Of a stretch of 64,000 bases of DNA, positions 1 to 64,000 are shown in pieces. This stretch comes from Rubritalea profundi (GTDB taxonomy: Bacteria > Verrucomicrobiota > Verrucomicrobiia > Verrucomicrobiales > Akkermansiaceae), in NCBI RefSeq assembly GCF_002954445.1, contig NZ_MQWA01000001.1, positions 2,611,666-2,675,665 on the forward strand, given 5' to 3'. The notes under the pieces are model-generated. The model saw only the letters and a list, made by a program, of their open reading frames with translations. It was not told the DNA's origin and ran no database searches. Each line of letters starts with the position of its first letter. Positions within the stretch are counted from its first letter, which is position 1. The position numbers and the translations under genes were made by a program.

Positions 1-30
1 CGTTTATGTACTAGCAGTTCGTGGTAAACA

Positions 31-61
31 AAAAAGCGCACCCAAACTGGATGCGCTTTTT
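31..61 (-). terminator. Rho-independent terminator after carB
   Basis: A 10-bp perfect stem (AAAAAGCGCA with TGCGCTTTTT) encloses an 11-nt loop. Read on the minus strand it is followed by a T-rich stretch and lies about 25 nt past the carB stop codon. The A/T ends of the stem would allow use in both directions. Confidence 0.85.
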
Positions 62-84
62 GAAATTGAGTGTGCAGTTTTAGC

Positions 85-3000
85 TTAGATGAGGCCGTGG
101 TATGCTTGGATCGGCTTGACCTCGAACTTCATAGTCTGGAGTGAGCGGATCGCGAGGACAGATGCTTCAGCTGCAGCAAGGTTGGTGCAGTGGGAGATCT
201 TGTTGGTGACTGCGCTGGAGCGGATTTTGATCTCGTCTTCGCGGGCTTCGTGGCTGCTAGGGCTGTTGACGACGAAGGCTATTTCTCCGTTCTTCATCAT
301 GTCGATGACGTTTGGTCGCTTGTGTTCAGCGAGCTTGTAAACGCGCTCGACTGCGACGCCTTGTTCCTTGAGGAACTTGTAGGTGCCGCCTGTGGAGTAG
401 ACTGTGAAACCTAGGTCGACGAGGTCTTTAGCGATTGCGACAGAGTTTGGTTTGTCGCGGTCGTTGACGGAGAAGAAGACGCTGCCTTCGGTTGGAAGTG
501 GGTTGAATGCTGAGATCTGAGCCTTAGCGTAAGCCATGCCGAGGTCTGCATCGATGCCCATTACTTCACCGGTAGACTTCATCTCAGGTCCGAGAACGAT
601 GTCGACACCGGGGAACTTAGGCCATGGGAAAACTGCTTCCTTCACACAGTGGTGGTTAGGGAGCACCTCTTCCGTGAAGCCGAGCTCCTTCAGTGTCTTG
701 CCAGCCATTACTTTAGCAGCAAGCTTTGCAAGTGGTATGCCGATTGCCTTGGAAACGAATGGCACGGTGCGTGATGCACGTGGATTCACTTCGATGACGT
801 AGAGTTCTTCATCCTTCACCGCGAACTGGATGTTCATGAGGCCGCATACTTCGAGCTCACGAGCAAGGTCTTTGGCGCCTTTGAGGATTTGTTCCTGAAT
901 GTCGTCGGACAGAGAAGGGGCTGGGATCACACATGCTGAGTCGCCTGAGTGGATACCTGCTGCTTCGATGTGCTGCATGATCGCGCCTACAACGGATGTT
1001 TCGCCGTCAGAGATGCAGTCAACGTCAACTTCCACTGCGTTCTCGAGGAAACGGTCAACTAGGATTGGACGGTCAGGTGAGACGTCAGCAGCTTCGCTGA
1101 TGTACTTGCGGAGCTCTTCGTCTGAGTAAACGATCATCATGCCGCGTCCGCCGAGGACGAAGGATGGACGAACGAGAACTGGGTAGCCGATGCGGTCCGC
1201 AATGACGACAGCTTCGTCAGGTGTGACTGCTGTGCCAGCTTCTGCTTGCTTGAGGCCGATTCTGTCGAGGAGTGCGGAGAAGAATTTACGGTCTTCTGCT
1301 AGCTCGATAGATTTTGGTGATGTGCCGATGATTGGCACGCCGTGGCGCTCGAGGTCAGCTGCGAGGTTGAGTGGTGTTTGACCACCGAACTGGACGATCA
1401 CGCCGTCCGGCTTTTCTTGGTCGCAGATGTTGAGTACGTCTTCTAGTGTGAGTGGCTCGAAGAAGAGTTTATCAGATGTGTCGTAGTCTGTGGAGACTGT
1501 CTCTGGGTTGGAGTTGACCATGATGGTCTCGTATCCAAGCTCTTTGAGGGCAAAGGACGCGTGCACGCAGCAATAGTCAAATTCGATTCCCTGACCGATA
1601 CGGTTAGGGCCACCACCGAGGATCATTATTTTCTTTTTATCGCTTTCACGTGCTTCGTTTTCGTCACCGTAAGTGGAGTAGAAGTATGGAGTGTAGGCTT
1701 CGAACTCAGCGGCACAGGTGTCAACCAGGCGGTAAGTAGGGATGATGCCTAGTTTCTTACGTGCTGCGCGGACTGTGTCTTGGTCAGTGTTCTGAAGGTA
1801 AGCGATCTGAACATCTGAGAAACCGTACTTTTTCGCTTTGCGAAGTTCGTATGGCTTTTCGAGGAGGTTCTCAGTCGTTGCTAGAGCATCGCCTTCTTCT
1901 ACGATCTGGCTGAGGTTCTCTAGGAACCAGCGGTCGATTGCTGTGGCTTCGAAAATTTCTTCTACTGACCAGCCATTCTCAAAAGCAGTCTTGAGCCAGA
2001 AAATACGCTCAGCATTAGGTACGTGAAGCTTGCGCTCGATGTCTTCGTAGCTTGGAGCTTTTGCTCCTTTGCCGTCGAAACCAAAGCCTGAACGGCCAGT
2101 TTCGAGTGAACGAAGAGCCTTCTGCATGGACTCCTTGAATGTCCGTCCGATGGACATTGCTTCACCAACAGCTTTCATCTGCGTGGTGAGAACTGCATCC
2201 GCTGTTGGGAATTTCTCAAAAGTGAAACGTGGGAGCTTAGTGACTACGTAGTCGATTGTCGGCTCGAACGATGCTGGAGTCACGCGAGTGATGTCGTTCT
2301 GGAGTTCATCCAGAGTGAAGCCAACTGCGAGCTTTGCTGCGATCTTAGCGATCGGGAAACCAGTCGCTTTAGAGGCGAGTGCTGAGGAGCGAGAAACACG
2401 TGGGTTCATCTCGATCACGATACAACGCCCGTCTTCAGGGTTTACTGAGAACTGGATGTTAGAACCGCCCGTCTCAACGCCGATTTCACGGATACATGCG
2501 AACGAGGCATCACGCATGATCTGGTACTCACGGTCAGTGAGAGTCTGCGCTGGAGCCACTGTGATAGAATCACCGGTGTGGACACCCATTGGGTCGAAGT
2601 TTTCAATGGAGCAAATAACCACGCAGTTGTCAGCGCAGTCACGCATGACTTCCATTTCGTATTCTTTCCAACCGAGGAGTGATTCTTCAACAAGAATTTC
2701 GGAAACTGGTGAGAGGTCGATGCCGCGTGTGCAGATCTCTTCGAATTCTTCGATGTTGTAAGCAATGCCGCCGCCTGAACCGCCGAGCGTGAATGCTGGG
2801 CGGATGATGAGTGGCATAGTACCGATCTCTTCGCGAATAGCGTGAGACTCAGCCATGTTGTGCGCGACACCAGAGTGTGGAAGGTCGAGGCCAATTTTGA
2901 GCATCGCTTCTTTGAAGCGAAGGCGGTCTTCACCTTTGTCGATCGCGTCAGCGTTGGCGCCGATCATTTTGACACCGTGCTTCACAAGCGTACCTGCCTT

Positions 3001-3309
3001 GTCGAGGTCCATCGAGCAGTTCAGTGCTGTCTGACCACCGAGTGTCGGAAGCAGAGCGTCGGGTTTTTCCTTGATGATGATCATCTCAACCACTTCAGGA
3101 GTGATTGGCTCGATGTAGGTGCGGAATGCAAACTCAGGGTCGGTCATGATGGTGGCCGGGTTTGAGTTTACAAGGATCACATCATAGCCTTCTTCTTTGA
3201 GGGCTTTGCAGGCTTGTACGCCTGAGTAATCGAATTCGCATCCTTGGCCAATAATGATTGGTCCGGAGCCGATAACTAAAATCTTTTTAATCGAGGTGTC
3301 CTTTGGCAT
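85..3309 (-). CDS. carB: Carbamoyl-phosphate synthase large subunit
   Basis: Makes carbamoyl phosphate from bicarbonate, ATP and glutamine-derived ammonia for arginine and pyrimidine synthesis, as the cytoplasmic partner of CarA (not in the window). The 1074-aa length is normal. The two homologous ATP-grasp halves are visible: [10 protein letters not shown] near the N-terminus and [15 protein letters not shown] near residue 560. Each half is followed by a glycine-rich ATP-grasp loop ([22 protein letters not shown]). The C-terminal ~140 residues form the MGS-like allosteric domain ([11 protein letters not shown]). The frame stays open 44 codons upstream, but that extension is low-complexity and unlike the family, so the start at [11 protein letters not shown] was chosen. 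Confidence 0.97.
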
Positions 3310-3469
3310 GAAAGTGAGTCGTAAATTGAGGTGTTTCTGCCTACTCAGACTCCTTTTGTAAAGGATTGCTTGCCTGTTTCGTAAAAGAAAATCAAGCAGT
3401 TGTGTGAATAACTTGTGAGTAGCGGTGCAAACCTCTTTCACATAGAGGATTGTGGCTGCTTAAGAACGC

Positions 3470-4567
3470 TTAAGCTTTATCATCGATTTCGGCAAATACC
3501 ATCACTCCGGCTGAGGTGTTGATGGTGGAAATGACTGTGACATCCAGAGCTGAACCAATCCTAGTAACGGCATTGTTGACCACGATCATAGTGCCATCCG
3601 GTAGGTAACCAACTCCTTGGTGAGCTTCTTTACCAGTTCTAACGATCGCCAAGTTCATATTTGCACCCACGGAAACCTTAGGTTTGAGTGAGTCTGCTAG
3701 ATCGTTGATGTTTAGTACCGTGACGTCCTGAAGGCGTGCAACCTTACTGAGGTTGTCGTCGGCGGTTAGGAGCTTCGCGTTGATGAGCCGGGCGATCTGC
3801 ATCAACATTGCATCATGGCTGTCGTCGGGCGAGGATGGTGTGGCATCGTGAATACTGACACGTGTGCGCTGTGAGGTGCGGAGCTCTTCTAAGCAATCGA
3901 GTCCACGCTGACCGCGCTTGCGCCGACCAGGAGATGGTGAGTTAGACATGATTTGTAACTCTTCCAATACGAAGCGAGGGATAATGAGGTTGTTCTCGAG
4001 AAAGCCAGAATTCATCAACGCGGGTAAGCGCCCATCGGTGATGACATCTGAGTCTAGCAGCAGTGGGCGACCTTTTTGTGCCTCTTGTCGGAAGCGAACG
4101 TAAGGGATGATGAGGGCAAAGTCTTCTTTGTTGCTGCGCAGTGCAATGACTGTTCCTAGGAAGCCGAGGGTAGCGTATGTGCAGACGTTAAAGGTGAGGG
4201 CAAAGTCTTCCGGCTTCCGGATGTGTTCACTAAAAGAAACAGTGAAAAGTTCCGGGATTCGAACCGTATTCAGAAGCCAAGCGCAGAAAAGTCCAATAAC
4301 TAGTCCCAGAGTCGCTATAGAGAAGCCTCTGATAGAGAATTGCTTCATCAGGTTTTCAACCATGATAAAGAATGCTCCGACTAAAAGTCCCCCCGTGATG
4401 CCGATCCACATCTTAGCTGGGCCTAGACTTTGGAAGGCGAGTGCGCTACCTGCTAGTTCACATACCAGCAAGTAGAGCATGCGGGTGACATTGACGGCTG
4501 GATTGGAACTTTTTTTTAGACACGTACTTAATTGGAGAAGGACTGTAGTACTGTCCAACTTATCCAT
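3470..4567 (-). CDS. PIN/TRAM-domain membrane protein (YacL/PilT-type nuclease)
   Basis: Membrane-anchored putative ribonuclease. About four hydrophobic helices lie within residues 30-145. A PIN domain follows, starting at LLLDSDVITDGR (~170); its acidic residues match the metal-binding set of PIN nucleases. A short basic loop (GRRKRGQRG) and a C-terminal TRAM-like RNA-binding domain (~300-360) complete it. This N-TM/PIN/TRAM order is that of the YacL family. The start is uncertain: Met30 (4480) would put the first helix at the N-terminus, and neither start has a clear ribosome-binding site. The gene lies about 160 nt upstream of carB in the same direction. The RNA target is unknown. Confidence 0.85.
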   Translation of the reverse strand: MDKLDSTTVLLQLSTCLKKSSNPAVNVTRMLYLLVCELAGSALAFQSLGPAKMWIGITGGLLVGAFFIMVENLMKQFSIRGFSIATLGLVIGLFCAWLLNTVRIPELFTVSFSEHIRKPEDFALTFNVCTYATLGFLGTVIALRSNKEDFALIIPYVRFRQEAQKGRPLLLDSDVITDGRLPALMNSGFLENNLIIPRFVLEELQIMSNSPSPGRRKRGQRGLDCLEELRTSQRTRVSIHDATPSSPDDSHDAMLMQIARLINAKLLTADDNLSKVARLQDVTVLNINDLADSLKPKVSVGANMNLAIVRTGKEAHQGVGYLPDGTMIVVNNAVTRIGSALDVTVISTINTSAGVMVFAEIDDKA

Positions 4568-4647
4568 GTTTTTGCAAGCTTAAGATTCTGTTAGCCATAA
4601 TCATTGGGCTTGCACGCGCTCGGAGCTCTAGTCAGTCTTGCCCAACA

Positions 4648-5121
4648 ATGAAAAATCAGCCAAAATTGATTGCAATGGTAGCGATGACCTCTGACCGAGT
4701 GATCGGCAAAGGAAACGACCTGCCGTGGCACCTTCCCGAGGATTTAAAACTCTTCAAGCGCACGACGAGTGGCCACCCGATTGTGATGGGCCGAAAGACT
4801 TATGATTCTATTGGTCGTCCCTTGCCAAAGCGCCAGAATATAGTGATCACACGTGACCAATCGTGGTCAGCCGATGGTGTAGAAGTCGTGCATTCTCCTG
4901 AAGCCGTGCGCCAACTTGAACTGATGGATGAAGAGGTGTTCATCATTGGCGGTGCCGAAATTTACTCTCTTTTCCTACCGCACATTGATGAGTTATTAGT
5001 ATCCCACGTGTACCAAAGCTATGAGGGCGACACCCGCTTCCCTGAATTTGAGCACTTTTTTACAGGTTTTGAGGTAGCCGAGAAGTTCGACGACTTCGAA
5101 CTTCGCCGCTACACGAAGTAA
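4648..5121 (+). CDS. folA: Dihydrofolate reductase
   Basis: NADPH-dependent reduction of dihydrofolate to tetrahydrofolate. The 157-aa length is typical. LPWHLPEDLKLFK carries the catalytic acidic residue (Asp32, equivalent to E. coli Asp27). VMGRKTYDSIGRPLP and the C-terminal FIIGGAEIYSLFLP supply the cofactor-binding loops. It is divergent from the PIN/TRAM gene and convergent with folC, whose stop is only 7 nt away, so the two folate genes meet tail to tail. Confidence 0.96.
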   Translation: MKNQPKLIAMVAMTSDRVIGKGNDLPWHLPEDLKLFKRTTSGHPIVMGRKTYDSIGRPLPKRQNIVITRDQSWSADGVEVVHSPEAVRQLELMDEEVFIIGGAEIYSLFLPHIDELLVSHVYQSYEGDTRFPEFEHFFTGFEVAEKFDDFELRRYTK

Positions 5122-5128
5122 AGAGGAG

Positions 5129-6343
5129 CTACTGCGTACTGCGCTGGAACCCACCATCACCAAAGAGCGCTTTTGCTTCTCCTATGAGGAAGAGTGATCC
5201 TGCGATCAGGATTGGATTTTTACAGTCGCTGAGTGACTTTAGAGCGCTTTCTAAATTCTCGTGGGAAGTGTGAGAGGTGTTAGCGGGGAGTGCTGTTATG
5301 GCGGCTTCAGTGCTGAGGGAGCGTGGTGAATCGAGAGGGGTGAGGTGAACCTCTTCGCTGATTGAACAAAGAATTTCGAGTACTTGATCCACGTCTTTTT
5401 CTTCGACGGCTCCGAATACTAGAGTGGCTTTTTGTTCGCCAAAATGTTGCTTCCATGTATCGACTAAGGCATTTGCCGCATGGGGGTTGTGCGCTCCATC
5501 AATGATGATTTGAGGTTGCTCAGAAAGAGTTTCAAAGCGACCTGGCCAGCTGATGTTAGAGAGCGCATATTTAACCGAGTCAAAATCGAGCGGTATGCCA
5601 AGAGCTGTGACAGCTTCGATCGCTAGTTGGGCATTTTCTGCCTGGTGCTTGCCCGCTAGATTGATGTTGTAGCCAAGTAGTGGGCCATTCACCGTGGTGA
5701 GGGGAGCACGTTTTTCTTCGGCTTCTTCTGCAATGACTATGGCCGCTGAGCGTTCTTGCTTAGCACTAATCACAGGTTTCTTCTCACAGATGATTCCAGC
5801 TTTCTCTCTAGCGACTTTTTCCAGCGTGTCGCCAAGCCACTCCGAGTGGTCGAGCGCGATAGGGGTGATGACGCAGACGTCCGCTGGGACAGCGGTGGTG
5901 GCATCCAGTCTGCCGCCCATACCAGTTTCTAGAATGATGAGCTCACACTCGGTTTCTTTAAAATGGCGCATCGCGATAGCGAGAGTGAGTTCAAAAAACG
6001 TCGGGTGGTGTTCCCAGTCAGTCACAATTTCTTTGATCTCGAGAATGGTGTCGAGGACCACTTGTTCGGGGATCATCTCGCCATTCACGCGGATACGTTC
6101 ACGGAAATCTACCAGATGGGGAGAGGTGAATAGTCCGCAGCGAAGACCGGTGGCGCGAGACAGTGAGTCGATGATTGCAGAAGTCGACCCTTTGCCGTTA
6201 GTTCCAGCTAGGTGGACAACCTGGGTGTTGCGTGTTGGATTGGCTAACAGCTGACGTAGCAATTTCTTTGGTCCATCGAGCCCGAGCTTGATGCCAAAAT
6301 TCTGAGTCGAGTAGAGCCAGTCGAGAGCTTGTTGGTAGGTCAT
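5129..6343 (-). CDS. folC: Folylpolyglutamate/dihydrofolate synthase
   Basis: Mur-ligase-family enzyme that adds glutamate to (dihydro)folate with ATP. The ATP-binding P-loop AGTNGKGST is at residues 46-54. The ligase-family motifs LETGMGGRLDATTA and ITPIALDHSEWLGDT follow, then the C-terminal domain signature IIDGAHNPHAA (~285). The 404-aa length is standard. It lies downstream of accD and is separated from it by a strong terminator, as accD-folC pairs often are in bacteria. Confidence 0.95.
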   Translation of the reverse strand: MTYQQALDWLYSTQNFGIKLGLDGPKKLLRQLLANPTRNTQVVHLAGTNGKGSTSAIIDSLSRATGLRCGLFTSPHLVDFRERIRVNGEMIPEQVVLDTILEIKEIVTDWEHHPTFFELTLAIAMRHFKETECELIILETGMGGRLDATTAVPADVCVITPIALDHSEWLGDTLEKVAREKAGIICEKKPVISAKQERSAAIVIAEEAEEKRAPLTTVNGPLLGYNINLAGKHQAENAQLAIEAVTALGIPLDFDSVKYALSNISWPGRFETLSEQPQIIIDGAHNPHAANALVDTWKQHFGEQKATLVFGAVEEKDVDQVLEILCSISEEVHLTPLDSPRSLSTEAAITALPANTSHTSHENLESALKSLSDCKNPILIAGSLFLIGEAKALFGDGGFQRSTQ

Positions 6344-6364
6344 GAGTCTATGCTATTAGTAGAC

Positions 6365-6398
6365 AAAAAAACCTCTCTAATCAGATCAGAGAGGCTTT
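6365..6398 (-). terminator. Rho-independent terminator between accD and folC
   Basis: On the minus strand a stem (AAAGCCTCTCT with AGAGAGGTTTT, one G-T wobble) closes a 9-nt loop and runs into seven T residues. It sits directly after the accD stop codon and before folC, so folC is probably transcribed from read-through or its own promoter. Confidence 0.85.
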
Positions 6399-6415
6399 GT
6401 GAAAATGGGTAATGC

Positions 6416-7243
6416 CTACAGTGGCATCATGTAGCTGAGAAGCTGGCCGAGCTTTTTCTTCATGTCGCGACGGTGAACGATGGAGTCGATGAGGCCGTGC
6501 TGCAACATGAACTCTGCAGTCTGGAAACCAGGAGGCAGGTCTTGGTGGGTGGTTTCTTTCACCACACGTGGACCAGCGAAGCCGATCATGCACTTTGGCT
6601 CAGCGAGGTTGATGTCGCCGATGGTTGCAAATGAGGCTGTTACTCCACCTGTTGTCGGGTGGGTGAGAAGTGAAATGTAGGGTAGGCCGTGCTCAGAAAG
6701 ACGAGCGAGAGCTGCACAGGTTTTAGCCATCTGCATCAGTGAAAGCATACCTTCCTGCATGCGAGCTCCTGAAGATGAGGAAATGATGATCATACCTCGC
6801 TTTTCTTTGACGGCGGTTTCGATGGCTCGTGTGATTTTTTCACCCACCACGGAGCCCATGGAGCCAGCAAAAAATTTGAAGTCCATCACAGCGATCATTG
6901 CCGGGTTGCCGTCGACATTCAGTCGGCCAGTGACCACAGCATCATTCATCCCAGTCTTTTTGCGGAGCATGTCGATTTTCTCTTCATACTTGTGGAAGCC
7001 GAGAGGGTTTTTCGAGTAGAGCTCAGCATTGGTCTCTTCGAATGTGCTGGCATCAGCGATGGAGGCAATGCGCTCAACCGAGCCAAGTAGGAAGTGGTGG
7101 TCGCAGCTGTTACAGACTTGATCGTTTTGTTTGAGATCAAGGGTGTGGATCATGGCATTGCACTCCGGACACTTGGTCCAAAGGTCGTTAGGCATGTCCT
7201 TTCTCTTATTGTTGCGAAGTCTTGGTCGTTCGAAAATACCCAT
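6416..7243 (-). CDS. accD: Acetyl-CoA carboxylase carboxyltransferase subunit beta
   Basis: Transfers the carboxyl group from biotin to acetyl-CoA, giving malonyl-CoA for fatty-acid synthesis, with AccA (not in the window). The N-terminal zinc ribbon is intact: CPEC at 25-28 and CNSC at 44-47. The crotonase-like core contains the oxyanion/CoA-binding glycines (SSSGARMQEGMLSL, HPTTGGVTASFA, FAGPRVV). The 275-aa length is normal. Confidence 0.96.
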   Translation of the reverse strand: MGIFERPRLRNNKRKDMPNDLWTKCPECNAMIHTLDLKQNDQVCNSCDHHFLLGSVERIASIADASTFEETNAELYSKNPLGFHKYEEKIDMLRKKTGMNDAVVTGRLNVDGNPAMIAVMDFKFFAGSMGSVVGEKITRAIETAVKEKRGMIIISSSSGARMQEGMLSLMQMAKTCAALARLSEHGLPYISLLTHPTTGGVTASFATIGDINLAEPKCMIGFAGPRVVKETTHQDLPPGFQTAEFMLQHGLIDSIVHRRDMKKKLGQLLSYMMPL

Positions 7244-7290
7244 GGCTTTAGTAAAGTTGTTTGGCAGCGGATGCCGTTTCTATCGGCAGA

Positions 7291-8013
7291 CTAGCCACGT
7301 AAGGCGGTGAGCACAACAATGTTTTCGAGCTGAGGCGCGTGTTTCTTTAGAACCTCGGCGCAAGCAGTTGCTGTAGAGCCCGTGGTGAAGACGTCATCTA
7401 CCAGTATTACTGATTTGAAGTGTGGGTCTAACTTACTGAACCTAAAAGCCCCCTCTAGATTTTTGAGGCGATCACTTCTTCCCAGCCGAGTCTGAGTCTT
7501 GGTGTTGCGTGTTCGGCTGAGAGCATTGCGTGTCGGAATGTGAGTGTGCCGCTCTAGTTGGCGGGAGATTTCTGCAGCTTGGTTGAAGCCCCTGTGCCAC
7601 TTCCGCCGCCAATGCAGCGGGACGGGAATCAATACTGGCGATGGGAGTTCGGAAAATCGTCGGTCGCTTTCCATGGTTTCTTTACAAAAAAGAGCGAGCT
7701 CATTGGCGAGGTAAAACTTTTTCAAATACTTAAAGTCGACCACAAGTTGGTGGTTGGCGTGGGTGTTACGCAGGGCGGCTCTTGCAAAAAGGAAGCTGAA
7801 ATCGAGGTGTTGACAATTGGGGCACAGAAAAGGGCTGTCGATCGTGCCGTCATAACCCTCGCCACAGCGATCGCAAAAAGGCGGTTTTACCCGAGCGCTG
7901 TCTGAGGTGCATTTCTTGCAGAGATAGCGCCCATCCTGCGTCGGCGTGTCACAGTGGTGGCACGAGGGAGGGTAAAGGTAGTCGAGTAGACGTGTTAGTC
8001 TTGGGTGGCGCAC
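7291..8013 (-). CDS. ComF-family phosphoribosyltransferase-like protein
   Basis: ComF-type protein linked in other bacteria to DNA uptake or salvage. The N-terminus holds four CxxC-type pairs (Cys18/21, 32/35, 47/50, 64/67), consistent with zinc binding. The C-terminal type I PRTase fold ends in the PRPP-binding motif VILVDDVFTTGST. The 240-aa length is normal. Its start overlaps the end of the upstream CPBP gene by 19 nt, which implies co-transcription. No competence genes are nearby, so a DNA-uptake role is only inferred from the family. Confidence 0.88.
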   Translation of the reverse strand: MRHPRLTRLLDYLYPPSCHHCDTPTQDGRYLCKKCTSDSARVKPPFCDRCGEGYDGTIDSPFLCPNCQHLDFSFLFARAALRNTHANHQLVVDFKYLKKFYLANELALFCKETMESDRRFSELPSPVLIPVPLHWRRKWHRGFNQAAEISRQLERHTHIPTRNALSRTRNTKTQTRLGRSDRLKNLEGAFRFSKLDPHFKSVILVDDVFTTGSTATACAEVLKKHAPQLENIVVLTALRG

Positions 8014-8960
8014 AATTTTCGAGAGCGAAGGTAAAAGGTCAGGCTCAGCCCGGTGATGAGGAGGGTGACGAGCGGGAGGACGCCGTCCATCAAGCTGTCA
8101 TTGTAGAGTAGCCTTTGCGACTCACCAACTGGATCCGTTAGCTTGTTGGTGAATTTGAGCGAGAATACCCAGCCCGCGTGCAGCCCGATAGCCAGCCAGA
8201 GCTTGCCGGTTTTGTAGCGGGTGTAGGCTAACGTCGTTCCTACCACAAAAAGTGTGAGAAAGACTCCGAAGAATGAACTTGCGGCAAGGAATTTTTGACC
8301 AATCAGTCCGAGCATTTCAAAGCCAGCCATCATACTCCGCGGGTCAGCTACGGCGATGCCTTTTGGTGGGCTGAGGAAATGCACGGCAGCAAAGAAGAGT
8401 GAAAGGCCAATGATCGTCTGCACCGCATTGAGCTTACGCATGAGCACTCCGTAGAGCACTCCACGAAATAACCATTCTTCTAGCAGAGCTACGATGACCG
8501 CTGGGATGATCGCTTTTTGGAAGGCCTTAGCAAAGACAAAGTTGTCCGAGGTTTTTACCCAACCTAGGAGATAGAGTAGGCCTACCAGAAACGTGAGGAA
8601 TCCAGCTGAAAAAAGGATTCCGACAAGTAGATCTTTCCAGCCTTGAGACCCTGGGTTGAGCCGTTGTTTCAGCGGTGGTTTGATTTCAATCTTGTCTTTA
8701 CTCTTGAGGCTGCGGATCAATGGGTAGAGAAAGAGCAAGGCGCAGCCCATCAGGCCTCGGTTAAAATAACGTGAAAACTTGGCCCTGTCACATTTGTTAG
8801 CTAACCACTCCATCGGCGCGGAGAGTTCACTGACTGCTGCCTCTGCTGCGAGGTCTTTACCCCAAGCGTAGAGGTGAGGGGCTACTAAAGCGGCTCCAAG
8901 AAAGCTACAGAGGATGAAGAGGAAAAGCTTAACGAGTTCATGTTGGAATAGGCGAGCCAC
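7995..8960 (-). CDS. CPBP-family intramembrane metalloprotease
   Basis: Multi-pass membrane protein of the CPBP (Abi/CAAX-protease) family. The diagnostic motifs are present: EEWLFRG (Glu161/Glu162...Arg166), AAVHFLSP (His194) and a late LHAGW histidine. Seven or eight hydrophobic segments are visible. In bacteria such proteins process membrane peptides or have no known substrate. The substrate here cannot be predicted. It is overlapped by the comF-like gene downstream. Confidence 0.85.
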   Translation of the reverse strand: MARLFQHELVKLFLFILCSFLGAALVAPHLYAWGKDLAAEAAVSELSAPMEWLANKCDRAKFSRYFNRGLMGCALLFLYPLIRSLKSKDKIEIKPPLKQRLNPGSQGWKDLLVGILFSAGFLTFLVGLLYLLGWVKTSDNFVFAKAFQKAIIPAVIVALLEEWLFRGVLYGVLMRKLNAVQTIIGLSLFFAAVHFLSPPKGIAVADPRSMMAGFEMLGLIGQKFLAASSFFGVFLTLFVVGTTLAYTRYKTGKLWLAIGLHAGWVFSLKFTNKLTDPVGESQRLLYNDSLMDGVLPLVTLLITGLSLTFYLRSRKLCATQD

Positions 8961-9076
8961 GTAGTTCTTTATAAGAGGCTCATTATCTTTGTGAACTCTA
9001 AAGCATCTTTATGAAAATAAATAGATGGGAAATCTCATTGCAAAATACCATTGGGCTGGCTTGGATGCTCTGACGT

Positions 9077-9964
9077 ATGAGTGATGGAAAATCAAAGGCT
9101 CAAGTATTTGCCGCCCGGCTCTTTAGCACCGTGTTGTTGGTAGCTATTGTTGGGGGCACATTTGTGAGCAAAAATCAGTGGGCGTACCTCGGCCTGATTT
9201 GTTTTTTGGCCATCGCTGCGAGCGTCGAGCTTTATAAGATGATTCGGGCTAACGAATTGCCATGCCAAATCAAATGGGGGCTAACACTCTCTATTGGTTA
9301 CACTCTTACGGTTGCTTACTTATTGGCAACAAAAGGCGCTGGAGCGCTGGAAATGTTGGGGGCGGTTGATGGTGCAGCCATAGCGCTGGCAGTGCTCGCG
9401 AGCTTTATTTTCCAACTGCGTGAGCCGATCGAAGGAAGTAAACCATTAGTCGCCGTGGCTACTACGGTGCTGAGTTTCCTCTACGTACCCTTTTTATTCA
9501 GCTTCATGGGGCGTGTGCTTTTTATTCCAGATCTTGAGGGCGCAGTACCAGGTGCTTGGCTTCTCATTTGGTTAGTCTGTGTGACTAAAATCACTGATAT
9601 CGGAGCCTACTGTACTGGTTCACTGATTGGTAAGCACAAGATGATTCCTCATATCAGCCCAGGGAAAACTTGGCAGGGTTTCTTTGGGGCTATCGTTTGG
9701 GCCGTGGCTCTAGGTTGTGGGCTCTATGCTCTAAAGCCTGATCAGCTCTCCGTGTTAGGCGGCTGGGGGCATGTGATTGGTCTCAGTGTTCTGCTTTCCT
9801 TATGCACGGTTGTTGGAGATCTTGCTGAGTCTGTGATCAAACGCAGCTTAGAAGCGAAAGATAGCGGCAACACACTTCCAGGAATTGGCGGGGCGCTAGA
9901 CTTGATTGATAGCCTTTGCTTCACCGCTCCAGTGCTCTATTTCTACCTCCTTTGGGTGGCTTAA
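9077..9964 (+). CDS. cdsA: Phosphatidate cytidylyltransferase (CDP-diacylglycerol synthase)
   Basis: Membrane enzyme that makes CDP-diacylglycerol from phosphatidic acid and CTP for phospholipid synthesis. About eight hydrophobic helices are visible. The family signature near the C-terminus is intact (KRSLEAKDSGNTLPGIGG followed by LDLIDS), as is SPGKTWQGFFGA. It is 24 nt upstream of dxr in the same direction, the usual cdsA-dxr order of a lipid/isoprenoid operon, although uppS is absent upstream and no rseP follows. Confidence 0.95.
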   Translation: MSDGKSKAQVFAARLFSTVLLVAIVGGTFVSKNQWAYLGLICFLAIAASVELYKMIRANELPCQIKWGLTLSIGYTLTVAYLLATKGAGALEMLGAVDGAAIALAVLASFIFQLREPIEGSKPLVAVATTVLSFLYVPFLFSFMGRVLFIPDLEGAVPGAWLLIWLVCVTKITDIGAYCTGSLIGKHKMIPHISPGKTWQGFFGAIVWAVALGCGLYALKPDQLSVLGGWGHVIGLSVLLSLCTVVGDLAESVIKRSLEAKDSGNTLPGIGGALDLIDSLCFTAPVLYFYLLWVA

Positions 9965-9988
9965 TTTATTTAATATATACTCATTTCT

Positions 9989-11152
9989 ATGAAGCGCAAA
10001 AAAGTGGTTCTCCTGGGCTCTACCGGATCGATCGGAACTAGCACACTCAAGGTCGCTGGTGAAATCCCAGAGCGGATGGAAATCGTCGGGCTCGCCGCCG
10101 CGAATAGCGTGCAAGCACTCGCTCAACAAGCGAAGGAGACTGGCGCCAAGCATGTTGCCATTTATAATCCTGAGAAGGAAGCTGAGCTTCGCGCCTTGGT
10201 TGACGAAGATGTCCAAGTCTACACTGGCCTCGATGGCCTAGTGAAGCTCGCTGAGCTAGAAGGCGCCGATATGGTTCTTGTGGCAATTGTTGGAACTGCC
10301 GGATTACATCCAGCGCTCGCTGCGATCGAGGCCGGCAAAGAGCTAGCAGTCGCGAGCAAAGAAATTCTCGTGATGGCCGGTGAGCTAGTGATGGCGGCCG
10401 CAGAGCGCAAAGGCGTCAAAGTGCTGCCAGTGGATTCCGAGCACAATGCTATTTTTCAATGTCTCGAAGGTCACACCGGTGGTGAGAAAGAAATCTCAAG
10501 ACTCATACTCACGGCTTCCGGCGGACCTTTCCGCACCTGGGATGCTGACAAGCTTGTGGATGTGCAGTTAGAGCAAGCGCTGAAACACCCAACCTGGGAA
10601 ATGGGGCGTAAGATCACGATCGACTCAGCCACACTCTTTAATAAAGGCCTTGAGATGATCGAGGCTCGCTGGCTGTTTGGGGTCGAGATGGATAAAGTCG
10701 ATGTCATCGTCCATCCGCAAAGCATCGTGCACTCGATGGTAGAGTTTTCCGATAGCTCGGTGCTAGCACAGCTCAACACCACAGACATGTGTTTCCCTAT
10801 CCAATATGCCGTGACCTACCCTGAGCGTGTAGGCACTGGACTGAAACCACTCAATTTTGCCGAAATCGGCAAGTTAGAATTTGAGGCTGCCCGCCGTGAT
10901 GTTTTTCCCGCCATTGATCTAGCAGTCCGAGCAGGAACCAAAGGTGGGACGCTTCCCGCAGTGTACAATGCGGCAAATGAAGTCGCTGTAGACGCTTTCA
11001 TTGCTAAAGAAATTGGTTTCACCGACATCTGGAAATTAGTGGAAAAAGTGATGGATGCCCATGAGTGGAATCCCGGCAAATCACTCGACGAGCTTATTGC
11101 TGCAGATGCAGATACTAGAGTTCTCGCTCAACGCGTCCTTGAGTCGATTTAG
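9989..11152 (+). CDS. dxr: 1-deoxy-D-xylulose 5-phosphate reductoisomerase
   Basis: NADPH-dependent conversion of DXP to MEP, the second step of the MEP isoprenoid pathway. LLGSTGSIGTSTL (~7-19) is the NADPH-binding loop. ASKEILVMAG, PVDSEHNAIFQ and TIDSATLFNKGLE carry the catalytic and metal-binding residues, including the acidic cluster of the active site. The 387-aa length is normal. It is the last gene of the left core block; repeat sequence begins about 60 nt past its stop codon. Confidence 0.97.
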   Translation: MKRKKVVLLGSTGSIGTSTLKVAGEIPERMEIVGLAAANSVQALAQQAKETGAKHVAIYNPEKEAELRALVDEDVQVYTGLDGLVKLAELEGADMVLVAIVGTAGLHPALAAIEAGKELAVASKEILVMAGELVMAAAERKGVKVLPVDSEHNAIFQCLEGHTGGEKEISRLILTASGGPFRTWDADKLVDVQLEQALKHPTWEMGRKITIDSATLFNKGLEMIEARWLFGVEMDKVDVIVHPQSIVHSMVEFSDSSVLAQLNTTDMCFPIQYAVTYPERVGTGLKPLNFAEIGKLEFEAARRDVFPAIDLAVRAGTKGGTLPAVYNAANEVAVDAFIAKEIGFTDIWKLVEKVMDAHEWNPGKSLDELIAADADTRVLAQRVLESI

Positions 11153-11207
11153 ATGCCTATCCTATCCGTTTTTTCTCGCGATATCAATCGCTAGGATGAG
11201 TGCTGTC

Positions 11208-11612
11208 AAATATGTCGAACTGTGCAGATTTTGACACACAATATTTTCACAATGTGACGGTCACTCCACGTAGCGCGACCGTCTCGGGCGCTCAAAATAA
11301 TCCCAACGAAGCTGCTAATACCATCTTCACAGTTACATTGGCGAAATGATCAAATCTTGGGTTTTACTTTGCCAGCAGAGCTGGATTAATGAGCTGGCAC
11401 TGATTCTCTCATATTCTATCAGCGTTACGCGTTTACTGCTCGCCCCGCTCGATTGTCACATAGCTCGCTATGCTCCTTCCTTGTGCCTTGTTGAAATCTA
11501 AAAGCATCAGCGTCATTCCGACAATCTAACAGCTCAAATGGTATAACTCATAGCGCTCAGACCTCACCAGTGAACTTCCGCGCAGCTCATTTAGTCTGTC
11601 TCATAGATAATG
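11208..11612. repeat. Dispersed repeat R2, copy 1 (split by a MITE)
   Basis: First of several copies of a ~170-200 bp dispersed sequence. Shared blocks include CACAATGTGACGGTCACTCC, CTCAAAATAATCCCAACGAA, the AGCGCTCAGACCTCACCAG block and CTCATTTAGTCTGTCTCATA. Copies at 12950 and 14480 carry the same order without interruption between GCTGCT and ACTCA; here a 225-bp element sits at that point. Confidence 0.8.
11319..11543. mobile_element. MITE R1, copy 1, with TAA target duplication
   Basis: A 225-bp non-coding element beginning TACCATCTTCAC and ending CAAATGGTA, bracketed by TAA at 11316-11318 and 11544-11546. The uninterrupted R2 copies at 13105 and 14570 give the empty site, so the boundaries and the 3-bp duplication are directly supported. 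A second, longer copy lies at 51108-51399. No transposase is encoded. Confidence 0.8.
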
Positions 11613-11751
11613 TGCACTGGGGAGAGTCGAAGGTCAGAAGGTCTAAGGTCAAGCTAGCAAAGTCTGCTGACTTTGTGGATCCAGCAATCGCGCCCACGCG
11701 ATCTCACCAGACTTGCGACCTTTCGACTTTTGACACTGGGAGGTATCGAAA

Positions 11752-11800
11752 GTCTGAAAATCGTGCAGGATTAGACACCCAATATTTATGCTATGCGACG
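11752..11800. repeat. Partial R2 repeat, copy 2
   Basis: A fragment starting in CGAAAGTCTGAAAATCGTGC and running through GATTAGACACCCAATATTT, matching the start of the R2 block at 13000-13050. It diverges after about 50 bp, just before the 3' end of the thioredoxin gene. The 140 bp between copies 1 and 2 hold no recognisable gene. Confidence 0.65.
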
Positions 11801-11836
11801 TCTATTCTGATTTTTTTGAGTAGGGCGGATGTATCT

Positions 11837-12820
11837 TTACTCGCCAGCACCATGGACGTGGCCGGGCTCACCGTGTGCTGGGTTTGCAGCTTTAGGCTTG
11901 GATGCCGCTTCCTTCATTTTCTGCAGTTGTGGCTTGAAGCTTTCTGCAAACTTGGCCGCTTTTGACTCAGGGGCTGCCGCGATGATCTCATCGATCGCCT
12001 TGGCGGCACCATCAAAGTTATTGGTGCTTAACAATGGGTTCATTTTCATGCCAAGAATGCTTTGCTTTTCTTCGCCCACCACTTTGTAGTCGGTGATGAA
12101 CTTATCAACCAATGCGATAGCCCCATCGGCCTGACCGGCCTGCATGGCTGCGTTGATATCTGCTCCAATTTTGGCCAGCGCGTCTTTGCGCTTCTGTTCG
12201 GCGACGAAGCCCGATGCATCGGCTGGGTCGAGCTTGGCAATTTGGTCGGTGATGTCACTGTAATGACCGAGTTGATCTTCCGGAAGGGCTTTAAGGACCG
12301 TGACCAGGGCCTTGGCCTTAGCTACGCCTTCGAGTTTTTCGGCGGCTGCTAGAGCTTCGTCACGGGCGACACGCTTGCTACCTAGCTCATCGAGATGGCT
12401 AAGGTACTTTTCAGGGCCGCCAGCTTGGTAACCGGTGCGTGCAAAGGGGCGACCTTTAGCATCCAGTAACAGGATGGTCGGGAAGCCACGGACTCCGTAT
12501 TTTGCCTGCAGCTCAGCATTTTGTTTCTGAGTGGCTTCACTGAGCTTGGATTTGTCTTTAGGGAAATCGAGCTCAACCAGCACAAACTTATCAGCGACAC
12601 CTTTTTTGAAAGAGTCGTGTTTAAAAACTTCATCGACGAGCTTGATGCACCATCCACACCAGTCGGAACCGGTGAAGTCGACGAGCAGCTCTTTGTTTTC
12701 AGCCGCAGCTTTTTTCTTAGCGGCTTCGAAGTCGGTCATCCATTCGTCTCCAGCGGCAGTGGCAAAGCAGGCGGTCATTGCCAGAGCTAGGCCGGCGAGT
12801 AGTAATTTTTTAATGATCAT
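11837..12820 (-). CDS. Exported thioredoxin-fold protein
   Basis: 327-aa secreted thioredoxin-like protein. It has an N-terminal signal peptide (to about residue 23; a Cys at 18 makes a lipoprotein possible), a Thioredoxin_7-type fold with WCGWC (Cys55/Cys58) and a cis-proline in VRGFPT. A long Ala/Lys-rich helical domain follows and the tail is His/Gly-rich (HGEPGHVHGAGE). Likely a periplasmic disulfide reductase or isomerase. The HGEPGHVHG tail might bind metal. It is flanked on both sides by R2 repeats. Confidence 0.85.
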   Translation of the reverse strand: MIIKKLLLAGLALAMTACFATAAGDEWMTDFEAAKKKAAAENKELLVDFTGSDWCGWCIKLVDEVFKHDSFKKGVADKFVLVELDFPKDKSKLSEATQKQNAELQAKYGVRGFPTILLLDAKGRPFARTGYQAGGPEKYLSHLDELGSKRVARDEALAAAEKLEGVAKAKALVTVLKALPEDQLGHYSDITDQIAKLDPADASGFVAEQKRKDALAKIGADINAAMQAGQADGAIALVDKFITDYKVVGEEKQSILGMKMNPLLSTNNFDGAAKAIDEIIAAAPESKAAKFAESFKPQLQKMKEAASKPKAANPAHGEPGHVHGAGE

Positions 12821-12949
12821 AATTTGTGATTGTTTCGATTGGGACGTAGGGGAATGTGATTTTATTCCCCCATTTGTCCAATCATATCGTCACGGATATC
12901 GGTTCTTGTCTCATTTTTTGGGTGGTTGACACACTTTACAGATCGCCCT

Positions 12950-13112
12950 GCACAGCTCATTCAGTCTATCTCATAGATCATGCGCACTGAGAAGTATCGA
13001 AGGCCTGAAAGTCGTGCAGGATTAGACACCCAATATTTGTGCAATGTGACCGTCACTCCACGTAGTGCGACCGTCTCGGTCGCTCAAAATAATCCCAGCG
13101 AAGCTGCTAACT
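12950..13112. repeat. Dispersed repeat R2, copy 3
   Basis: Longest uninterrupted R2 copy. It runs from CTCATTCAGTCTATCTCATA through the conserved GATTAGACACCCAATATTTG block to GCTGCTAACTCAC. It contains a perfect hairpin GCGACCGTCTCGGTCGC at 13067-13083 (7-bp stem, 3-nt loop). It lies between the thioredoxin and Fic genes and overlaps no recognisable coding sequence. Confidence 0.8.
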
Positions 13113-13119
13113 CACAATA

Positions 13120-14253
13120 TCACTTAAAGAGGGCTATGTATTCCGTGAAGAGGAAGAGGCGATTGCGACGCTTGCCTGTGCCTTCTTTCAGCACGCCATG
13201 CTTGACGAGGTCTTGAATCATAGCAGAGGCTGTATTCGCTGTTGTTTCGAGTAGCTGACTTACCCACTTCACATCGACCACAGGATGTGCGTAGAGATGG
13301 AGCATCAGCCTCTGAGCATTCTCCTGCCTCCGTGTGGTGAAGCTTGGTAGCACCTCAGTGTCGATACGCTGCTTAATCGATAAAATAGAACGAAACACCT
13401 GTGCCGAGGCTCGGGCGGTTTCCTCAACACCATGCAGAAAAAATACGAGCCAAGCTCGCAAGTGGTTCCCTTGCCTCACCGCCATCAGATGATCAATGTA
13501 GGCAGTTTTGTTACGCTCAAAATAATCGGACAAATACAAGGCTGGTTGTGCAAGTATCCGCTCTGAGGCTAGATAGAGCGAGATCATCAAGCGCCCCAGT
13601 CTCCCATTCCCATCTAGAAACGGATGAATGGTCTCAAACTGGTAGTGGGCGATTGCTATACGTATCAGCGGATGCACAAAAAAACCTTGAGCATGTAGGA
13701 ATTTCTCCAAATCTCCCATCAGCTCAGGCACATGCTCATCATGTGGCGGCACAAAGGCAGCATTCTTTAGGCTGACACCTATCCAGTTCTGATTCCGCCG
13801 AAACTCCCCAGCTTGCTTATGCTCACCTCGTACGCCTGCCATCAGCATAGCATGCGTCTCACATAGCAGACGATTACTCAGAGGTAACTTCTCAAGGCTC
13901 TTGATAGCACCATTGATAGCTTCAATGTAGCTCTGCACCTCAGCCCAATCATCACGTCCCTCAGGCTCTAGGTCGCTCAGATCCTTGAAAGCATCCTCAA
14001 TGTTGGTCTGCGTTCCCTCCAGTCTACTGGACTGCGTCGCCTCCTTCGCCACGTGCATCCTTATAAAAAAGTCAATGTCTGGGATTAGTTGAGAAAAGGC
14101 ATTTAGCTCACCTAGGGCACGGTCGGCTTTACCTAGTAAATCCGTGAGCTCTGCATCAGACATATCCCATGCGTGGCATACCTTCGTCGGTAAAAAGGCT
14201 CGGTACTGGAAACGCTCCTCCAGCTCTCCTGCTCTGTAGTCTTTTATATCCAT
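13120..14253 (-). CDS. Fic-family AMP-transferase with winged-helix C-terminus
   Basis: 377-aa Fic protein. The canonical motif HPFLDGNGRLGR starts at His210, the catalytic base. An N-terminal inhibitory helix motif SSRLEG (75-80) matches the (S/T)xxxE(G/N) signature of self-inhibited class II Fic proteins, so the resting enzyme is probably autoinhibited. The C-terminal ~90 residues look like a winged helix (VVDVKWVSQLLETTANTA), as in Fic/DOC regulators that may bind DNA. No antitoxin gene is adjacent. It sits between R2 copies 3 and 4, suggesting arrival by transfer. The target is unknown. Confidence 0.9.
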   Translation of the reverse strand: MDIKDYRAGELEERFQYRAFLPTKVCHAWDMSDAELTDLLGKADRALGELNAFSQLIPDIDFFIRMHVAKEATQSSRLEGTQTNIEDAFKDLSDLEPEGRDDWAEVQSYIEAINGAIKSLEKLPLSNRLLCETHAMLMAGVRGEHKQAGEFRRNQNWIGVSLKNAAFVPPHDEHVPELMGDLEKFLHAQGFFVHPLIRIAIAHYQFETIHPFLDGNGRLGRLMISLYLASERILAQPALYLSDYFERNKTAYIDHLMAVRQGNHLRAWLVFFLHGVEETARASAQVFRSILSIKQRIDTEVLPSFTTRRQENAQRLMLHLYAHPVVDVKWVSQLLETTANTASAMIQDLVKHGVLKEGTGKRRNRLFLFTEYIALFK

Positions 14254-14479
14254 ATGTCAAATAGTCGTCATTTTTTGATTTAGCTAAATTATTATATCAG
14301 AAAACAAGCCTCCTCAAGATCAAATGTCAGAATTAAGCCAACTTCTGACATAGTGAGTCTCATGTATCAAGAACTCCGCTATTCGCAGTCATCTTGGTCT
14401 AGAGGTCTGAAAGCACCTCGAAGCGTGGCGGCGGTTTCTAACCGCCCAGCCCAACTCCCCGCGAAGATCACACTCGAAA

Positions 14480-14612
14480 ATTTAGACATACAATATTTGT
14501 GCAATGTGACGCTCACTCCACGTAACGCGACCGTCTCGGTCGCTCAAAATAATCCCAGCGAAGCTGCTGACTCACAGCGCTCAGTCCTCACCAGCAAACT
14601 TCCGAACGCCAT
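14480..14612. repeat. Dispersed repeat R2, copy 4
   Basis: Matches R2 from TTTAGACATACAATATTTGTG through the GCGACCGTCTCGGTCGC hairpin and GCTGCTGACTCACAGCGCTCAG to CCTCACCAGCAAACTTCCG. It has no MITE insertion, which provides the empty site for copy 1. The 230 bp between the Fic start and this repeat show nothing recognisable. Confidence 0.8.
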
Positions 14613-14735
14613 TCAGGCCCGTCATCCCCACACAACTCTGGCTGATAGAGCCCTCCATAGACCCATACCAATTTCCAAGATCCTTTGTAGAATAGGGATT
14701 ATTGGAGTTTCGGGCTCATTTAGTCTGTCTATATA

Positions 14736-15588
14736 CTCGAAACGAGCCCGTAACCACAATCTCTATGTTCAGGTCGTTCTGGACGGCTGGCCGTGGACCA
14801 CATACTATCGGGACATCGCCCTGGCCGATCTACGTGACATCGAAGGGAACAACCGGGAAAACATGACACCGGGCAGTATTGCTGCAAAGACGGACTATCT
14901 CGAACGCGTTGTTCAGGCCGTCAAAAACGCCGGGCTGGCGACCACGATTTTTTCCTATGAAATCAGCAACGAACCCTGCTCCTGGACCAATGCGAAACCC
15001 TTCAGCGTAACAACTGGGATCTTTAAAACTGCCGCCGGAACCTATGACATGAGCAGTGCAGCCTCCCGCCAGGCCTGCGCGGACGATAACCTGGTTCTCG
15101 CCCTCTCAACATGGCGCGATGCCGTCAAACGCATTGATCCGGACACATTGGTCAACGTTGGACTCTTCAGCTATGCCGCCGTCAAAAAAGCCGGCATGGC
15201 AACCAACGGCCTGCTTCCTATTGGGACAAAAGATGTGCGCTGGCCTGGACGAATGAAAAATGTGGTATCCGTAACCGACTTCGGAGATCTGCACATGTAT
15301 GTTCAGTCCACCGGAACCACGGTTGCCCAGCATATGGAAAGCCAGGAATGGTCGATGATCCAGAACAAGAACACGAAACCGTTTATTTCCGGAGAATTCG
15401 GTGCACATCGAATCTCTTATCCGGATGACGCAACGGCAGCAGCCGCCCTGTATGACTGGCGGCAGGACATGCTGGATACCGGTTTTGCGGGAGCGTTACT
15501 GTTTACATGGGACACGCTCAACCATAGTCGATGGACTGCCGTCGAAGGCAACGGAGCCGTCAATAAAGCCCTCAAGCCCTGCGGTTAG
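14736..15588 (+). pseudogene. GH5-like cellulase fragment lacking its N-terminus
   Basis: The last ~280 residues of a secreted glycoside hydrolase family 5 type enzyme. FSYEISNEPC supplies the acid/base glutamate and KPFISGEFGAH the nucleophile glutamate. The reading frame stays open upstream to 14353, but that part translates R2 repeat sequence. Homologous-looking protein begins right after a CTCATTTAGTCTGTCT motif at 14715. The signal peptide and first barrel strands are missing, so it is probably not exported or active. The end (KALKPCG) looks natural. Confidence 0.75.
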
Positions 15589-15925
15589 CATGAATGAAAT
15601 TGATTTCCTGCTCCAGATCGGGCAGATGGAAACGTATGGGGGCAGAGAATTAACCTCCAATCATCCTTCGAGCCGCTTGGTTCTTCGTCAAATCCTACAT
15701 CTCCGCAAAAGAGTGCTCAAAGCTGTAGTTACTGCTAGGAATTTACTTATTGCGGGGGGGAATACAAGCTAAGGGCCTGACCTTTTTGATATAAGAGACC
15801 TTTTAGATCTCCGACGTTCTACATATATACTTAGACAGACAAACTATGAGAGAGTGCAGTGTTTCTATGGGTTAGCGTGAGTTATTGGTCTCTATGGCTA
15901 AAGCACGCGCCGCTCATTTTGGCCA
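15589..15925. other. Intergenic stretch with a possible 60-aa ORF and an inverted boundary motif
   Basis: A 60-codon ORF (15590-15772, plus strand, starting MNEIDFLLQIG) follows the GH5 stop directly. It resembles nothing I recognise and may be debris. At 15825-15850 an inverted version of the CTCAT..GTCTGTCTA..TATA motif appears, facing the copy at 14715. No other gene is visible before the protease stop codon at 15926. Confidence 0.4.
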
Positions 15926-17418
15926 TCAATCGCTTACGAGTTCACTGATGACAGCATCGATCGTGAAGAGCGATTTGCCAAAGTTTCCATCTTTAATAAT
16001 CAGTTGCGATTCACCGAGGAAGCTGCCCTTGGGATCATAGCTGCGCAAGGCGCATTCGTGTAATTCGCCGGTGGCGCTGCTGCCGTCGGCGCGGCTGAGC
16101 CGTAGGAAGAGTCGGCCTTTGCCGTCGTTGTCGGGTGCCAAGTTCTTCAGCAAAGAAGTGAGATCGATTCCTACTTCGATCGGAGTGTCATCACCCGGGC
16201 CAGCCATCGGAACGTGGCCGGCATTGCCGCCGCCGAAGAGGGGCCAACCGTTGAAGGCTTGCGGTGCGAATTCGTGCTCGGGAGCGGAGGCGTTCTTATC
16301 CCCGGCAATGCCTATGGTCATCCGCAGGTCCGTCCGGTCGTCGCAAGCGAGCTTGAGCCTCAGCGTGCGGCGAGGCAGATAACGGGTAACTTCGGCCCGG
16401 CGCAGGTCGTTGCCACGTTTCCAGGTCGGGTCAATCATGGCGCTATAGAGCAAATAGATACGGCCGTCCTTCGACCAGCTCTTGCCCCATGAGTTGACGA
16501 CGATGTAGGCTCCGCGTTCCCAGTCGGCGAGCGTGACTTTGCCATCGCCGTTGAGGTCGAGATCGTTGGTGATTTTCCCGTCGCCGTTCAAGTCGTGTCC
16601 GACCTGGTCGTCGTATCCCACACAGGTAATGCCGTGGCCATAGCCGCTGGGCCCCCAGCGGGTCCAGATGTCTTCGCCCGCCGCATGTTCTCCTTTTGGA
16701 ATGGTGACTGTGACTTTTTTTAACTCGCCCATACGGCCGTCCAACGCGAATAGGCCGCCGAGGGTCTTCTTGTTCGGCTTCGGTTGATTGCGGTCGAAAA
16801 GCCAACCACGGGCTTCGTTGAGTTGGTCAATGGTATTGGCCGGCGAGTAGCGATAGCCCGAGACTCGATACTCCATCGCTTCGCGCCAGATCTGGTAGCC
16901 GTTTGGCCACAGGCCGATCTTCTTTAGGCGGACTCCACCGTGGGACTTGGCAGTGGGCACGCCGATGTGCTTGGCCACCTCCCAACCGTGATAGGCTCCG
17001 ATCCTTTGTTTTCGGCTAGGTTCATCATATTCCATGAAAAGTGAGCCGGGAAGCAGGTCGCGTCAGTGTCTGCGACGGTGCCATTCAACACGTTCATTTC
17101 GTAAGTGAAGATCGAGGCCACGGATGCGAATTGGCCACATGCCCCCCATTTCTGTTTGAAGATTGCCGGGAACTGGGGGCGAGCGGAATTGTCGACACGC
17201 GAAGGCAATCGGCCGAGATCGACCTTGGTCTCACCAATATCGGGGCCGGAGGCGTCACGCCAGGTGTTGTAGTTTTTGCCCTCGGACGGTGGCCGGGAAA
17301 AAGAACCGGGATAGGCGGCGCGAGCTTTGTCGGCCTCGTTAGTAGCTGCCAGACTGATGGAAGCGGAGAGGGCGAGGAGGGAGCAAAAAATGAGCCCGCG
17401 TTTAGGATAAGTGATCAT
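15926..17418 (-). pseudogene. Papain-family (C1) cysteine protease, frameshifted
   Basis: A secreted C1 peptidase split between two frames. The first part starts MITYPKRGLIFCSLL (signal peptide) and contains the catalytic-Cys region QKWGACGQFAS. The second has the catalytic His (GYGHGITCVGYDD) and Asn (IVVNSWGKSW). Two DLNGDGK repeats between them look like calcium-binding dockerin/EF-type loops. The frames meet near 17000, where NLAENKGS in one frame continues as GAYHGWEVAKHIG in the other, so one indel explains the break. The C-terminal ~150 residues form an unrecognised beta-rich domain. Confidence 0.8.
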
Positions 17419-17556
17419 GGAAATTGTTTTGAAGTTGGACCATCCTTTTCCTGCTAGAAATTTGCTTTCCGAGTGTAAGTGACGTTGCCTAAGCCGTGAC
17501 CATGCCGCGGAACCCCAAAAGAGCAACCGTCAATCCTAGGCGCTATTAGTCTGTCT

Positions 17557-17738
17557 GTTAAATTGTGAGCCTCCACCTTCTCACCGGGAGCGGCCCAACC
17601 CCAGAACCTGGCATCGCTCTGTTGTTGCAGAACCATGTTGTCCGACAGCACCGCCGGTAGTTTGACCTCGGCAAGGAGATTGCTTGCCCCTGCCGATAAG
17701 ACCAAAAGGCCAATAGAAAATTTCTTGCGCATGTTCAT
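17557..17738 (-). pseudogene. Sialate O-acetylesterase-type N-terminal fragment
   Basis: Starts MNMRKKFSIGLLVLS (signal peptide) and continues LPAVLSDNMVLQQQSDARFWGW, the typical N-terminus of secreted sialate O-acetylesterases. Homology stops after about 60 residues, exactly where the inverse of TTAGTCTGTCT begins (17543-17556); the frame then runs on through unrelated sequence to 17454. Only the first tenth of the gene remains. Confidence 0.75.
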
Positions 17739-17808
17739 AGATTTATTTGATTTTAAAATAGTAAGGGACTGCCAGTGCTGGCAAGCCATTTGCCTAGAGG
17801 TTCTTTGG

Positions 17809-18681
17809 TCACTCAGGCAGCACTTCGTGTGTTTTCAGGTAAGCTTCCGCGAAACGTCTGCCCATCTTGATCTGACCTTTGCCGCTATAGTGAATGTTAT
17901 CTTCGTTTTTGGGGACCTGAGCTTCTTTGGGGCTATTCAAGCCTGCATGGTACGGGTTCATTTCACAGTCATCGGTTTTGATCATGACTGTATTGGGGAC
18001 CTTCAACTCAGCCTGAGCCTTTTGCACAATATCGGCATGGAGAAAACGTGGACGGCCGCAGTATGATTTTGCCGGATTGATTTGTCCTAGAATGAAAAGC
18101 AGGTTCGGTTCATTGGTGTCATTGCGTACTGTAGCGATCAGTTTGACCAGCTTGGCTTGATACGCCTCAGCCACTTCTTTGGTATCAGAATCGCTTTCCC
18201 CCTGGTGCCAGAGCATCGCTGCAAGTTGGGCGTCGGGTGCGTTTTTACTGGCCTCTTTGAAAGCTGTTATCAGGCGCGGGTAGAGCTTTCCAGTGGCTGC
18301 CCATTTGTCCATGGAAGTGCCTCCCGCTGCATATTTTACAAGACCGATATGTTTTCCGGGAAGGGCCGTTGAAAGTGCATGCGAAAATCCAATCTCGGGG
18401 CCAAATCGTTTGCCGATTTCCAGTGGTTGCCAATTTTTATCTTTAACATTCCAGACAGAAACATTTGCTGGAGCACTGTGGTAAGGTTTGTATTTTTCTG
18501 TATCCGGAAGGTCTGCGGTGTAGCCACCGCCAGCCATATTCGACTGCCCACTGAGCAGAAAAATAAGCTCCGGCTTAGCGGATAGTTGGTCAGATTCATT
18601 GGCGATGCCACTGCTGATCCAACTGAATACTAGCAAGACAGAGACGATCAGGGATTTTCTATTTAAGTTCTTATTGTACAT
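17809..18681 (-). CDS. SGNH-type carbohydrate acetylesterase (SASA domain)
   Basis: 290-aa exported esterase of the SASA/DUF303 family, expected to remove acetyl groups from glycans. It has a signal peptide, then block I SGQSNM (Ser47 as nucleophile), LWHQGESD (~165), and the late catalytic Asp/His pair in DNIHYSGKGQ. These are the usual landmarks, and the length is that of a complete single-domain enzyme. It lies 70 nt upstream of the truncated sialate-esterase remnant. Confidence 0.85.
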   Translation of the reverse strand: MYNKNLNRKSLIVSVLLVFSWISSGIANESDQLSAKPELIFLLSGQSNMAGGGYTADLPDTEKYKPYHSAPANVSVWNVKDKNWQPLEIGKRFGPEIGFSHALSTALPGKHIGLVKYAAGGTSMDKWAATGKLYPRLITAFKEASKNAPDAQLAAMLWHQGESDSDTKEVAEAYQAKLVKLIATVRNDTNEPNLLFILGQINPAKSYCGRPRFLHADIVQKAQAELKVPNTVMIKTDDCEMNPYHAGLNSPKEAQVPKNEDNIHYSGKGQIKMGRRFAEAYLKTHEVLPE

Positions 18682-18736
18682 GATTTTATTCTTTCGGTGT
18701 TACTATGAATGCTAAACGTAGCGCTGGCAGGCATTG

Positions 18737-18790
18737 TTTCAAAATCATTTCAAAATCATTTCAAACTCATTTAGTCTGTCTTATAGATCA
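18737..18790. repeat. 11-bp tandem repeat joined to the boundary motif
   Basis: Three consecutive 11-bp units (TTTCAAAATCA, TTTCAAAATCA, TTTCAAACTCA) run straight into CTCATTTAGTCTGTCTTATAG, the motif also found at 11586, 12956, 14715 and 17543. It lies between the SASA esterase start and the stop of the 82-aa protein; that stop codon is inside the motif. Confidence 0.7.
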
Positions 18791-19029
18791 GCGATGGGGT
18801 GAAACTTTCCGGCATACTTGATCGTGCGGTAAGGTATAGTTTCCGTAGAATCTTCTGCGTTATTTTCTGAATCAGAGGGGTCTTCAGTAGAATATGTAAC
18901 TGGTTCAGTTTGACCAGCAGGAGCGGAATGATCCTGTATGTGCTGAGCATCCGCGAGAAGCTGGGGAGAGATCTGGATCATGGCAATCGCAGTGATCAGG
19001 AGAATGACTGGAAGAATTTTCATAGTCAC
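18781..19029 (-). CDS. Small exported protein of unknown function
   Basis: 82 aa. It has a hydrophobic N-terminus (MTMKILPVILLITAIAM) typical of a signal peptide or anchor, then an acidic Ser/Glu-rich stretch and a short basic end. I recognise no domain. It is 58 nt downstream of the DUF3347 protein in the same direction and probably belongs to the metal-efflux transcript. Its C-terminus coincides with the repeat motif at 18766, so the end may not be original. Confidence 0.5.
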   Translation of the reverse strand: MTMKILPVILLITAIAMIQISPQLLADAQHIQDHSAPAGQTEPVTYSTEDPSDSENNAEDSTETIPYRTIKYAGKFHPIADL

Positions 19030-19087
19030 TTGTTTGGCTTTTGAGCGGGGACTGGCAGTCCTCGCTCAAAGGCTAATGGAGTGGAAC

Positions 19088-19564
19088 TTACTTCTTGAAG
19101 CTACCACAGTGGGCCATCATCGCTCCAAAATAAGGATTGTTGACGGTTTTGTCGCTGTTCTTTTGGAGCCAGTCGCCGCCTTTGTTACCGTTTGCCATTG
19201 GGCAATGAGCTACTTTGTAGCCTTTTTCTGTTTCCGCAATTTTGATAGCAGCGGCGCTGAGAGCGTTAAAACTCTTTCGGGCTTCCGCGATGGTTTTTGC
19301 GTTGGATAGCTCTTTGGCTGGAGCGGCGAGTGAGCTTTTTTTATCATGCTTCACAATGCCTGCTGCGGCTTTTTTCGCGGTTGCGAGGTCGTCCTTGTAA
19401 AGGGCTGAGGCAACGACGTTGTAGCCTTCGAGCATGTGATCGGCATGTGCCTCTATCTTGGAATGGCTAGCATGGTTGTGCTCTGCAGCGTGAAGAGGCA
19501 TGACGGCCATCGAAAATCCGAAGATGGCGAGGCTAACTGTGTTTACTAATGTGGTGTTTTTCAT
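19088..19564 (-). CDS. DUF3347-domain exported protein
   Basis: 158 aa with a signal peptide and a His-rich start of the mature protein (HNHASHSKIEAHADH). A DUF3347 domain ends in the typical HCPMANGNKGGDWL...NPYFGAMMAHCG. DUF3347 occurs at the C-terminus of CusB-like adaptors and as free periplasmic proteins beside copper efflux pumps. The conserved His/Cys/Met residues suggest copper binding. It follows cusA by about 50 nt and echoes the C-terminal domain of the CusB in this locus. Confidence 0.8.
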   Translation of the reverse strand: MKNTTLVNTVSLAIFGFSMAVMPLHAAEHNHASHSKIEAHADHMLEGYNVVASALYKDDLATAKKAAAGIVKHDKKSSLAAPAKELSNAKTIAEARKSFNALSAAAIKIAETEKGYKVAHCPMANGNKGGDWLQKNSDKTVNNPYFGAMMAHCGSFKK

Positions 19565-19616
19565 ACTTTATTGTGGTTTCTTTGTTTCTGTTGAGAGCCT
19601 CGGATGAGGCGAGAGT

Positions 19617-22600
19617 TTATAATTTTCTTTTCACCTCCTGCATCGTGCAGAACAGCACCGGGACGACAAACATGGTGATCATCACAACCATCATGCCACC
19701 GAAGATGGGGACGGCCATCGGGCCCATAATGTCGGCTCCGCGTCCGGTGGAGGTGAGCACAGGTAGAAGCGCCAGCAAGGTGGTAGCGGTGGTCATCAGG
19801 CAAGGGCGACAGCGGCGTTTTCCCGCGAGCACGGTGGTGGTGCGGATTTCCTTGATCGTCTGCGGATTGTCTTTTTTAAACCTCTGCCGCAGGTAGGTGG
19901 AGATGACCACTCCATCGTCGGTGGCAATGCCAAAGAGGGCAATAAACCCGACCCAGACAGCGGTGGAAAGGTTGATGGTTTTGATCTGAAACAGCTCCCG
20001 CAAGTTGTGGTCGAAGATGGTGAAGTCCATGAATCCAGGCTGCCCGTAAAGCCAGAGTAGGAGGAATCCTCCGGAAAAGGCAACGCCGATGCCGCTGAAG
20101 ATAATGAAGGTGTTGAGCACAGATCGGTTTTCCAGGTAGAGAATCAGGAAAATCGCGAGCAGGGCGAGTGGCATGATGACGGCCATGTTTTTATCAAATT
20201 CAAGGGCGGACTGGTAGTTGCCTGCAAATTCGTAGCGAATGCCACCAGCGCGTTTGAGTTTTCCCTCGTCTTCTATTTTTTCAAGGTGAGCTTGGATGGA
20301 TTCAACCACATCGACCTCGGCAAACCCTGGATTGGATCCGAAAGTAACATAGCCAGTGAGGAAAGTGTCCTCACTCTTGATGACCTGCGGCCCGCGGACG
20401 TAGTCGATAGTGACGACTTGACCGAGTGGTACCTGAGCTCCTTCTTTGGTTTTTATAAGGATTTTCTTGATCGATTCGATGTTGTCCCGAGCTTCACGGG
20501 CGTAGCGCACCTGCACGCCATAGCGTTCGCGCCCCTCCACGGTGGTGGTGACTATTTTCCCACCGATGGCGGTTTGAATTGTATTGTGCATGTCCACGAC
20601 GTTGAGCCCATAGCGCTTGGCGGCTTCGCGGTCAGGGTTGATTTCGAGATAGGGTTTACCAACAATCCTGTCGGCATTGATACTGGATTTGTCGAGCCCG
20701 GGGATGCCGCTCTCGCGCATGAGTCGTTCGAGTTGCATGCCAAAATCTTCCAGAGATTGCAGAGTGGGCGCTTTCACCTTGATTCCCATCGGAGCACGCA
20801 TGCCGGTGCGCAACATGATAAGACGGGTTTCGATTGGCTGGAGTTTGGGGGCGCCTGTCAAACCGGGCGCTTGAGAGACCTTGCTAATTTCTTGCCAGAT
20901 ATCATCGACGGTTTTTATTTCAGGTCGCCATTGGCGAAACGGTTTGCCATCGGGGTCTTCGATGAGATCACCTCTTTTATCGTAAACGTAACCTTCCTGA
21001 TCATTGATTTTAAAGGTAAGTAATTCACCTTTGTCATTGGTTCGGAATTCAGATTTGTAGTTGACGATGGTTTCAATCATCGAGATCGGCGCTGGATCGA
21101 GTGCCGTCTCAGCACGCCCTATTTTGCCGACCACTTGTTTGACTTCAGGAATCGCAGCGATAGCGGCATCGAGGTTACGTAGAGCCTCGTTGGCTTCATC
21201 GATGGATGCGTGTGGGCTGACCGTCGGCATCACCAGGAAAGAGCCTTCATCCAGTGCGGGCCGAAATTCTTTTCCAAGACCGGGGAACTTTTTCCCAACC
21301 GCTTGATAGAGTTCCGATTTTTTGGCGAAATCCGGAAATCCAGATGTCACCTTGCCAAATCCCATCCAAACACAAGCGGCGGCGAAGAGCATTATCAAAG
21401 GAATACTGAGAAACAACGCTTTGTGGTTGAGGCACCAGCGGAGTATGCTGACGTAACAGAGCTCGAATAATTTAAAAAAGACGAGTAGGCCACCGAGGAT
21501 GACGATGACGAAGATAAAGTTTTTTGTTACCGATGCATCAAGCCCTAGAGGCATCCAGTTTTTGGCTAACATCCATCCTACGATGAGGGCAGTCCCCACA
21601 TTGAGGAACAACACTCCGAGTTTACGGAACCGGTCTGGAATTTTGGACTGAAAGGCAAAGGCGGCAGCCAAAGTAAGTAAGGCTAGCGAAAGGATGATTG
21701 AGAACTCAAGGGCAATTCCTGCACCAATGCCGAGTAAGGCTGTGATGATGATCTGGCGGGTGCCGAATTTTGCTTTACTGCCGGCTCCCTCGTTTTCAGC
21801 GCGTTTGAACCAACGCGGGAGGATGCCTAGTAGGAAGTGGGCGATCGGCGGAATAATGGTCAGCGCTACGATGATTGAGGCAATCAGGGCAAAGGACTTC
21901 GTGTAGGCTAGGGGCTTGTAAAGTCGGCCCGCCTCTCCTGTCATAGTGAAGACCGGGAGGAAGCTTACCACGGTGGTCATTACCGAGGTTGTTACAGCAC
22001 CGGCGACTTCTGTCACAGCCTCGTAGATAACCGTGGCTGAGTTGGATCCAGGTTTGGCCTCCTTGATGTGTTTTATAATGTTTTCTGTGAGCACAATTCC
22101 CACGTCCACCACCGTTCCAATAGCTATGGCAATTCCTGAGAGCGCCACGATGTTGGCATCTACTCCGAAGAGTTTCATACCGATAAAGGTGAGCAGCACA
22201 GCAAGCGGAAGCATCGCAGAGATGAGAATGCTGGAGCGCAGGTGAAGCACCATGATGACGACCACGATAATGGTGACGAGGATCTGTTGATGGAGGGCTT
22301 CGTCGAGCGTGTTGAGCGTTTCGTTGATGAGTCCAGAGCGATCATAGAAAGGGACAATCGTGACCTTGGAGGTGTTGAACCAACTTGGCCAGAGTTCCAT
22401 ATCGTGGGTATTCGCCCAATGGGTCCAGGCCTCATGATTCAGGTTGGTATCAGCGGATTCTTCGGTGGCGAAGATGGGCGAGATATTGTGTTTCTTGGCG
22501 AAATCCACGACCTGTCCTCGGTCAGTCTTCCCCCAATCGACCACGGCTTTGATCGGGAGTGAGGCGGATACCTCCTCCGCCTTGGCCTTGGCATTTTTGA

Positions 22601-23549
22601 TGGTTTGTAGTGGATTGGCTCCGAAACGGGCGACGACGATACCGCCTGCGGCATCGGCTCCATTCACATCAATAGCGCCACGACGTGCTGCAGGCCCCAG
22701 CTGGACGGTGGCGACTTGTGCGATGGTAATCGGGGTATTATCTCTGACGGTGACGACAGCGTCCTCAAGATCCTTGAGAGTTTTGATATATCCAGTGCCT
22801 CGGAGAATGTATTCCACACCATTGATCGAAAGGTTACGAGCTCCGGTTTCCATGTTGCTTTTGCGAACAGCGTCAGCGACCTCAGTCAGGGTGACATTCC
22901 ATGCTTGAAGTTTTACCGGATCCACCTCGACCTGGTATTGTTTCACAAATCCACCGACAGAGGCTACCTCGGCCACACCTTCAGCTCCCAGAAGTGAGTA
23001 ACGCACATACCAGTCCTGGATCGAGCGGAGTTCTTCGGGGTTCCATCCAGGAACGGGCTTGCCGGTGGGATCCTGACCTTCGAGGAAATACTGATAGACT
23101 TGGCCGAGACCGGTGGCATCAGGACCCAGTGCGGGGATAACGCCATCGGGGAGAGTTCCCGCAGGGAGAGAATTGAGTTTTTCTAAAATCCGGCTGCGGC
23201 TCCAGTAGTAATCGACGTCTTCCTCAAAGATAAGATAGACGTAAGATAGGCCAAACATCGAATAGCTACGGACTTCCTGCACACCTGGTATGCCGAGTAA
23301 GGAGACGGTCAGTGGGTAGCTGATTTGATCCTCTACATCCTGGGGTGAGCGCCCCATGTATTCAGTGAAGATGATCTGTTGGTTATCGCCAAGATCCGGG
23401 ATGGCATCGACGGCGACGGGGTCACGCGGGAAGTCACCCGTGTCCCAGTCAAATGGAGCAACCCGCACTCCCCAACCAATAACAAAGGTCAGCAAGATGA
23501 AGACCACTAGCTTTTGGTTAAGACAGAAATAAATAAGTTTGTTCATCAT
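19617..23549 (-). CDS. cusA: CusA/CzcA-family heavy-metal efflux RND transporter
   Basis: Inner-membrane pump of a tripartite Cu/Ag or divalent-metal efflux system. The N-terminus (FVIGWGVRVAPFDW, QIIFTEYMGRSPQDVEDQ), the acidic TM4 segment IAIGTVVDVGIVLTENI used for proton relay, and RTGMRAPMGIKV in the periplasmic porter domain are CusA/CzcA hallmarks. At 1310 aa it is about 250 residues longer than E. coli CusA. The extra length includes a block with several added hydrophobic helices (~590-720) between the two halves and a periplasmic loop insertion near 340-400. No outer-membrane CusC/TolC partner is in the window. Confidence 0.93.
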   Translation of the reverse strand: MMNKLIYFCLNQKLVVFILLTFVIGWGVRVAPFDWDTGDFPRDPVAVDAIPDLGDNQQIIFTEYMGRSPQDVEDQISYPLTVSLLGIPGVQEVRSYSMFGLSYVYLIFEEDVDYYWSRSRILEKLNSLPAGTLPDGVIPALGPDATGLGQVYQYFLEGQDPTGKPVPGWNPEELRSIQDWYVRYSLLGAEGVAEVASVGGFVKQYQVEVDPVKLQAWNVTLTEVADAVRKSNMETGARNLSINGVEYILRGTGYIKTLKDLEDAVVTVRDNTPITIAQVATVQLGPAARRGAIDVNGADAAGGIVVARFGANPLQTIKNAKAKAEEVSASLPIKAVVDWGKTDRGQVVDFAKKHNISPIFATEESADTNLNHEAWTHWANTHDMELWPSWFNTSKVTIVPFYDRSGLINETLNTLDEALHQQILVTIIVVVIMVLHLRSSILISAMLPLAVLLTFIGMKLFGVDANIVALSGIAIAIGTVVDVGIVLTENIIKHIKEAKPGSNSATVIYEAVTEVAGAVTTSVMTTVVSFLPVFTMTGEAGRLYKPLAYTKSFALIASIIVALTIIPPIAHFLLGILPRWFKRAENEGAGSKAKFGTRQIIITALLGIGAGIALEFSIILSLALLTLAAAFAFQSKIPDRFRKLGVLFLNVGTALIVGWMLAKNWMPLGLDASVTKNFIFVIVILGGLLVFFKLFELCYVSILRWCLNHKALFLSIPLIMLFAAACVWMGFGKVTSGFPDFAKKSELYQAVGKKFPGLGKEFRPALDEGSFLVMPTVSPHASIDEANEALRNLDAAIAAIPEVKQVVGKIGRAETALDPAPISMIETIVNYKSEFRTNDKGELLTFKINDQEGYVYDKRGDLIEDPDGKPFRQWRPEIKTVDDIWQEISKVSQAPGLTGAPKLQPIETRLIMLRTGMRAPMGIKVKAPTLQSLEDFGMQLERLMRESGIPGLDKSSINADRIVGKPYLEINPDREAAKRYGLNVVDMHNTIQTAIGGKIVTTTVEGRERYGVQVRYAREARDNIESIKKILIKTKEGAQVPLGQVVTIDYVRGPQVIKSEDTFLTGYVTFGSNPGFAEVDVVESIQAHLEKIEDEGKLKRAGGIRYEFAGNYQSALEFDKNMAVIMPLALLAIFLILYLENRSVLNTFIIFSGIGVAFSGGFLLLWLYGQPGFMDFTIFDHNLRELFQIKTINLSTAVWVGFIALFGIATDDGVVISTYLRQRFKKDNPQTIKEIRTTTVLAGKRRCRPCLMTTATTLLALLPVLTSTGRGADIMGPMAVPIFGGMMVVMITMFVVPVLFCTMQEVKRKL

Positions 23550-23600
23550 GGCTGGGCTTGGAATGATCCGTGACAGGTTGGCAAAAAGAAATTGTTGATC

Positions 23601-25816
23601 CTATTTGATCTTCGACAAAGTGTCGGTGACATCACCGCAACCTAACATAGAGCTACCGAAGTAAGGATTTTTCACCTCGTACTTATCTGAAAGCCAGTCG
23701 GCACCTTTGCCTTGATCAGCCATTGGGCAATGGACGGTATAGAGGTTGCCAAGGTTATCCATCCCGTGATTGCGAACGATGGTAAGGAAATTAGAACTTA
23801 CGGGTTTGAAGGCCGCGCGGATACCTTTGATGTCCTTTTGCATGTCGAGATGCTTGAGGCTTTTAAGCAGTTGAGCCGTGTCAGTAGCACTGGGGAGTTT
23901 TTTGGCTTCAGCTACCAACTGTGGGATTAATTTGAGAGCGTCAATTTCATGGTCGGAGGATAATGCCTTGGCTAGCGAGAGGTAGGTTTCTTTACTAGCG
24001 GTCAATGGAGTAATCCATTTTTTATCTGTTTCTATCGGGGCAATCGGAGTGGATGAAAGGCCCATAAAACGGCGGGTTTCGTTCATCTGGTTGCGGATGA
24101 GAGCTAAGCTTGTTTTATTCGCCGGCATCGATCTGGCTATAGTGAGAGTGTTATCCAAACGCATCGAGAACTCTTTCCATAGGTCCTGATCCTTGGCTCG
24201 CAGTTGATCATATTTGATCTTACGCAGGGCATCCTGCATAGCCGTTAGATTGATGTCTGCCGCTGTGGCATCATCGAGTTCTATTGCCCATTCGAGTTTT
24301 CCGTAAGAGCGTAATACTGAGGGCCACTGGCCACTAATTTGTTTAGGTGGCGACTTAGAGGAGTGTTCCTCAAGTCCTGCATTGGGGTTCATCATTGAAG
24401 GCTTGGCTTTAATTTGTAACTCGCTGTCGAGTTTGAATGCTCCATTCGTGGCGACGAGTTCTCCCTTGTCTAGCCACCTAGAACGATGAAAAAGTCACCA
24501 GCTCTAGAGCCTAACACGATTTCACGGCCTTCAAAAATAGGTTCGTTTTCTGCGGGAAGGCGAACATAAACGACCGCGCGTTTTCCAGTCCGCAGAACCG
24601 CGGACGCTGGGACGAGAAGTGGGTTTTCGGACGGGAGGGAAGGGGCTATGAAGCCGAACTCTTCAGCCGGGATAAGTGGCATGCCACAGAGGTCGCACGA
24701 GCCTGGGCCTGATTTTACGATCTCTGGGTGCATGGGGCTGATCCACTTGCCCGCAAGATCAGCGTCGAGAACGCGGCCGTTCATCGCAACCTTTGCTTTG
24801 ACTGAGGCATTGGCAAACATGCCAGGCTTGAGCAAGCGTTTTTGATTGTCCACGTTGACGCGGACTTTGACGATACGGCGCTGGGGGTCGAGCTGAGGGT
24901 CGATGAAGGCAATTCGGCCATGAAATGTTTTTCCAGGTATAGCTTCTACATTGAAGGAGACTTGTTGGGCGTAGCGCAGCCATGGAAGGTCTGACTCATA
25001 GGCTTCCATTTTTAGCCATACTGACGTGAGATCGGCAATCCCGAATAGGACATCACCTGTTTTCAGATACTGGCCTTCCTTTACGTTGAGGTTGACGACA
25101 ACACCAGTTTGCGGGGCGAGTATCGTGATGTAGTTGCTCGGCTTTTCGAGTAACTCGATAGCTGCAATTTGATCATCACTGAGGTTAAGTAAGCGCATCT
25201 TTTCGCGTGCAGATTCGAGTGTGCGTAGGAGACGTTTCCGTTCAGTGGCTGATTTGGCTTTTTGCCATTCCTTTTTTGAGTGAATAAGAGTGTGCTGTGC
25301 TAATATCAGGTCAGGTGAGTAGATCTCGCCGAGAGCATCGCCTTTGCTTACCATTGTGCCTGTGAAGTCAGCATAGAGCCTGTCCAGTCTGCCGCCCATA
25401 CGGGCAGTGGTGGTGACTATTTTACGTTCATCGTAATCAATCTTGCCGAACATCTGTACGTTTACATTAGCTGGCGCTTGCAGCACAGGGCTAACGCGTA
25501 GGTCTAGCAGCGCTGCTGAATCTTCGCTGATCGTAACTTTTCGTAGCCCGCCTTCATGCTTACTAACAGTGTGTGGGATGAGATTCATACCGCAGATAGG
25601 GCATGGGCCAGGCTGAGGCTGCCTTATCTGGGGGTGCATAGAGCAGGTCCAGAGTTGGGGTTCTTCTTCGTCGGCTTGTTTTACATGACCTCCATCTGAT
25701 TTTTGAGACGGCTGGGCAAACCACCAACCAGCAAAGAAAAATATAAGGGGTAGTAGAATGAAGGCTGTTTTTTTAACAAAGCTTAGGATTCGGCGAAGTG
25801 TATTTTTCTTTTGCAT
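23601..25816 (-). pseudogene. cusB: CusB-family efflux adaptor, split by a 1-base deletion
   Basis: Periplasmic adaptor of the pump. The first frame (448 aa, from 25816) has a membrane anchor, a heavy-metal-binding motif (WTCSMHPQIRQPQPGPCPICGM), barrel-sandwich and beta-barrel segments, and a second such motif (SPMHPEIVKSGPGSCDLCGM). It stops at 24470 just after FFIVLGG. In the -1 frame the text continues LDKGELVATNGAFKLDSELQ, the expected end of the adaptor, then a ~265-aa region with a C-terminal DUF3347 (HCPMADQGKGADWL...NPYFGSSMLGCG). One missing base explains the split. Repairing it gives about 735 aa and a normal cusB-cusA order. Confidence 0.85.
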
Positions 25817-26296
25817 GGAGGGAAAATTTTTAGAGGTAAATGTGAAGCAGATGAAAGGAGCCTAGAATACGATCTGGATTGGTATGCTGATGCTTGGTAA
25901 ACGAGGGCAGGCGCTCATAAAGCGACTGTTAGTCAGAGTGATTGTTTTAGTGCCTGCATACAAGAGATTTCTTCAAGTTATTAGTGGCGATTCGCGCTGA
26001 AGGTCAATGTGCTGCAGAGAAGTGTTGTGATGTGATTGATCCTAGCTAAGACGCCTGAACTAGCAGAGAAAACCATTCTCATCCTGCAGCTCTGCGACAA
26101 CATGATTTACTCGTTGATTCAATCGGCTAGGCAGGCACCCATTCCGTGTCCGAATGCCTTGTCCAAAGCCCGGATTTGAGATCCGTATTTCAAAATACTC
26201 CTGCTGCGCAGAATCTCCTTGGCTCGGCGGGTTAGCGACTACAATCTTTTTTCAGTGAAAGGCACGCAAGCGAACAAGCTACATTCAGGGGGGAGT
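25817..26296. other. Intergenic region upstream of cusB and the MFS gene
   Basis: Divergent intergenic region of about 480 bp that should hold the promoters of the efflux operon (minus strand) and the transporter (plus strand). I see no convincing operator, tRNA or conserved ORF. The open frame ahead of the MFS start uses a TTG and lacks family resemblance. Confidence 0.5.
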
Positions 26297-27460
26297 ATGC
26301 TCGCCGACCTCAGGCTGCTGCCGAGGCCGTTCTATCTGCTGATGGCGGGGTCGTTCATCAACCGTTTCGGACACTTCGTCATCCCGTTCCTAGCTATCTA
26401 TCTACGGCAACTAGGTTTCCCGCCGGCAGTCACAGGCTACACCCTAGGGGCGTACGGTGCTGGAGGCTTCTGCGCATCGATTCTCGGCGGCTACCTCACG
26501 GACAGGATTGGCCGCAAACCGACCCTACTCATCTCGTGCTTCGGTGCTGCAGTTGCGATGATTCTCTTGGCTTTTGCAAATTCCATTCCGTCCTTCATCG
26601 CGGGCGCTTTCCTAACTGGGCTGATGACTAACCTCTACTATCCGGCCAGCAGTTCGCTGACGGCTGATCTCATCGGCAAGGAACTTCGAGTGAGGGCATT
26701 TGCCGTGCAGCGGCTGGTGATCAACCTCGCCACCGCCTGTGGTCTGATGACTGCTGGCTTGGTCGCCGCGTCGTCATTCGTCTGGCTCTTCATCGCCGAT
26801 GCCGCGACCACGGTGATACTCGGCCTAATCGTTCTTTTCGGTCTCAAAAAAGGGATCGGCAGGAAGGCGAGTACGAACGCTGGATGGGGCGCCGCCCTGC
26901 CGGTGATAGCAAAGGACTGGCCCTTCCTGCGTTCGGTCGGAGCTTCTTTCCTCGTCGCTGCGGTGTTCTGGCAAACGGGGAGCACGCTGGGGCTGCAGGT
27001 CACCGGGGAGTCGGGTCTCGACGCAAAGGCCTACGGGTTCCTCCTCGGCCTGAACGGGATGATGATCGTGTTCTTTGAACTACCGCTGACTAACTGGACC
27101 CGCCGCCACGATCCGCAGAGGCTGATGGCGCTGGGTTACTCGCTGCTCGGCGGCGGGCTGGCGCTTTTGGCCTTCGGCTCGGGGCTCACTATGCTGGTGT
27201 TGGCCATTGTCGTCCTCACTATTGGGGAAATGATCTCCTCGCCGGTGGCCAGCACCTACGTGGCAAACCTCGCGCCAGACGAGATGCGCGGCCGCTACAT
27301 GGGCGTGAACGGCTTCAGCTGGAATATCGCGGCCGGAGTCGGGCCGATGGCGGGACTCTGGTTGTTCGGCTCCAGCCCAGAGCTGCTCTGGGCATTCTGC
27401 GGGATCACCGGACTCGCAGCTGCCTGGCTGATCCTGATACGGGCGAAGGCCGCTGTGTGA
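26297..27460 (+). CDS. MFS transporter (drug-efflux type)
   Basis: 387-aa, 12-helix major facilitator. The loop 2-3 motif is GGYLTDRIGRKPTLL and the second half repeats it weakly (PLTNWTRRHDPQRLMALG). It resembles the MdtH/YfcJ-like efflux branch; the substrate is unknown. The start at 26297 was preferred to the upstream TTG because GGGGGGAG precedes it by a few bases and the hydrophobic core begins at once (MLADLRLLPRPFYLLMAG). Its G+C content looks higher than that of the neighbouring debris. Confidence 0.85.
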   Translation: MLADLRLLPRPFYLLMAGSFINRFGHFVIPFLAIYLRQLGFPPAVTGYTLGAYGAGGFCASILGGYLTDRIGRKPTLLISCFGAAVAMILLAFANSIPSFIAGAFLTGLMTNLYYPASSSLTADLIGKELRVRAFAVQRLVINLATACGLMTAGLVAASSFVWLFIADAATTVILGLIVLFGLKKGIGRKASTNAGWGAALPVIAKDWPFLRSVGASFLVAAVFWQTGSTLGLQVTGESGLDAKAYGFLLGLNGMMIVFFELPLTNWTRRHDPQRLMALGYSLLGGGLALLAFGSGLTMLVLAIVVLTIGEMISSPVASTYVANLAPDEMRGRYMGVNGFSWNIAAGVGPMAGLWLFGSSPELLWAFCGITGLAAAWLILIRAKAAV

Positions 27461-27584
27461 GCCCCAACCAAGGGCGGCCCCTGATGGAGGCGTAATTGCC
27501 CTAGGCTAGTATGAGTCAACCCGTTGAGCTCAGAGGAGAGGGAGCTTGCGCCATTAATAAGTAACTATTGTGTGTCTATGAGAT

Positions 27585-28022
27585 ATGTCTCGGGTCATCA
27601 CCCTCTCTCTCGACTGGATCTACGGAGCCATCAGCGTGCCAGGAGCCACCAGCGGATGGCACACGCTCTCGCACCACTCCGGAAAAAAAGACCTGCTCAC
27701 CAAACTCAGCCGGATCGAAGCTGAAATCGCCCGTCAACTGAACAAGTTCCTCTCGCAGCTCGATCAAATCAAAGAGGGTGAGGGGACTCTGCTCGGTCAC
27801 ACCACCGTGGTCATCGGCAGCAACTTCGGTGACTCGTCCAACCACACCTGCAACAACCTCCCCACCATCATTGCCGGCGGAGGCTACCGCCATCAGCCAC
27901 ACACCATCCTAGAAAAACCGACGCCACTCTGCAACCTCTACCTAGAGCTCCTCCACAGGCACAACATCGATACCGGCAGCTTCGGCAGCAGCACGAAGGA
28001 TCTGGGCCTACTTATAGGTTGA
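27585..28022 (+). pseudogene. DUF1552 protein, C-terminal fragment
   Basis: Carries the terminal ~140 residues of a DUF1552 protein, a large exported family common in planctomycetes and verrucomicrobia: SGWHTLSHHSGKKD, HTTVVIGSNFGDSSNH and NLPTIIAGGGY. Full members are about 400-450 aa with a Tat-type leader, so most of the gene is missing at the 5' side. The 120 bp ahead of it show nothing recognisable. Function of the family is unknown. Confidence 0.75.
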
Positions 28023-28201
28023 TCACAGTACTGATTTTTCACCCTACACGAAAAAAGCATCATACGAGATCCCCACCATCTCTCTATCGCGCCAACCCTA
28101 GTCATTGCGGCTGAGTCGAGCTGGGTTCTCCAACGGAGAACTTTATACCAGCCCCGTCAAAGGCGAAGCCGCATGGCGGGGTAATCCATAACCACAGCCA
28201 C

Positions 28202-28471
28202 GAATGGCTGAAGGCCATTTTCATACCAGCCTAGGGTGAGTGACGCAGGAACGTAACCCTAGGATACGGAAGAGATAGTTTTTCTGGCTGAAGGCCAGAC
28301 TCATGCTGAGACAAAGCTGATGGATAGATGAAGTTGGCCTTCAGCCAACATACGCTTCTTTACGCTTAACCTAGGGAATGCGCGTCGCTTCTTCCCTAGG
28401 CTGGCATGAAATTCGCCGATAGCGAAACAAGCCATCCCCTTCAGTCCTTCACTATTTTGGCGCGAATGACC
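28202..28471. repeat. Hairpin-array repeat, copy A
   Basis: About 270 bp made almost entirely of palindromes: TGGCTGAAGGCCA, TACCAGCCTAGGG pairing with a CCCTAGGCTGG arm near 28405, CTAGGGT/ACCCTAG, TCTGGCTGAAGGCCAGA and TTGGCCTTCAGCCAA. A nearly identical inverted copy is at 46754-47018. It has no coding potential. Another GC hairpin (CCCCGTC/GGCGGGG, near 28155) precedes it. It ends about 25 nt before the methyltransferase stop codon. Confidence 0.85.
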
Positions 28472-28493
28472 GCTCGGACTAACAATCTCAAAG

Positions 28494-29333
28494 CTATTTT
28501 TCAAACACCATAAAATGCTGCCAGGGGAGAAAGCCTTCCGTTTTGACATGCTTCAATCCAACCGCTTGCATCTCCTTGATCGACTGCGCCTCGCTCATTT
28601 TATGCAGTGGTTTGATGGGCACAGAACGATCCTCTGCGCGGTATTCTAGGAGGTAGACACGGCCACCCGGCTTAAGTGCATGCACGATGGACTGCATCAT
28701 CTCGTTGGGGTGAGAAAACTCATGATAGGCATCCACCATAAATGCAGCATCCACACTTTTTGATGGCAGCTGGACGGAATTGATCTTACCGAGGTTAGAC
28801 ACCACATTGGTCACCCTTAAGCGCTGTGCCTTTTGGGCCAAATGGGTGACCATTTCCTGCTGGATATCCACCCCAATGACCTTTCCCTTTGGCACCAAAT
28901 TCGCCAGCAAAAACGAATAATAACCTGAGCCAGATCCCACATCCACGATCAGCGCATCCGGATTAAGTTCCCGCTTCATTCCCTTCATGACACGGCTGGT
29001 GGCTTCCTCAGCTTCTCGTTCAGGACGCTCTAGCCAGCTGATGGCAGCATGCCCCATCACGTGAGAAATCTCCCGGCTCATATACACCTTGCCCGTGCCA
29101 TCTCGGCTTGCCTTCTTCTTCTGATAGACATGGGGCGTAGGAGCATACGGCTCGGCTGCACCCGCCACAACTTTCTCACTCTCGTTGCTCTTTTCTTGAG
29201 AGTAAGCACCCTCCTTATCCAAATATAGGATGCCGCCTACCACCAACAGTAACAGCATCAGATGCCAAACAATCCGCTTGCGCTCGAAGAATTTCATAAC
29301 CATGTCACTAGCATACATGGATTCATGATACAA
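28494..29333 (-). CDS. Membrane-anchored or exported class I SAM methyltransferase
   Basis: 279 aa. A short cytoplasmic start, one hydrophobic segment (IVWHLMLLLLVVGGILYL) and a linker precede a Rossmann methyltransferase. Motif I is VDVGSGSGYYSFLL, followed by VIGVDIQQEM and AAFMVDAYHEFSHP. Exported or anchored methyltransferases of this type are common in planctomycetes and verrucomicrobia; the substrate is unknown. Several in-frame Met codons exist at the N-terminus (1, 6, 11, 13); MVMKFFERKR may be the true start. Confidence 0.8.
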   Translation of the reverse strand: MYHESMYASDMVMKFFERKRIVWHLMLLLLVVGGILYLDKEGAYSQEKSNESEKVVAGAAEPYAPTPHVYQKKKASRDGTGKVYMSREISHVMGHAAISWLERPEREAEEATSRVMKGMKRELNPDALIVDVGSGSGYYSFLLANLVPKGKVIGVDIQQEMVTHLAQKAQRLRVTNVVSNLGKINSVQLPSKSVDAAFMVDAYHEFSHPNEMMQSIVHALKPGGRVYLLEYRAEDRSVPIKPLHKMSEAQSIKEMQAVGLKHVKTEGFLPWQHFMVFEK

Positions 29334-29559
29334 ACTTCCTCTGAATATCGTATTTCTAGGGCGATCAAGCTAGGGGGGGTGATAGATTTTACGAGCTTGG
29401 GGCAATGACACCCACCGTGTGGCTAGTAGCTGATGCGCCCAGGTGTTCAGCGGTAAAAAGGAAGCCTAACAGATTCTATGCGGAGTTTTGTGTCCCTATC
29501 TGCGACCCAGAGCTACATTGCAGAATGCTTGACGCTGGAAACTCTGCCAATACAGTTCA
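29334..29559. other. Intergenic debris between methyltransferase and DUF1080-like fragment
   Basis: No gene or repeat recognised. The frame of the following fragment is open from 29405, but its first ~50 codons look like random translation. Confidence 0.4.
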
Positions 29560-29719
29560 AGGAGGATACTATGAAACAATTACTAGCTCTGACAATTTTG
29601 GTATTTCTATCAAATCAGCAGGGATTGACCATGAGGTGAAGCAGAACCTAGCATTTGCCGTCAGTGGCAGAGCGGAAGTCGATGATGTCAAGATCTGGAA
29701 GCTCGCGGCAGCGAAGTGA
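29560..29719 (+). pseudogene. C-terminal scrap of a DUF1080/LamG-type secreted protein
   Basis: The last ~50 residues read FGISIKSAGIDHEVKQNL then FAVSGRAEVDDVKIWKL, the typical closing strand of concanavalin-like DUF1080 proteins that accompany sulfatases in this phylum. Everything upstream is missing. An AAGGAGG followed by an ATG at 29570 in another frame would encode only 21 residues and is not called. Confidence 0.5.
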
Positions 29720-29917
29720 ACCAAATCGATACACCGGTCGGATGCGCTTTGTTGTTTTTCTGTGTTAAAATATTCTGAAAGTTGTGTCCCTATATTGGTC
29801 TGTGGGCAATGCCTTTTTTAAGGGAGCTCGACCCTGCATCAGCGCGGTTCGTGTCGAGGCGCAGGTCGGGTTGGCGTAAAAATTGGTAAAACGCGTACTT
29901 TGGTTGTGGAGCTTGTT

Positions 29918-30516
29918 TCACCAAGGGAGCCCTAGCCAACTAGTTTTAGCTTCAAAGTTCTTTTGCACCGGCCCCGGTGTTGAGCGGCCATTTTCAACGT
30001 AAGCTTTGCTTGAGGCGTAATTTTTTTGATCATGTTGGAGTCCATCAAAGACAAACTTCCCGTCTTTATTTCTCCAGCCGGTACCCAAATGCCATTTACC
30101 TACAAGACCCGTGTGGTAACCTTTTTCACGCAGTAATTCTGCAATAGTGAGTTGTTCTTCCTCTATAAGAGGCATCCCGTAAGTCCAAAGCACCTGCTTT
30201 TGAGATGTGTTCGCCAGCAATGACGCCCAGTTAGGAGCCCATAGCGTGTTGGCGTGCAAACGGCAGATGCCGAATGCGCATCGGTGAAATGCATACCCTG
30301 CCTGACTAGCGTATCAAGTTCAGGGGTTTTCATGTTACCGATCTTGTCGTTAAAGATGGATACTGAATCGTAACTCATGTCATCGGCTAAAATAAAAACG
30401 ATGTTCGGCTGAGAGTTTTTAGCAGCAGATGTAGAGGCAGCCACGCATATCGTTAGAGCTAATGAAAACATGAAACTGCTAGGGGATTTCTTTATGAGTG
30501 AGGAGGTTAGATGCAT
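29918..30516 (-). pseudogene. Sulfatase (S1 family) N-terminal remnant, frameshifted and truncated
   Basis: First ~200 residues of an exported arylsulfatase: signal peptide, QPNIVFILADDMSYD metal-binding start, and CTPTR, the formylglycine site (Cys87). Soon after, the frame breaks: RTHLKS in one frame continues as QVLWTYGMPLIEEEQLT and KGYHTGLVGKWHLG in the next, with the indel near 30190. The coding trace ends at 29918, about 300 residues short of a normal sulfatase, so both a frameshift and a 3' deletion have occurred. Confidence 0.85.
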
Positions 30517-30849
30517 TGTGTTGTGAGGAAAAGGCTGAGTAGGGGGGGAAGGTGCGATTCATGTGTCAACATCGCAAAAATGGCATTGTCCTCCTAGGTG
30601 ACGCCAGCAAATTCGTGTTCCAGTATGAGGGAAACGCATTCTGTTTTGCGGCAATTTATCGCTGACCCATCTCAGCACTCAACGGCAAGCTCAAGCATTC
30701 ACGAAAAAATAGCGGTTATACCGCAAATGCTCGCCAATTCTTCGTAAGCCCGAATATCAATGTACTTGTGTTTTTCTGTCGCCCAGACAGTTTATTTCAG
30801 CATCGTTCGCACGCTTGCTCCAAGCCATTAATCCTAACCATTAGTAAAC
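30517..30849. other. Divergent intergenic region between two sulfatase genes
   Basis: 333 bp separating the sulfatase remnant from the intact sulfatase. No ORF, tRNA or repeat is recognisable. It should contain the promoter of the intact gene, but I could not pick out convincing -35/-10 boxes. Confidence 0.4.
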
Positions 30850-32346
30850 ATGCATCACTCTCTGAAGATCCGCAGCATTCTGCTTTCAATCCTCCTCGTT
30901 GGAGTAATCTCTCCACATCTCTGGGCTGACAGCGAAGCAAAGCGACCGAATATCATTATCATCTATGTGGATGATCTTGCGCGTGGTGATGTGGGTGCCT
31001 TCGGTTGTCCCGATCCAGGTACGGAAAATATCGACAGCTTGGCGAAGAATGGTATTCGGCTAACAAACGCCTACACGCACAATGCGCCCTGCAGCCCAAG
31101 TCGCACCTCTTTGATGATGGGCATGTACACCCAACGGTTTGGCAAATTCGGCCTCTCACGCGGCGTTCCTATTCCCAAAGACAAAGCCACAATGGCCGAG
31201 ACTATGCGTGACGCCGGTTACATGACAGGCATCGTTGGCTTGGAAAAGTGGGACATCGGCAGCTGGGACCAAGGGGCACTAGATCGCGGGTTCATGGAGG
31301 CCGGCATGCACCCGCCGCGCGTCAAAGGGCGTGAGGGATTCGGTGGAGGAAAATCCTACATCGGTGCTGACGGATCCTATCTCACTGAGGTGGAAGGTGG
31401 CTATTGTGTGGATTTCATCAAGCGTCATGGCAAATCCAAGGATCCATTCTTCCTCTACTTCGTGCCTCTAGCGGTTCACATCCCTAACACAGAAGTCCCG
31501 CAAAAATACCTCGACACTCTGAACCCTAAACACCAGGGCAAATACAGCCCACGCCAATATCTGCGGGCAACACTCTATGCGCTCGATTTGCAAATCGGTG
31601 AAATGCTTAAAACATTGAAGGACATGGATATCCATGAAGAAACCCTCATTCTCTTCAGCAGCGATAATGGTGGCGATCCTCACGCAGAGCATCGTCCACT
31701 CCCTTATCGCGGCGGTAAAGGAGGCAAAAACCGCTCCAACCTGCAATGGGAAGGCAACTACCGGATGCCCACGATCGCCTGCTTCCCAGGCACCCTGCCA
31801 GCGGGCAAAAGCTATGCCGGCATGTCGAGCACCATCGATTTCTACGCCACTGCTGCAGCGCTCGCCAAAACCCCACTACCCAAACACTGCGAAGGCAAAA
31901 ATTTGATGCCGTTGCTATTGGAAGAAAAGCAAGCCAACCCCGATGATATCCTGTTTTGGAACACCCACGGATCAGAGGTCACTCGGTGGAAACAATGGCG
32001 CACGGTAAAGTTCCGCAATGAGCCAGCATGGAGGTTGTATAACATCGAGAATGACCCAACCGAAACGACCAACCTCGCAGACAAGTACCCCGAGATCACC
32101 AAGACCATGATAGAGCGCTATGATGCATGGCTCGGTGAAATGGCTGACCCGGTCGCTGCGGTGAAGCCTCCAGCTGAATTATTCGAACACACGTCTCGGG
32201 GCCGCCAAGCTCGTAAACCCTTTGGTCGCGGCTGGATGACCGTGGAGAAATGGAATCTGATCAAAGACGATGTCACGCAGTGGAGTGAGTTCCACGTCCG
32301 CGAAAGAATGCAGCTTCCCGCTCCGAAGGAAACGAAATCAAAGTAG
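30850..32346 (+). CDS. Exported S1-family sulfatase
   Basis: 498-aa formylglycine-dependent sulfatase, expected in the periplasm or outside the cell. It has a signal peptide ending near HLWAD, NIIIIYVDDLARGD (metal-binding Asp pair), then CSPSR with Cys81 as the residue converted to formylglycine by a maturase encoded elsewhere. FSSDNGGDPHAEHRP is the second metal-binding block. Length and C-terminus look complete. Likely removes sulfate from a marine polysaccharide; substrate class cannot be told from sequence alone. Confidence 0.9.
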   Translation: MHHSLKIRSILLSILLVGVISPHLWADSEAKRPNIIIIYVDDLARGDVGAFGCPDPGTENIDSLAKNGIRLTNAYTHNAPCSPSRTSLMMGMYTQRFGKFGLSRGVPIPKDKATMAETMRDAGYMTGIVGLEKWDIGSWDQGALDRGFMEAGMHPPRVKGREGFGGGKSYIGADGSYLTEVEGGYCVDFIKRHGKSKDPFFLYFVPLAVHIPNTEVPQKYLDTLNPKHQGKYSPRQYLRATLYALDLQIGEMLKTLKDMDIHEETLILFSSDNGGDPHAEHRPLPYRGGKGGKNRSNLQWEGNYRMPTIACFPGTLPAGKSYAGMSSTIDFYATAAALAKTPLPKHCEGKNLMPLLLEEKQANPDDILFWNTHGSEVTRWKQWRTVKFRNEPAWRLYNIENDPTETTNLADKYPEITKTMIERYDAWLGEMADPVAAVKPPAELFEHTSRGRQARKPFGRGWMTVEKWNLIKDDVTQWSEFHVRERMQLPAPKETKSK

Positions 32347-32462
32347 TGCTAAGCTAAACGCCCAGCTCCATTCGATTTTGCCATCAGCCACGGCAGAATC
32401 CAGCACCCTTATGCCGACGTGTTACACGCGAAAGATAGGCGCAGAGCGTCTCCGGGTTGTTA

Positions 32463-32664
32463 TACCACTTAGCAAAACCAAAGAGACAAATGTTCTTTTT
32501 GCTGGCTTTAGGAAAATGCGCTACGCGGAAAGCTATGAGAGCTGGGCGCTTTCTTGATAAATCGGCGTTTCTCTCGGTCATGGTGCTCGCACCATTCCCT
32601 CGTCTAGCCTTGATTGATCAAAAAATCACTCCAGTATTAGTCTCTTTTGATTCACTAAGTGGTA
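32463..32664. mobile_element. MITE with TACCACTTAG ends and TTA target duplication
   Basis: A 202-bp element starting TACCACTTAG and ending CTAAGTGGTA. Similarity between the ends extends inward (AAACCAAAGAGAC versus ATCAAAAGAGAC). TTA occurs on both sides (32460-32462 and 32665-32667). It has no gene. It lies 117 bp after the sulfatase stop. Confidence 0.8.
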
Positions 32665-33035
32665 TTAGATCTTGGGAGACTAGCTTTTCTAGAAGTTGAG
32701 AAGCAGAGTGAGGTTCGGAGTGTTGCAACTGGCTAATATAGAGATGAATACAGTGTGGCTGTTTGTGTTTTTAGTATTGCTAGTCTCTCAGTGGATCAAG
32801 TAGTTCGAGACTTATTTCGCGATTGAGCCTCCAGATTCTACTGCCACACAGCAAGTCTGAGAGGTTTTGAGTGGGAGCCTGAGGAAAAAAGATGGAAAAA
32901 AATGTGACCGATGGGGTGACGGGTGGTGTTTAGCTGTGACGGTTTCTGTCCATCACGGACGGATACTCCATTTTCTGGCCCCGATCCGGCCATATAGATA
33001 CACTAAAAATACCCAACTACACAAATAACGATACA
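32665..33035. other. Intergenic region before the PEP-CTERM gene
   Basis: About 370 bp without a recognisable gene or repeat. It probably includes the promoter of the PEP-CTERM gene. Confidence 0.4.
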
Positions 33036-33784
33036 ATGAATCCATCCACCAAACAACCACTCTCGCCGCGCTCGCCGGCCTCGCGCTTGCCGCCGGCTCA
33101 GCCCAGGCTGCGGTGATCAGCTTCCAGGAAGGCGTTTCGCCGTCCGGTGCCTATACCCACGATGCCGTGATGATTCGCACTAAAAGTGCAGCCACTAATC
33201 AAAACGACGCCGGCTCGATCATCATCGGGCTCGCAGAAGTCGGAAATGAGAGGCTAAGAGGCTTGTTTGAATTTGATATCAGCACGATTCCTACGATAGA
33301 TCTGATCGATTCAGTGACCCTGGACCTGACGACCTTGGGTACGGCGGGCATCAATAACGTGGGCGGAGGTGGAGCTCTCACCACGTTTAATATCTACACA
33401 CACGCCTTCGATATCGACGAAACCACCGCGACATGGGACGTTCCGGGCGGCGGTGCTCCCGCAGGCGGAACCTTCGGCACCTTTCTCACCTCGGCCAGCT
33501 TCGATGTGGAGCAGACTAGCCAGACCCATAACTTCGGCGACTCGGCGGCTTTCCAGACCGCCGTGTCGAACGCACTCGCCGGGGATGGAATCCTCCGCCT
33601 GATCATCGCCAATAACGATGAGTCGAACCTCGGCACCCATGACTTCGCCCGATTCGTAGACAATGAGTCAGCCGGAACATCGGCTCCAAAACTGAGCGTG
33701 ACTTATAGCGCCGTCCCCGAGCCCTCCACCACCGCCCTGATCGGCCTCGGTGGGCTGGCGCTGATTCTCCGCCGCCGCAAGTAA
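33036..33784 (+). pseudogene. DNRLRE-like PEP-CTERM exported protein, start codon out of frame
   Basis: A beta-rich DNRLRE-type domain (GNERLRGLFEFDIS...VTLDLTTLG) ends in a PEP-CTERM anchor: VPEPSTTALIGLGG, a hydrophobic helix, RRRK. Such proteins are exported and processed by exosortase. An excellent signal peptide (TTLAALAGLALAAGSAQA) lies upstream of the GTG at 33113, but no start codon is in that frame. The ATG at 33036 is one base off: ATGAATCC would have to be ATGAAATCC to give M-K-S-I-H-Q-T-T. So this is a one-base deletion in a short A run or a sequence error; otherwise the gene is intact. Confidence 0.8.
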
Positions 33785-33814
33785 GCGGATATCTTGAAAT
33801 CACTTCTTTCACAG

Positions 33815-33850
33815 CGCCCCGTTCCGTTTCACCGGGATGGGGCGTTTTTT
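33815..33850 (+). terminator. Rho-independent terminator after the PEP-CTERM gene
   Basis: CGCCCC pairs with GGGGCG and the stem continues inward through G-T, T-A, T-G, C-G, C-G pairs around a short loop. Eight T residues follow. It lies 30 nt after the PEP-CTERM stop and just before the next gene's start. Confidence 0.88.
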
Positions 33851-33869
33851 TTGCCTTAGATTCATTCCT

Positions 33870-36167
<2,298 letters not shown>

Positions 36168-36477
36168 GTGGAGGGGATAAACTCTAAAGACCAAATGGGG
36201 ATAAACTCCAAGTTTTAAACTCCAAATACTAAGTAAGACAGGCTTCGCCTGATGCAAGAAGGGAGCGTGGGCGTCCCGCCCGCTATCAACCTAAGCCCCC
36301 AACCAGGTCTTCCTTCCGTAATTTCCGTGCTTTCCGTGGTTAAAAATTGAAGTAGCAACCCAAGAAAAATTCGCAAAATTCAGACTGCCCTTCGTAGCCT
36401 CGGCGAAGTAGGGCGGTCAAAAAAAACAAAATCTCCATGTGACCCAAGGCTGAATTTCGGTATACATAAGATGTACC
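36168..36477. other. Intergenic region before the sigma factor
   Basis: Holds short near-repeats (GGGGATAAACTC twice), a TTCCGT-rich stretch and an imperfect hairpin (GCCCTTCG/CGAAGTAGGGC, 36390-36416) followed by an A8 run. No gene is recognised. A sigma-factor promoter is expected here. Confidence 0.4.
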
Positions 36478-36986
36478 ATGAAGCCACCGGACAAAGAATT
36501 CGTTTACCAACTCACCGACTGGCAAAACCGCCTGTTCGGTTATCTGGTTACGTCGTTGGGCAATGTACATGATGCCCATGATGTGCTGCAGGAAACCAAT
36601 CTGGTGCTTTGGCGCAAAATGGACGATTTCACACCGGGCTCGAATTTTGGTGCTTGGGCTCGGAAATGTGCGTATTTCCAGGCGCTGGCATTTTTACGCG
36701 AACGGAAACGCGACCGACATTTGTTTGATGACGACTTGCTTGCCCAGTTTGCCGAGGAGTAACGGATGCAGAGCATGAAGCCGGCGATCGCATTCTGGCG
36801 ATGCGTGATTGTTTATCGCGCTTGCCCGACCGGCAGCGGCAACTGATCAACCTTCGCTACAGCCAAAACCAGTCGGTCCAGCAACTCGCCAAGGATGCCG
36901 ACAAAAAAGAAAGCGCGATGAAAATGATGTTGATGCGCATTCGCCAATCGCTACACACGTGTATTGATTTAAAACTGAAGAGGTAG
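36478..36986 (+). pseudogene. ECF-type sigma-70 factor (Rhodopirellula/Verrucomicrobium family), frameshifted
   Basis: Region 2 (residues 1-75: LGNVHDAHDVLQETNLVLW, FGAWARKCAYFQALAFLRE) is in the first frame, which stops at 36760 after FAEE. Region 4 (LSRLPDRQRQLINLRYSQN, VQQLAKDADKKESAMKMML) is in another frame, open from VTDAEHEAGDRILAMRDC. Restoring one G (GAGGAGGTAACG in place of GAGGAGTAACG at 36754-36764) joins them into a normal ~170-aa sigma factor. It is directly followed by the FecR gene, the usual partner order in this phylum. Confidence 0.85.
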
Positions 36987-36987
36987 A

Positions 36988-38466
36988 ATGATGAAAACCG
37001 GAGGATTTGATAAAAAAGACCAGGAGCAATTGCTGATGCTGATCGCCGAGGTACTTGATGGCACCGTGGATGACGACAGTCGGGAGGCTCTCAACACCCT
37101 GCTCAAAAGCAACCCGGATGCGCGCAAGTTTTACCGAGGCCACATGGATCTGCACGCGCGCCTGCATCTCGATTACACCGGTGGGCTGGCCGCTGATGCC
37201 ATGCCTGTTTCACTGCCCAAGCCCGGCACGGAATCCGTTCAGAATGGCACTTATTTTTCAAAACAACGGGGAGTTGTCGCGCCCGTGCTAGCCGTGGCTG
37301 CCTGTATCACCTTGATAGCCACCTTCGCTTGGTTTCAGCAGCCAGTAGAAACACCCGTGACCGTGGAACCAGCAGAAGCGGAATCATTTGTCACCATCAA
37401 GCAGGTGCGTGCGGCCCGCTGGGAAAGCGGGAACTTGTCGACCTCTGAGGGGGCTCGCCTGGGTACAGGGACCATGCGTCTAACCGAAGGCTTAGTGACA
37501 CTCCACTTCGATTCGGGTGCAAAAGTGAATCTCGAAGCCCCCGCAGAGCTGAGCCTGATCGATGCCATGAATGTGCAATTGGTGAAGGGAACCGTGGTGG
37601 TAGATATTCCGAATTCGGCAATAGGTTTTCAGGTCAAAACTCCATCTGCGAAGGTGGTTGATTTCGGAACCCGATTCTCAGTAAGCGTCGCTCCCGGAAC
37701 TGGCGGAACACGCACACAGGTTTATGAAGGACTCGTGGAAGTGCAATCGGCGTTATCCGGTGAAATCGTCAGCCTGAAAGCAGGTCAGCGTAATTCCGTG
37801 GAAAAAGGGAAACTGGGATCGGCGCAGGATGGACTGGGTGAGCCGGTCTGGCGAACGGATGATAGCCCCGACATGGATCAATCAGATTGGACCGTTATAG
37901 AATCGGCCAAAGACGCTTACATCGGCCGCGTCGAGGATCACGGGTCCGAGGTGCTTCTCTATCTAAAGAATGGCCACATCTACGAAGCTCCACACCGGAA
38001 AGCCTACCTGGGTTTTGATCTTGATGGTGTCGCACCGGAACGCATCGCGGATGCCAAGCTATCCCTTCATTTTGCACCGACCGGTTGGGGTTTGGCGTCG
38101 CATGTGCCGGACGCCACCTTCAGTGTTTACGGCTTGCTTGCCCATGACGTGCCGTGGGCTGAAGATTTACTCAACGAAAAGAATGCCCCGGCAAACGTCA
38201 CGGGGAATGGTGCCGCTCTGGTGACCGCCAAGGTGCACAAACTCGGGTCGTTTGTCATCGAGCAAGGTGTGCAGCGGGGCGATTTCGGGATCGATGGAGA
38301 AAAGCTGGCAGCCTACCTGCGAGATCATGCCGGTTCAGAAATCACCCTAACCGTGGTCCGCGATACAGTTGAAACCGAGGATGCCGGCCTGGTCCACGGC
38401 TTCGCCAGTCGACGTCACCCATACTTGCCCGCACCCACGCTTTCAATCCGCTTGAACGAGGATTGA
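36988..38466 (+). CDS. FecR-family anti-sigma/sensor protein with C-terminal beta domain
   Basis: 492 aa. A cytoplasmic N-terminal anti-sigma-like segment (LMLIAEVLDGTVDDDSREAL) is followed by one membrane helix near residue 95 (APVLAVAACITLIATF), a periplasmic FecR domain (~160-260: TGTMRLTEGLVTLHFDSGA, VDFGTRFSVSV) and a C-terminal DNRLRE-like beta domain (~305-490). The ATG is 1 nt after the sigma-factor stop codon, so they form one transcript. It probably holds the sigma factor and releases it on an extracellular signal, with the local sulfatase and oxidoreductase genes as plausible targets. Confidence 0.87.
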   Translation: MMKTGGFDKKDQEQLLMLIAEVLDGTVDDDSREALNTLLKSNPDARKFYRGHMDLHARLHLDYTGGLAADAMPVSLPKPGTESVQNGTYFSKQRGVVAPVLAVAACITLIATFAWFQQPVETPVTVEPAEAESFVTIKQVRAARWESGNLSTSEGARLGTGTMRLTEGLVTLHFDSGAKVNLEAPAELSLIDAMNVQLVKGTVVVDIPNSAIGFQVKTPSAKVVDFGTRFSVSVAPGTGGTRTQVYEGLVEVQSALSGEIVSLKAGQRNSVEKGKLGSAQDGLGEPVWRTDDSPDMDQSDWTVIESAKDAYIGRVEDHGSEVLLYLKNGHIYEAPHRKAYLGFDLDGVAPERIADAKLSLHFAPTGWGLASHVPDATFSVYGLLAHDVPWAEDLLNEKNAPANVTGNGAALVTAKVHKLGSFVIEQGVQRGDFGIDGEKLAAYLRDHAGSEITLTVVRDTVETEDAGLVHGFASRRHPYLPAPTLSIRLNED

Positions 38467-38560
38467 TTTCGCTCGCCGTATGATCCGGTGAAGGGGTAGG
38501 ATGCACCCGCCGTCCCTCATCATGGTAGGCGTGCAGAAATAGAGGTAACAACAAGAATTT

Positions 38561-39865
38561 ATGGAGAAAAATAATCACCCAGACAACAACGACCCATCGA
38601 CCGGTCGACGCAAGTTTATTCAGTACGGCCTTGCCAGCATGGCCATTGCCAGCACCACGCATGTCGCGCTCGCCCGTCGCGATGGCACCAACGTCAGCAG
38701 CGAACCCGAAGAACTCGGCACCGATCTGACCACGGACGTCGATGTCGTTGTCGTCGGAGGTGGCACCGCTGGCTCCATTGCAGCCATTCAGGCAGGACGC
38801 GCTGGAGCCAAGACCCTTCTGCTGGAACGTAGCGGCCAGCTCGGCGGCATGACTACCGTCGGCGGAGTTTGTTACCCCGGTTTGTTCGACGCATGGGGAA
38901 AGCAGATCATCGCCGGCATTGGTTGGGAACTGGTCAAGGAGTCCGTCGAACTCGACGGTGGAACACTCCCCAATTTCGCCAAGGTGCCCAAAGCCCACCA
39001 TCACAACCAGGTCACCATCAACCAGTTCGTTTACTCGATTCTAGCCGAAGAGAAATGCGTCGATGCCGGAGTCGAGATCGCCTACCACGAGTTCATCCAG
39101 AATGCCAAAGCAACACCAACCGGCTGGGAGCTCAACTGCGCTGGCTTTGGCACCAACCGACGCGTCCGCTGCAAACAGATCGTCGATTGCACCGGTGGCG
39201 CCGAAGTCGTTGGCCTGCTCGGCTACAAACGCATGCGCGAGGACGAAACTCAACCTGGGTCATACCTCTTCCAGCTCGGCGGTGAGCACCGTGTCGGCCG
39301 CAAGCAGCTGCACCAGATCTACGTGCACGGCGCCGATTCCACTAATTCCCGGACCGTCACCGAAGCCAAGCTTGCCGGCCGCCAACTGGTGCTGGAAAAA
39401 CTCCGTGAAGCCAAGGGCACGAAACGCCTCATGCACCTACAGCCCGAGCCAGGCTTTCGCGAGAGCTACCGCATCGTTGGCGAGACTATGATCACAGTCA
39501 ACGATTACACCTCCGGAAGAAAATTCGACGACGCCATCTGCAACGCATTCTACCCAGTCGATCTCCACACAAAAACTGGTGTGCGTCCCAAACCTCTCAA
39601 ACCCGGCACCGTGCCAACCATCCCACTGCGCGCCCTGATCCCGAAAGGTAGCCGCAATATCATCGTGGCCGGCCGCTGTGTTTCCAGCGACCGACTGGCC
39701 AACTCCGGCCTGCGCGTGCAAGCGCCTTGCATGGCCATGGGACAAGCGGCGGGAGTCGCAGCCGCGCTGGCAGCCAAGAAGGGGACCACCCCGCTGGAGG
39801 TGCCGCTCGCTGAAATTCACCAACTCCTAGCCAAGCACGGTGCCATCATTCCGGGCAAAGTGTGA
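38561..39865 (+). CDS. Tat-exported FAD-dependent oxidoreductase
   Basis: 434-aa FAD_oxidored protein. The N-terminus has a twin-arginine signal (TGRRKFIQ, Arg16-17, then a hydrophobic stretch), implying export already folded with FAD. The dinucleotide fold starts at VDVVVVGGGTAG (60-71), with GQLGGMTTVGGVCYPG and the closing AMGQAAGVAAALAAKKG near the C-terminus. It is related to the first half of the 33.9-kb oxidoreductase. It stops 5 nt before the ATG of the DUF4405-like gene, so it heads a tight cluster with that gene and apbE. Confidence 0.88.
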   Translation: MEKNNHPDNNDPSTGRRKFIQYGLASMAIASTTHVALARRDGTNVSSEPEELGTDLTTDVDVVVVGGGTAGSIAAIQAGRAGAKTLLLERSGQLGGMTTVGGVCYPGLFDAWGKQIIAGIGWELVKESVELDGGTLPNFAKVPKAHHHNQVTINQFVYSILAEEKCVDAGVEIAYHEFIQNAKATPTGWELNCAGFGTNRRVRCKQIVDCTGGAEVVGLLGYKRMREDETQPGSYLFQLGGEHRVGRKQLHQIYVHGADSTNSRTVTEAKLAGRQLVLEKLREAKGTKRLMHLQPEPGFRESYRIVGETMITVNDYTSGRKFDDAICNAFYPVDLHTKTGVRPKPLKPGTVPTIPLRALIPKGSRNIIVAGRCVSSDRLANSGLRVQAPCMAMGQAAGVAAALAAKKGTTPLEVPLAEIHQLLAKHGAIIPGKV

Positions 39866-39870
39866 TAGCC

Positions 39871-40840
39871 ATGAAAAAAAAAGAACCTAGGCAGCCTGCA
39901 CCGCAGGTTTACTTCCCTGTTTGTCGCACTCGTTTTTCTTGTGCTGTCGGTGACAGGTGTGATCGCGTTTGTGCAGCCGTTTTCGATCGGTGTGGTGGGA
40001 TTACACGCGCTCACAGGTTTCCTCTTTGTCATCTTCGCCGTCTGTCACATAGTCAACAACATCCGACCACTCAAAGGCTACCTGCACAGCAAATCCCTCT
40101 GGCTCACCCTGGTCATCACCGCCGGACTAACAGTCGTGTTTTTCAAGCAACCCGAACCCGTCAAAGCCATCCTCGGCCTCAGCGCCAACCTTGGCCCAGC
40201 GCTGGACCGATTTGAGATGAACGAGGACAGCATGGTCTACCAATACAGTCCGGCAGACGATTATAAGATGGAACTGACGATCAAGGCCGGCAAGGCCTAC
40301 GATGTCAAAACCCCACCCCACATGGCGATATGGTTGGAAAATACTTCGTCTTACCATCTCAAAACCTTGTACCACAGCGAAGCGGCCGAGAATCAAACTT
40401 CGCTGCCGTATTGGCATTATAAAAAGAGCGAGTATGAGAAGTATAAAGCAGAAGCTTTGGAAATGAGCGGGGAAGAGCAGTCCGCCGATGTCGATGCCCT
40501 CAGCTCGGCCACCCCTAACGAGAGTTTTGACCCAGCTGATTACATCGTTCCCAAGGATCCCGCAAAGGAAACTCCCTATCGGCTGCTGATAGAAATTAAT
40601 TTGGCGGGTGATAAAAATGCGCATTACGCAGATCAGCCATCGCTGGTGTACTCGGTCGAGGTCGATAACAAGAACCCGCGTAGCTACCAGTTGCTAGAGC
40701 TCGTCGGCTATCCAAAATCAGAGATCGAGGATGACGAAACCATCTGGTCGCTTTTTTATCCCGATGAAACGATCACCACCGCGCATGACCTCTTTGATAG
40801 CGCCTTGCTGAAGATCGAGCGGTCTGAGATCTCAAAGTGA
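39871..40840 (+). pseudogene. DUF4405/DUF2271-like membrane flavoprotein, frameshifted at an A9 tract
   Basis: The body is open from a GTG at 39941, but the natural start is ATG 39871 followed by nine A. With eight A the frame reads MKKKNLGSLHRRF and joins perfectly. Two or three hydrophobic helices follow; the pair of histidines in VVGLHALTGF and VCHIVNNIRPL fits DUF4405-type heme-b ligands. The exported part has a DUF2271-like stretch (HMAIWLENTSSYHLKTLYH) and DALSSAT (185-191 counted from the GTG), matching the D-x-x-S/T-x-A-T sites to which ApbE attaches FMN. apbE is the next gene, 7 nt away. May be rescued by slippage on the A tract, or be a sequence error. Confidence 0.75.
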
Positions 40841-40847
40841 ACCGACG

Positions 40848-41696
40848 ATGACCCGAAAATTGTTTATCGTTGCCTTGCTGCTGATTGCTGGGGTTCTCAT
40901 TTTCATCAACAAGGGCGGCGACGAGGCGCCCTACCATTCGTTTCATGGAAACATCTTTGGCACCCGCTATAAGGTTCAATACCAAGCGCATAAAAAACTA
41001 CATAAAAAACTAGGTCTGACCCCTAATCAGCTCAAGCAGCAGGTGGAAAATGAGTTCCAGCGTATCGATAATATCGCTTCAAGCTGGAAAGCCGATTCCG
41101 AAATCTCTCGGTTCAATCGATCCGCAGCGAAGGATGACTTCCGGCTCTCCAAGGAATTAAGCGAGATCATCGCATTGTCCGAGGAGGTGAAAGCTAGCAC
41201 CGATGGCGCTTTTGATATCCATTATAGAGGGAACGAGATCGATGTTTCAGCCATCGCTAAAGGCTATGCTGTCGATCGCATTTGTGATTACTTGGGTGAG
41301 GAACTTCATATCGATGCGTTCCTCGTAGATATTGGCGGAGAAATCAAAGCCAAAGGTAAGAACGCTAAGGGAAAACTGTGGACTGTGGCCATCTATATCC
41401 CTCCGTCACACGCACACGTCAAAGGCCCGCATGTGGAGCTATCCGACACCTCGATCGCGACTTCTGGCCAGTATTTTAAACCAGATCATATTAAGCAAGC
41501 TGGCCATGGCATTTCCAATGATCTGCTATCAAGCTCAGTGATTCACCCGTCCAATGCCACAGCGGATGCACTGGCCACCGCACTTTTTGTGATGGGGAGT
41601 GAAGCTGGCCTCGCCTGGGCCAAGGAACATAAAATTCGTGCGATCTTCATCAAAACAGATGGCACGGTGATTGAGACAATGGGAGCGAAAAGATAA
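40848..41696 (+). CDS. apbE: FAD:protein FMN transferase
   Basis: 282-aa ApbE/flavin transferase that moves FMN from FAD to a Thr/Ser of exported proteins. N-terminal membrane anchor, then FGTRYKVQY, the metal/FAD region AKGYAVDRICDYL, LVDIGGEIKAKG, and the later SIATSGQYFK and NATADALATALFVMG. All are typical. The best substrate in view is the DALSSAT motif of the protein encoded just upstream. Gene order and 7-nt spacing support functional coupling. Confidence 0.92.
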   Translation: MTRKLFIVALLLIAGVLIFINKGGDEAPYHSFHGNIFGTRYKVQYQAHKKLHKKLGLTPNQLKQQVENEFQRIDNIASSWKADSEISRFNRSAAKDDFRLSKELSEIIALSEEVKASTDGAFDIHYRGNEIDVSAIAKGYAVDRICDYLGEELHIDAFLVDIGGEIKAKGKNAKGKLWTVAIYIPPSHAHVKGPHVELSDTSIATSGQYFKPDHIKQAGHGISNDLLSSSVIHPSNATADALATALFVMGSEAGLAWAKEHKIRAIFIKTDGTVIETMGAKR

Positions 41697-41861
41697 CATG
41701 GGGAAGTGGCGTACGGTTCGGTAATCTCCCTGATCGTTGTTGGTGAAATAATTGATACCGAGAACTTGGTTAAAAGATGTTTGTTAGCTGCCGAATCTCG
41801 GTGTACTCATCACCGGAAGACCATTCCCAAGGGGGATTTTTTTATTTTAAAGGGCAAACAG

Positions 41862-43274
41862 ATGAAGAACAAAATAATAGCAGTAATGATGCTCGCCGGC
41901 TTGGCTGCCGTCGCTGTGAACGCAGAGGAGAAACCGAACATCATTTATATTCTGGCCGATGATTTGGGCTACGGCGATTTAGGTTGTTACGGGCAACAGG
42001 TGATTCAGACACCGAACCTCGATCGCATGGCCACTGAGGGAATGCGATTTACCCGCCATTATGCCGGCAGCACGGTCTGTGGGCCGTCACGCAGTTGTAT
42101 GCTGGAAGGAAAACACAGCGGGCACACCTACGTGCGTGGCAATGGCAAACTGCAAATGCGCGAAGACCCGCACGATTTAATATTTCCAAAAGCGCTGCAG
42201 CAGGCCGGTTACCACACCGCGCTGATTGGCAAGTCGGGACTCGGCTGCAATACCGATGACGCCTCGTTGCTTTTCAAAAAAGGCTTCGACTATTTCTTTG
42301 GCTTCACCTCGCACACTCAGGCGCATTGGTATTTCCCAAAGTATTTGTGGCGTAACGATGGCGGCACGGTCACCAAAGTTGAGTATCCCAAAAACACGCT
42401 GCATGATGGCGATAATTACAGCAGCGAACTCGTCGTGAACGAGGCGCTTGAGTACATTGAAAGGCAAAAGTCTGGACCATTTTTCTTGCACCTAGCCTTT
42501 CAGATTCCGCACGCCAGTCTGCGGGCGAAAGAGGAATGGAAGGCTAAATACCGGCCGATCTTGAAAGAGAAGCCGTTGCCTGCGAAAGATAAACACACTC
42601 ACTATTCTTACGAGCGCGAGCCGAAAACTACCTACGCCGCGATGGTTTCATACATGGATCACAACATGGGGCTGCTGTTTGCGAAGCTCGAAGAACTGGG
42701 CATTGCCGAAAACACCCTAGTCATGTTTGCCAGTGATAATGGCGCGATGCAGGAGGGGGGGCACAAGCGTGATTCTTTCAACTCCAATGGTGATCGGCGC
42801 GGCGGCAAACGCGATATGTGGGACGGCGGCATCGCCACGCCGATGATAGCATGGTGGCCCGGAAAAATTAAGCCAGGTCAGGTCACCGACCATGTTTCAG
42901 CGTTTTGGGATATTTCGCCGACCGTGCGCGAGCTGGCCAGTGCCGAGCAACAAGCAGACACCGACGGGATATCGATGGTGCCGCTACTGCTGAGTAAAGG
43001 CGCGCAGAAAAAACATGACTATCTCTACTGGGAGTTTTTTGAGAAGGGCGGCAAACGCGCCATTCTCAAAGGTAAGTGGAAGCTGATCCTCTATAAAACT
43101 AACACCGATCTGGACCCAAAATTCGAGTTGTTCAATCTATCAAAGGACATCTCGGAGGCAAAAAATGTGGCCGGCCAATATCCAGAAATCGTTTCTGAAT
43201 TACGTGACTTGATGGACAGCGCACGCACCCCAGCTGAATGTAAGACCTTCAAATTCGCCTCTGAGCGGAAATAG
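41862..43274 (+). CDS. Exported S1-family sulfatase
   Basis: 470-aa sulfatase. Start at 41862 has AAAGGG 8 nt upstream and a proper signal peptide (MKNKIIAVMMLAGLAAVAVNA). Metal-binding start NIIYILADDLGYGDLGCYG, formylglycine motif CGPSR (Cys73), and MFASDNGAMQEGGHKRDSFN are intact. It resembles the arylsulfatase A-like branch. The gap of 165 nt after apbE may hold its own promoter, but the direction matches the oxidoreductase-apbE cluster. Confidence 0.9.
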   Translation: MKNKIIAVMMLAGLAAVAVNAEEKPNIIYILADDLGYGDLGCYGQQVIQTPNLDRMATEGMRFTRHYAGSTVCGPSRSCMLEGKHSGHTYVRGNGKLQMREDPHDLIFPKALQQAGYHTALIGKSGLGCNTDDASLLFKKGFDYFFGFTSHTQAHWYFPKYLWRNDGGTVTKVEYPKNTLHDGDNYSSELVVNEALEYIERQKSGPFFLHLAFQIPHASLRAKEEWKAKYRPILKEKPLPAKDKHTHYSYEREPKTTYAAMVSYMDHNMGLLFAKLEELGIAENTLVMFASDNGAMQEGGHKRDSFNSNGDRRGGKRDMWDGGIATPMIAWWPGKIKPGQVTDHVSAFWDISPTVRELASAEQQADTDGISMVPLLLSKGAQKKHDYLYWEFFEKGGKRAILKGKWKLILYKTNTDLDPKFELFNLSKDISEAKNVAGQYPEIVSELRDLMDSARTPAECKTFKFASERK

Positions 43275-43292
43275 ATTACTGGGAGGACGGTA

Positions 43293-44375
43293 TCACTTGT
43301 CGTCCTGACCTTTGATCAGCACATTTGACTTACCGGACTCGTCGACCATTGAGAACTGACCACCCGTGATTTCCGCGAGAGATCCCATGGCATCACGTGC
43401 TGACGGGGACATCATTGCGATTGCATTAATTACAATATCTTTTTTCTTCGCTTTTTTTGCTATCTCCTCCGCAATTTGAGCAGATTTCCCACCGCAAGAA
43501 CCGTCAGTCATAAAGAAGATTATGTCTGGCTGAGGCTCCATATCGAGTGCCATTTCTAAAGGAGCCTTCCAAGCCGTTCCGAAAACAAGTTTTGTCTCTT
43601 CAATAATTTCAAGTGATTTTTTTAAATTTTTGTTGGTCGCCTTTAACCAGAGAGGAGTAGGTAATTTATTGTTTTCCGTACTCCAATTGTAGGCATCCTT
43701 TCCGACCCACTGGTAGTTCTTTCCGTCGTACTTCACCTCTGCAGAATCTCTGCCATTCATTTGCAGATCACAGCCAGCAACCCATGCTGGGCCCGCAAAA
43801 AAAACGAGTTGATACTCAATTGATGCGGGTAGAGCTCCAACAGAACGAGCTAATTCAACCTTAAGTAATTCGAAACGTTTCCCTCTCATTGAGGCTGAAT
43901 AATCGATCACGAAACAAATACGCTCAGCTTTGACTTTTTGATTAAAAAACGAAGCTCCGCCGCCGCCACCACTGCCCCAGCCGTCGCCATCACCCCAACC
44001 ATCGCCGAAATCATCCCCATTACCAAAGTCTAGAGCAGGTTCGGTTACTTCGGTGTCAGGTACAGGTACCGCTGTTGGTGAAGCTGTATTCGAGGCAATC
44101 ACCTTCGCCATTGATGAAGATGGTGCCGAGGGCTTACGCTCGACCTGATTTGTCGTCTCAGGCTTCTCTATATCCTCTGTTTCATCGACTCCAGCATTAT
44201 AAGAAATAATCTCAGGCGGCCTTTTGACTTCAATAGTCAATGCTATGACAAAGAGGATCAAAAAAATCAAAAAAAGCGCAAGCACTGAAATAATCAATGC
44301 CGAAACGGTAGATGTTCTCTTCTGTGCAGCAAGAGTTGCAGCAGCCTCTGGGGTAGTTTGGGCGTGAATGGACAT
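43293..44375 (-). CDS. Membrane-anchored VWA-domain protein
   Basis: 360 aa. One N-terminal membrane helix (VSALIISVLALFLIFLILFVIAL), a Pro/Ser/Thr-rich spacer, a Gly/Asp/Trp-rich linker (GDDFGDGWGDGDGWG), then a von Willebrand A domain with the MIDAS start DYSASM (~161) and FFMTDGSCGG. VWA domains bind protein ligands through a metal ion; the partner is not evident. It is convergent with the sulfatase, with 18 nt between stops. Confidence 0.82.
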   Translation of the reverse strand: MSIHAQTTPEAAATLAAQKRTSTVSALIISVLALFLIFLILFVIALTIEVKRPPEIISYNAGVDETEDIEKPETTNQVERKPSAPSSSMAKVIASNTASPTAVPVPDTEVTEPALDFGNGDDFGDGWGDGDGWGSGGGGGASFFNQKVKAERICFVIDYSASMRGKRFELLKVELARSVGALPASIEYQLVFFAGPAWVAGCDLQMNGRDSAEVKYDGKNYQWVGKDAYNWSTENNKLPTPLWLKATNKNLKKSLEIIEETKLVFGTAWKAPLEMALDMEPQPDIIFFMTDGSCGGKSAQIAEEIAKKAKKKDIVINAIAMMSPSARDAMGSLAEITGGQFSMVDESGKSNVLIKGQDDK

Positions 44376-44445
44376 ATTGGAATATTTTTAGTATTAGAAG
44401 GACTTAATTTTTTATATATTTAACCATGTTAGGTGCGTTGCGGAC

Positions 44446-44571
44446 TCAATCAAGAATTGCTCTAATCATCGCCAGCGCAGCCATCACCAGTAGCGAGATG
44501 ATAGAAATCAGGGCTAAACCGGATTTAGAACTGAGTTTAAAATAAGTTACTGATGAACTAGATGTGTACAC
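44446..44571 (-). CDS. Possible 41-aa hydrophobic ORF upstream of the VWA gene
   Basis: From a GTG the frame gives a polar start, KLSSKSGLALISIISLL and a second hydrophobic run, stopping 70 nt before the VWA start. The sequence resembles the membrane helix of the VWA protein. Its frame continues upstream through the (AC)11 microsatellite, so it may be the tail of a decayed paralog. Low confidence; no homology recognised. Confidence 0.3.
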   Translation of the reverse strand: MYTSSSSVTYFKLSSKSGLALISIISLLVMAALAMIRAILD

Positions 44572-44590
44572 ACACACACACACACACACA
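44568..44590. repeat. (AC)11 dinucleotide microsatellite
   Basis: Twenty-three bases of uninterrupted AC repeat in the space between the VWA and GH5-GDPD genes. Pure dinucleotide tracts this long are uncommon in bacteria and mutate by slippage. Confidence 0.95.
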
Positions 44591-44650
44591 AGGGAAGGAA
44601 TATTCACATTTACACCTATCTAGAAATTGGGTAGGTTATAAATGCGTGAC

Positions 44651-44684
44651 TAATACCATTTAGACAATAGCGTCAAAATAAGTA
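44651..44684. repeat. Solo end of the TACCA element family
   Basis: TAATACCATTTAGAC and GCGTCAAAATAAG match, in order, the inverted right end of the composite element at 46721-47105 (TACCACTTAGAC...GCGTCAAAATAAG). No partner end is visible nearby, so it looks like a relic. Confidence 0.6.
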
Positions 44685-44894
44685 ATTTAGTCGTTTAGGG
44701 AGATTTGATCGACTTCGAGAATCATGACACAAGCTACTCAACTTGTAGATGCATGTGCAATCTACTCTTTTCATTGATGCACTCCCGCACGAACGTAATG
44801 CTTGTAGTGAAAGGATTTGCGTTCATCGTAACCACGGCGATGATGAAAGACTCTTTTGCTGCCTCATCCGGGGCTGGACCAAAACGAAAATAGA

Positions 44895-46712
44895 ATGAAA
44901 AAAAGTAGATCTATACTGTCCCTCATGGGGCTTATTCTGGCAATGGTCCTCCAGGTCACTGTGGCCGCGACCGATGGGGCATTGACGAATCAATGGATCA
45001 AAGAGCGGGCCAATCAATGGTACGCAGAGCAAGCCTGGATAGTCGGGTGTAATTTCATTCCCAGCACAGCAATCAACCAACTGGAGATGTGGCAGGCCGA
45101 GACCTGGGACCCGCAAACGATCGATCAAGAACTGCTGTGGGCTTCCAAGCTCGGGATGAACTCGGTCCGCGTTTCACTGCATGACTTAGCTTGGGAGGCC
45201 GATGCCGAGGGCTTGAAGAAGCGGATCGATCAGTTTTTAACAATCGCGGCGAAGTATGAAATCAAGCCGACCTTGGTTATCTTTGATGATTGCAGGAGTG
45301 TAGAAAATAGCGGTTGGTTGCAGAGTCCGGGCAATGTTGTGGTGAACGATCCGGCGCAATGGGGACGGCTTGAACGCTATGTGAAAGATATTCTCAGCAC
45401 CTTTGGCAATGACCAGCGCATCCTCTTCTGGGACCTGTACAACGAGCCCGGCAACAGCGGCCAGGCGACCAAGTCACTGCCGCTTCTGAAAGCGACCTTC
45501 AAGTGGGCCCGATCTGTCAATCCGACCCAGCCGCTCAGTGTCGGGATCTGGAATGACGGCCTGAAAGAGTTGAATGATTTCCAGCTCGCTGCGTCGGACA
45601 TCATCACCTTTCACCGCTACGGAATGGCTGCTGATCTTATGTCTGAGATCGAAACATTTAAGAAGCACGGACGTCCGTTACTCTGCACCATATGGCTGCG
45701 CCACGGCCACAGCGATGCGGCCACTGTCCTACCCGTCTTCAAGCAGGAAAATGTGGCTTGCTATAACTGGGGACTCGTTTCCGGAAAGGTTCAGACCATT
45801 TGGCCTTGGGGCACAAAAGAGGATGCTATCGCACCGGATTGTTGGTTCCACGCCTTGCTGCGAAATGATGGAACCCCGCACGATCCGCAAGAAGTCGAGC
45901 TATTCAGAAATATCACAGAGATTTCCGTCCGAGAGGAATCGACAGCAAGGCCATTGACCGTCGCCCATCGTGGCGTTTCAAAGTATGCGCCAGAGAATAC
46001 CTTGCCGGCGTTCGAGCTAGCATGGGAGCAAGGAGCAGATGCCATTGAAGGCGATTTTCGTCTGACCAAGGACGGCCACATTGTCTGTATCCACGACCGC
46101 ACAACCAGGCGAACTACCGAGATGAACCGTGTCGTAGCCGATTCCACATTGGATGAACTTCGCGCGCTTGATGCCGGAGCTTGGTTCGCGGAGGAATTCA
46201 CCTCTACGTTCATTCCGACTCTGACTGAGGTTCTCGCGACAGTTCCAGCGGGCAAGAAAATCTATATCGAAGTGAAATGCGGGGCAGAGATTATTCCAGC
46301 CTTACTTGAGGACGTTAAACAATCAGGACTGAGCCATGATCAAATTGTGGTGATCTCGTTTAAACCGAATATGCTCAAGGAACTGAAGGCTGCGGCACCC
46401 GATTGGAAGATCAGTTGGCTGGTGAGTTTCAGAAAAAGTCGGCTAGGAAAGATCGCCCCGACTTACAGTGCCGTGCTAGAGACATTGGCCTCTATCCAGG
46501 CGAATGGACTCAGCACCAGTCGGAATTTTGTGGATGCCTTTTTCATCAGCCTTCTCACAGAGAAGGGGATTGGCCACCATGTCTGGACCATCGACGACGG
46601 CAAGACCGCAAAACGCTTCCAAAAACTGGGCACAAAATCTATTACCACCAATGTCCCAGAGGATATTCAGTCCGCATATCACCCCAGCCCAGTTGAGTCG
46701 GCGCCAGCCTAG
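44895..46712 (+). CDS. GH5-like glycosidase fused to glycerophosphodiester phosphodiesterase
   Basis: 605 aa, exported (signal peptide MKKSRSILSLMGLILAM to about VAA). Residues ~20-350 form a GH5-type barrel (GMNSVRVSLHDLAW, FWDLYNEPG with the acid/base Glu, ACYNWGLVSGK). At the strand where relatives have CTE(W/Y) with the nucleophile, this protein has CTIW. Residues ~360-600 are a GDPD domain with intact catalytic set: AHRGVSKYAPENT, EGDFRLTKDGHIVCIHD. Start chosen at 44895 for the signal peptide. The substrate link between the two halves is unknown. Confidence 0.85.
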   Translation: MKKSRSILSLMGLILAMVLQVTVAATDGALTNQWIKERANQWYAEQAWIVGCNFIPSTAINQLEMWQAETWDPQTIDQELLWASKLGMNSVRVSLHDLAWEADAEGLKKRIDQFLTIAAKYEIKPTLVIFDDCRSVENSGWLQSPGNVVVNDPAQWGRLERYVKDILSTFGNDQRILFWDLYNEPGNSGQATKSLPLLKATFKWARSVNPTQPLSVGIWNDGLKELNDFQLAASDIITFHRYGMAADLMSEIETFKKHGRPLLCTIWLRHGHSDAATVLPVFKQENVACYNWGLVSGKVQTIWPWGTKEDAIAPDCWFHALLRNDGTPHDPQEVELFRNITEISVREESTARPLTVAHRGVSKYAPENTLPAFELAWEQGADAIEGDFRLTKDGHIVCIHDRTTRRTTEMNRVVADSTLDELRALDAGAWFAEEFTSTFIPTLTEVLATVPAGKKIYIEVKCGAEIIPALLEDVKQSGLSHDQIVVISFKPNMLKELKAAAPDWKISWLVSFRKSRLGKIAPTYSAVLETLASIQANGLSTSRNFVDAFFISLLTEKGIGHHVWTIDDGKTAKRFQKLGTKSITTNVPEDIQSAYHPSPVESAPA

Positions 46713-46720
46713 CGCCCTAA

Positions 46721-47539
46721 TACCACTTAGACTCTTTTCAAACTCTAAGTGGTCATTCACGTCAAAATAGTGAATGGCTGAAGGGAATGGCTTATTTCGC
46801 TATCGGCGAATCTAATACCAGCCTAGGGAAGAAGCGACGCGCATTCCCTAGGTTAAGCGTAAAGAAGCGTATGTTGGCTGAAGGCCAACTTCATCTATCC
46901 ATCAGCTTTGTCTCAGCATGAGTCTGGCCTTCAGCCAGAAAAACATCTCTCTATCCTATCCTAGGGTTACGTTCCTGCGTCACTCACCCTAGCTGGTATG
47001 AAAATGGCCTTCAGCCAATCGTGATCATAACGAGTATTCTGAAAATATTGAGTGTCTACATCAGCACGCTGAATTTCTTATTTTGACGCGAATGTCTAAG
47101 TGGTATCACGCTACACGACAATTTTCAGATCAAGAACCTACCCACCATTGAGGGCGTAGCCACGGTACTTGTCGAGTAGCTAGTAGTGAGTAGTGAGCTA
47201 TACTTCGCGCCATGTTTTGGGATTTCCACTCCAAGGGTGGGCATAATACTTAACACGTAAAACGTAACACCACTAGGCGCTGAAAGGACCCCTCTCAATC
47301 TCAGAGTTCGTTCTCAATTGGACAAATCTTGATGCGCATCAGTATAGCATTTGTGAATCAACACTCAAGGTGGCTATCATTGGATAGCTAATCAGCACCT
47401 TGCTACCTGTCGGACTCTAGTTTTTTTTCATGCTAGCTACTCGCTACTACCTACTGGCTACTACATAGAGACGCCGAAAGCGCTCTTGTACGACAGGCAG
47501 GAGCACAGCTTAAAAATTGTCGTGTAGTGTGAAGTGGTA
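46721..47539. mobile_element. Composite palindromic element flanked by TAA
   Basis: Starts TACCACTTAGAC and ends AAGTGGTA with TAA on both sides (46718-46720, 47540-47542). Two parts are nested. 46721-47105 has perfect 12-bp inverted ends (TACCACTTAGAC/GTCTAAGTGGTA) and holds hairpin-array copy B. 47107-47531 has 19-bp inverted ends (CACGCTACACGACAATTTT, one mismatch) and inner inverted TAGCTACT-rich arms. No ORF of merit. Confidence 0.7.
46754..47018. repeat. Hairpin-array repeat, copy B
   Basis: Inverted near-identical copy of 28202-28471. It has the same serial hairpins: TACCAGCCTAGGG...CCCTAGCTGGTA outer arms, TTGGCTGAAGGCCAA, TCTGGCCTTCAGCCAGA and CTAGGGT...ACCCTAG. Differences between copies fall mostly at the edges and in one linker. 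Confidence 0.85.
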
Positions 47540-47589
47540 TAAGAAGTAAACGCGTGACGTTGGTCTCCCGTTCGCCCGCTTGACTGGGA

Positions 47590-49937
47590 TCAGGGATCAA
47601 GACGGTTGCTCGAGTAAAGCTGCCAGTTGCCGTCCTCGAAGATCTCAATATCGAGGGTGAGGCCTTCCTCGGGTAGTGGCCCGTCGGGGTAAAGTACGAC
47701 GCTGAGACCGGCGGCACCCTCTACCAATGGGAGCAATGGATTTCCTTTGCCGTCGCTGCTAGTGAATATCTGGTCTCCTTGGTCGAGCAACGAACCATTG
47801 CCCTGCCCGTCGATGGCCAGCGGTGTGCCGTCGAGCAGATAAACTTCGACTCGGGTTTTTTGCGAACAGACAAAACGCAGCGGTGGCGAGGCCGGAGAGT
47901 CAATCTTGGTGACGTAGTGGAGATGCATGGGCACTCCGTAGAAAGGATTGGTCCTGTAACCTCCGGCTTGGATGATCGCTCCAGTGACACCACTTTCGGG
48001 AGCTTCGATCGAGACGGTGGCCACGGTAGCCGGATCACTATTCTGTTGGCTCCAACTGAAACGAAGCTCGGCTTCTTTGTTCGTCTTGGCCGAACCACGG
48101 ATATGGATAACGTAATAAGTGCCGGGACCTATGGTAAGTGGTAGTTCCTTGTCACCGGCCTCGGTGGCAGGTAGAAGGGTGGCGAAGATATCTCCTGAGT
48201 CATCATCCATCGCAAGAGAAACGGGCGGTCCGCTCACGTGGAGGCGTCCAGCTTGCGATTGATCTCCTGGATTGGCGAGGCTGAGGTAGCTCGTCCAGGG
48301 CACGTTTGTTAAAGGGATGACCACCGAACGCTGAGGCTGGAGGTCAATTTCTGGGGCGCGGGCAGGTGTCTCGACGACGGACCTGTGACTCAGATCGCCT
48401 AGATGCTTGTTGGCCTCTTTGGCTCGACTCGGAGCAATCCGCCCTTTAGCAAGCAAGATGCGGGCCTCTTTGGCCACGGTGGCCGAGCCGGCTTCGTCGC
48501 CCAGGCGGTGAAGCAGAGAAGCAGAGAAGCAGAGAAGCAGAGAAGCAGAGAAGCAGAGAAGCAGAGAAGCAAGCTTCGCTAGATCGACAGGTAATCGGTA
48601 GAACAGGTCGAAGGCTCTCGAAAGCCGTACAACTTCGCGGCGCATCATAAGTGCCTCACTATCGCGCCCTCTGGCTTGGAGAAAATCCGCGTAGTCGCTG
48701 TACAAAGAGCACTCAGAAAGCTTATGGCCGTTTTTACGATGCAGCTTCAGCAGGTCCACGAGTTCCTGCTCCACTCCTTCGACGCGTCCGGAATCGAGCC
48801 AGTGCCGAACTCGGACCGAGCGGGCGTACTGAGATCCTTCGGCTACCAATGTATTGAGCAGGGCTTCAGCTTCACCGGTTCGGCCGGTGTGGAGCAAGGC
48901 CTTGGCCAGTGAGACTTTCGCTGACTTGTGGCCAGCTTCCGAAACATGTCGGTTTGTCTTTGCCCTTACGACGAACTCGCCAAGTCGGTCGACGATATCG
49001 TCGGGCGCTTGATCTAGGTAGCGGAGGATGCCGAGGGTGATTCGAGAACAACCAAGATACGTCTGTCCATGCGGAGCGGCGATTGCCTCGTCGGTCATGA
49101 CGAGAGCCTCTTTGTAGAATCCCATATTCACTTGAATCAAACTAATTGACTCAGTGACCCCAAACCATTGGTGCGCGTATTCACCCACGGGCTGTCCAGT
49201 TTTCTTGCTGGTCGCCCAATCGCGGACCCAGACGAGCCATTCTATCCCCTCACGCCAGCGTCCAGCGTTGTAGTTCAAATGGCCGAAGTTAGCGAACGCT
49301 CCGGCTCAATGATATGAAAACGATTGGGGCGATTCCGTGGCGGAAGACCGCCAGCAACTTCCTTGGGGGAAGGCAGAGTGGCGGGCATCTGGCGATGGCG
49401 CACCTCAGGTAAACAAGAAATCGCCGGACCAAGATCAGGATAGGAGTCCAGATCCATTCGATGGCCACTCAATCGCTGAGCTTCTTCCCAGATCGCCATG
49501 ACCTCTGCAAATCGACCAAAGCGACCGGATCGGCTAAGGGTGGTGCAGAGGTTTGATATGATTTCAGATGCCTCTTTATAGTTGCGCTCTTCGTAGGCCA
49601 CGGTGAAAGCAACGTCGTTGAGCCTAGAGGCCCAGGCCCCATCCACACGGCCACTACGGACTTGGGCTTCCCGCCATGTGTAGGAGAACAAGTTGCGGAA
49701 GTTTCCGTAATTTCCGGCACGTTCCCGCATCTTCTCTCCGAGGTAAGCAATGGCCACGGCATCGCTCTTTTTCTCACGCAGCTCGAGGGTGGTGGCCATG
49801 GTGACCTGAGGCGTCAGATGCTTCGGCTTCTCTTCAGTCCGGGGTGCTTCGGCATAAATCGAGCCAACCCCAACGCCAACGAGTAGGCAGAGAAGAACCA
49901 GAAGGCGGGACGTATTGAAAGATAGTGGGCAGCTCAT
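47590..49937 (-). pseudogene. Exported TPR-like protein, frameshifted, with an 8-bp tandem repeat
   Basis: The first frame (from 49937, 220 aa) has a signal peptide and helical repeats and ends IEPERSLTSAI. The next frame carries on as AFANFGHLNYNAGRWREGIEWL, with TPR-like repeats to about residue 300 and then a beta-rich C-terminal domain. One indel near 49290 separates them. Inside the second part seven AAGCAGAG units (48511-48566) encode LLLCFSAS repeats, and each unit gained or lost would also shift the frame. Function unknown. Confidence 0.7.
48511..48570. repeat. 8-bp tandem repeat (AAGCAGAG)7 inside the TPR gene
   Basis: Seven perfect 8-bp units plus a partial one. Eight is not a multiple of three, so slippage toggles the downstream frame. 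In the present state the frame is open through the repeat. Confidence 0.92.
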
Positions 49938-49952
49938 TGTATCAATTGTTCA

Positions 49953-51037
49953 CTAAAAACTTTTGGAGGCTTCCGCTTCGGCCACCATTTCTTTAATCGC
50001 CTTTTCCATTCTATCTCCGCGCAAGCCTTTGTGTTTAATCACACCATTGTGGTCGATCAAATAAAGTGTCGGCCAGCCCCTCACCCCCCAAGTCGTAGAA
50101 ATTTTTCCGCCAGCCTGTTCGTTGGTGAAATTTCTCCAAATCGTGGTGCCGTCTTTAACCAGCTCCTTGAGGCGATCTTTACTATCACTATTAACTCCGA
50201 CAATAGAGAAAGGACGTCCTTTGAGTTCCTTTACGAGCGACCGCTCGTGAGGAAGCATGGCCCTAGAAGGGCCTCACCAAATACCCCAGAAATCAAGCAG
50301 AACTACCTGACCTCTGTAATCGCTGAGCTTAAATTCTTTGCCTTCATGATCCTTACCCACAATATCAGGAGCCGCAGAGCCAATTGATAAGTTTTCAGCG
50401 ATAAACAACTCACTTTCAATCTGCTTATGCAATTTGGGGTTCCGCTCAGCAAGCCCATCTGTGGCCTGGAGCTTCTTCATCAAGGTGATTCCTTCAGCTT
50501 TGCTAGCCTCTTTTTTTGAAAGCAGCGAAGCCAGATGATAGGTCGCGCTTTGGCTTACTTTTTCATTACCGGATTTTTCAACAATCAGACGCAGACCTTC
50601 AACACCCAGTATACGAGAATAGTCACTCACCAAAGAGCCAAGAACTGCACTCTCGTTGTAGTGAGTTAAGATCAGATCTAACACTTCTAAGCTCTGCGGC
50701 CCACGGGCTGTTTTTTCTGCGCACCAACTCAAACCCTGCGGCCTTAAATTTTTTTTTAGCCAAGGTGATTATCTGATCCACTGAAGCCTGTGGGTCCGGC
50801 CGCCTCTTATACAACTTGCGTTTCTTCTTCCGATTCTTCTCAGCCCGCAATTTTTTCGTAAATGCAGTCGATTTCTGATCAAACTCAGAGGTTATCGCTT
50901 TCATTTGCTATTTAACAGAGCCCCTTGTTGGCTTCAGCAGCGGGAACAAGAGGTGTAGCTGGCACAGACTCCTGTGCGTACATTGCTGTCGGCGAGCTTG
51001 CTATCAGCGCCAGTGTCGTAATGGTAGTTAATTTCAT
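49953..51037 (-). pseudogene. TlpA-type thioredoxin, multiply disrupted
   Basis: Signal peptide at 51037 (MKLTTITTLALIASSPTAMYA), helical middle (AITSEFDQKSTAF, RGPQSLEVLDLIL) and a C-terminal redoxin (DYRGQVVLLDFWGIW, RAMLPHERSLVKEL, GVRGWPTLYLIDH). Lesions: a frame change near 50910; a run of nine A at 50749-50757 where eight would keep the frame; and an in-frame TGA at 50274-50276 replacing the first Cys of WCGPC, with Ser in place of the second. The family is common in planctomycetes and verrucomicrobia. As it stands no redox-active product is expected. Confidence 0.8.
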
Positions 51038-51107
51038 ATGATTAATGAGTAAATACATACACAAAATAACCAAGCGTCCATCATCTAATAATTAGCTTTT
51101 TGAGTAA

Positions 51108-51399
51108 TACCATCTTCACAGTTACATTGGCGGAATGATCAAATCTTGGGTTTCACTTTGCCAGCAGAGCTGGATTAATGAGGTGGCACTGATTCTTTCA
51201 TATTCTATCAGCGTTACGCGTTTGCTGCTCTCCCCGCTCGCTCCCTGCGGGATTGGCTATCTCGCTCCGCTCGATTGTCTCATAGCTCCCTCCGTTGCTC
51301 TGCGATCTATGGTGGGCAAGCTGCTATGCTCCTTCCTTGTGCCTTGTTGAAATCTAAAATTATCAGCGTCATTCCGACAATCTAACCGCTCAAATGGTA
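51108..51399. mobile_element. MITE R1, copy 2, with TAA target duplication
   Basis: A 292-bp copy of the 11319-11543 element with TACCAT/ATGGTA ends and TAA at 51105-51107 and 51400-51402. It carries about 65 extra internal bases (a CTCGCTCCCTGCGGGATTGG segment) that copy 1 lacks. A 71-codon frame inside is not convincing as a gene. Confidence 0.8.
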
Positions 51400-51478
51400 T
51401 AACCCAAAATCGACGTAGGACGTACCTGCAAATCACTTCCCTTTGTTTTCACAACAAGATCATGCAGGGGAGGGGCCT

Positions 51479-52327
51479 TCACGGGAGAGCTGGCACGCTG
51501 AGCAGCACAGGATGGTGGTCGGAGGCGGCATGACCTTTTACGCCAGCGTTGGTGTCGACCTTGAATTGTGCATTTTTGATGGAGGCCGAGGTGAAAATGT
51601 GGTCGATGGGTAAACCTGGAACAAGCGCGGTCTTCCATTGACTGGACGAACGCACTTTTTGGGTGCCTAAGTTGGTTAGGTCTCCGGCGGCGAGAAGTTG
51701 GGTGACAGCGGGATTTTCTGTGGAGGCATTCAGGTCGCCCATGAGGATGAACGGGTCCTGCTGATGGGTGCGGGTTTTGATGGTCTTCAGCATCAGCGCA
51801 CCGGATTTAACCCGCGACGGCTGACTTTGGTGATCCCAGTGGGTGTTATAGATGTAGATGGCGTTCCCTTTTTTTGGGCCATTCAGTTTGATCAACCGCA
51901 CCCAAGTGCAGATACGGGTGTAGTTGTTGCCCCAGGTCCGACTGTTGGCGACAGCCGGGGTGTCGGACAGCCAGTAAGTGCCGTGCTCCTTCGGGTCGAG
52001 TTTCCAGATATTCCGATCATAGAAAATCGGGGAGTATTCTCCGCGTTTTTTTCCATCTTCCCTGGCTACACCGACATGGCTGTGGTCGGGAAGTGCTTTG
52101 TCTATATCGAGCAGTTGGTTATGCCTGACCTCTTGCAGGCCGATGATGCTGGCCTTGTTGTTGAGCAGATAGCCACTAAGCATGTCTTTTCTCTGCGGCC
52201 AATCCCGCGGGCCTTTGTCCCCCGCCGTGTCCTGGCGGATGTTGTAGGAAATGATGTTGAGAGGAGTCGGGTTGGCGAATAGACCGGTGCAGGCCAGAAA
52301 AAGAATGGTCAGTGTGCGCATCATCAT
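51479..52327 (-). CDS. Exported endonuclease/exonuclease/phosphatase-family protein
   Basis: 282 aa with a short signal peptide. The EEP fold is complete: NIISYNIRQD, IGLQEVRHNQ (metal-binding Glu), YNTHWDH, LMGDLNAS (Asp/Asn) and the final SDHHPV (catalytic His). Members act on nucleic acids, phosphoinositides or phosphosugars; an exported copy probably hydrolyses phosphodiesters outside the cytoplasm. No partner gene is adjacent. Confidence 0.88.
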   Translation of the reverse strand: MMMRTLTILFLACTGLFANPTPLNIISYNIRQDTAGDKGPRDWPQRKDMLSGYLLNNKASIIGLQEVRHNQLLDIDKALPDHSHVGVAREDGKKRGEYSPIFYDRNIWKLDPKEHGTYWLSDTPAVANSRTWGNNYTRICTWVRLIKLNGPKKGNAIYIYNTHWDHQSQPSRVKSGALMLKTIKTRTHQQDPFILMGDLNASTENPAVTQLLAAGDLTNLGTQKVRSSSQWKTALVPGLPIDHIFTSASIKNAQFKVDTNAGVKGHAASDHHPVLLSVPALP

Positions 52328-52456
52328 GGTTGGAGCTTACGATGAAAACCGTTAGGATACAGAAAAAAATAAGGGCCGAGAATTGCTGGAGTCGTCCGGG
52401 TACTTGAAAATTGGAATGGTATGGTTTGGTAGGGATGAATTTATTAGATCTATTTA

Positions 52457-52648
52457 TTACACGACATTTGCTGAGATGACTTCGATAAGTTTTTGAATGT
52501 CTTCAGCACTTGCCGAGTCACTCAGCTCAACGCCTGTGTTTTTTTCTTTGCTCGCTTTAGGTTGAGTAAGCTTGGGGGCGAGTGGCATGCTGGGGTCTTC
52601 AAAAGCGATGGGAAAGGTTGCTGAGTAGAGATATGGAACTCGGTTCAT
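52457..52648 (-). CDS. Small hypothetical ORF
   Basis: 63 aa, polar, Lys/Pro-rich middle and an acidic helical end (SASAEDIQKLIEVISANVV). No signal peptide or known domain. Codon pattern is plausible but there is no other support; it may be a remnant. Confidence 0.3.
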   Translation of the reverse strand: MNRVPYLYSATFPIAFEDPSMPLAPKLTQPKASKEKNTGVELSDSASAEDIQKLIEVISANVV

Positions 52649-52965
52649 TATAATGTTGCGGTCGGCCTGCCACCCGGATTTTTCAGATTAAGGTTCTGCA
52701 TGAACAGGCAAGGCCCAGAGAAATGATGTGATAAGGGCGAACTTGCAGATCGCGTTCTGTAAATTTAAAATACACATTTGAACTGACCATAGCGCTCAAG
52801 TCCTACGAGGCAACTATCCATGCTTTTCTGGGGGATGCGGAAGTTCGCGAACTCTAGATGAGATGACAAAATACGGGTAAAATATAACCTTCCTTTCTAG
52901 CAAGAATTAGCACAACCTCGCGTACAGTCCCTGTATCACGACCACTCAATTCACCAGTTTCACCT
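52649..52965. other. Intergenic region before the hexosaminidase
   Basis: 317 bp with a short ACCATAGCGCTCAAGTCCT stretch that resembles part of R2 (around 52787). Otherwise I see nothing in it. Confidence 0.4.
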
Positions 52966-54489
52966 ATGCAGCTTAGAATAATCACTCTCACTACCATCGT
53001 AGCCATCATCATGGCAGCCATAGTCCACGCAGCAGAGGATAGCTCCGAGCTGCCACTCGTGCCCTACCCGCGCCAGGTGACCTACGAAAAAGGCTCATTC
53101 ACACCAGGGAAAAAACTGACCCTAAGTTATGATGCTGGCGCTGCGGCGCTCAAGCCACTGGCCCAGACCATCGCCCAGGATCTCTCAGCCAACGGATTTG
53201 AGTGCGGCCACCACACCCACGGCACTAAGCCATCTAACTCGATCACCCTGCGCCTCCAGGATGACGGCAGCTTTGGCGATGAAGGCTACCGCCTCACGAT
53301 CGCTCAAGGCATCACCCTCACCGCCGCCACCCCAACAGGTATTTTCTGGGGCTCCAGAACTTTACTTCAGCTACTACACGCTGGGCCGCAAAACCCCATT
53401 GCCCAACTCACCATCAACGATGCCCCGGAATTCCTCCACCGCGGACTCATGATCGACAATGCTCGGAAGTTTCACTCGATCGATTTTCATCTAAAAATGA
53501 TCAAGCGCATGGCAGCACTGAAACTTAACCGTTACCAGATCCACTTCAGTGATCACCAAAGCTACACCCTGCCCAGCACCGCCTTCCCCACACTGCCCAC
53601 CAAGGATCAACACTACACCCGGGCTCAAATCCAACAACTCGTCGATACAGCCCATCAATACCACGTCCAGATCATCCCGGAAATCGACGTCCCGGGACAC
53701 GCAGCAGCCCTGATCCGCAGCATCCCATCGCTCGGATGCACGACAACAACTAACAACAAACCAGCAAGAAAACTCTGCATCGGCAACCCACAAACCTACC
53801 AAGCACTAGAAAAACTTTTCACCGAAGTTATGGACATGATCCCAGGTGACTACTGGCACCTGGGCGCCGACGAAGTCCACTATAACAACATTCAATGCAC
53901 AGCATGCCTCGCCACCATGAAAAGCCAAAAACTTGAGAACGGCACCCAACTCTACCACCACTTCATCAACCGGATGCATGACGTCGTCAAAGGCAAAGAG
54001 CGCACCATGTTTGTCTGGGAAGGGTTCGACCCAAAGGGCACTCCAAAAATCCATCCCGATATCATTGTTTGTCCGTTCGACATTAAACATAAAGGGCGCA
54101 TGCCTAGCGATTACTTCAACGCGGGGTATACCATCCTCAACACCGCGTGGTCGCCACTCTACGTCGCCGACAACATCTACATGTGTACTCCGGAAGCCAT
54201 CGCCCGGTGGTCGCCCTTCATGTTTGGAGCCGGCCGCAGCCCCCAGCCGTTTACTTACTGGAAAAAATTCAACCCGAAGACGCACCGCAACAAAATTATC
54301 GGTGCCCAGATGTGCTCATGGGACAACGAGGAGAAAGCAGAAGAAGGACTCCTCCTAGGAACAGGCCCCGGTTTTCCCGAATACGGGCGGCCTGCCCCAC
54401 GCCTGCCAATCATGGCCGAGCGTGTCTGGACTGGTACCCAGACTACAACCAAGAGCCTGCTCGAACGCACTGGGGCCAGTTATTGGTAG
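52966..54489 (+). CDS. Exported beta-N-acetylhexosaminidase (GH20)
   Basis: 507 aa. Signal peptide to about residue 22, an N-terminal GH20b-type domain (PLVPYPRQVTYEKGSF), then the catalytic barrel with RGLMIDNARKFHSIDF, HFSDHQSYTLPS, PEIDVPGHAAA and YWHLGADEVHY. Asp302-Glu303 is the substrate-assisted catalytic pair. Removes terminal GlcNAc/GalNAc from chitin-type or glycoprotein glycans in the periplasm or outside. Complete length; no linked transporter. Confidence 0.93.
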   Translation: MQLRIITLTTIVAIIMAAIVHAAEDSSELPLVPYPRQVTYEKGSFTPGKKLTLSYDAGAAALKPLAQTIAQDLSANGFECGHHTHGTKPSNSITLRLQDDGSFGDEGYRLTIAQGITLTAATPTGIFWGSRTLLQLLHAGPQNPIAQLTINDAPEFLHRGLMIDNARKFHSIDFHLKMIKRMAALKLNRYQIHFSDHQSYTLPSTAFPTLPTKDQHYTRAQIQQLVDTAHQYHVQIIPEIDVPGHAAALIRSIPSLGCTTTTNNKPARKLCIGNPQTYQALEKLFTEVMDMIPGDYWHLGADEVHYNNIQCTACLATMKSQKLENGTQLYHHFINRMHDVVKGKERTMFVWEGFDPKGTPKIHPDIIVCPFDIKHKGRMPSDYFNAGYTILNTAWSPLYVADNIYMCTPEAIARWSPFMFGAGRSPQPFTYWKKFNPKTHRNKIIGAQMCSWDNEEKAEEGLLLGTGPGFPEYGRPAPRLPIMAERVWTGTQTTTKSLLERTGASYW

Positions 54490-54596
54490 CCTGAAAGGCC
54501 AAGAAGAAGGGTTACCCCATCCTTAGATTTTAACACCGAGCCATGGGGATTCTTTTTGGCTGCAAATGGGTAGGTGAATTGTTAACGTCCTGAATC

Positions 54597-56024
54597 ATGG
54601 CTCGAATTCTCTTCATTATCATAGGACTATTAGCGCTCAACGGGTGTGGTACGCTGCCCCCGGTAGTGCATGAAGTGAAAGAGATGAGTTTGCAGGCTCC
54701 AGCTGATAGCCCCCTGGTGAAAGCATCTTTGGAGGTTACCCAGCGAGGTAATCAATCACATTTCTTGTTGATCAATGCTGCGAATGAAGCGCTCAATTGG
54801 CGTTTGGCTTTGATTGACTCAGCCGTCAGCTCATTGGATATCCAGACGTTCTTATGGAATGATGATGTCAGTGGCGCTCTCGTTTTTAAACGAGTCCTGA
54901 AGGCCGCCGATCGCGGAGTGAGAGTGCGGTTATTGGTGGATGACATCTGGCTCACATCTGACAGTGCAGGACTCGCCGCGCTTGAGGCTCATCCTAATCT
55001 AGCGATCCGTCTTTATAACCCGAACAAAGTCCGTGCGAACGCCTTTGGACGAACCGTCTATTTCTTGGTGAACTATTCCGTGATGAACCGTCGGATGCAT
55101 AACAAAACCTTCATTGCGGATGGAGTGTTTTCTATTAATGGAGGACGGAATATAGGGGACAATTACTATGGGTTATCAAAAAAATATAACTTTCGGGACC
55201 TCGATGTTCTGACCACTGGAGCAGTGTTGGAGCAAGTAAATTATGAGTTCGATCGATTCTGGAATAGTGCTTCAGCCTACCCCGCGAGTCGCCTATCAAA
55301 TAAAGCAGAATCGTTTGATCTACAGGAAGGATACGCTAAATTGCAGTACAGAGTCCTACATAATAAAGAGACGGAGCTGAAATCTTACCCGAGCTATTCC
55401 GCGAACTGGGATAGTAGATTGCAAAAGTTGAAACTGCAGATGGTTACTGGTGAAGCTGAGTTTATCGGGGACGACCCTCTAGGAGAAGACCGTGCTGTTG
55501 TGGATAATTTGACAGAATCCTTGGCCTCAGCCAAGCGTGAGATCATCATTGTGTCTCCTTATTTTATTCCTTTAAGCGCATCATTTGAAAAATTGGGAGC
55601 AATGACTAAGAAGGGAGTAAGAGTCAAAATTCTGGTCCCTTCTCTGGGGGCGAATAACCATACGATGGCTCACAGCCATTACCGAAAGTATAGGACGGCA
55701 ATACTCGATGCAGGCTGTGAGCTGTACGAATATAATTTTCAACCGAGTCAGCAACAGCGGGACCTTTGCGATGTGTCACCCGTCATCGCGCCATTTATCG
55801 GAATGCATATGAAGGCCGTGATGGTGGACCGTGAGTACTGTTTCATAGGCTCGCTGAATATGGACCCTAGAGCGATGGATCTCAATACCGAGGAAGGTCT
55901 TTTTATCAAATCTCCGCAGCTTACAAGTAAGCTATATTCTCAGATCTCTGAAATGGTGAAGCCTGAGAATTCTTGGAAGTTAGAGTATGATTCTAAGGGT
56001 GAGATTGTATGGAAGGGAGCCTAG
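54597..56024 (+). CDS. Phospholipase D-family lipoprotein (cardiolipin synthase C-like)
   Basis: 475 aa. Lipobox LALNGC (Cys17) predicts a lipoprotein. Two HKD motifs: HNKTFIAD (168-175) followed by NGGRNIGDNYY, and HMKAVMVD followed by GSLNMDPRA. Overall similar to YmdC/ClsC, which makes cardiolipin from two phospholipids. Start chosen for the signal sequence. The exact lipid reaction is inferred from the family. Confidence 0.87.
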   Translation: MARILFIIIGLLALNGCGTLPPVVHEVKEMSLQAPADSPLVKASLEVTQRGNQSHFLLINAANEALNWRLALIDSAVSSLDIQTFLWNDDVSGALVFKRVLKAADRGVRVRLLVDDIWLTSDSAGLAALEAHPNLAIRLYNPNKVRANAFGRTVYFLVNYSVMNRRMHNKTFIADGVFSINGGRNIGDNYYGLSKKYNFRDLDVLTTGAVLEQVNYEFDRFWNSASAYPASRLSNKAESFDLQEGYAKLQYRVLHNKETELKSYPSYSANWDSRLQKLKLQMVTGEAEFIGDDPLGEDRAVVDNLTESLASAKREIIIVSPYFIPLSASFEKLGAMTKKGVRVKILVPSLGANNHTMAHSHYRKYRTAILDAGCELYEYNFQPSQQQRDLCDVSPVIAPFIGMHMKAVMVDREYCFIGSLNMDPRAMDLNTEEGLFIKSPQLTSKLYSQISEMVKPENSWKLEYDSKGEIVWKGA

Positions 56025-56113
56025 GAGCATCCCCTAACTACTCAGCCGGCACGTGGCTTTTCCCAGCGTCTTGTCGATTCCTTCGCTCGGTGGCTACCGA
56101 TAGAGAGTCAGCT

Positions 56114-56863
56114 CTAGAATGTTAGGCATTCCCCGTCTGCTGGAATCAATAAGCGTTTAGCTGAGATTCCAGCGTCTTCAGCGGCCTGGTGCAATGCTGT
56201 GCGGGTCACTGGACAGTGATCGAGCGCTTCTAGATGGATCGCGATAATTTTGGACTTCGGGGCCAGTTCGCAGACTTCTAATGTTTGCTCAATGTCCATA
56301 ATGATTGGTGGTGCGTCTGGGAAGTGGGCTCCGCCAGAGTTGGTGATTATGATGTTGGGCTTACGGACTTGGAGGAAGTTTCTAACCTCTGAGGTCATCA
56401 CCGTGTCTGCAGCGATGTAGAGCGATGGCCTGTTTGGGGCACTGAGCAGAAATCCTGTGACGTGGCCCATGCGGGTTAACCAATCTCCTGTTCCGTGCTG
56501 AGCAAATGTGGCTTCAATGGTGATGCCTTCCCACTCGATTGGGTCCTTGAGTGCTGAGACGTTGGTGAAGCCTTTTCCTTCGATGTTTGGCTGATCGACA
56601 GGGGAGCAGATGACCGGCAGAAACTTAGCTAGAGCTTCTTGAGCGGGTTCATCAAAATGGTCTGGGTGGAGGTGGGTGAGAAGGATAAGTTCCGTGCCGG
56701 CTACGATTTCTTCCTTTGATAAGGGGAGTTCGACAGTAGGGTTCGGGGCGATTCCAGCAAATGCGGGAAGGGCTCCTTTAGGGGAGAAGAAGGGATCTAG
56801 AAGAATACGGTGCCTGTTATAATCTATACAGAGTGTGGCGTTGCGGATCAGTTGGATTTTCAT
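56114..56863 (-). CDS. MBL-fold metallo-hydrolase
   Basis: 249 aa. THLHPDHFD (His64, His66, Asp68, His69) is the zinc-binding signature, with further ligands in ATFAQHGTGDW, YIAADTV and the late IAIHLEALDHC. It resembles UlaG/UPF0173-like beta-lactamase-fold hydrolases. Substrate unknown. Cytoplasmic; no signal peptide. Confidence 0.85.
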   Translation of the reverse strand: MKIQLIRNATLCIDYNRHRILLDPFFSPKGALPAFAGIAPNPTVELPLSKEEIVAGTELILLTHLHPDHFDEPAQEALAKFLPVICSPVDQPNIEGKGFTNVSALKDPIEWEGITIEATFAQHGTGDWLTRMGHVTGFLLSAPNRPSLYIAADTVMTSEVRNFLQVRKPNIIITNSGGAHFPDAPPIIMDIEQTLEVCELAPKSKIIAIHLEALDHCPVTRTALHQAAEDAGISAKRLLIPADGECLTF

Positions 56864-57001
56864 AGGTACTAGAAATTACGTATCGAGTACTCTAATCCAC
56901 TAGCATAGTGAGGTAAAGAAGATCTCTCAGAGTTCTTGATTTCAGCTCTACAGCTTAATTTTAAAAGCTTTGGGAAGGTAAGGGTTCGTGCTGCTAGAGT
57001 A

Positions 57002-57034
57002 TAAAAATGGCAGCTCCATCACTGGAGCTGCCAT
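57002..57034 (-). terminator. Rho-independent terminator after ilvE
   Basis: A perfect 12-bp stem (ATGGCAGCTCCA/TGGAGCTGCCAT) with a 4-nt loop. On the minus strand it runs into TTTTTAT. It lies about 30 nt after the aminotransferase stop codon. Confidence 0.9.
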
Positions 57035-57062
57035 TCTAAAAGGGAGTCTAAATTTTACAACA

Positions 57063-57944
57063 CTAGACGCAGGGGGTGCCTTCGCTGTTGGCTAGGGCAC
57101 GGAAGTCTTCCACGAGTTGCTTGGAAATCGGGCCCGGAGTTCCATCGCCGATTAGACGTTGATCGTACTTCACCGCAGGAATCACCTCGGCCGCAGTGCC
57201 GGTGAGGAAGATTTCGTCTGCCGTGTAGAGATCGTAGCGAGTCATCGACTTCTCAGTGAGCTCAAGTCCTGCATTCTGGCAAAGTTCGAAGATGACCTGG
57301 CGGGTGATGCCGTCGAGCGATCCGTCAGAAACCGGAGGAGTGTAGAGCTTGCCTTTTTTGATGACGAAAACGTTGTCGCCTGTGCATTCAGCTACGTAGC
57401 CTTGCTCGTTGAGCATGACGCCTTCGATGACACCGGCTTGGATACATTCGATCTTTGCCATTATGTTGTTGAGGTAGTTGAGTGACTTCACCTGTGGGCT
57501 GAGTGAACCAGGAGTTGGACGGCGAGTCGCACAGGTAATGAGCTCTAGTCCCTTGGTATAGTTTTCCTCAGGGTAGAGCTGGATAGCCGCTGCGATGATG
57601 AACATCGATGGCTTTGGGCAGAGGTATGGATTGAGGCCGAGACCCCCCTCACCGCGAGTGATTACTAGGCGGATGTAGCCGTCTTTGAGACCGTTGGCCT
57701 TCACTGAGTCGACAGTGGCTTGGCAAATTTCCTCCAACGTCCATGGCAGCTCCATGTGAATGGCTTTGGCTGAAAGAATAAGGCGCTCGATGTGCTCTTC
57801 GAGACGGAAGATGCGGCCGCTGTAGAAGCGAATACCTTCGAAGATGCCGTCACCGTAAAGTAGGCCGTGGTCAAATACGGAGATCTTGGCGTCGGCCTTG
57901 TTGACGATTTCGCCGTCGAGCCAGATTTGTTGCGTGTCGCTCAT
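57063..57944 (-). CDS. ilvE: Branched-chain amino acid aminotransferase
   Basis: 293-aa fold-type IV PLP enzyme that transaminates Val, Leu and Ile with 2-oxoglutarate. DHGLLYGDGIFEGIR, the lysine region VKSLNYLNNIMAK, GYVAECTGDNVFVI and EIFLTGTAAEVIP are the usual landmarks. D-amino-acid aminotransferases share the fold, but this combination favours IlvE. Confidence 0.92.
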   Translation of the reverse strand: MSDTQQIWLDGEIVNKADAKISVFDHGLLYGDGIFEGIRFYSGRIFRLEEHIERLILSAKAIHMELPWTLEEICQATVDSVKANGLKDGYIRLVITRGEGGLGLNPYLCPKPSMFIIAAAIQLYPEENYTKGLELITCATRRPTPGSLSPQVKSLNYLNNIMAKIECIQAGVIEGVMLNEQGYVAECTGDNVFVIKKGKLYTPPVSDGSLDGITRQVIFELCQNAGLELTEKSMTRYDLYTADEIFLTGTAAEVIPAVKYDQRLIGDGTPGPISKQLVEDFRALANSEGTPCV

Positions 57945-58159
57945 AATGAATGTGAATGAATGTGATTTTTTCTGGAAAGTACGGGAATGTAGCCCGAATG
58001 CAACTCACGATTCGTACATTTATCAGCATTGGTTTTTCGCTTAGTCTCAAGGTGCTAAGTATTTCAACTCACTCATTGAAGCCGTATCAGAGGCTTAGGA
58101 AATGGCGAATCGAGAAAATCACCCTTTTCACTGGCTGAAATACACGTAGTCTATAGCGA

Positions 58160-58669
58160 ATGGAAACTTTGCTAGAAATACTCTCACACCCTTTTAGTTG
58201 GGGGCTTTTACTCGGACTCGGACTGGTCATCTTTGTTTGGAGGTCAGGAGCTAAGGATAGAAAATTTCTTAAGGCCGAGCTAAAGCGGATAAAAGAAGAG
58301 AATTCTGAACTACAAGGTCACCTCAATACTCAGCTCAAGATCAACGCCAAGGGCAACGAGTTGTTGCAGAATCAGCTCGATGAGCTGAGAGAGCAGAACG
58401 AGACACTCCGAGTCAACCTCAGCACTGTGCAGCAAAAACCTGGGAAAGCCGAGCTCCGTAGGCTCGAAGTCACGGAAGCTGCCATCAGTGTGATGCGTGA
58501 GCAAGCTCCTGGATTTGCCCAAGCGTGGGAAAAAGCACTACGCGAATCCGAAGACGACTATGTTGCCGCTGAAGGTGGGCTCAAAAAGCTCATGCGTAAA
58601 GTGGTCCCAAGTTTTCGCGCCACCCCAGATACTGGTGGGAAAAAGGTGGAGGAGATCGAGGGTAGGTGA
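58160..58669 (+). CDS. Membrane-anchored coiled-coil protein
   Basis: 169 aa. One N-terminal membrane helix (SWGLLLGLGLVIFVW), then a long charged coiled coil (~35-110) and a short globular end (EQAPGFAQAWEKALRESEDDY). No named domain recognised. Stands alone between ilvE and fetB; function unknown. Confidence 0.7.
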   Translation: METLLEILSHPFSWGLLLGLGLVIFVWRSGAKDRKFLKAELKRIKEENSELQGHLNTQLKINAKGNELLQNQLDELREQNETLRVNLSTVQQKPGKAELRRLEVTEAAISVMREQAPGFAQAWEKALRESEDDYVAAEGGLKKLMRKVVPSFRATPDTGGKKVEEIEGR

Positions 58670-58730
58670 TTTGAGATCTAAGATTTGAGATTACTGACGT
58701 AACACAAGTTCATCCGAGTAGGCGATGGTC

Positions 58731-59504
58731 TCAGAGCTTCAGCTGGTGCGTCTTAGTGAAGAATTGGCGGTAGGTGAGGAAGGTGGCGATCATCGAGGCA
58801 AACGCCGCAGCGCCCACCAGCATAAACATCACCACGATTTGTAGCTGGACGGCTTCCATTGGCGGACTTCCGGCGAGGATCATACCAGTCATCGCACCAG
58901 GGAGCGCAATTAGGCCGACGGTTTTGGTGCTGTCGACCAATGGCGTCATGCCCGTTGCTAGAGCGGTACGGAGTTGGACTTGAGCGGCGACTCGACTGGG
59001 GGCTCCTAGAGCAAGTGCGGATTCTATCGCACTGCGAGAACTTTTGAGGTCATCCCGAAGACGGGCCATGCTGAGGCTGGTTGCAGTCATAGCATTGCCA
59101 ATGATCATGCCGGCAATGGGAATGACCGACTGTGGCGTCGGCTCAAAAACATTGAGTGCGAGTAAGGTGCCAAGAGTCAGAGCTAAGCTGGTGCTGATAG
59201 AAAGGAGGGCTATCGTGCGGGCCTTTGGAATCGACTCAGCGCGTTTCCCTGAGGTTAGCCCCGCTACTGTGAGCATGACGCCGACGATCACACCGATCCA
59301 CAGTGGGTTGTCGCTGTCGAATATAAGCTGCAGCGCGTAACCAATCGCAATCAACTGCACAAAAGCGCGGACCACAGCCACCGACATGCTTTTTTCTAGG
59401 CCAATTTTTTGCCAATAGGAAATACCGATGGCGAGGCTGACGAGAGTCAGGGCTCCAAGTATACCTGGCAGGCGGGGGAGTAATTCTGAAAGAATATCGA
59501 GCAT
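58731..59504 (-). CDS. fetB: Iron-export-type ABC transporter permease FetB
   Basis: 257-aa UPF0014/FetB permease with about seven helices. Conserved GMIIGNAMTATSLS, the long cytoplasmic helix IESALALGAPSRVA and LPGAMTGMILAGSPP are diagnostic. In E. coli FetAB exports iron and eases peroxide stress. It starts 7 nt after the ATPase gene stop. Confidence 0.9.
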   Translation of the reverse strand: MLDILSELLPRLPGILGALTLVSLAIGISYWQKIGLEKSMSVAVVRAFVQLIAIGYALQLIFDSDNPLWIGVIVGVMLTVAGLTSGKRAESIPKARTIALLSISTSLALTLGTLLALNVFEPTPQSVIPIAGMIIGNAMTATSLSMARLRDDLKSSRSAIESALALGAPSRVAAQVQLRTALATGMTPLVDSTKTVGLIALPGAMTGMILAGSPPMEAVQLQIVVMFMLVGAAAFASMIATFLTYRQFFTKTHQLKL

Positions 59505-59511
59505 GGTGGAT

Positions 59512-60285
59512 CTAATTTGGTTGGTTCTCTTTCTGACTACTTAATTTGCCTTTAGCGAATTGCTCAGTCCAATGGTGATGGACTCCCGTGAGTAAATGTT
59601 CGGGCGTTCCTGTCTCTATGATTTTTCCATCTAGCATCAATGCGCTAGTGTCAGCAATACGTTCGACTTGCTCCATCGAATGGGACACCAGAACGATCGT
59701 CATTCCTAACTCATCACGCAGACGGATGAGGGTTGCCTCAATCGTTCGTGTCGCCGCGGGGTCGAGCGCGCTGGTCGGTTCATCGAGTAAGAGAACCTCT
59801 GGTTTGTTCGCTAACGAGCGAGCGATGGATACGCGCTGGGCTTGTCCACCTGAGAGTTTCTGAGCATCTTTGTCGAGCAGGCTAGGATCCAAGCTAACCA
59901 GTTCGAGAAGCTCTTTCATCCGCGGTCGGTCAATCTCCTGACCCAGTGAGCTCGGTCCAAAGGCTAGATTCTCAGCAATGCTTCCAGCAAACATCGTGGC
60001 ACTTTGCATCACCATGCCGACTCGTGCCCGTAGTGTGAGTACATCGATGTCGGTTATGTCGACTCCATCTAACCTGATCGATCCTTTAGTTGGTTCAATG
60101 AGTTTGTTGAGGCAACGGAGGAGTGTCGATTTCCCACAGCCACTGGGGCCAATCAGGGCGTTGATTTTGCCCGCAACAATCGTGTGAGAAAGGCCATCTA
60201 GTACCACAGCTCCTCCACCGAGGGATACTGTCAAATCACAGATCTCAAACGTCGCCTTACCCTCTACCTGATGTCCTTGAGTCAT
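59512..60285 (-). CDS. fetA: ABC transporter ATP-binding protein FetA
   Basis: 257 aa. Walker A GPSGCGKST (46-54), signature LSGGQAQR, Walker B VLLLDEPTSALD, and the H-loop VLVSHSMEQ are intact. Assigned to FetA because the FetB permease follows directly; the ATPase alone would be less specific. Confidence 0.88.
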   Translation of the reverse strand: MTQGHQVEGKATFEICDLTVSLGGGAVVLDGLSHTIVAGKINALIGPSGCGKSTLLRCLNKLIEPTKGSIRLDGVDITDIDVLTLRARVGMVMQSATMFAGSIAENLAFGPSSLGQEIDRPRMKELLELVSLDPSLLDKDAQKLSGGQAQRVSIARSLANKPEVLLLDEPTSALDPAATRTIEATLIRLRDELGMTIVLVSHSMEQVERIADTSALMLDGKIIETGTPEHLLTGVHHHWTEQFAKGKLSSQKENQPN

Positions 60286-60353
60286 TACTACTCATTTATT
60301 CATAGGAGAGTTTGGAATGCGAGGCAATTTCCGAGACTCTTGGTCAGTGGCTA

Positions 60354-61034
60354 TTAATTCGTGGCAGTCTCATTAGAAGAGATGTTACCATCTTTGACGA
60401 TCAGTGTGCGATCGCCGAATTTTGCTAGGCTGAGGTCGTGGGTGACGACAACGAGAGTAGTATGATCTTCGCTGGTGAGTTCTAACAATAGCTTCATCAC
60501 TTGCTCGCCATTTTTCGAGTCGAGGTTACCAGTGGGTTCGTCGGCGAAGATGATTTCGGGCTTGTTGACTAGGGCGCGGGCGATGGCGACGCGTTGTTGT
60601 TCGCCGCCGGAGAGTTCCGCTGGAAGGTGGTCGTAGCGGTGGCTGAGGCCAACGCGATCGAGAGTTGACTTAGCTGCAGATTCGTCACCTTTGCCGCCAA
60701 TCATCGCTGGGATCATCACATTCTCTAGCGCGGTGAGCTCGGGCATTAGGTAGTAGTTCTGGAAAATGTAGGACATCCGCGCATTGCGCAGTTTTGCCTG
60801 TTGGCGTTTTGAAAGTTTGTAGAGGTTCATTCCGTCGATGTGTACAGCGCCCTGTTCCGGGCGCTCCAATCCAGCGAGGGTGTACATCAGCGTTGTTTTA
60901 CCAGCGCCAGATGGGCCGCAGAGGAAAATCTTTTCACCTTTCTGTATAGTGAGGTCGATGCCGCGAAGGACTTCGATACGCTTTTTGCCGACGGAATATC
61001 CGCGGTGCAGGTCAGTGGCTGTGATTAGGCTCAT
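60354..61034 (-). CDS. LolD/MacB-family ABC ATPase without permease
   Basis: 226 aa. Walker [18 protein letters not shown], Walker [16 protein letters not shown] and VVTHD. The Q-loop [14 protein letters not shown] is typical of LolD/MacB/FtsE-type ATPases. No LolC/E permease is within the window. It may serve lipoprotein release if its partner is elsewhere. The repetitive GTGTGAAGTGTG upstream is probably spacer. Confidence 0.85.
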
Positions 61035-61087
61035 GGCGGGGAGTGTGAAGTGTGAAGTGTGGAGTGTGAAGGCCTAACTGATCACTT

Positions 61088-61993
61088 CTACAAATCAAAC
61101 CAGAGTGATTTGAGGTAGCGCTCACCGGTGTATTCTTCAGGCATTGGTAGGGCGGTGGCTTTGTGACTAATGGGGAGTCGGCGTGATGCTTCGTAAAGAA
61201 AGTCTGTGTCGCTTATTTTACGGCAGTTATTGGATGCTAGAATCCAGCCGCCAGGGTTGATGCAGCGTGATGCGAGGTCGGTGAGACGGTGGTAGTCCTT
61301 TTCGACGCGGAATACTTTGCCTTTATCATCGCGCGAGAACGTGGGTGGGTCGAGAATGATGCCGTCGAACTTACGGCCCTGTTTTACGAAGCGATTGAGC
61401 CAATGGAAGGTGTCACCTTTGCAGAAGTAGTGCTCGGACGGGTCGAGCTGGTTGTGGGCGAGATTTTTTTTCGCCCAGTCGAGATAGGGTTGGGAGAGGT
61501 CTAAGGTGGAAGTGATGGCTCCACCCATGGCGGCTGAAACTGAAAAAGCACCCGTGTAGGCAAAGGTGTTGAGTATACGATCACCACTGCCCACGCGCTC
61601 GCGGACCCTCTTGCGGTTTTCCCGTTGGTCTAGAAAAATTCCTTGGGAGTAACCGGATTTGAATGAGATCTCGTAGTCGATACCAGACTCGCGAGCGATG
61701 AATGGCTTGAGTTGCGCAGGGCCTGCCATGTGGAAGGGATCAGTCTTCTGTTGTTGGTCTAGCTGTTTCCAATAGACAGTTTTGCCACAATGCTCGAAGA
61801 AATTGCGCACTCCCTGAGTGATCAGTCGGTCTCGGGTCGAGAGTACCCAGCGGTCGGCAAAGGTTTCGAGGAAGACGTCACGAATGCCATCTCCAGCTCC
61901 GTCGAAAAGCCTTACGGCGTTGGTGTCGTCATCGAGTAGATGCTGACGTTTGGCGATGGCTTCTTCAAAGAGCTGCGAGTTGGACGGTTGCAT
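61088..61993 (-). CDS. RlmI-like class I rRNA methyltransferase
   Basis: 301 aa. The Methyltrans_SAM core has FAYTGAFSVSAA (SAM loop), the catalytic-type LDPPTFSRDDKGK, and LASNNCRKI. Relatives (RlmI/RlmK) methylate 23S rRNA cytosine C5. The frame is open to 62302, but that stretch is antisense to the start of the mutase gene; MQPSNSQLFEEA is the sensible start. The N-terminal PUA part of full RlmI is reduced. Confidence 0.85.
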   Translation of the reverse strand: MQPSNSQLFEEAIAKRQHLLDDDTNAVRLFDGAGDGIRDVFLETFADRWVLSTRDRLITQGVRNFFEHCGKTVYWKQLDQQQKTDPFHMAGPAQLKPFIARESGIDYEISFKSGYSQGIFLDQRENRKRVRERVGSGDRILNTFAYTGAFSVSAAMGGAITSTLDLSQPYLDWAKKNLAHNQLDPSEHYFCKGDTFHWLNRFVKQGRKFDGIILDPPTFSRDDKGKVFRVEKDYHRLTDLASRCINPGGWILASNNCRKISDTDFLYEASRRLPISHKATALPMPEEYTGERYLKSLWFDL

Positions 61994-62072
61994 GGGATCA
62001 GTGTGGCTGGAATGTGACACGATTTCTAGTGAAATGCGAGTTTGTGGGATTGCCTTCTCATTTTTGAGTCTT

Positions 62073-64000
62073 ATGATCCAGCTCGAAATGAGTGACCTTT
62101 TATCCCTTCTCGATAAGGCCGTGGAATACGGCGATCTACTAGTGTCATCCCGTGAGAATATTGCAGCATTGTTAGCTGGTACGGATTCTCCTGTGGCTGA
62201 AGCTGCTGTGACTGAACTAGCACAAGCTGGTGAGTGGAATGAACTGAATGATAGGTTCTTTAAGACTTTGGCATTCGGCACTGGTGGACTACGTGGACGC
62301 ACCGTCGGCCGTGTGGTGACTAAAGCTGAACAAGGAGCTGGTGGGCCACTTGGACGCCCTGAGCATCCATGTGTCGGTACCGCGACAATGAATTTTTATA
62401 ATGTCGGTCGCGCGATTCGCGGAATGATCGCCTACATCAAGCAGCACAGAGCGGCTAATGGTATCGAAGGAAAGCCAAGTTTCGCTTTTGCTGAGGACAC
62501 CCGCCACTTTTCACGCGATTTTGCAGAGTTCTGTGCCAAGGTCTGTAATGACCACGGATGTGACGCCTACATTTTTGAGGCAGCACGCGCGACTCCTCAG
62601 TTGTCCTTCCTCATCCGTGAGCTTCGTCTAGATTCTGGTGTGGTTCTCACCGCGAGCCATAACCCAGCACAAGACAATGGATTTAAAGCGTATTTCAACC
62701 AAGGTGCCCAGCTGGTGGAGCCCCATGCATCTGCTGTGTTAGAAGAGTTTCAATCGATCACGGAAGAAGCCTACCAGCCGGTTGCTGAAGCTGAACGCGG
62801 TACACTCACTGTACTTGGCGCCGAGGCTGACCGTCGTTATGTCGACAAACTCAAGACCCTTCTACTCCGTCCTGACCTGCTAGAAAACGGTGGAGCGAAA
62901 GTGGTATTCACTAACATCCACGGCACTGGCGGCCACATTTCAGTGCCGATCCTGCGTGAGCTTGGATTCGATGTGCTGACCGTTGCCGAGCAAGATGGCG
63001 GCGATGGGCGCTTCCCAACAGTCGCCTCACCAAACCCAGAAAATGCTGCAGCTCTAAAGATGGCGATCGACCTTGCGGAACAAGAGAATGCTGAAATTGT
63101 TATCGGCACTGATCCTGATTGCGACCGTATGGGCGTGGCTGTGCGCAATGATGCTGGCGAGATGCAGTTACTTACTGGTAATCAAATCGGTTCACTCATG
63201 GCTTGGTACCGCACCAAGACGATGTTTGATCTGGGAATCCTCAGTGACTCTAACCGCGGCCACGCCGTGCTGATCAAGACCTACGTGACCACCGAGCTTC
63301 AGACGGCTATTGCTGAGAAGTTTGGAGTGAATATGGTAGACACCCTCACTGGATTTAAATTCATTTCCGACAAACTCCAAAAGTACGAAAATGGTATTCC
63401 AGCGAGCAAGATCAATGGTAACTACCGCGATCTCTCTGAAGAGGAAAGTCGTAAGCTTCGTCTGGAGTATTCACGCTTCTTCATCTTTGGTGGTGAGGAA
63501 TCCTACGGTTACCTCGGTGCTGACTTTGTCCGCGACAAGGATGGCAACATGGCAGCTGTGATGTTCGCCGAGGTTGCAGCCTATGCGAAGAGTGTTGGCA
63601 AGACGATCGCTGGCTTACTGGACGATATCTACTCTGAGTTCGGATTTCACCTCGAAGACGGCAAGTCCATGGTGATGGAAGGAGCAGAAGGTGCAGCGCA
63701 GATCAAAGCTCTCAATGATTCTTATTCTAACACACCACCAACGGAGGTTGATGGCGTAGCAGTCAGCCGAGTGCGCGATTTCGCGAAAGAGCAATTTGAA
63801 GACAGCGAGGGAGATTCACTTCCAAGTGCTGGCATGTTGATTGTTGAGCTCGAAGACGGACGTTCCTTTGCGGTTCGGCCATCTGGAACTGAGCCGAAGA
63901 TCAAGTTCTACTTGTTCGGTAAAGATGCTCCGTCCGATGACCTCGCAGCTAGTAAGCAAAAGGTGCGTGATGGCCTTGCTAGTCTTTGGGCTGCGTTAGA
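62073..64000 (+). CDS. Phospho-sugar mutase (phosphoglucomutase/phosphomannomutase), 3' end cut by window
   Basis: At least 642 codons without a stop; runs past the window end. Active-site phosphoserine motif TASHNPAQDNG, metal loop DPDCDR, sugar-binding GGEESYGY and phosphate-binding RPSGTEPKIK are present in the correct order, with FGTGGLRGR at the start. Converts hexose 1- and 6-phosphates. A second Met at 62088 (MSDLLSLL) is an alternative start. Divergent from the methyltransferase. Confidence 0.93.
   Translation, partial: MIQLEMSDLLSLLDKAVEYGDLLVSSRENIAALLAGTDSPVAEAAVTELAQAGEWNELNDRFFKTLAFGTGGLRGRTVGRVVTKAEQGAGGPLGRPEHPCVGTATMNFYNVGRAIRGMIAYIKQHRAANGIEGKPSFAFAEDTRHFSRDFAEFCAKVCNDHGCDAYIFEAARATPQLSFLIRELRLDSGVVLTASHNPAQDNGFKAYFNQGAQLVEPHASAVLEEFQSITEEAYQPVAEAERGTLTVLGAEADRRYVDKLKTLLLRPDLLENGGAKVVFTNIHGTGGHISVPILRELGFDVLTVAEQDGGDGRFPTVASPNPENAAALKMAIDLAEQENAEIVIGTDPDCDRMGVAVRNDAGEMQLLTGNQIGSLMAWYRTKTMFDLGILSDSNRGHAVLIKTYVTTELQTAIAEKFGVNMVDTLTGFKFISDKLQKYENGIPASKINGNYRDLSEEESRKLRLEYSRFFIFGGEESYGYLGADFVRDKDGNMAAVMFAEVAAYAKSVGKTIAGLLDDIYSEFGFHLEDGKSMVMEGAEGAAQIKALNDSYSNTPPTEVDGVAVSRVRDFAKEQFEDSEGDSLPSAGMLIVELEDGRSFAVRPSGTEPKIKFYLFGKDAPSDDLAASKQKVRDGLASLWAAL

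Follow-up and report, generated by a model that had tools for sequence, protein, structure and literature searches.

The window, the whole stretch of 64,000 nucleotides of Rubritalea profundi DNA analyzed here, carries two copies of a MITE family (MITE-A, family A), one element of its sister family in the same genome (MITE-B, family B), and copies of a host repeat, one of which is interrupted by copy 1 of family A (Table 1). An earlier note on this DNA had deduced the ends of copy 1 and a 3-bp TAA duplication from a comparison with empty sites, and our alignments bear out both. The left flank of copy 1, one TAA, and the right flank together gave a gap-free junction over 93 bp with the host repeat copy at 13022, and the joined flanks were also gap-free through the junction over 123 bp with the other uninterrupted copy. 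One insertion with a 3-bp duplication is therefore proved for copy 1. Copy 2 has TAA on either side, as had been stated. The family B element has the same architecture as family A and was detected, together with both family A copies of the window, by R1, a covariance model of the twenty-copy alignment of family A and its relatives, which had no family B sequence in its training set. The interrupted host repeat (window 11230-11324, 13022-13116, and 14482-14604) represents a separate intergenic repeat family of about 120 bp that contains the palindrome GCGACCGTCTCGGTCGC.

Table 1. Repeat features of the window and differently ended repeats of other genomes matched by the models R1 (whole element) and R2 (core); E-values come from a shortened calibration and are rough
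Feature	Position	Strand	Description	Basis
MITE family A, copy 1	11319-11543	+ (left end to right end)	225 bp, TACCAT...ATGGTA	R1, E=2e-31
Left target-site duplication of copy 1	11316-11318		TAA	Sequence and empty-site alignment
Right target-site duplication of copy 1	11544-11546		TAA	Sequence and empty-site alignment
Core rod of copy 1	11433-11498	- (constrained strand)		R2, 24.3 bits, E=7e-4
MITE family A, copy 2	51108-51399	+	292 bp, TAA on both sides	R1, E=2e-32
Uninterrupted host repeat, empty site 1	13022-13116	+		Alignment to joined copy 1 flanks
Uninterrupted host repeat, empty site 2	14482-14604	+		Alignment to joined copy 1 flanks
MITE family B element	32463-32664	+	202 bp, TACCACTT ends, TTA on both sides	R1, E=1e-23
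Intact core rod in family B element	32553-32621	- (constrained strand)		R2, 62.2 bits, E=7e-14 (R2 training set included one related family B sequence)
Repeat in G021			Ends ACCGTTTCTC, CTAG or TA flanks	R1
Repeat in G052			Ends GAACCTGTTTGG, TNA flanks	R1
Repeat in G573			Ends GGGTCTGTTCCCG	R1
Repeat in G506			Ends GGGGCTGTTGC	R1
Repeat in G150			Ends TGTCCCGCGCGG, CTAG flanks	R2
Repeat in G137			Ends TGTAGTCCGCC	R2
Repeat in G534			Ends ACACAGCGGC, close variant in G592	R2
Repeat in G680			Ends AGACTCGGG	R2

Family size, termini, and target site

When copy 1 was compared by BLAST with its own 4.17-Mb genome, 30 matches were obtained at E ≤ 1e-3; it belongs to a real MITE family. The end pattern TWATACCAYYT occurs at 96 sites in this genome, compared with 15 for the reversed control pattern, and from 81 of the 96 a MITE body of family A or B continues. 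The ends are TACCATTT in family A and TACCACTT in family B, and both families cluster near 200-205 bp. The elements have the features by which MITEs are recognized: they are short and without coding capacity, have 31-bp imperfect terminal inverted repeats and a length of mostly about 205 bp, duplicate their target, have an empty site, and are dispersed in multiple copies. A length of exactly 205 bp was found in 28 of 62 paired ends from loci of several genomes, though the copies differ widely; 205 bp is the preferred element length, and we count it in support of the overall explanation given below.

The 62 pairs were scored without requiring any target-site duplication, and the 3-bp flanks are identical in 46 of them, the others showing mostly TAA/TTA mismatches. 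The duplication had been described as TAA, of the TWA kind. TAA and TTA do dominate, but the real target is TNA, with T in 98% and A in 100% of cases and with A and T predominating at N; TGA and TCA also occur, as duplications in G005 and G043 and as flanks in G098. G005, a congener, has more than 100 ends, and its paired ends are about 200 bp apart. In G098, from another family of the order, the assembly is broken at numerous near-identical ends, and a recent burst seems to have taken place there.

In 10 of the 62 insertions (e.g., L101, L108, L113, L123, and L141), whose ends are otherwise intact, a TAA flank is combined with a TTA flank, and in 8 of these 10 it is the left end that has TAA and the right end TTA. 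We also observed two mobile repeats lying edge to edge and sharing one TNA (TGGTA-TNA-TACCA) at L099 (4138149), L057 (1399875), and L084 (3205426) and at locus L121 of G005. Such a pair is one element inserted at the border of another. The pairs are apparently commoner than random TNA targeting predicts, and existing element ends may be preferred targets.

Search for a transposase and a parent element

It had been proposed that an IS5/IS1031-type or PIF-like transposase elsewhere in the genome may move the MITE, with a full IS with TACCA termini as the thing to look for; no such IS was found in the genomes examined. A search by paired ends that covered the own genome, 16 relatives, and a further 387 genomes belonging to the order, incomplete draft assemblies among them, gave no TACCA-ended full-length transposon and no end pair enclosing a gene. 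A single exact-pattern scan across GTDB genomes yielded 8 stretches, 7 of them in Verrucomicrobia MAGs, with no full-length TACCA element among them. The ends at the 30 retrieved DDE_Tnp_1 loci are of other types, without a single case of TACCA. The model DDE_Tnp_4 (PIF/IS5-like) gave a single match above the cut-off in nine genomes, a lone, intact IS5-family transposase gene of the own genome (NF033581, E=5e-72; G000:C1:2580295-2580861, locus L152), which the IS5 models fit better than DDE_Tnp_4 does. This gene has no recognizable terminal repeats and no TACCA ends; it might supply the transposase in trans.

The proposal of an IS5/IS1031-type or PIF-like mover is thus compatible with the data as far as the TNA target goes, but no parent IS or DDE_Tnp_4 element to match it was found. 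The TNA duplication is that of the IS5/IS1031 group, whereas a parent IS joining matching ends with an IS5-family transposase did not appear among the genomes examined, nor did a DDE_Tnp_4 transposase with matching ends, as PIF/Harbinger membership would demand. An assignment of the MITE to the IS1031 or PIF class is at most compatible with these results. MITEs derived from the IS5 family and IS1031 are likewise short and non-autonomous, with terminal inverted repeats and a 3-bp TNA duplication; the present elements differ from them in having TACCA ends, no parent found, and an internal core whose conservation runs deeper than that of the ends. The ends of IS1031 are G-rich, and we know of no TACCA ends in IS5/IS1031.

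We consider it rather unlikely that the elements are simply MITEs of an IS5/IS1031-type or PIF-like transposase with nothing further of note. Such an explanation agrees with the TNA/TWA target, with the single intact IS5-family transposase gene at L152, and with the repeats of G052, which obey TNA and whose GAACCTGTTTGG ends we take to be IS5-like. PIF/Harbinger elements also duplicate TWA (PMC4482050). However, the searches gave no TACCA-ended IS, the lone IS5 gene has no recognizable ends, and the conserved core would be left unexplained.

An 819-bp stretch flanked by TAA (window 46721-47539) was considered as a large element and rejected; it is a mosaic of a B-type terminus and a separate repeat. 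The latter (window 47105-47532) is about 430 bp long, has TCACACTACACGACAATTTT ends, and lies inserted in a B-like MITE end with AGTGGTA duplicated. Its parents may be two DDE_Tnp_1 insertion sequences of the same genome (L162 and L175), whose ends, ATCACACTACACGAGG, resemble its own.

Structure of the core

The alignment of family A and its relatives, with twenty copies from seven genomes, shows end repeats of 31 bp together with one small hairpin and a long arm in the center. Compensatory double changes over the whole element occupied 152 cells, compared with 53 ± 6 in shuffled controls and at most 36 in slid ones. The core is an imperfect hairpin rod of about 70 nt on the strand 5'-CAAGGC...AACGC-3', which is the minus strand in the window, with the layout 5'-(variable stem)-CAAGGC-NNGANGARG-(6-bp hairpin, CGRG loop)-TGACYGANGANNAACGC-(variable stem')-3'. 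Going inward, the rod consists of a variable outer stem, short Watson-Crick steps split by 2x2 loops, and a 6-bp hairpin closed by CGRG. Two of the 2x2 loops are GA opposite GA. The tandem G-A loops lie at columns 24/53, 25/52, 21/56, 22/55, 29/49, and 30/48, and the isolated pairs between the loops (columns 19/58, 20/57, 23/54, and 26/51) covary. The highest conservation belongs to unpaired bases (CAAGGC, GANGA/GANGA, and AACGC). In the core, double changes occupied 132 cells compared with 38 ± 5 after shuffling, and in a set from genomes outside the training set of R2, a 70-nt core model from 18 sequences, 196 compared with 61 ± 6. One of the alignments, A4, was made by the model. Tandem G-A pairs form stably in RNA and in ssDNA alike.

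The mismatches within the helices are one-sided. Training cores had 32 GT against 6 AC and 12 GA against 3 CT, and the set from non-training genomes had 64 against 7 and 18 against 4; with one sequence for each of 23 non-training loci, 50 GT and 13 GA were found against 4 AC and 2 CT. GT and GA together exceeded AC and CT in 16 of 18 and 23 of 23 sequences (16:1 and 23:0 per sequence). Considering that a constraint on a duplex or cruciform would be symmetric, one folded strand, either RNA or ssDNA, seems to be constrained, although the G-T mismatches alone could be explained by strand-biased deamination.

Occurrence of the core in repeats with other ends

When R1 was run on 240 Verrucomicrobiota genomes, matches were also found in differently ended repeats, and R2 was positive in 32 of 387 Verrucomicrobiota genomes from 19 genera. 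The repeats that share the core have no fewer than seven unrelated kinds of terminal repeat and two or more types of target site, although few copies were examined for most of these other ends and some end types rest on one or a few. The ends, the types of target-site duplication, and the outer stems differ completely between groups, and the core stays. In G052, whose MITE is structurally related to family A, 67 end sites were found, mostly as pairs about 220 bp apart and with no longer element among them; the insertions are real, as 12 of the 16 copies examined have identical TNA flanks. The recurrence of the core across Verrucomicrobiota in differently ended repeats suggests a role as a folded single strand. 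The specific core queries matched no plasmid or viral contig, an absence that weighs little because the queries are narrow. The cores at L246, L248, L251, and L255 are paired in inverted orientation at a spacing of about 35-40 bp and in this resemble REP doublets.

As an alternative, the elements might be ordinary MITEs with a functionless core and one ancestor whose ends have changed, the palindromes being by-products of template switching or intrastrand quasipalindrome correction. Palindromes are common in bacterial MITEs and known to form stem-loops (PMC10969869, PMC2229807), and correction of one arm by the other would yield compensatory changes. However, neither the top conservation of unpaired bases nor the tolerance of mismatches on one strand is explained in this way, and a core that stays where the ends, duplication types, and outer stems differ also makes such an origin improbable.

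Comparison with known families and genomic context

It could also be supposed that the core is an ssDNA hairpin for a tyrosine transposase (HUH, RAYT/TIRYT-like) or a related nuclease and aids mobility or copy number. The one-strand constraint on the hairpin, the tandem G-A beside the stem, the compensatory changes, the inverted core pairs, and the intergenic position of the cores, often between convergent genes, would all be in line with this supposition. REPIN hairpins show compensatory changes as well (PMC3116915), and GTAG repeats have been found in Verrucomicrobia (PMC3733652). In contrast, the 3-bp TNA duplications and terminal inverted repeats indicate a DDE enzyme, and neither GTAG nor CGTC stands as a tag beside the hairpin in core alignments A2 and A3; on the opposite strand CGTC varies. 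We therefore regard a hairpin of this kind as distinctly unlikely. REP/REPIN elements with RAYT resemble the core in their compensatory hairpin changes, in that they may act as ssDNA or mRNA, and in forming some inverted doublets; the present rod is larger, has several internal loops, and lies inside elements with terminal inverted repeats and target-site duplications.

The integron attC site is an imperfect hairpin recognized on one strand and is similar to the core in this respect, but the order of the conserved AAC/GTT boxes here is unfit for attC and the integrase context is absent. The identities of attC, REP, and hammerhead were all rejected for the core on the basis of its order or tags. 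MITEs of the ERIC, Correia (NEMIS), and RUP type are also 100-200 bp long, often with TA termini, and form a long stem-loop in the transcript (PMC2229807). They differ from the present elements, whose constrained strand is identifiable, whose loops consist of tandem G-A, and in which one core goes with unrelated ends. A search of Rfam gave nothing at the gathering threshold and, at E ≤ 5, only sub-threshold, unrelated matches. As far as the literature was searched by sequence words and topic, no description of the element or the core was found, and one structured core common to MITEs with unrelated ends appears to be new.

In the own genome, the orientation of the core relative to co-directional neighbors has no bias (6 versus 5), and inspection by eye showed no obvious promoter; the context therefore does not support an RNA role. 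The lack of orientation bias also speaks against a core RNA acting on neighboring mRNA. The core might still be the ncRNA, provided in cis by the element, of an RNA-guided or RNA-dependent mobile system with its protein encoded elsewhere, as the structured strand, the conserved non-Watson-Crick loops, and the many copies with no protein-coding parent of matching ends in G000, G005, G098, or G052 would allow. However, the terminal repeats vary by group, the 3-bp duplication fits ordinary DDE transposition, and neither a promoter nor an associated gene was found, which makes an ncRNA of this kind highly improbable.

Possible role of the core

Taken as a whole, the data are probably best explained by insertions of non-autonomous, TNA-targeting MITEs that carry, independently of their ends, a core folding as a single strand for a factor acting in trans. 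The two copies in the window are such inserted transposons of MITE-A, and a DDE transposase that our searches did not recover probably moves the elements in trans. The module inside each element is conserved independently of the terminal repeats, compensatory changes keeping its helices and the conserved tandem G-A mismatches keeping its loops, on one strand only. This strand most likely folds as RNA or transiently as ssDNA, and recognition of the folded strand by the trans-acting factor would aid the persistence or movement of the element.

We tentatively suggest, as a possibility that goes further, that the tandem-G-A rod is a portable functional part of MITEs read by a common factor, so that the elements would need a folded strand as well as a transposase. 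If this is true, non-autonomous elements with seven or more different terminal repeats, and with target rules that differ as well, carry the rod throughout Verrucomicrobiota. MITEs are usually viewed as transposon ends plus filler, whereas in these elements no part is conserved as deeply as the filler, which outlasts the ends. Such conservation would point to a structured RNA coded by the element or to an ssDNA fold needed in its life cycle, and the core would offer a direct, testable handle on why some MITEs reach a high copy number with no visible parent transposon.

In the window, the match of the copy 1 core to R2 is weak because an insertion of about 20 bp interrupts it, and the core of copy 2 is enlarged by roughly 90 bp. 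Both family A cores of the window are thus interrupted, and an intact core is therefore dispensable for the persistence of a copy once inserted. The two core insertions (11433-11452 and about 51224-51330) are related to sequence in L006 and L007, and the core arm of family A seems to expand stepwise.
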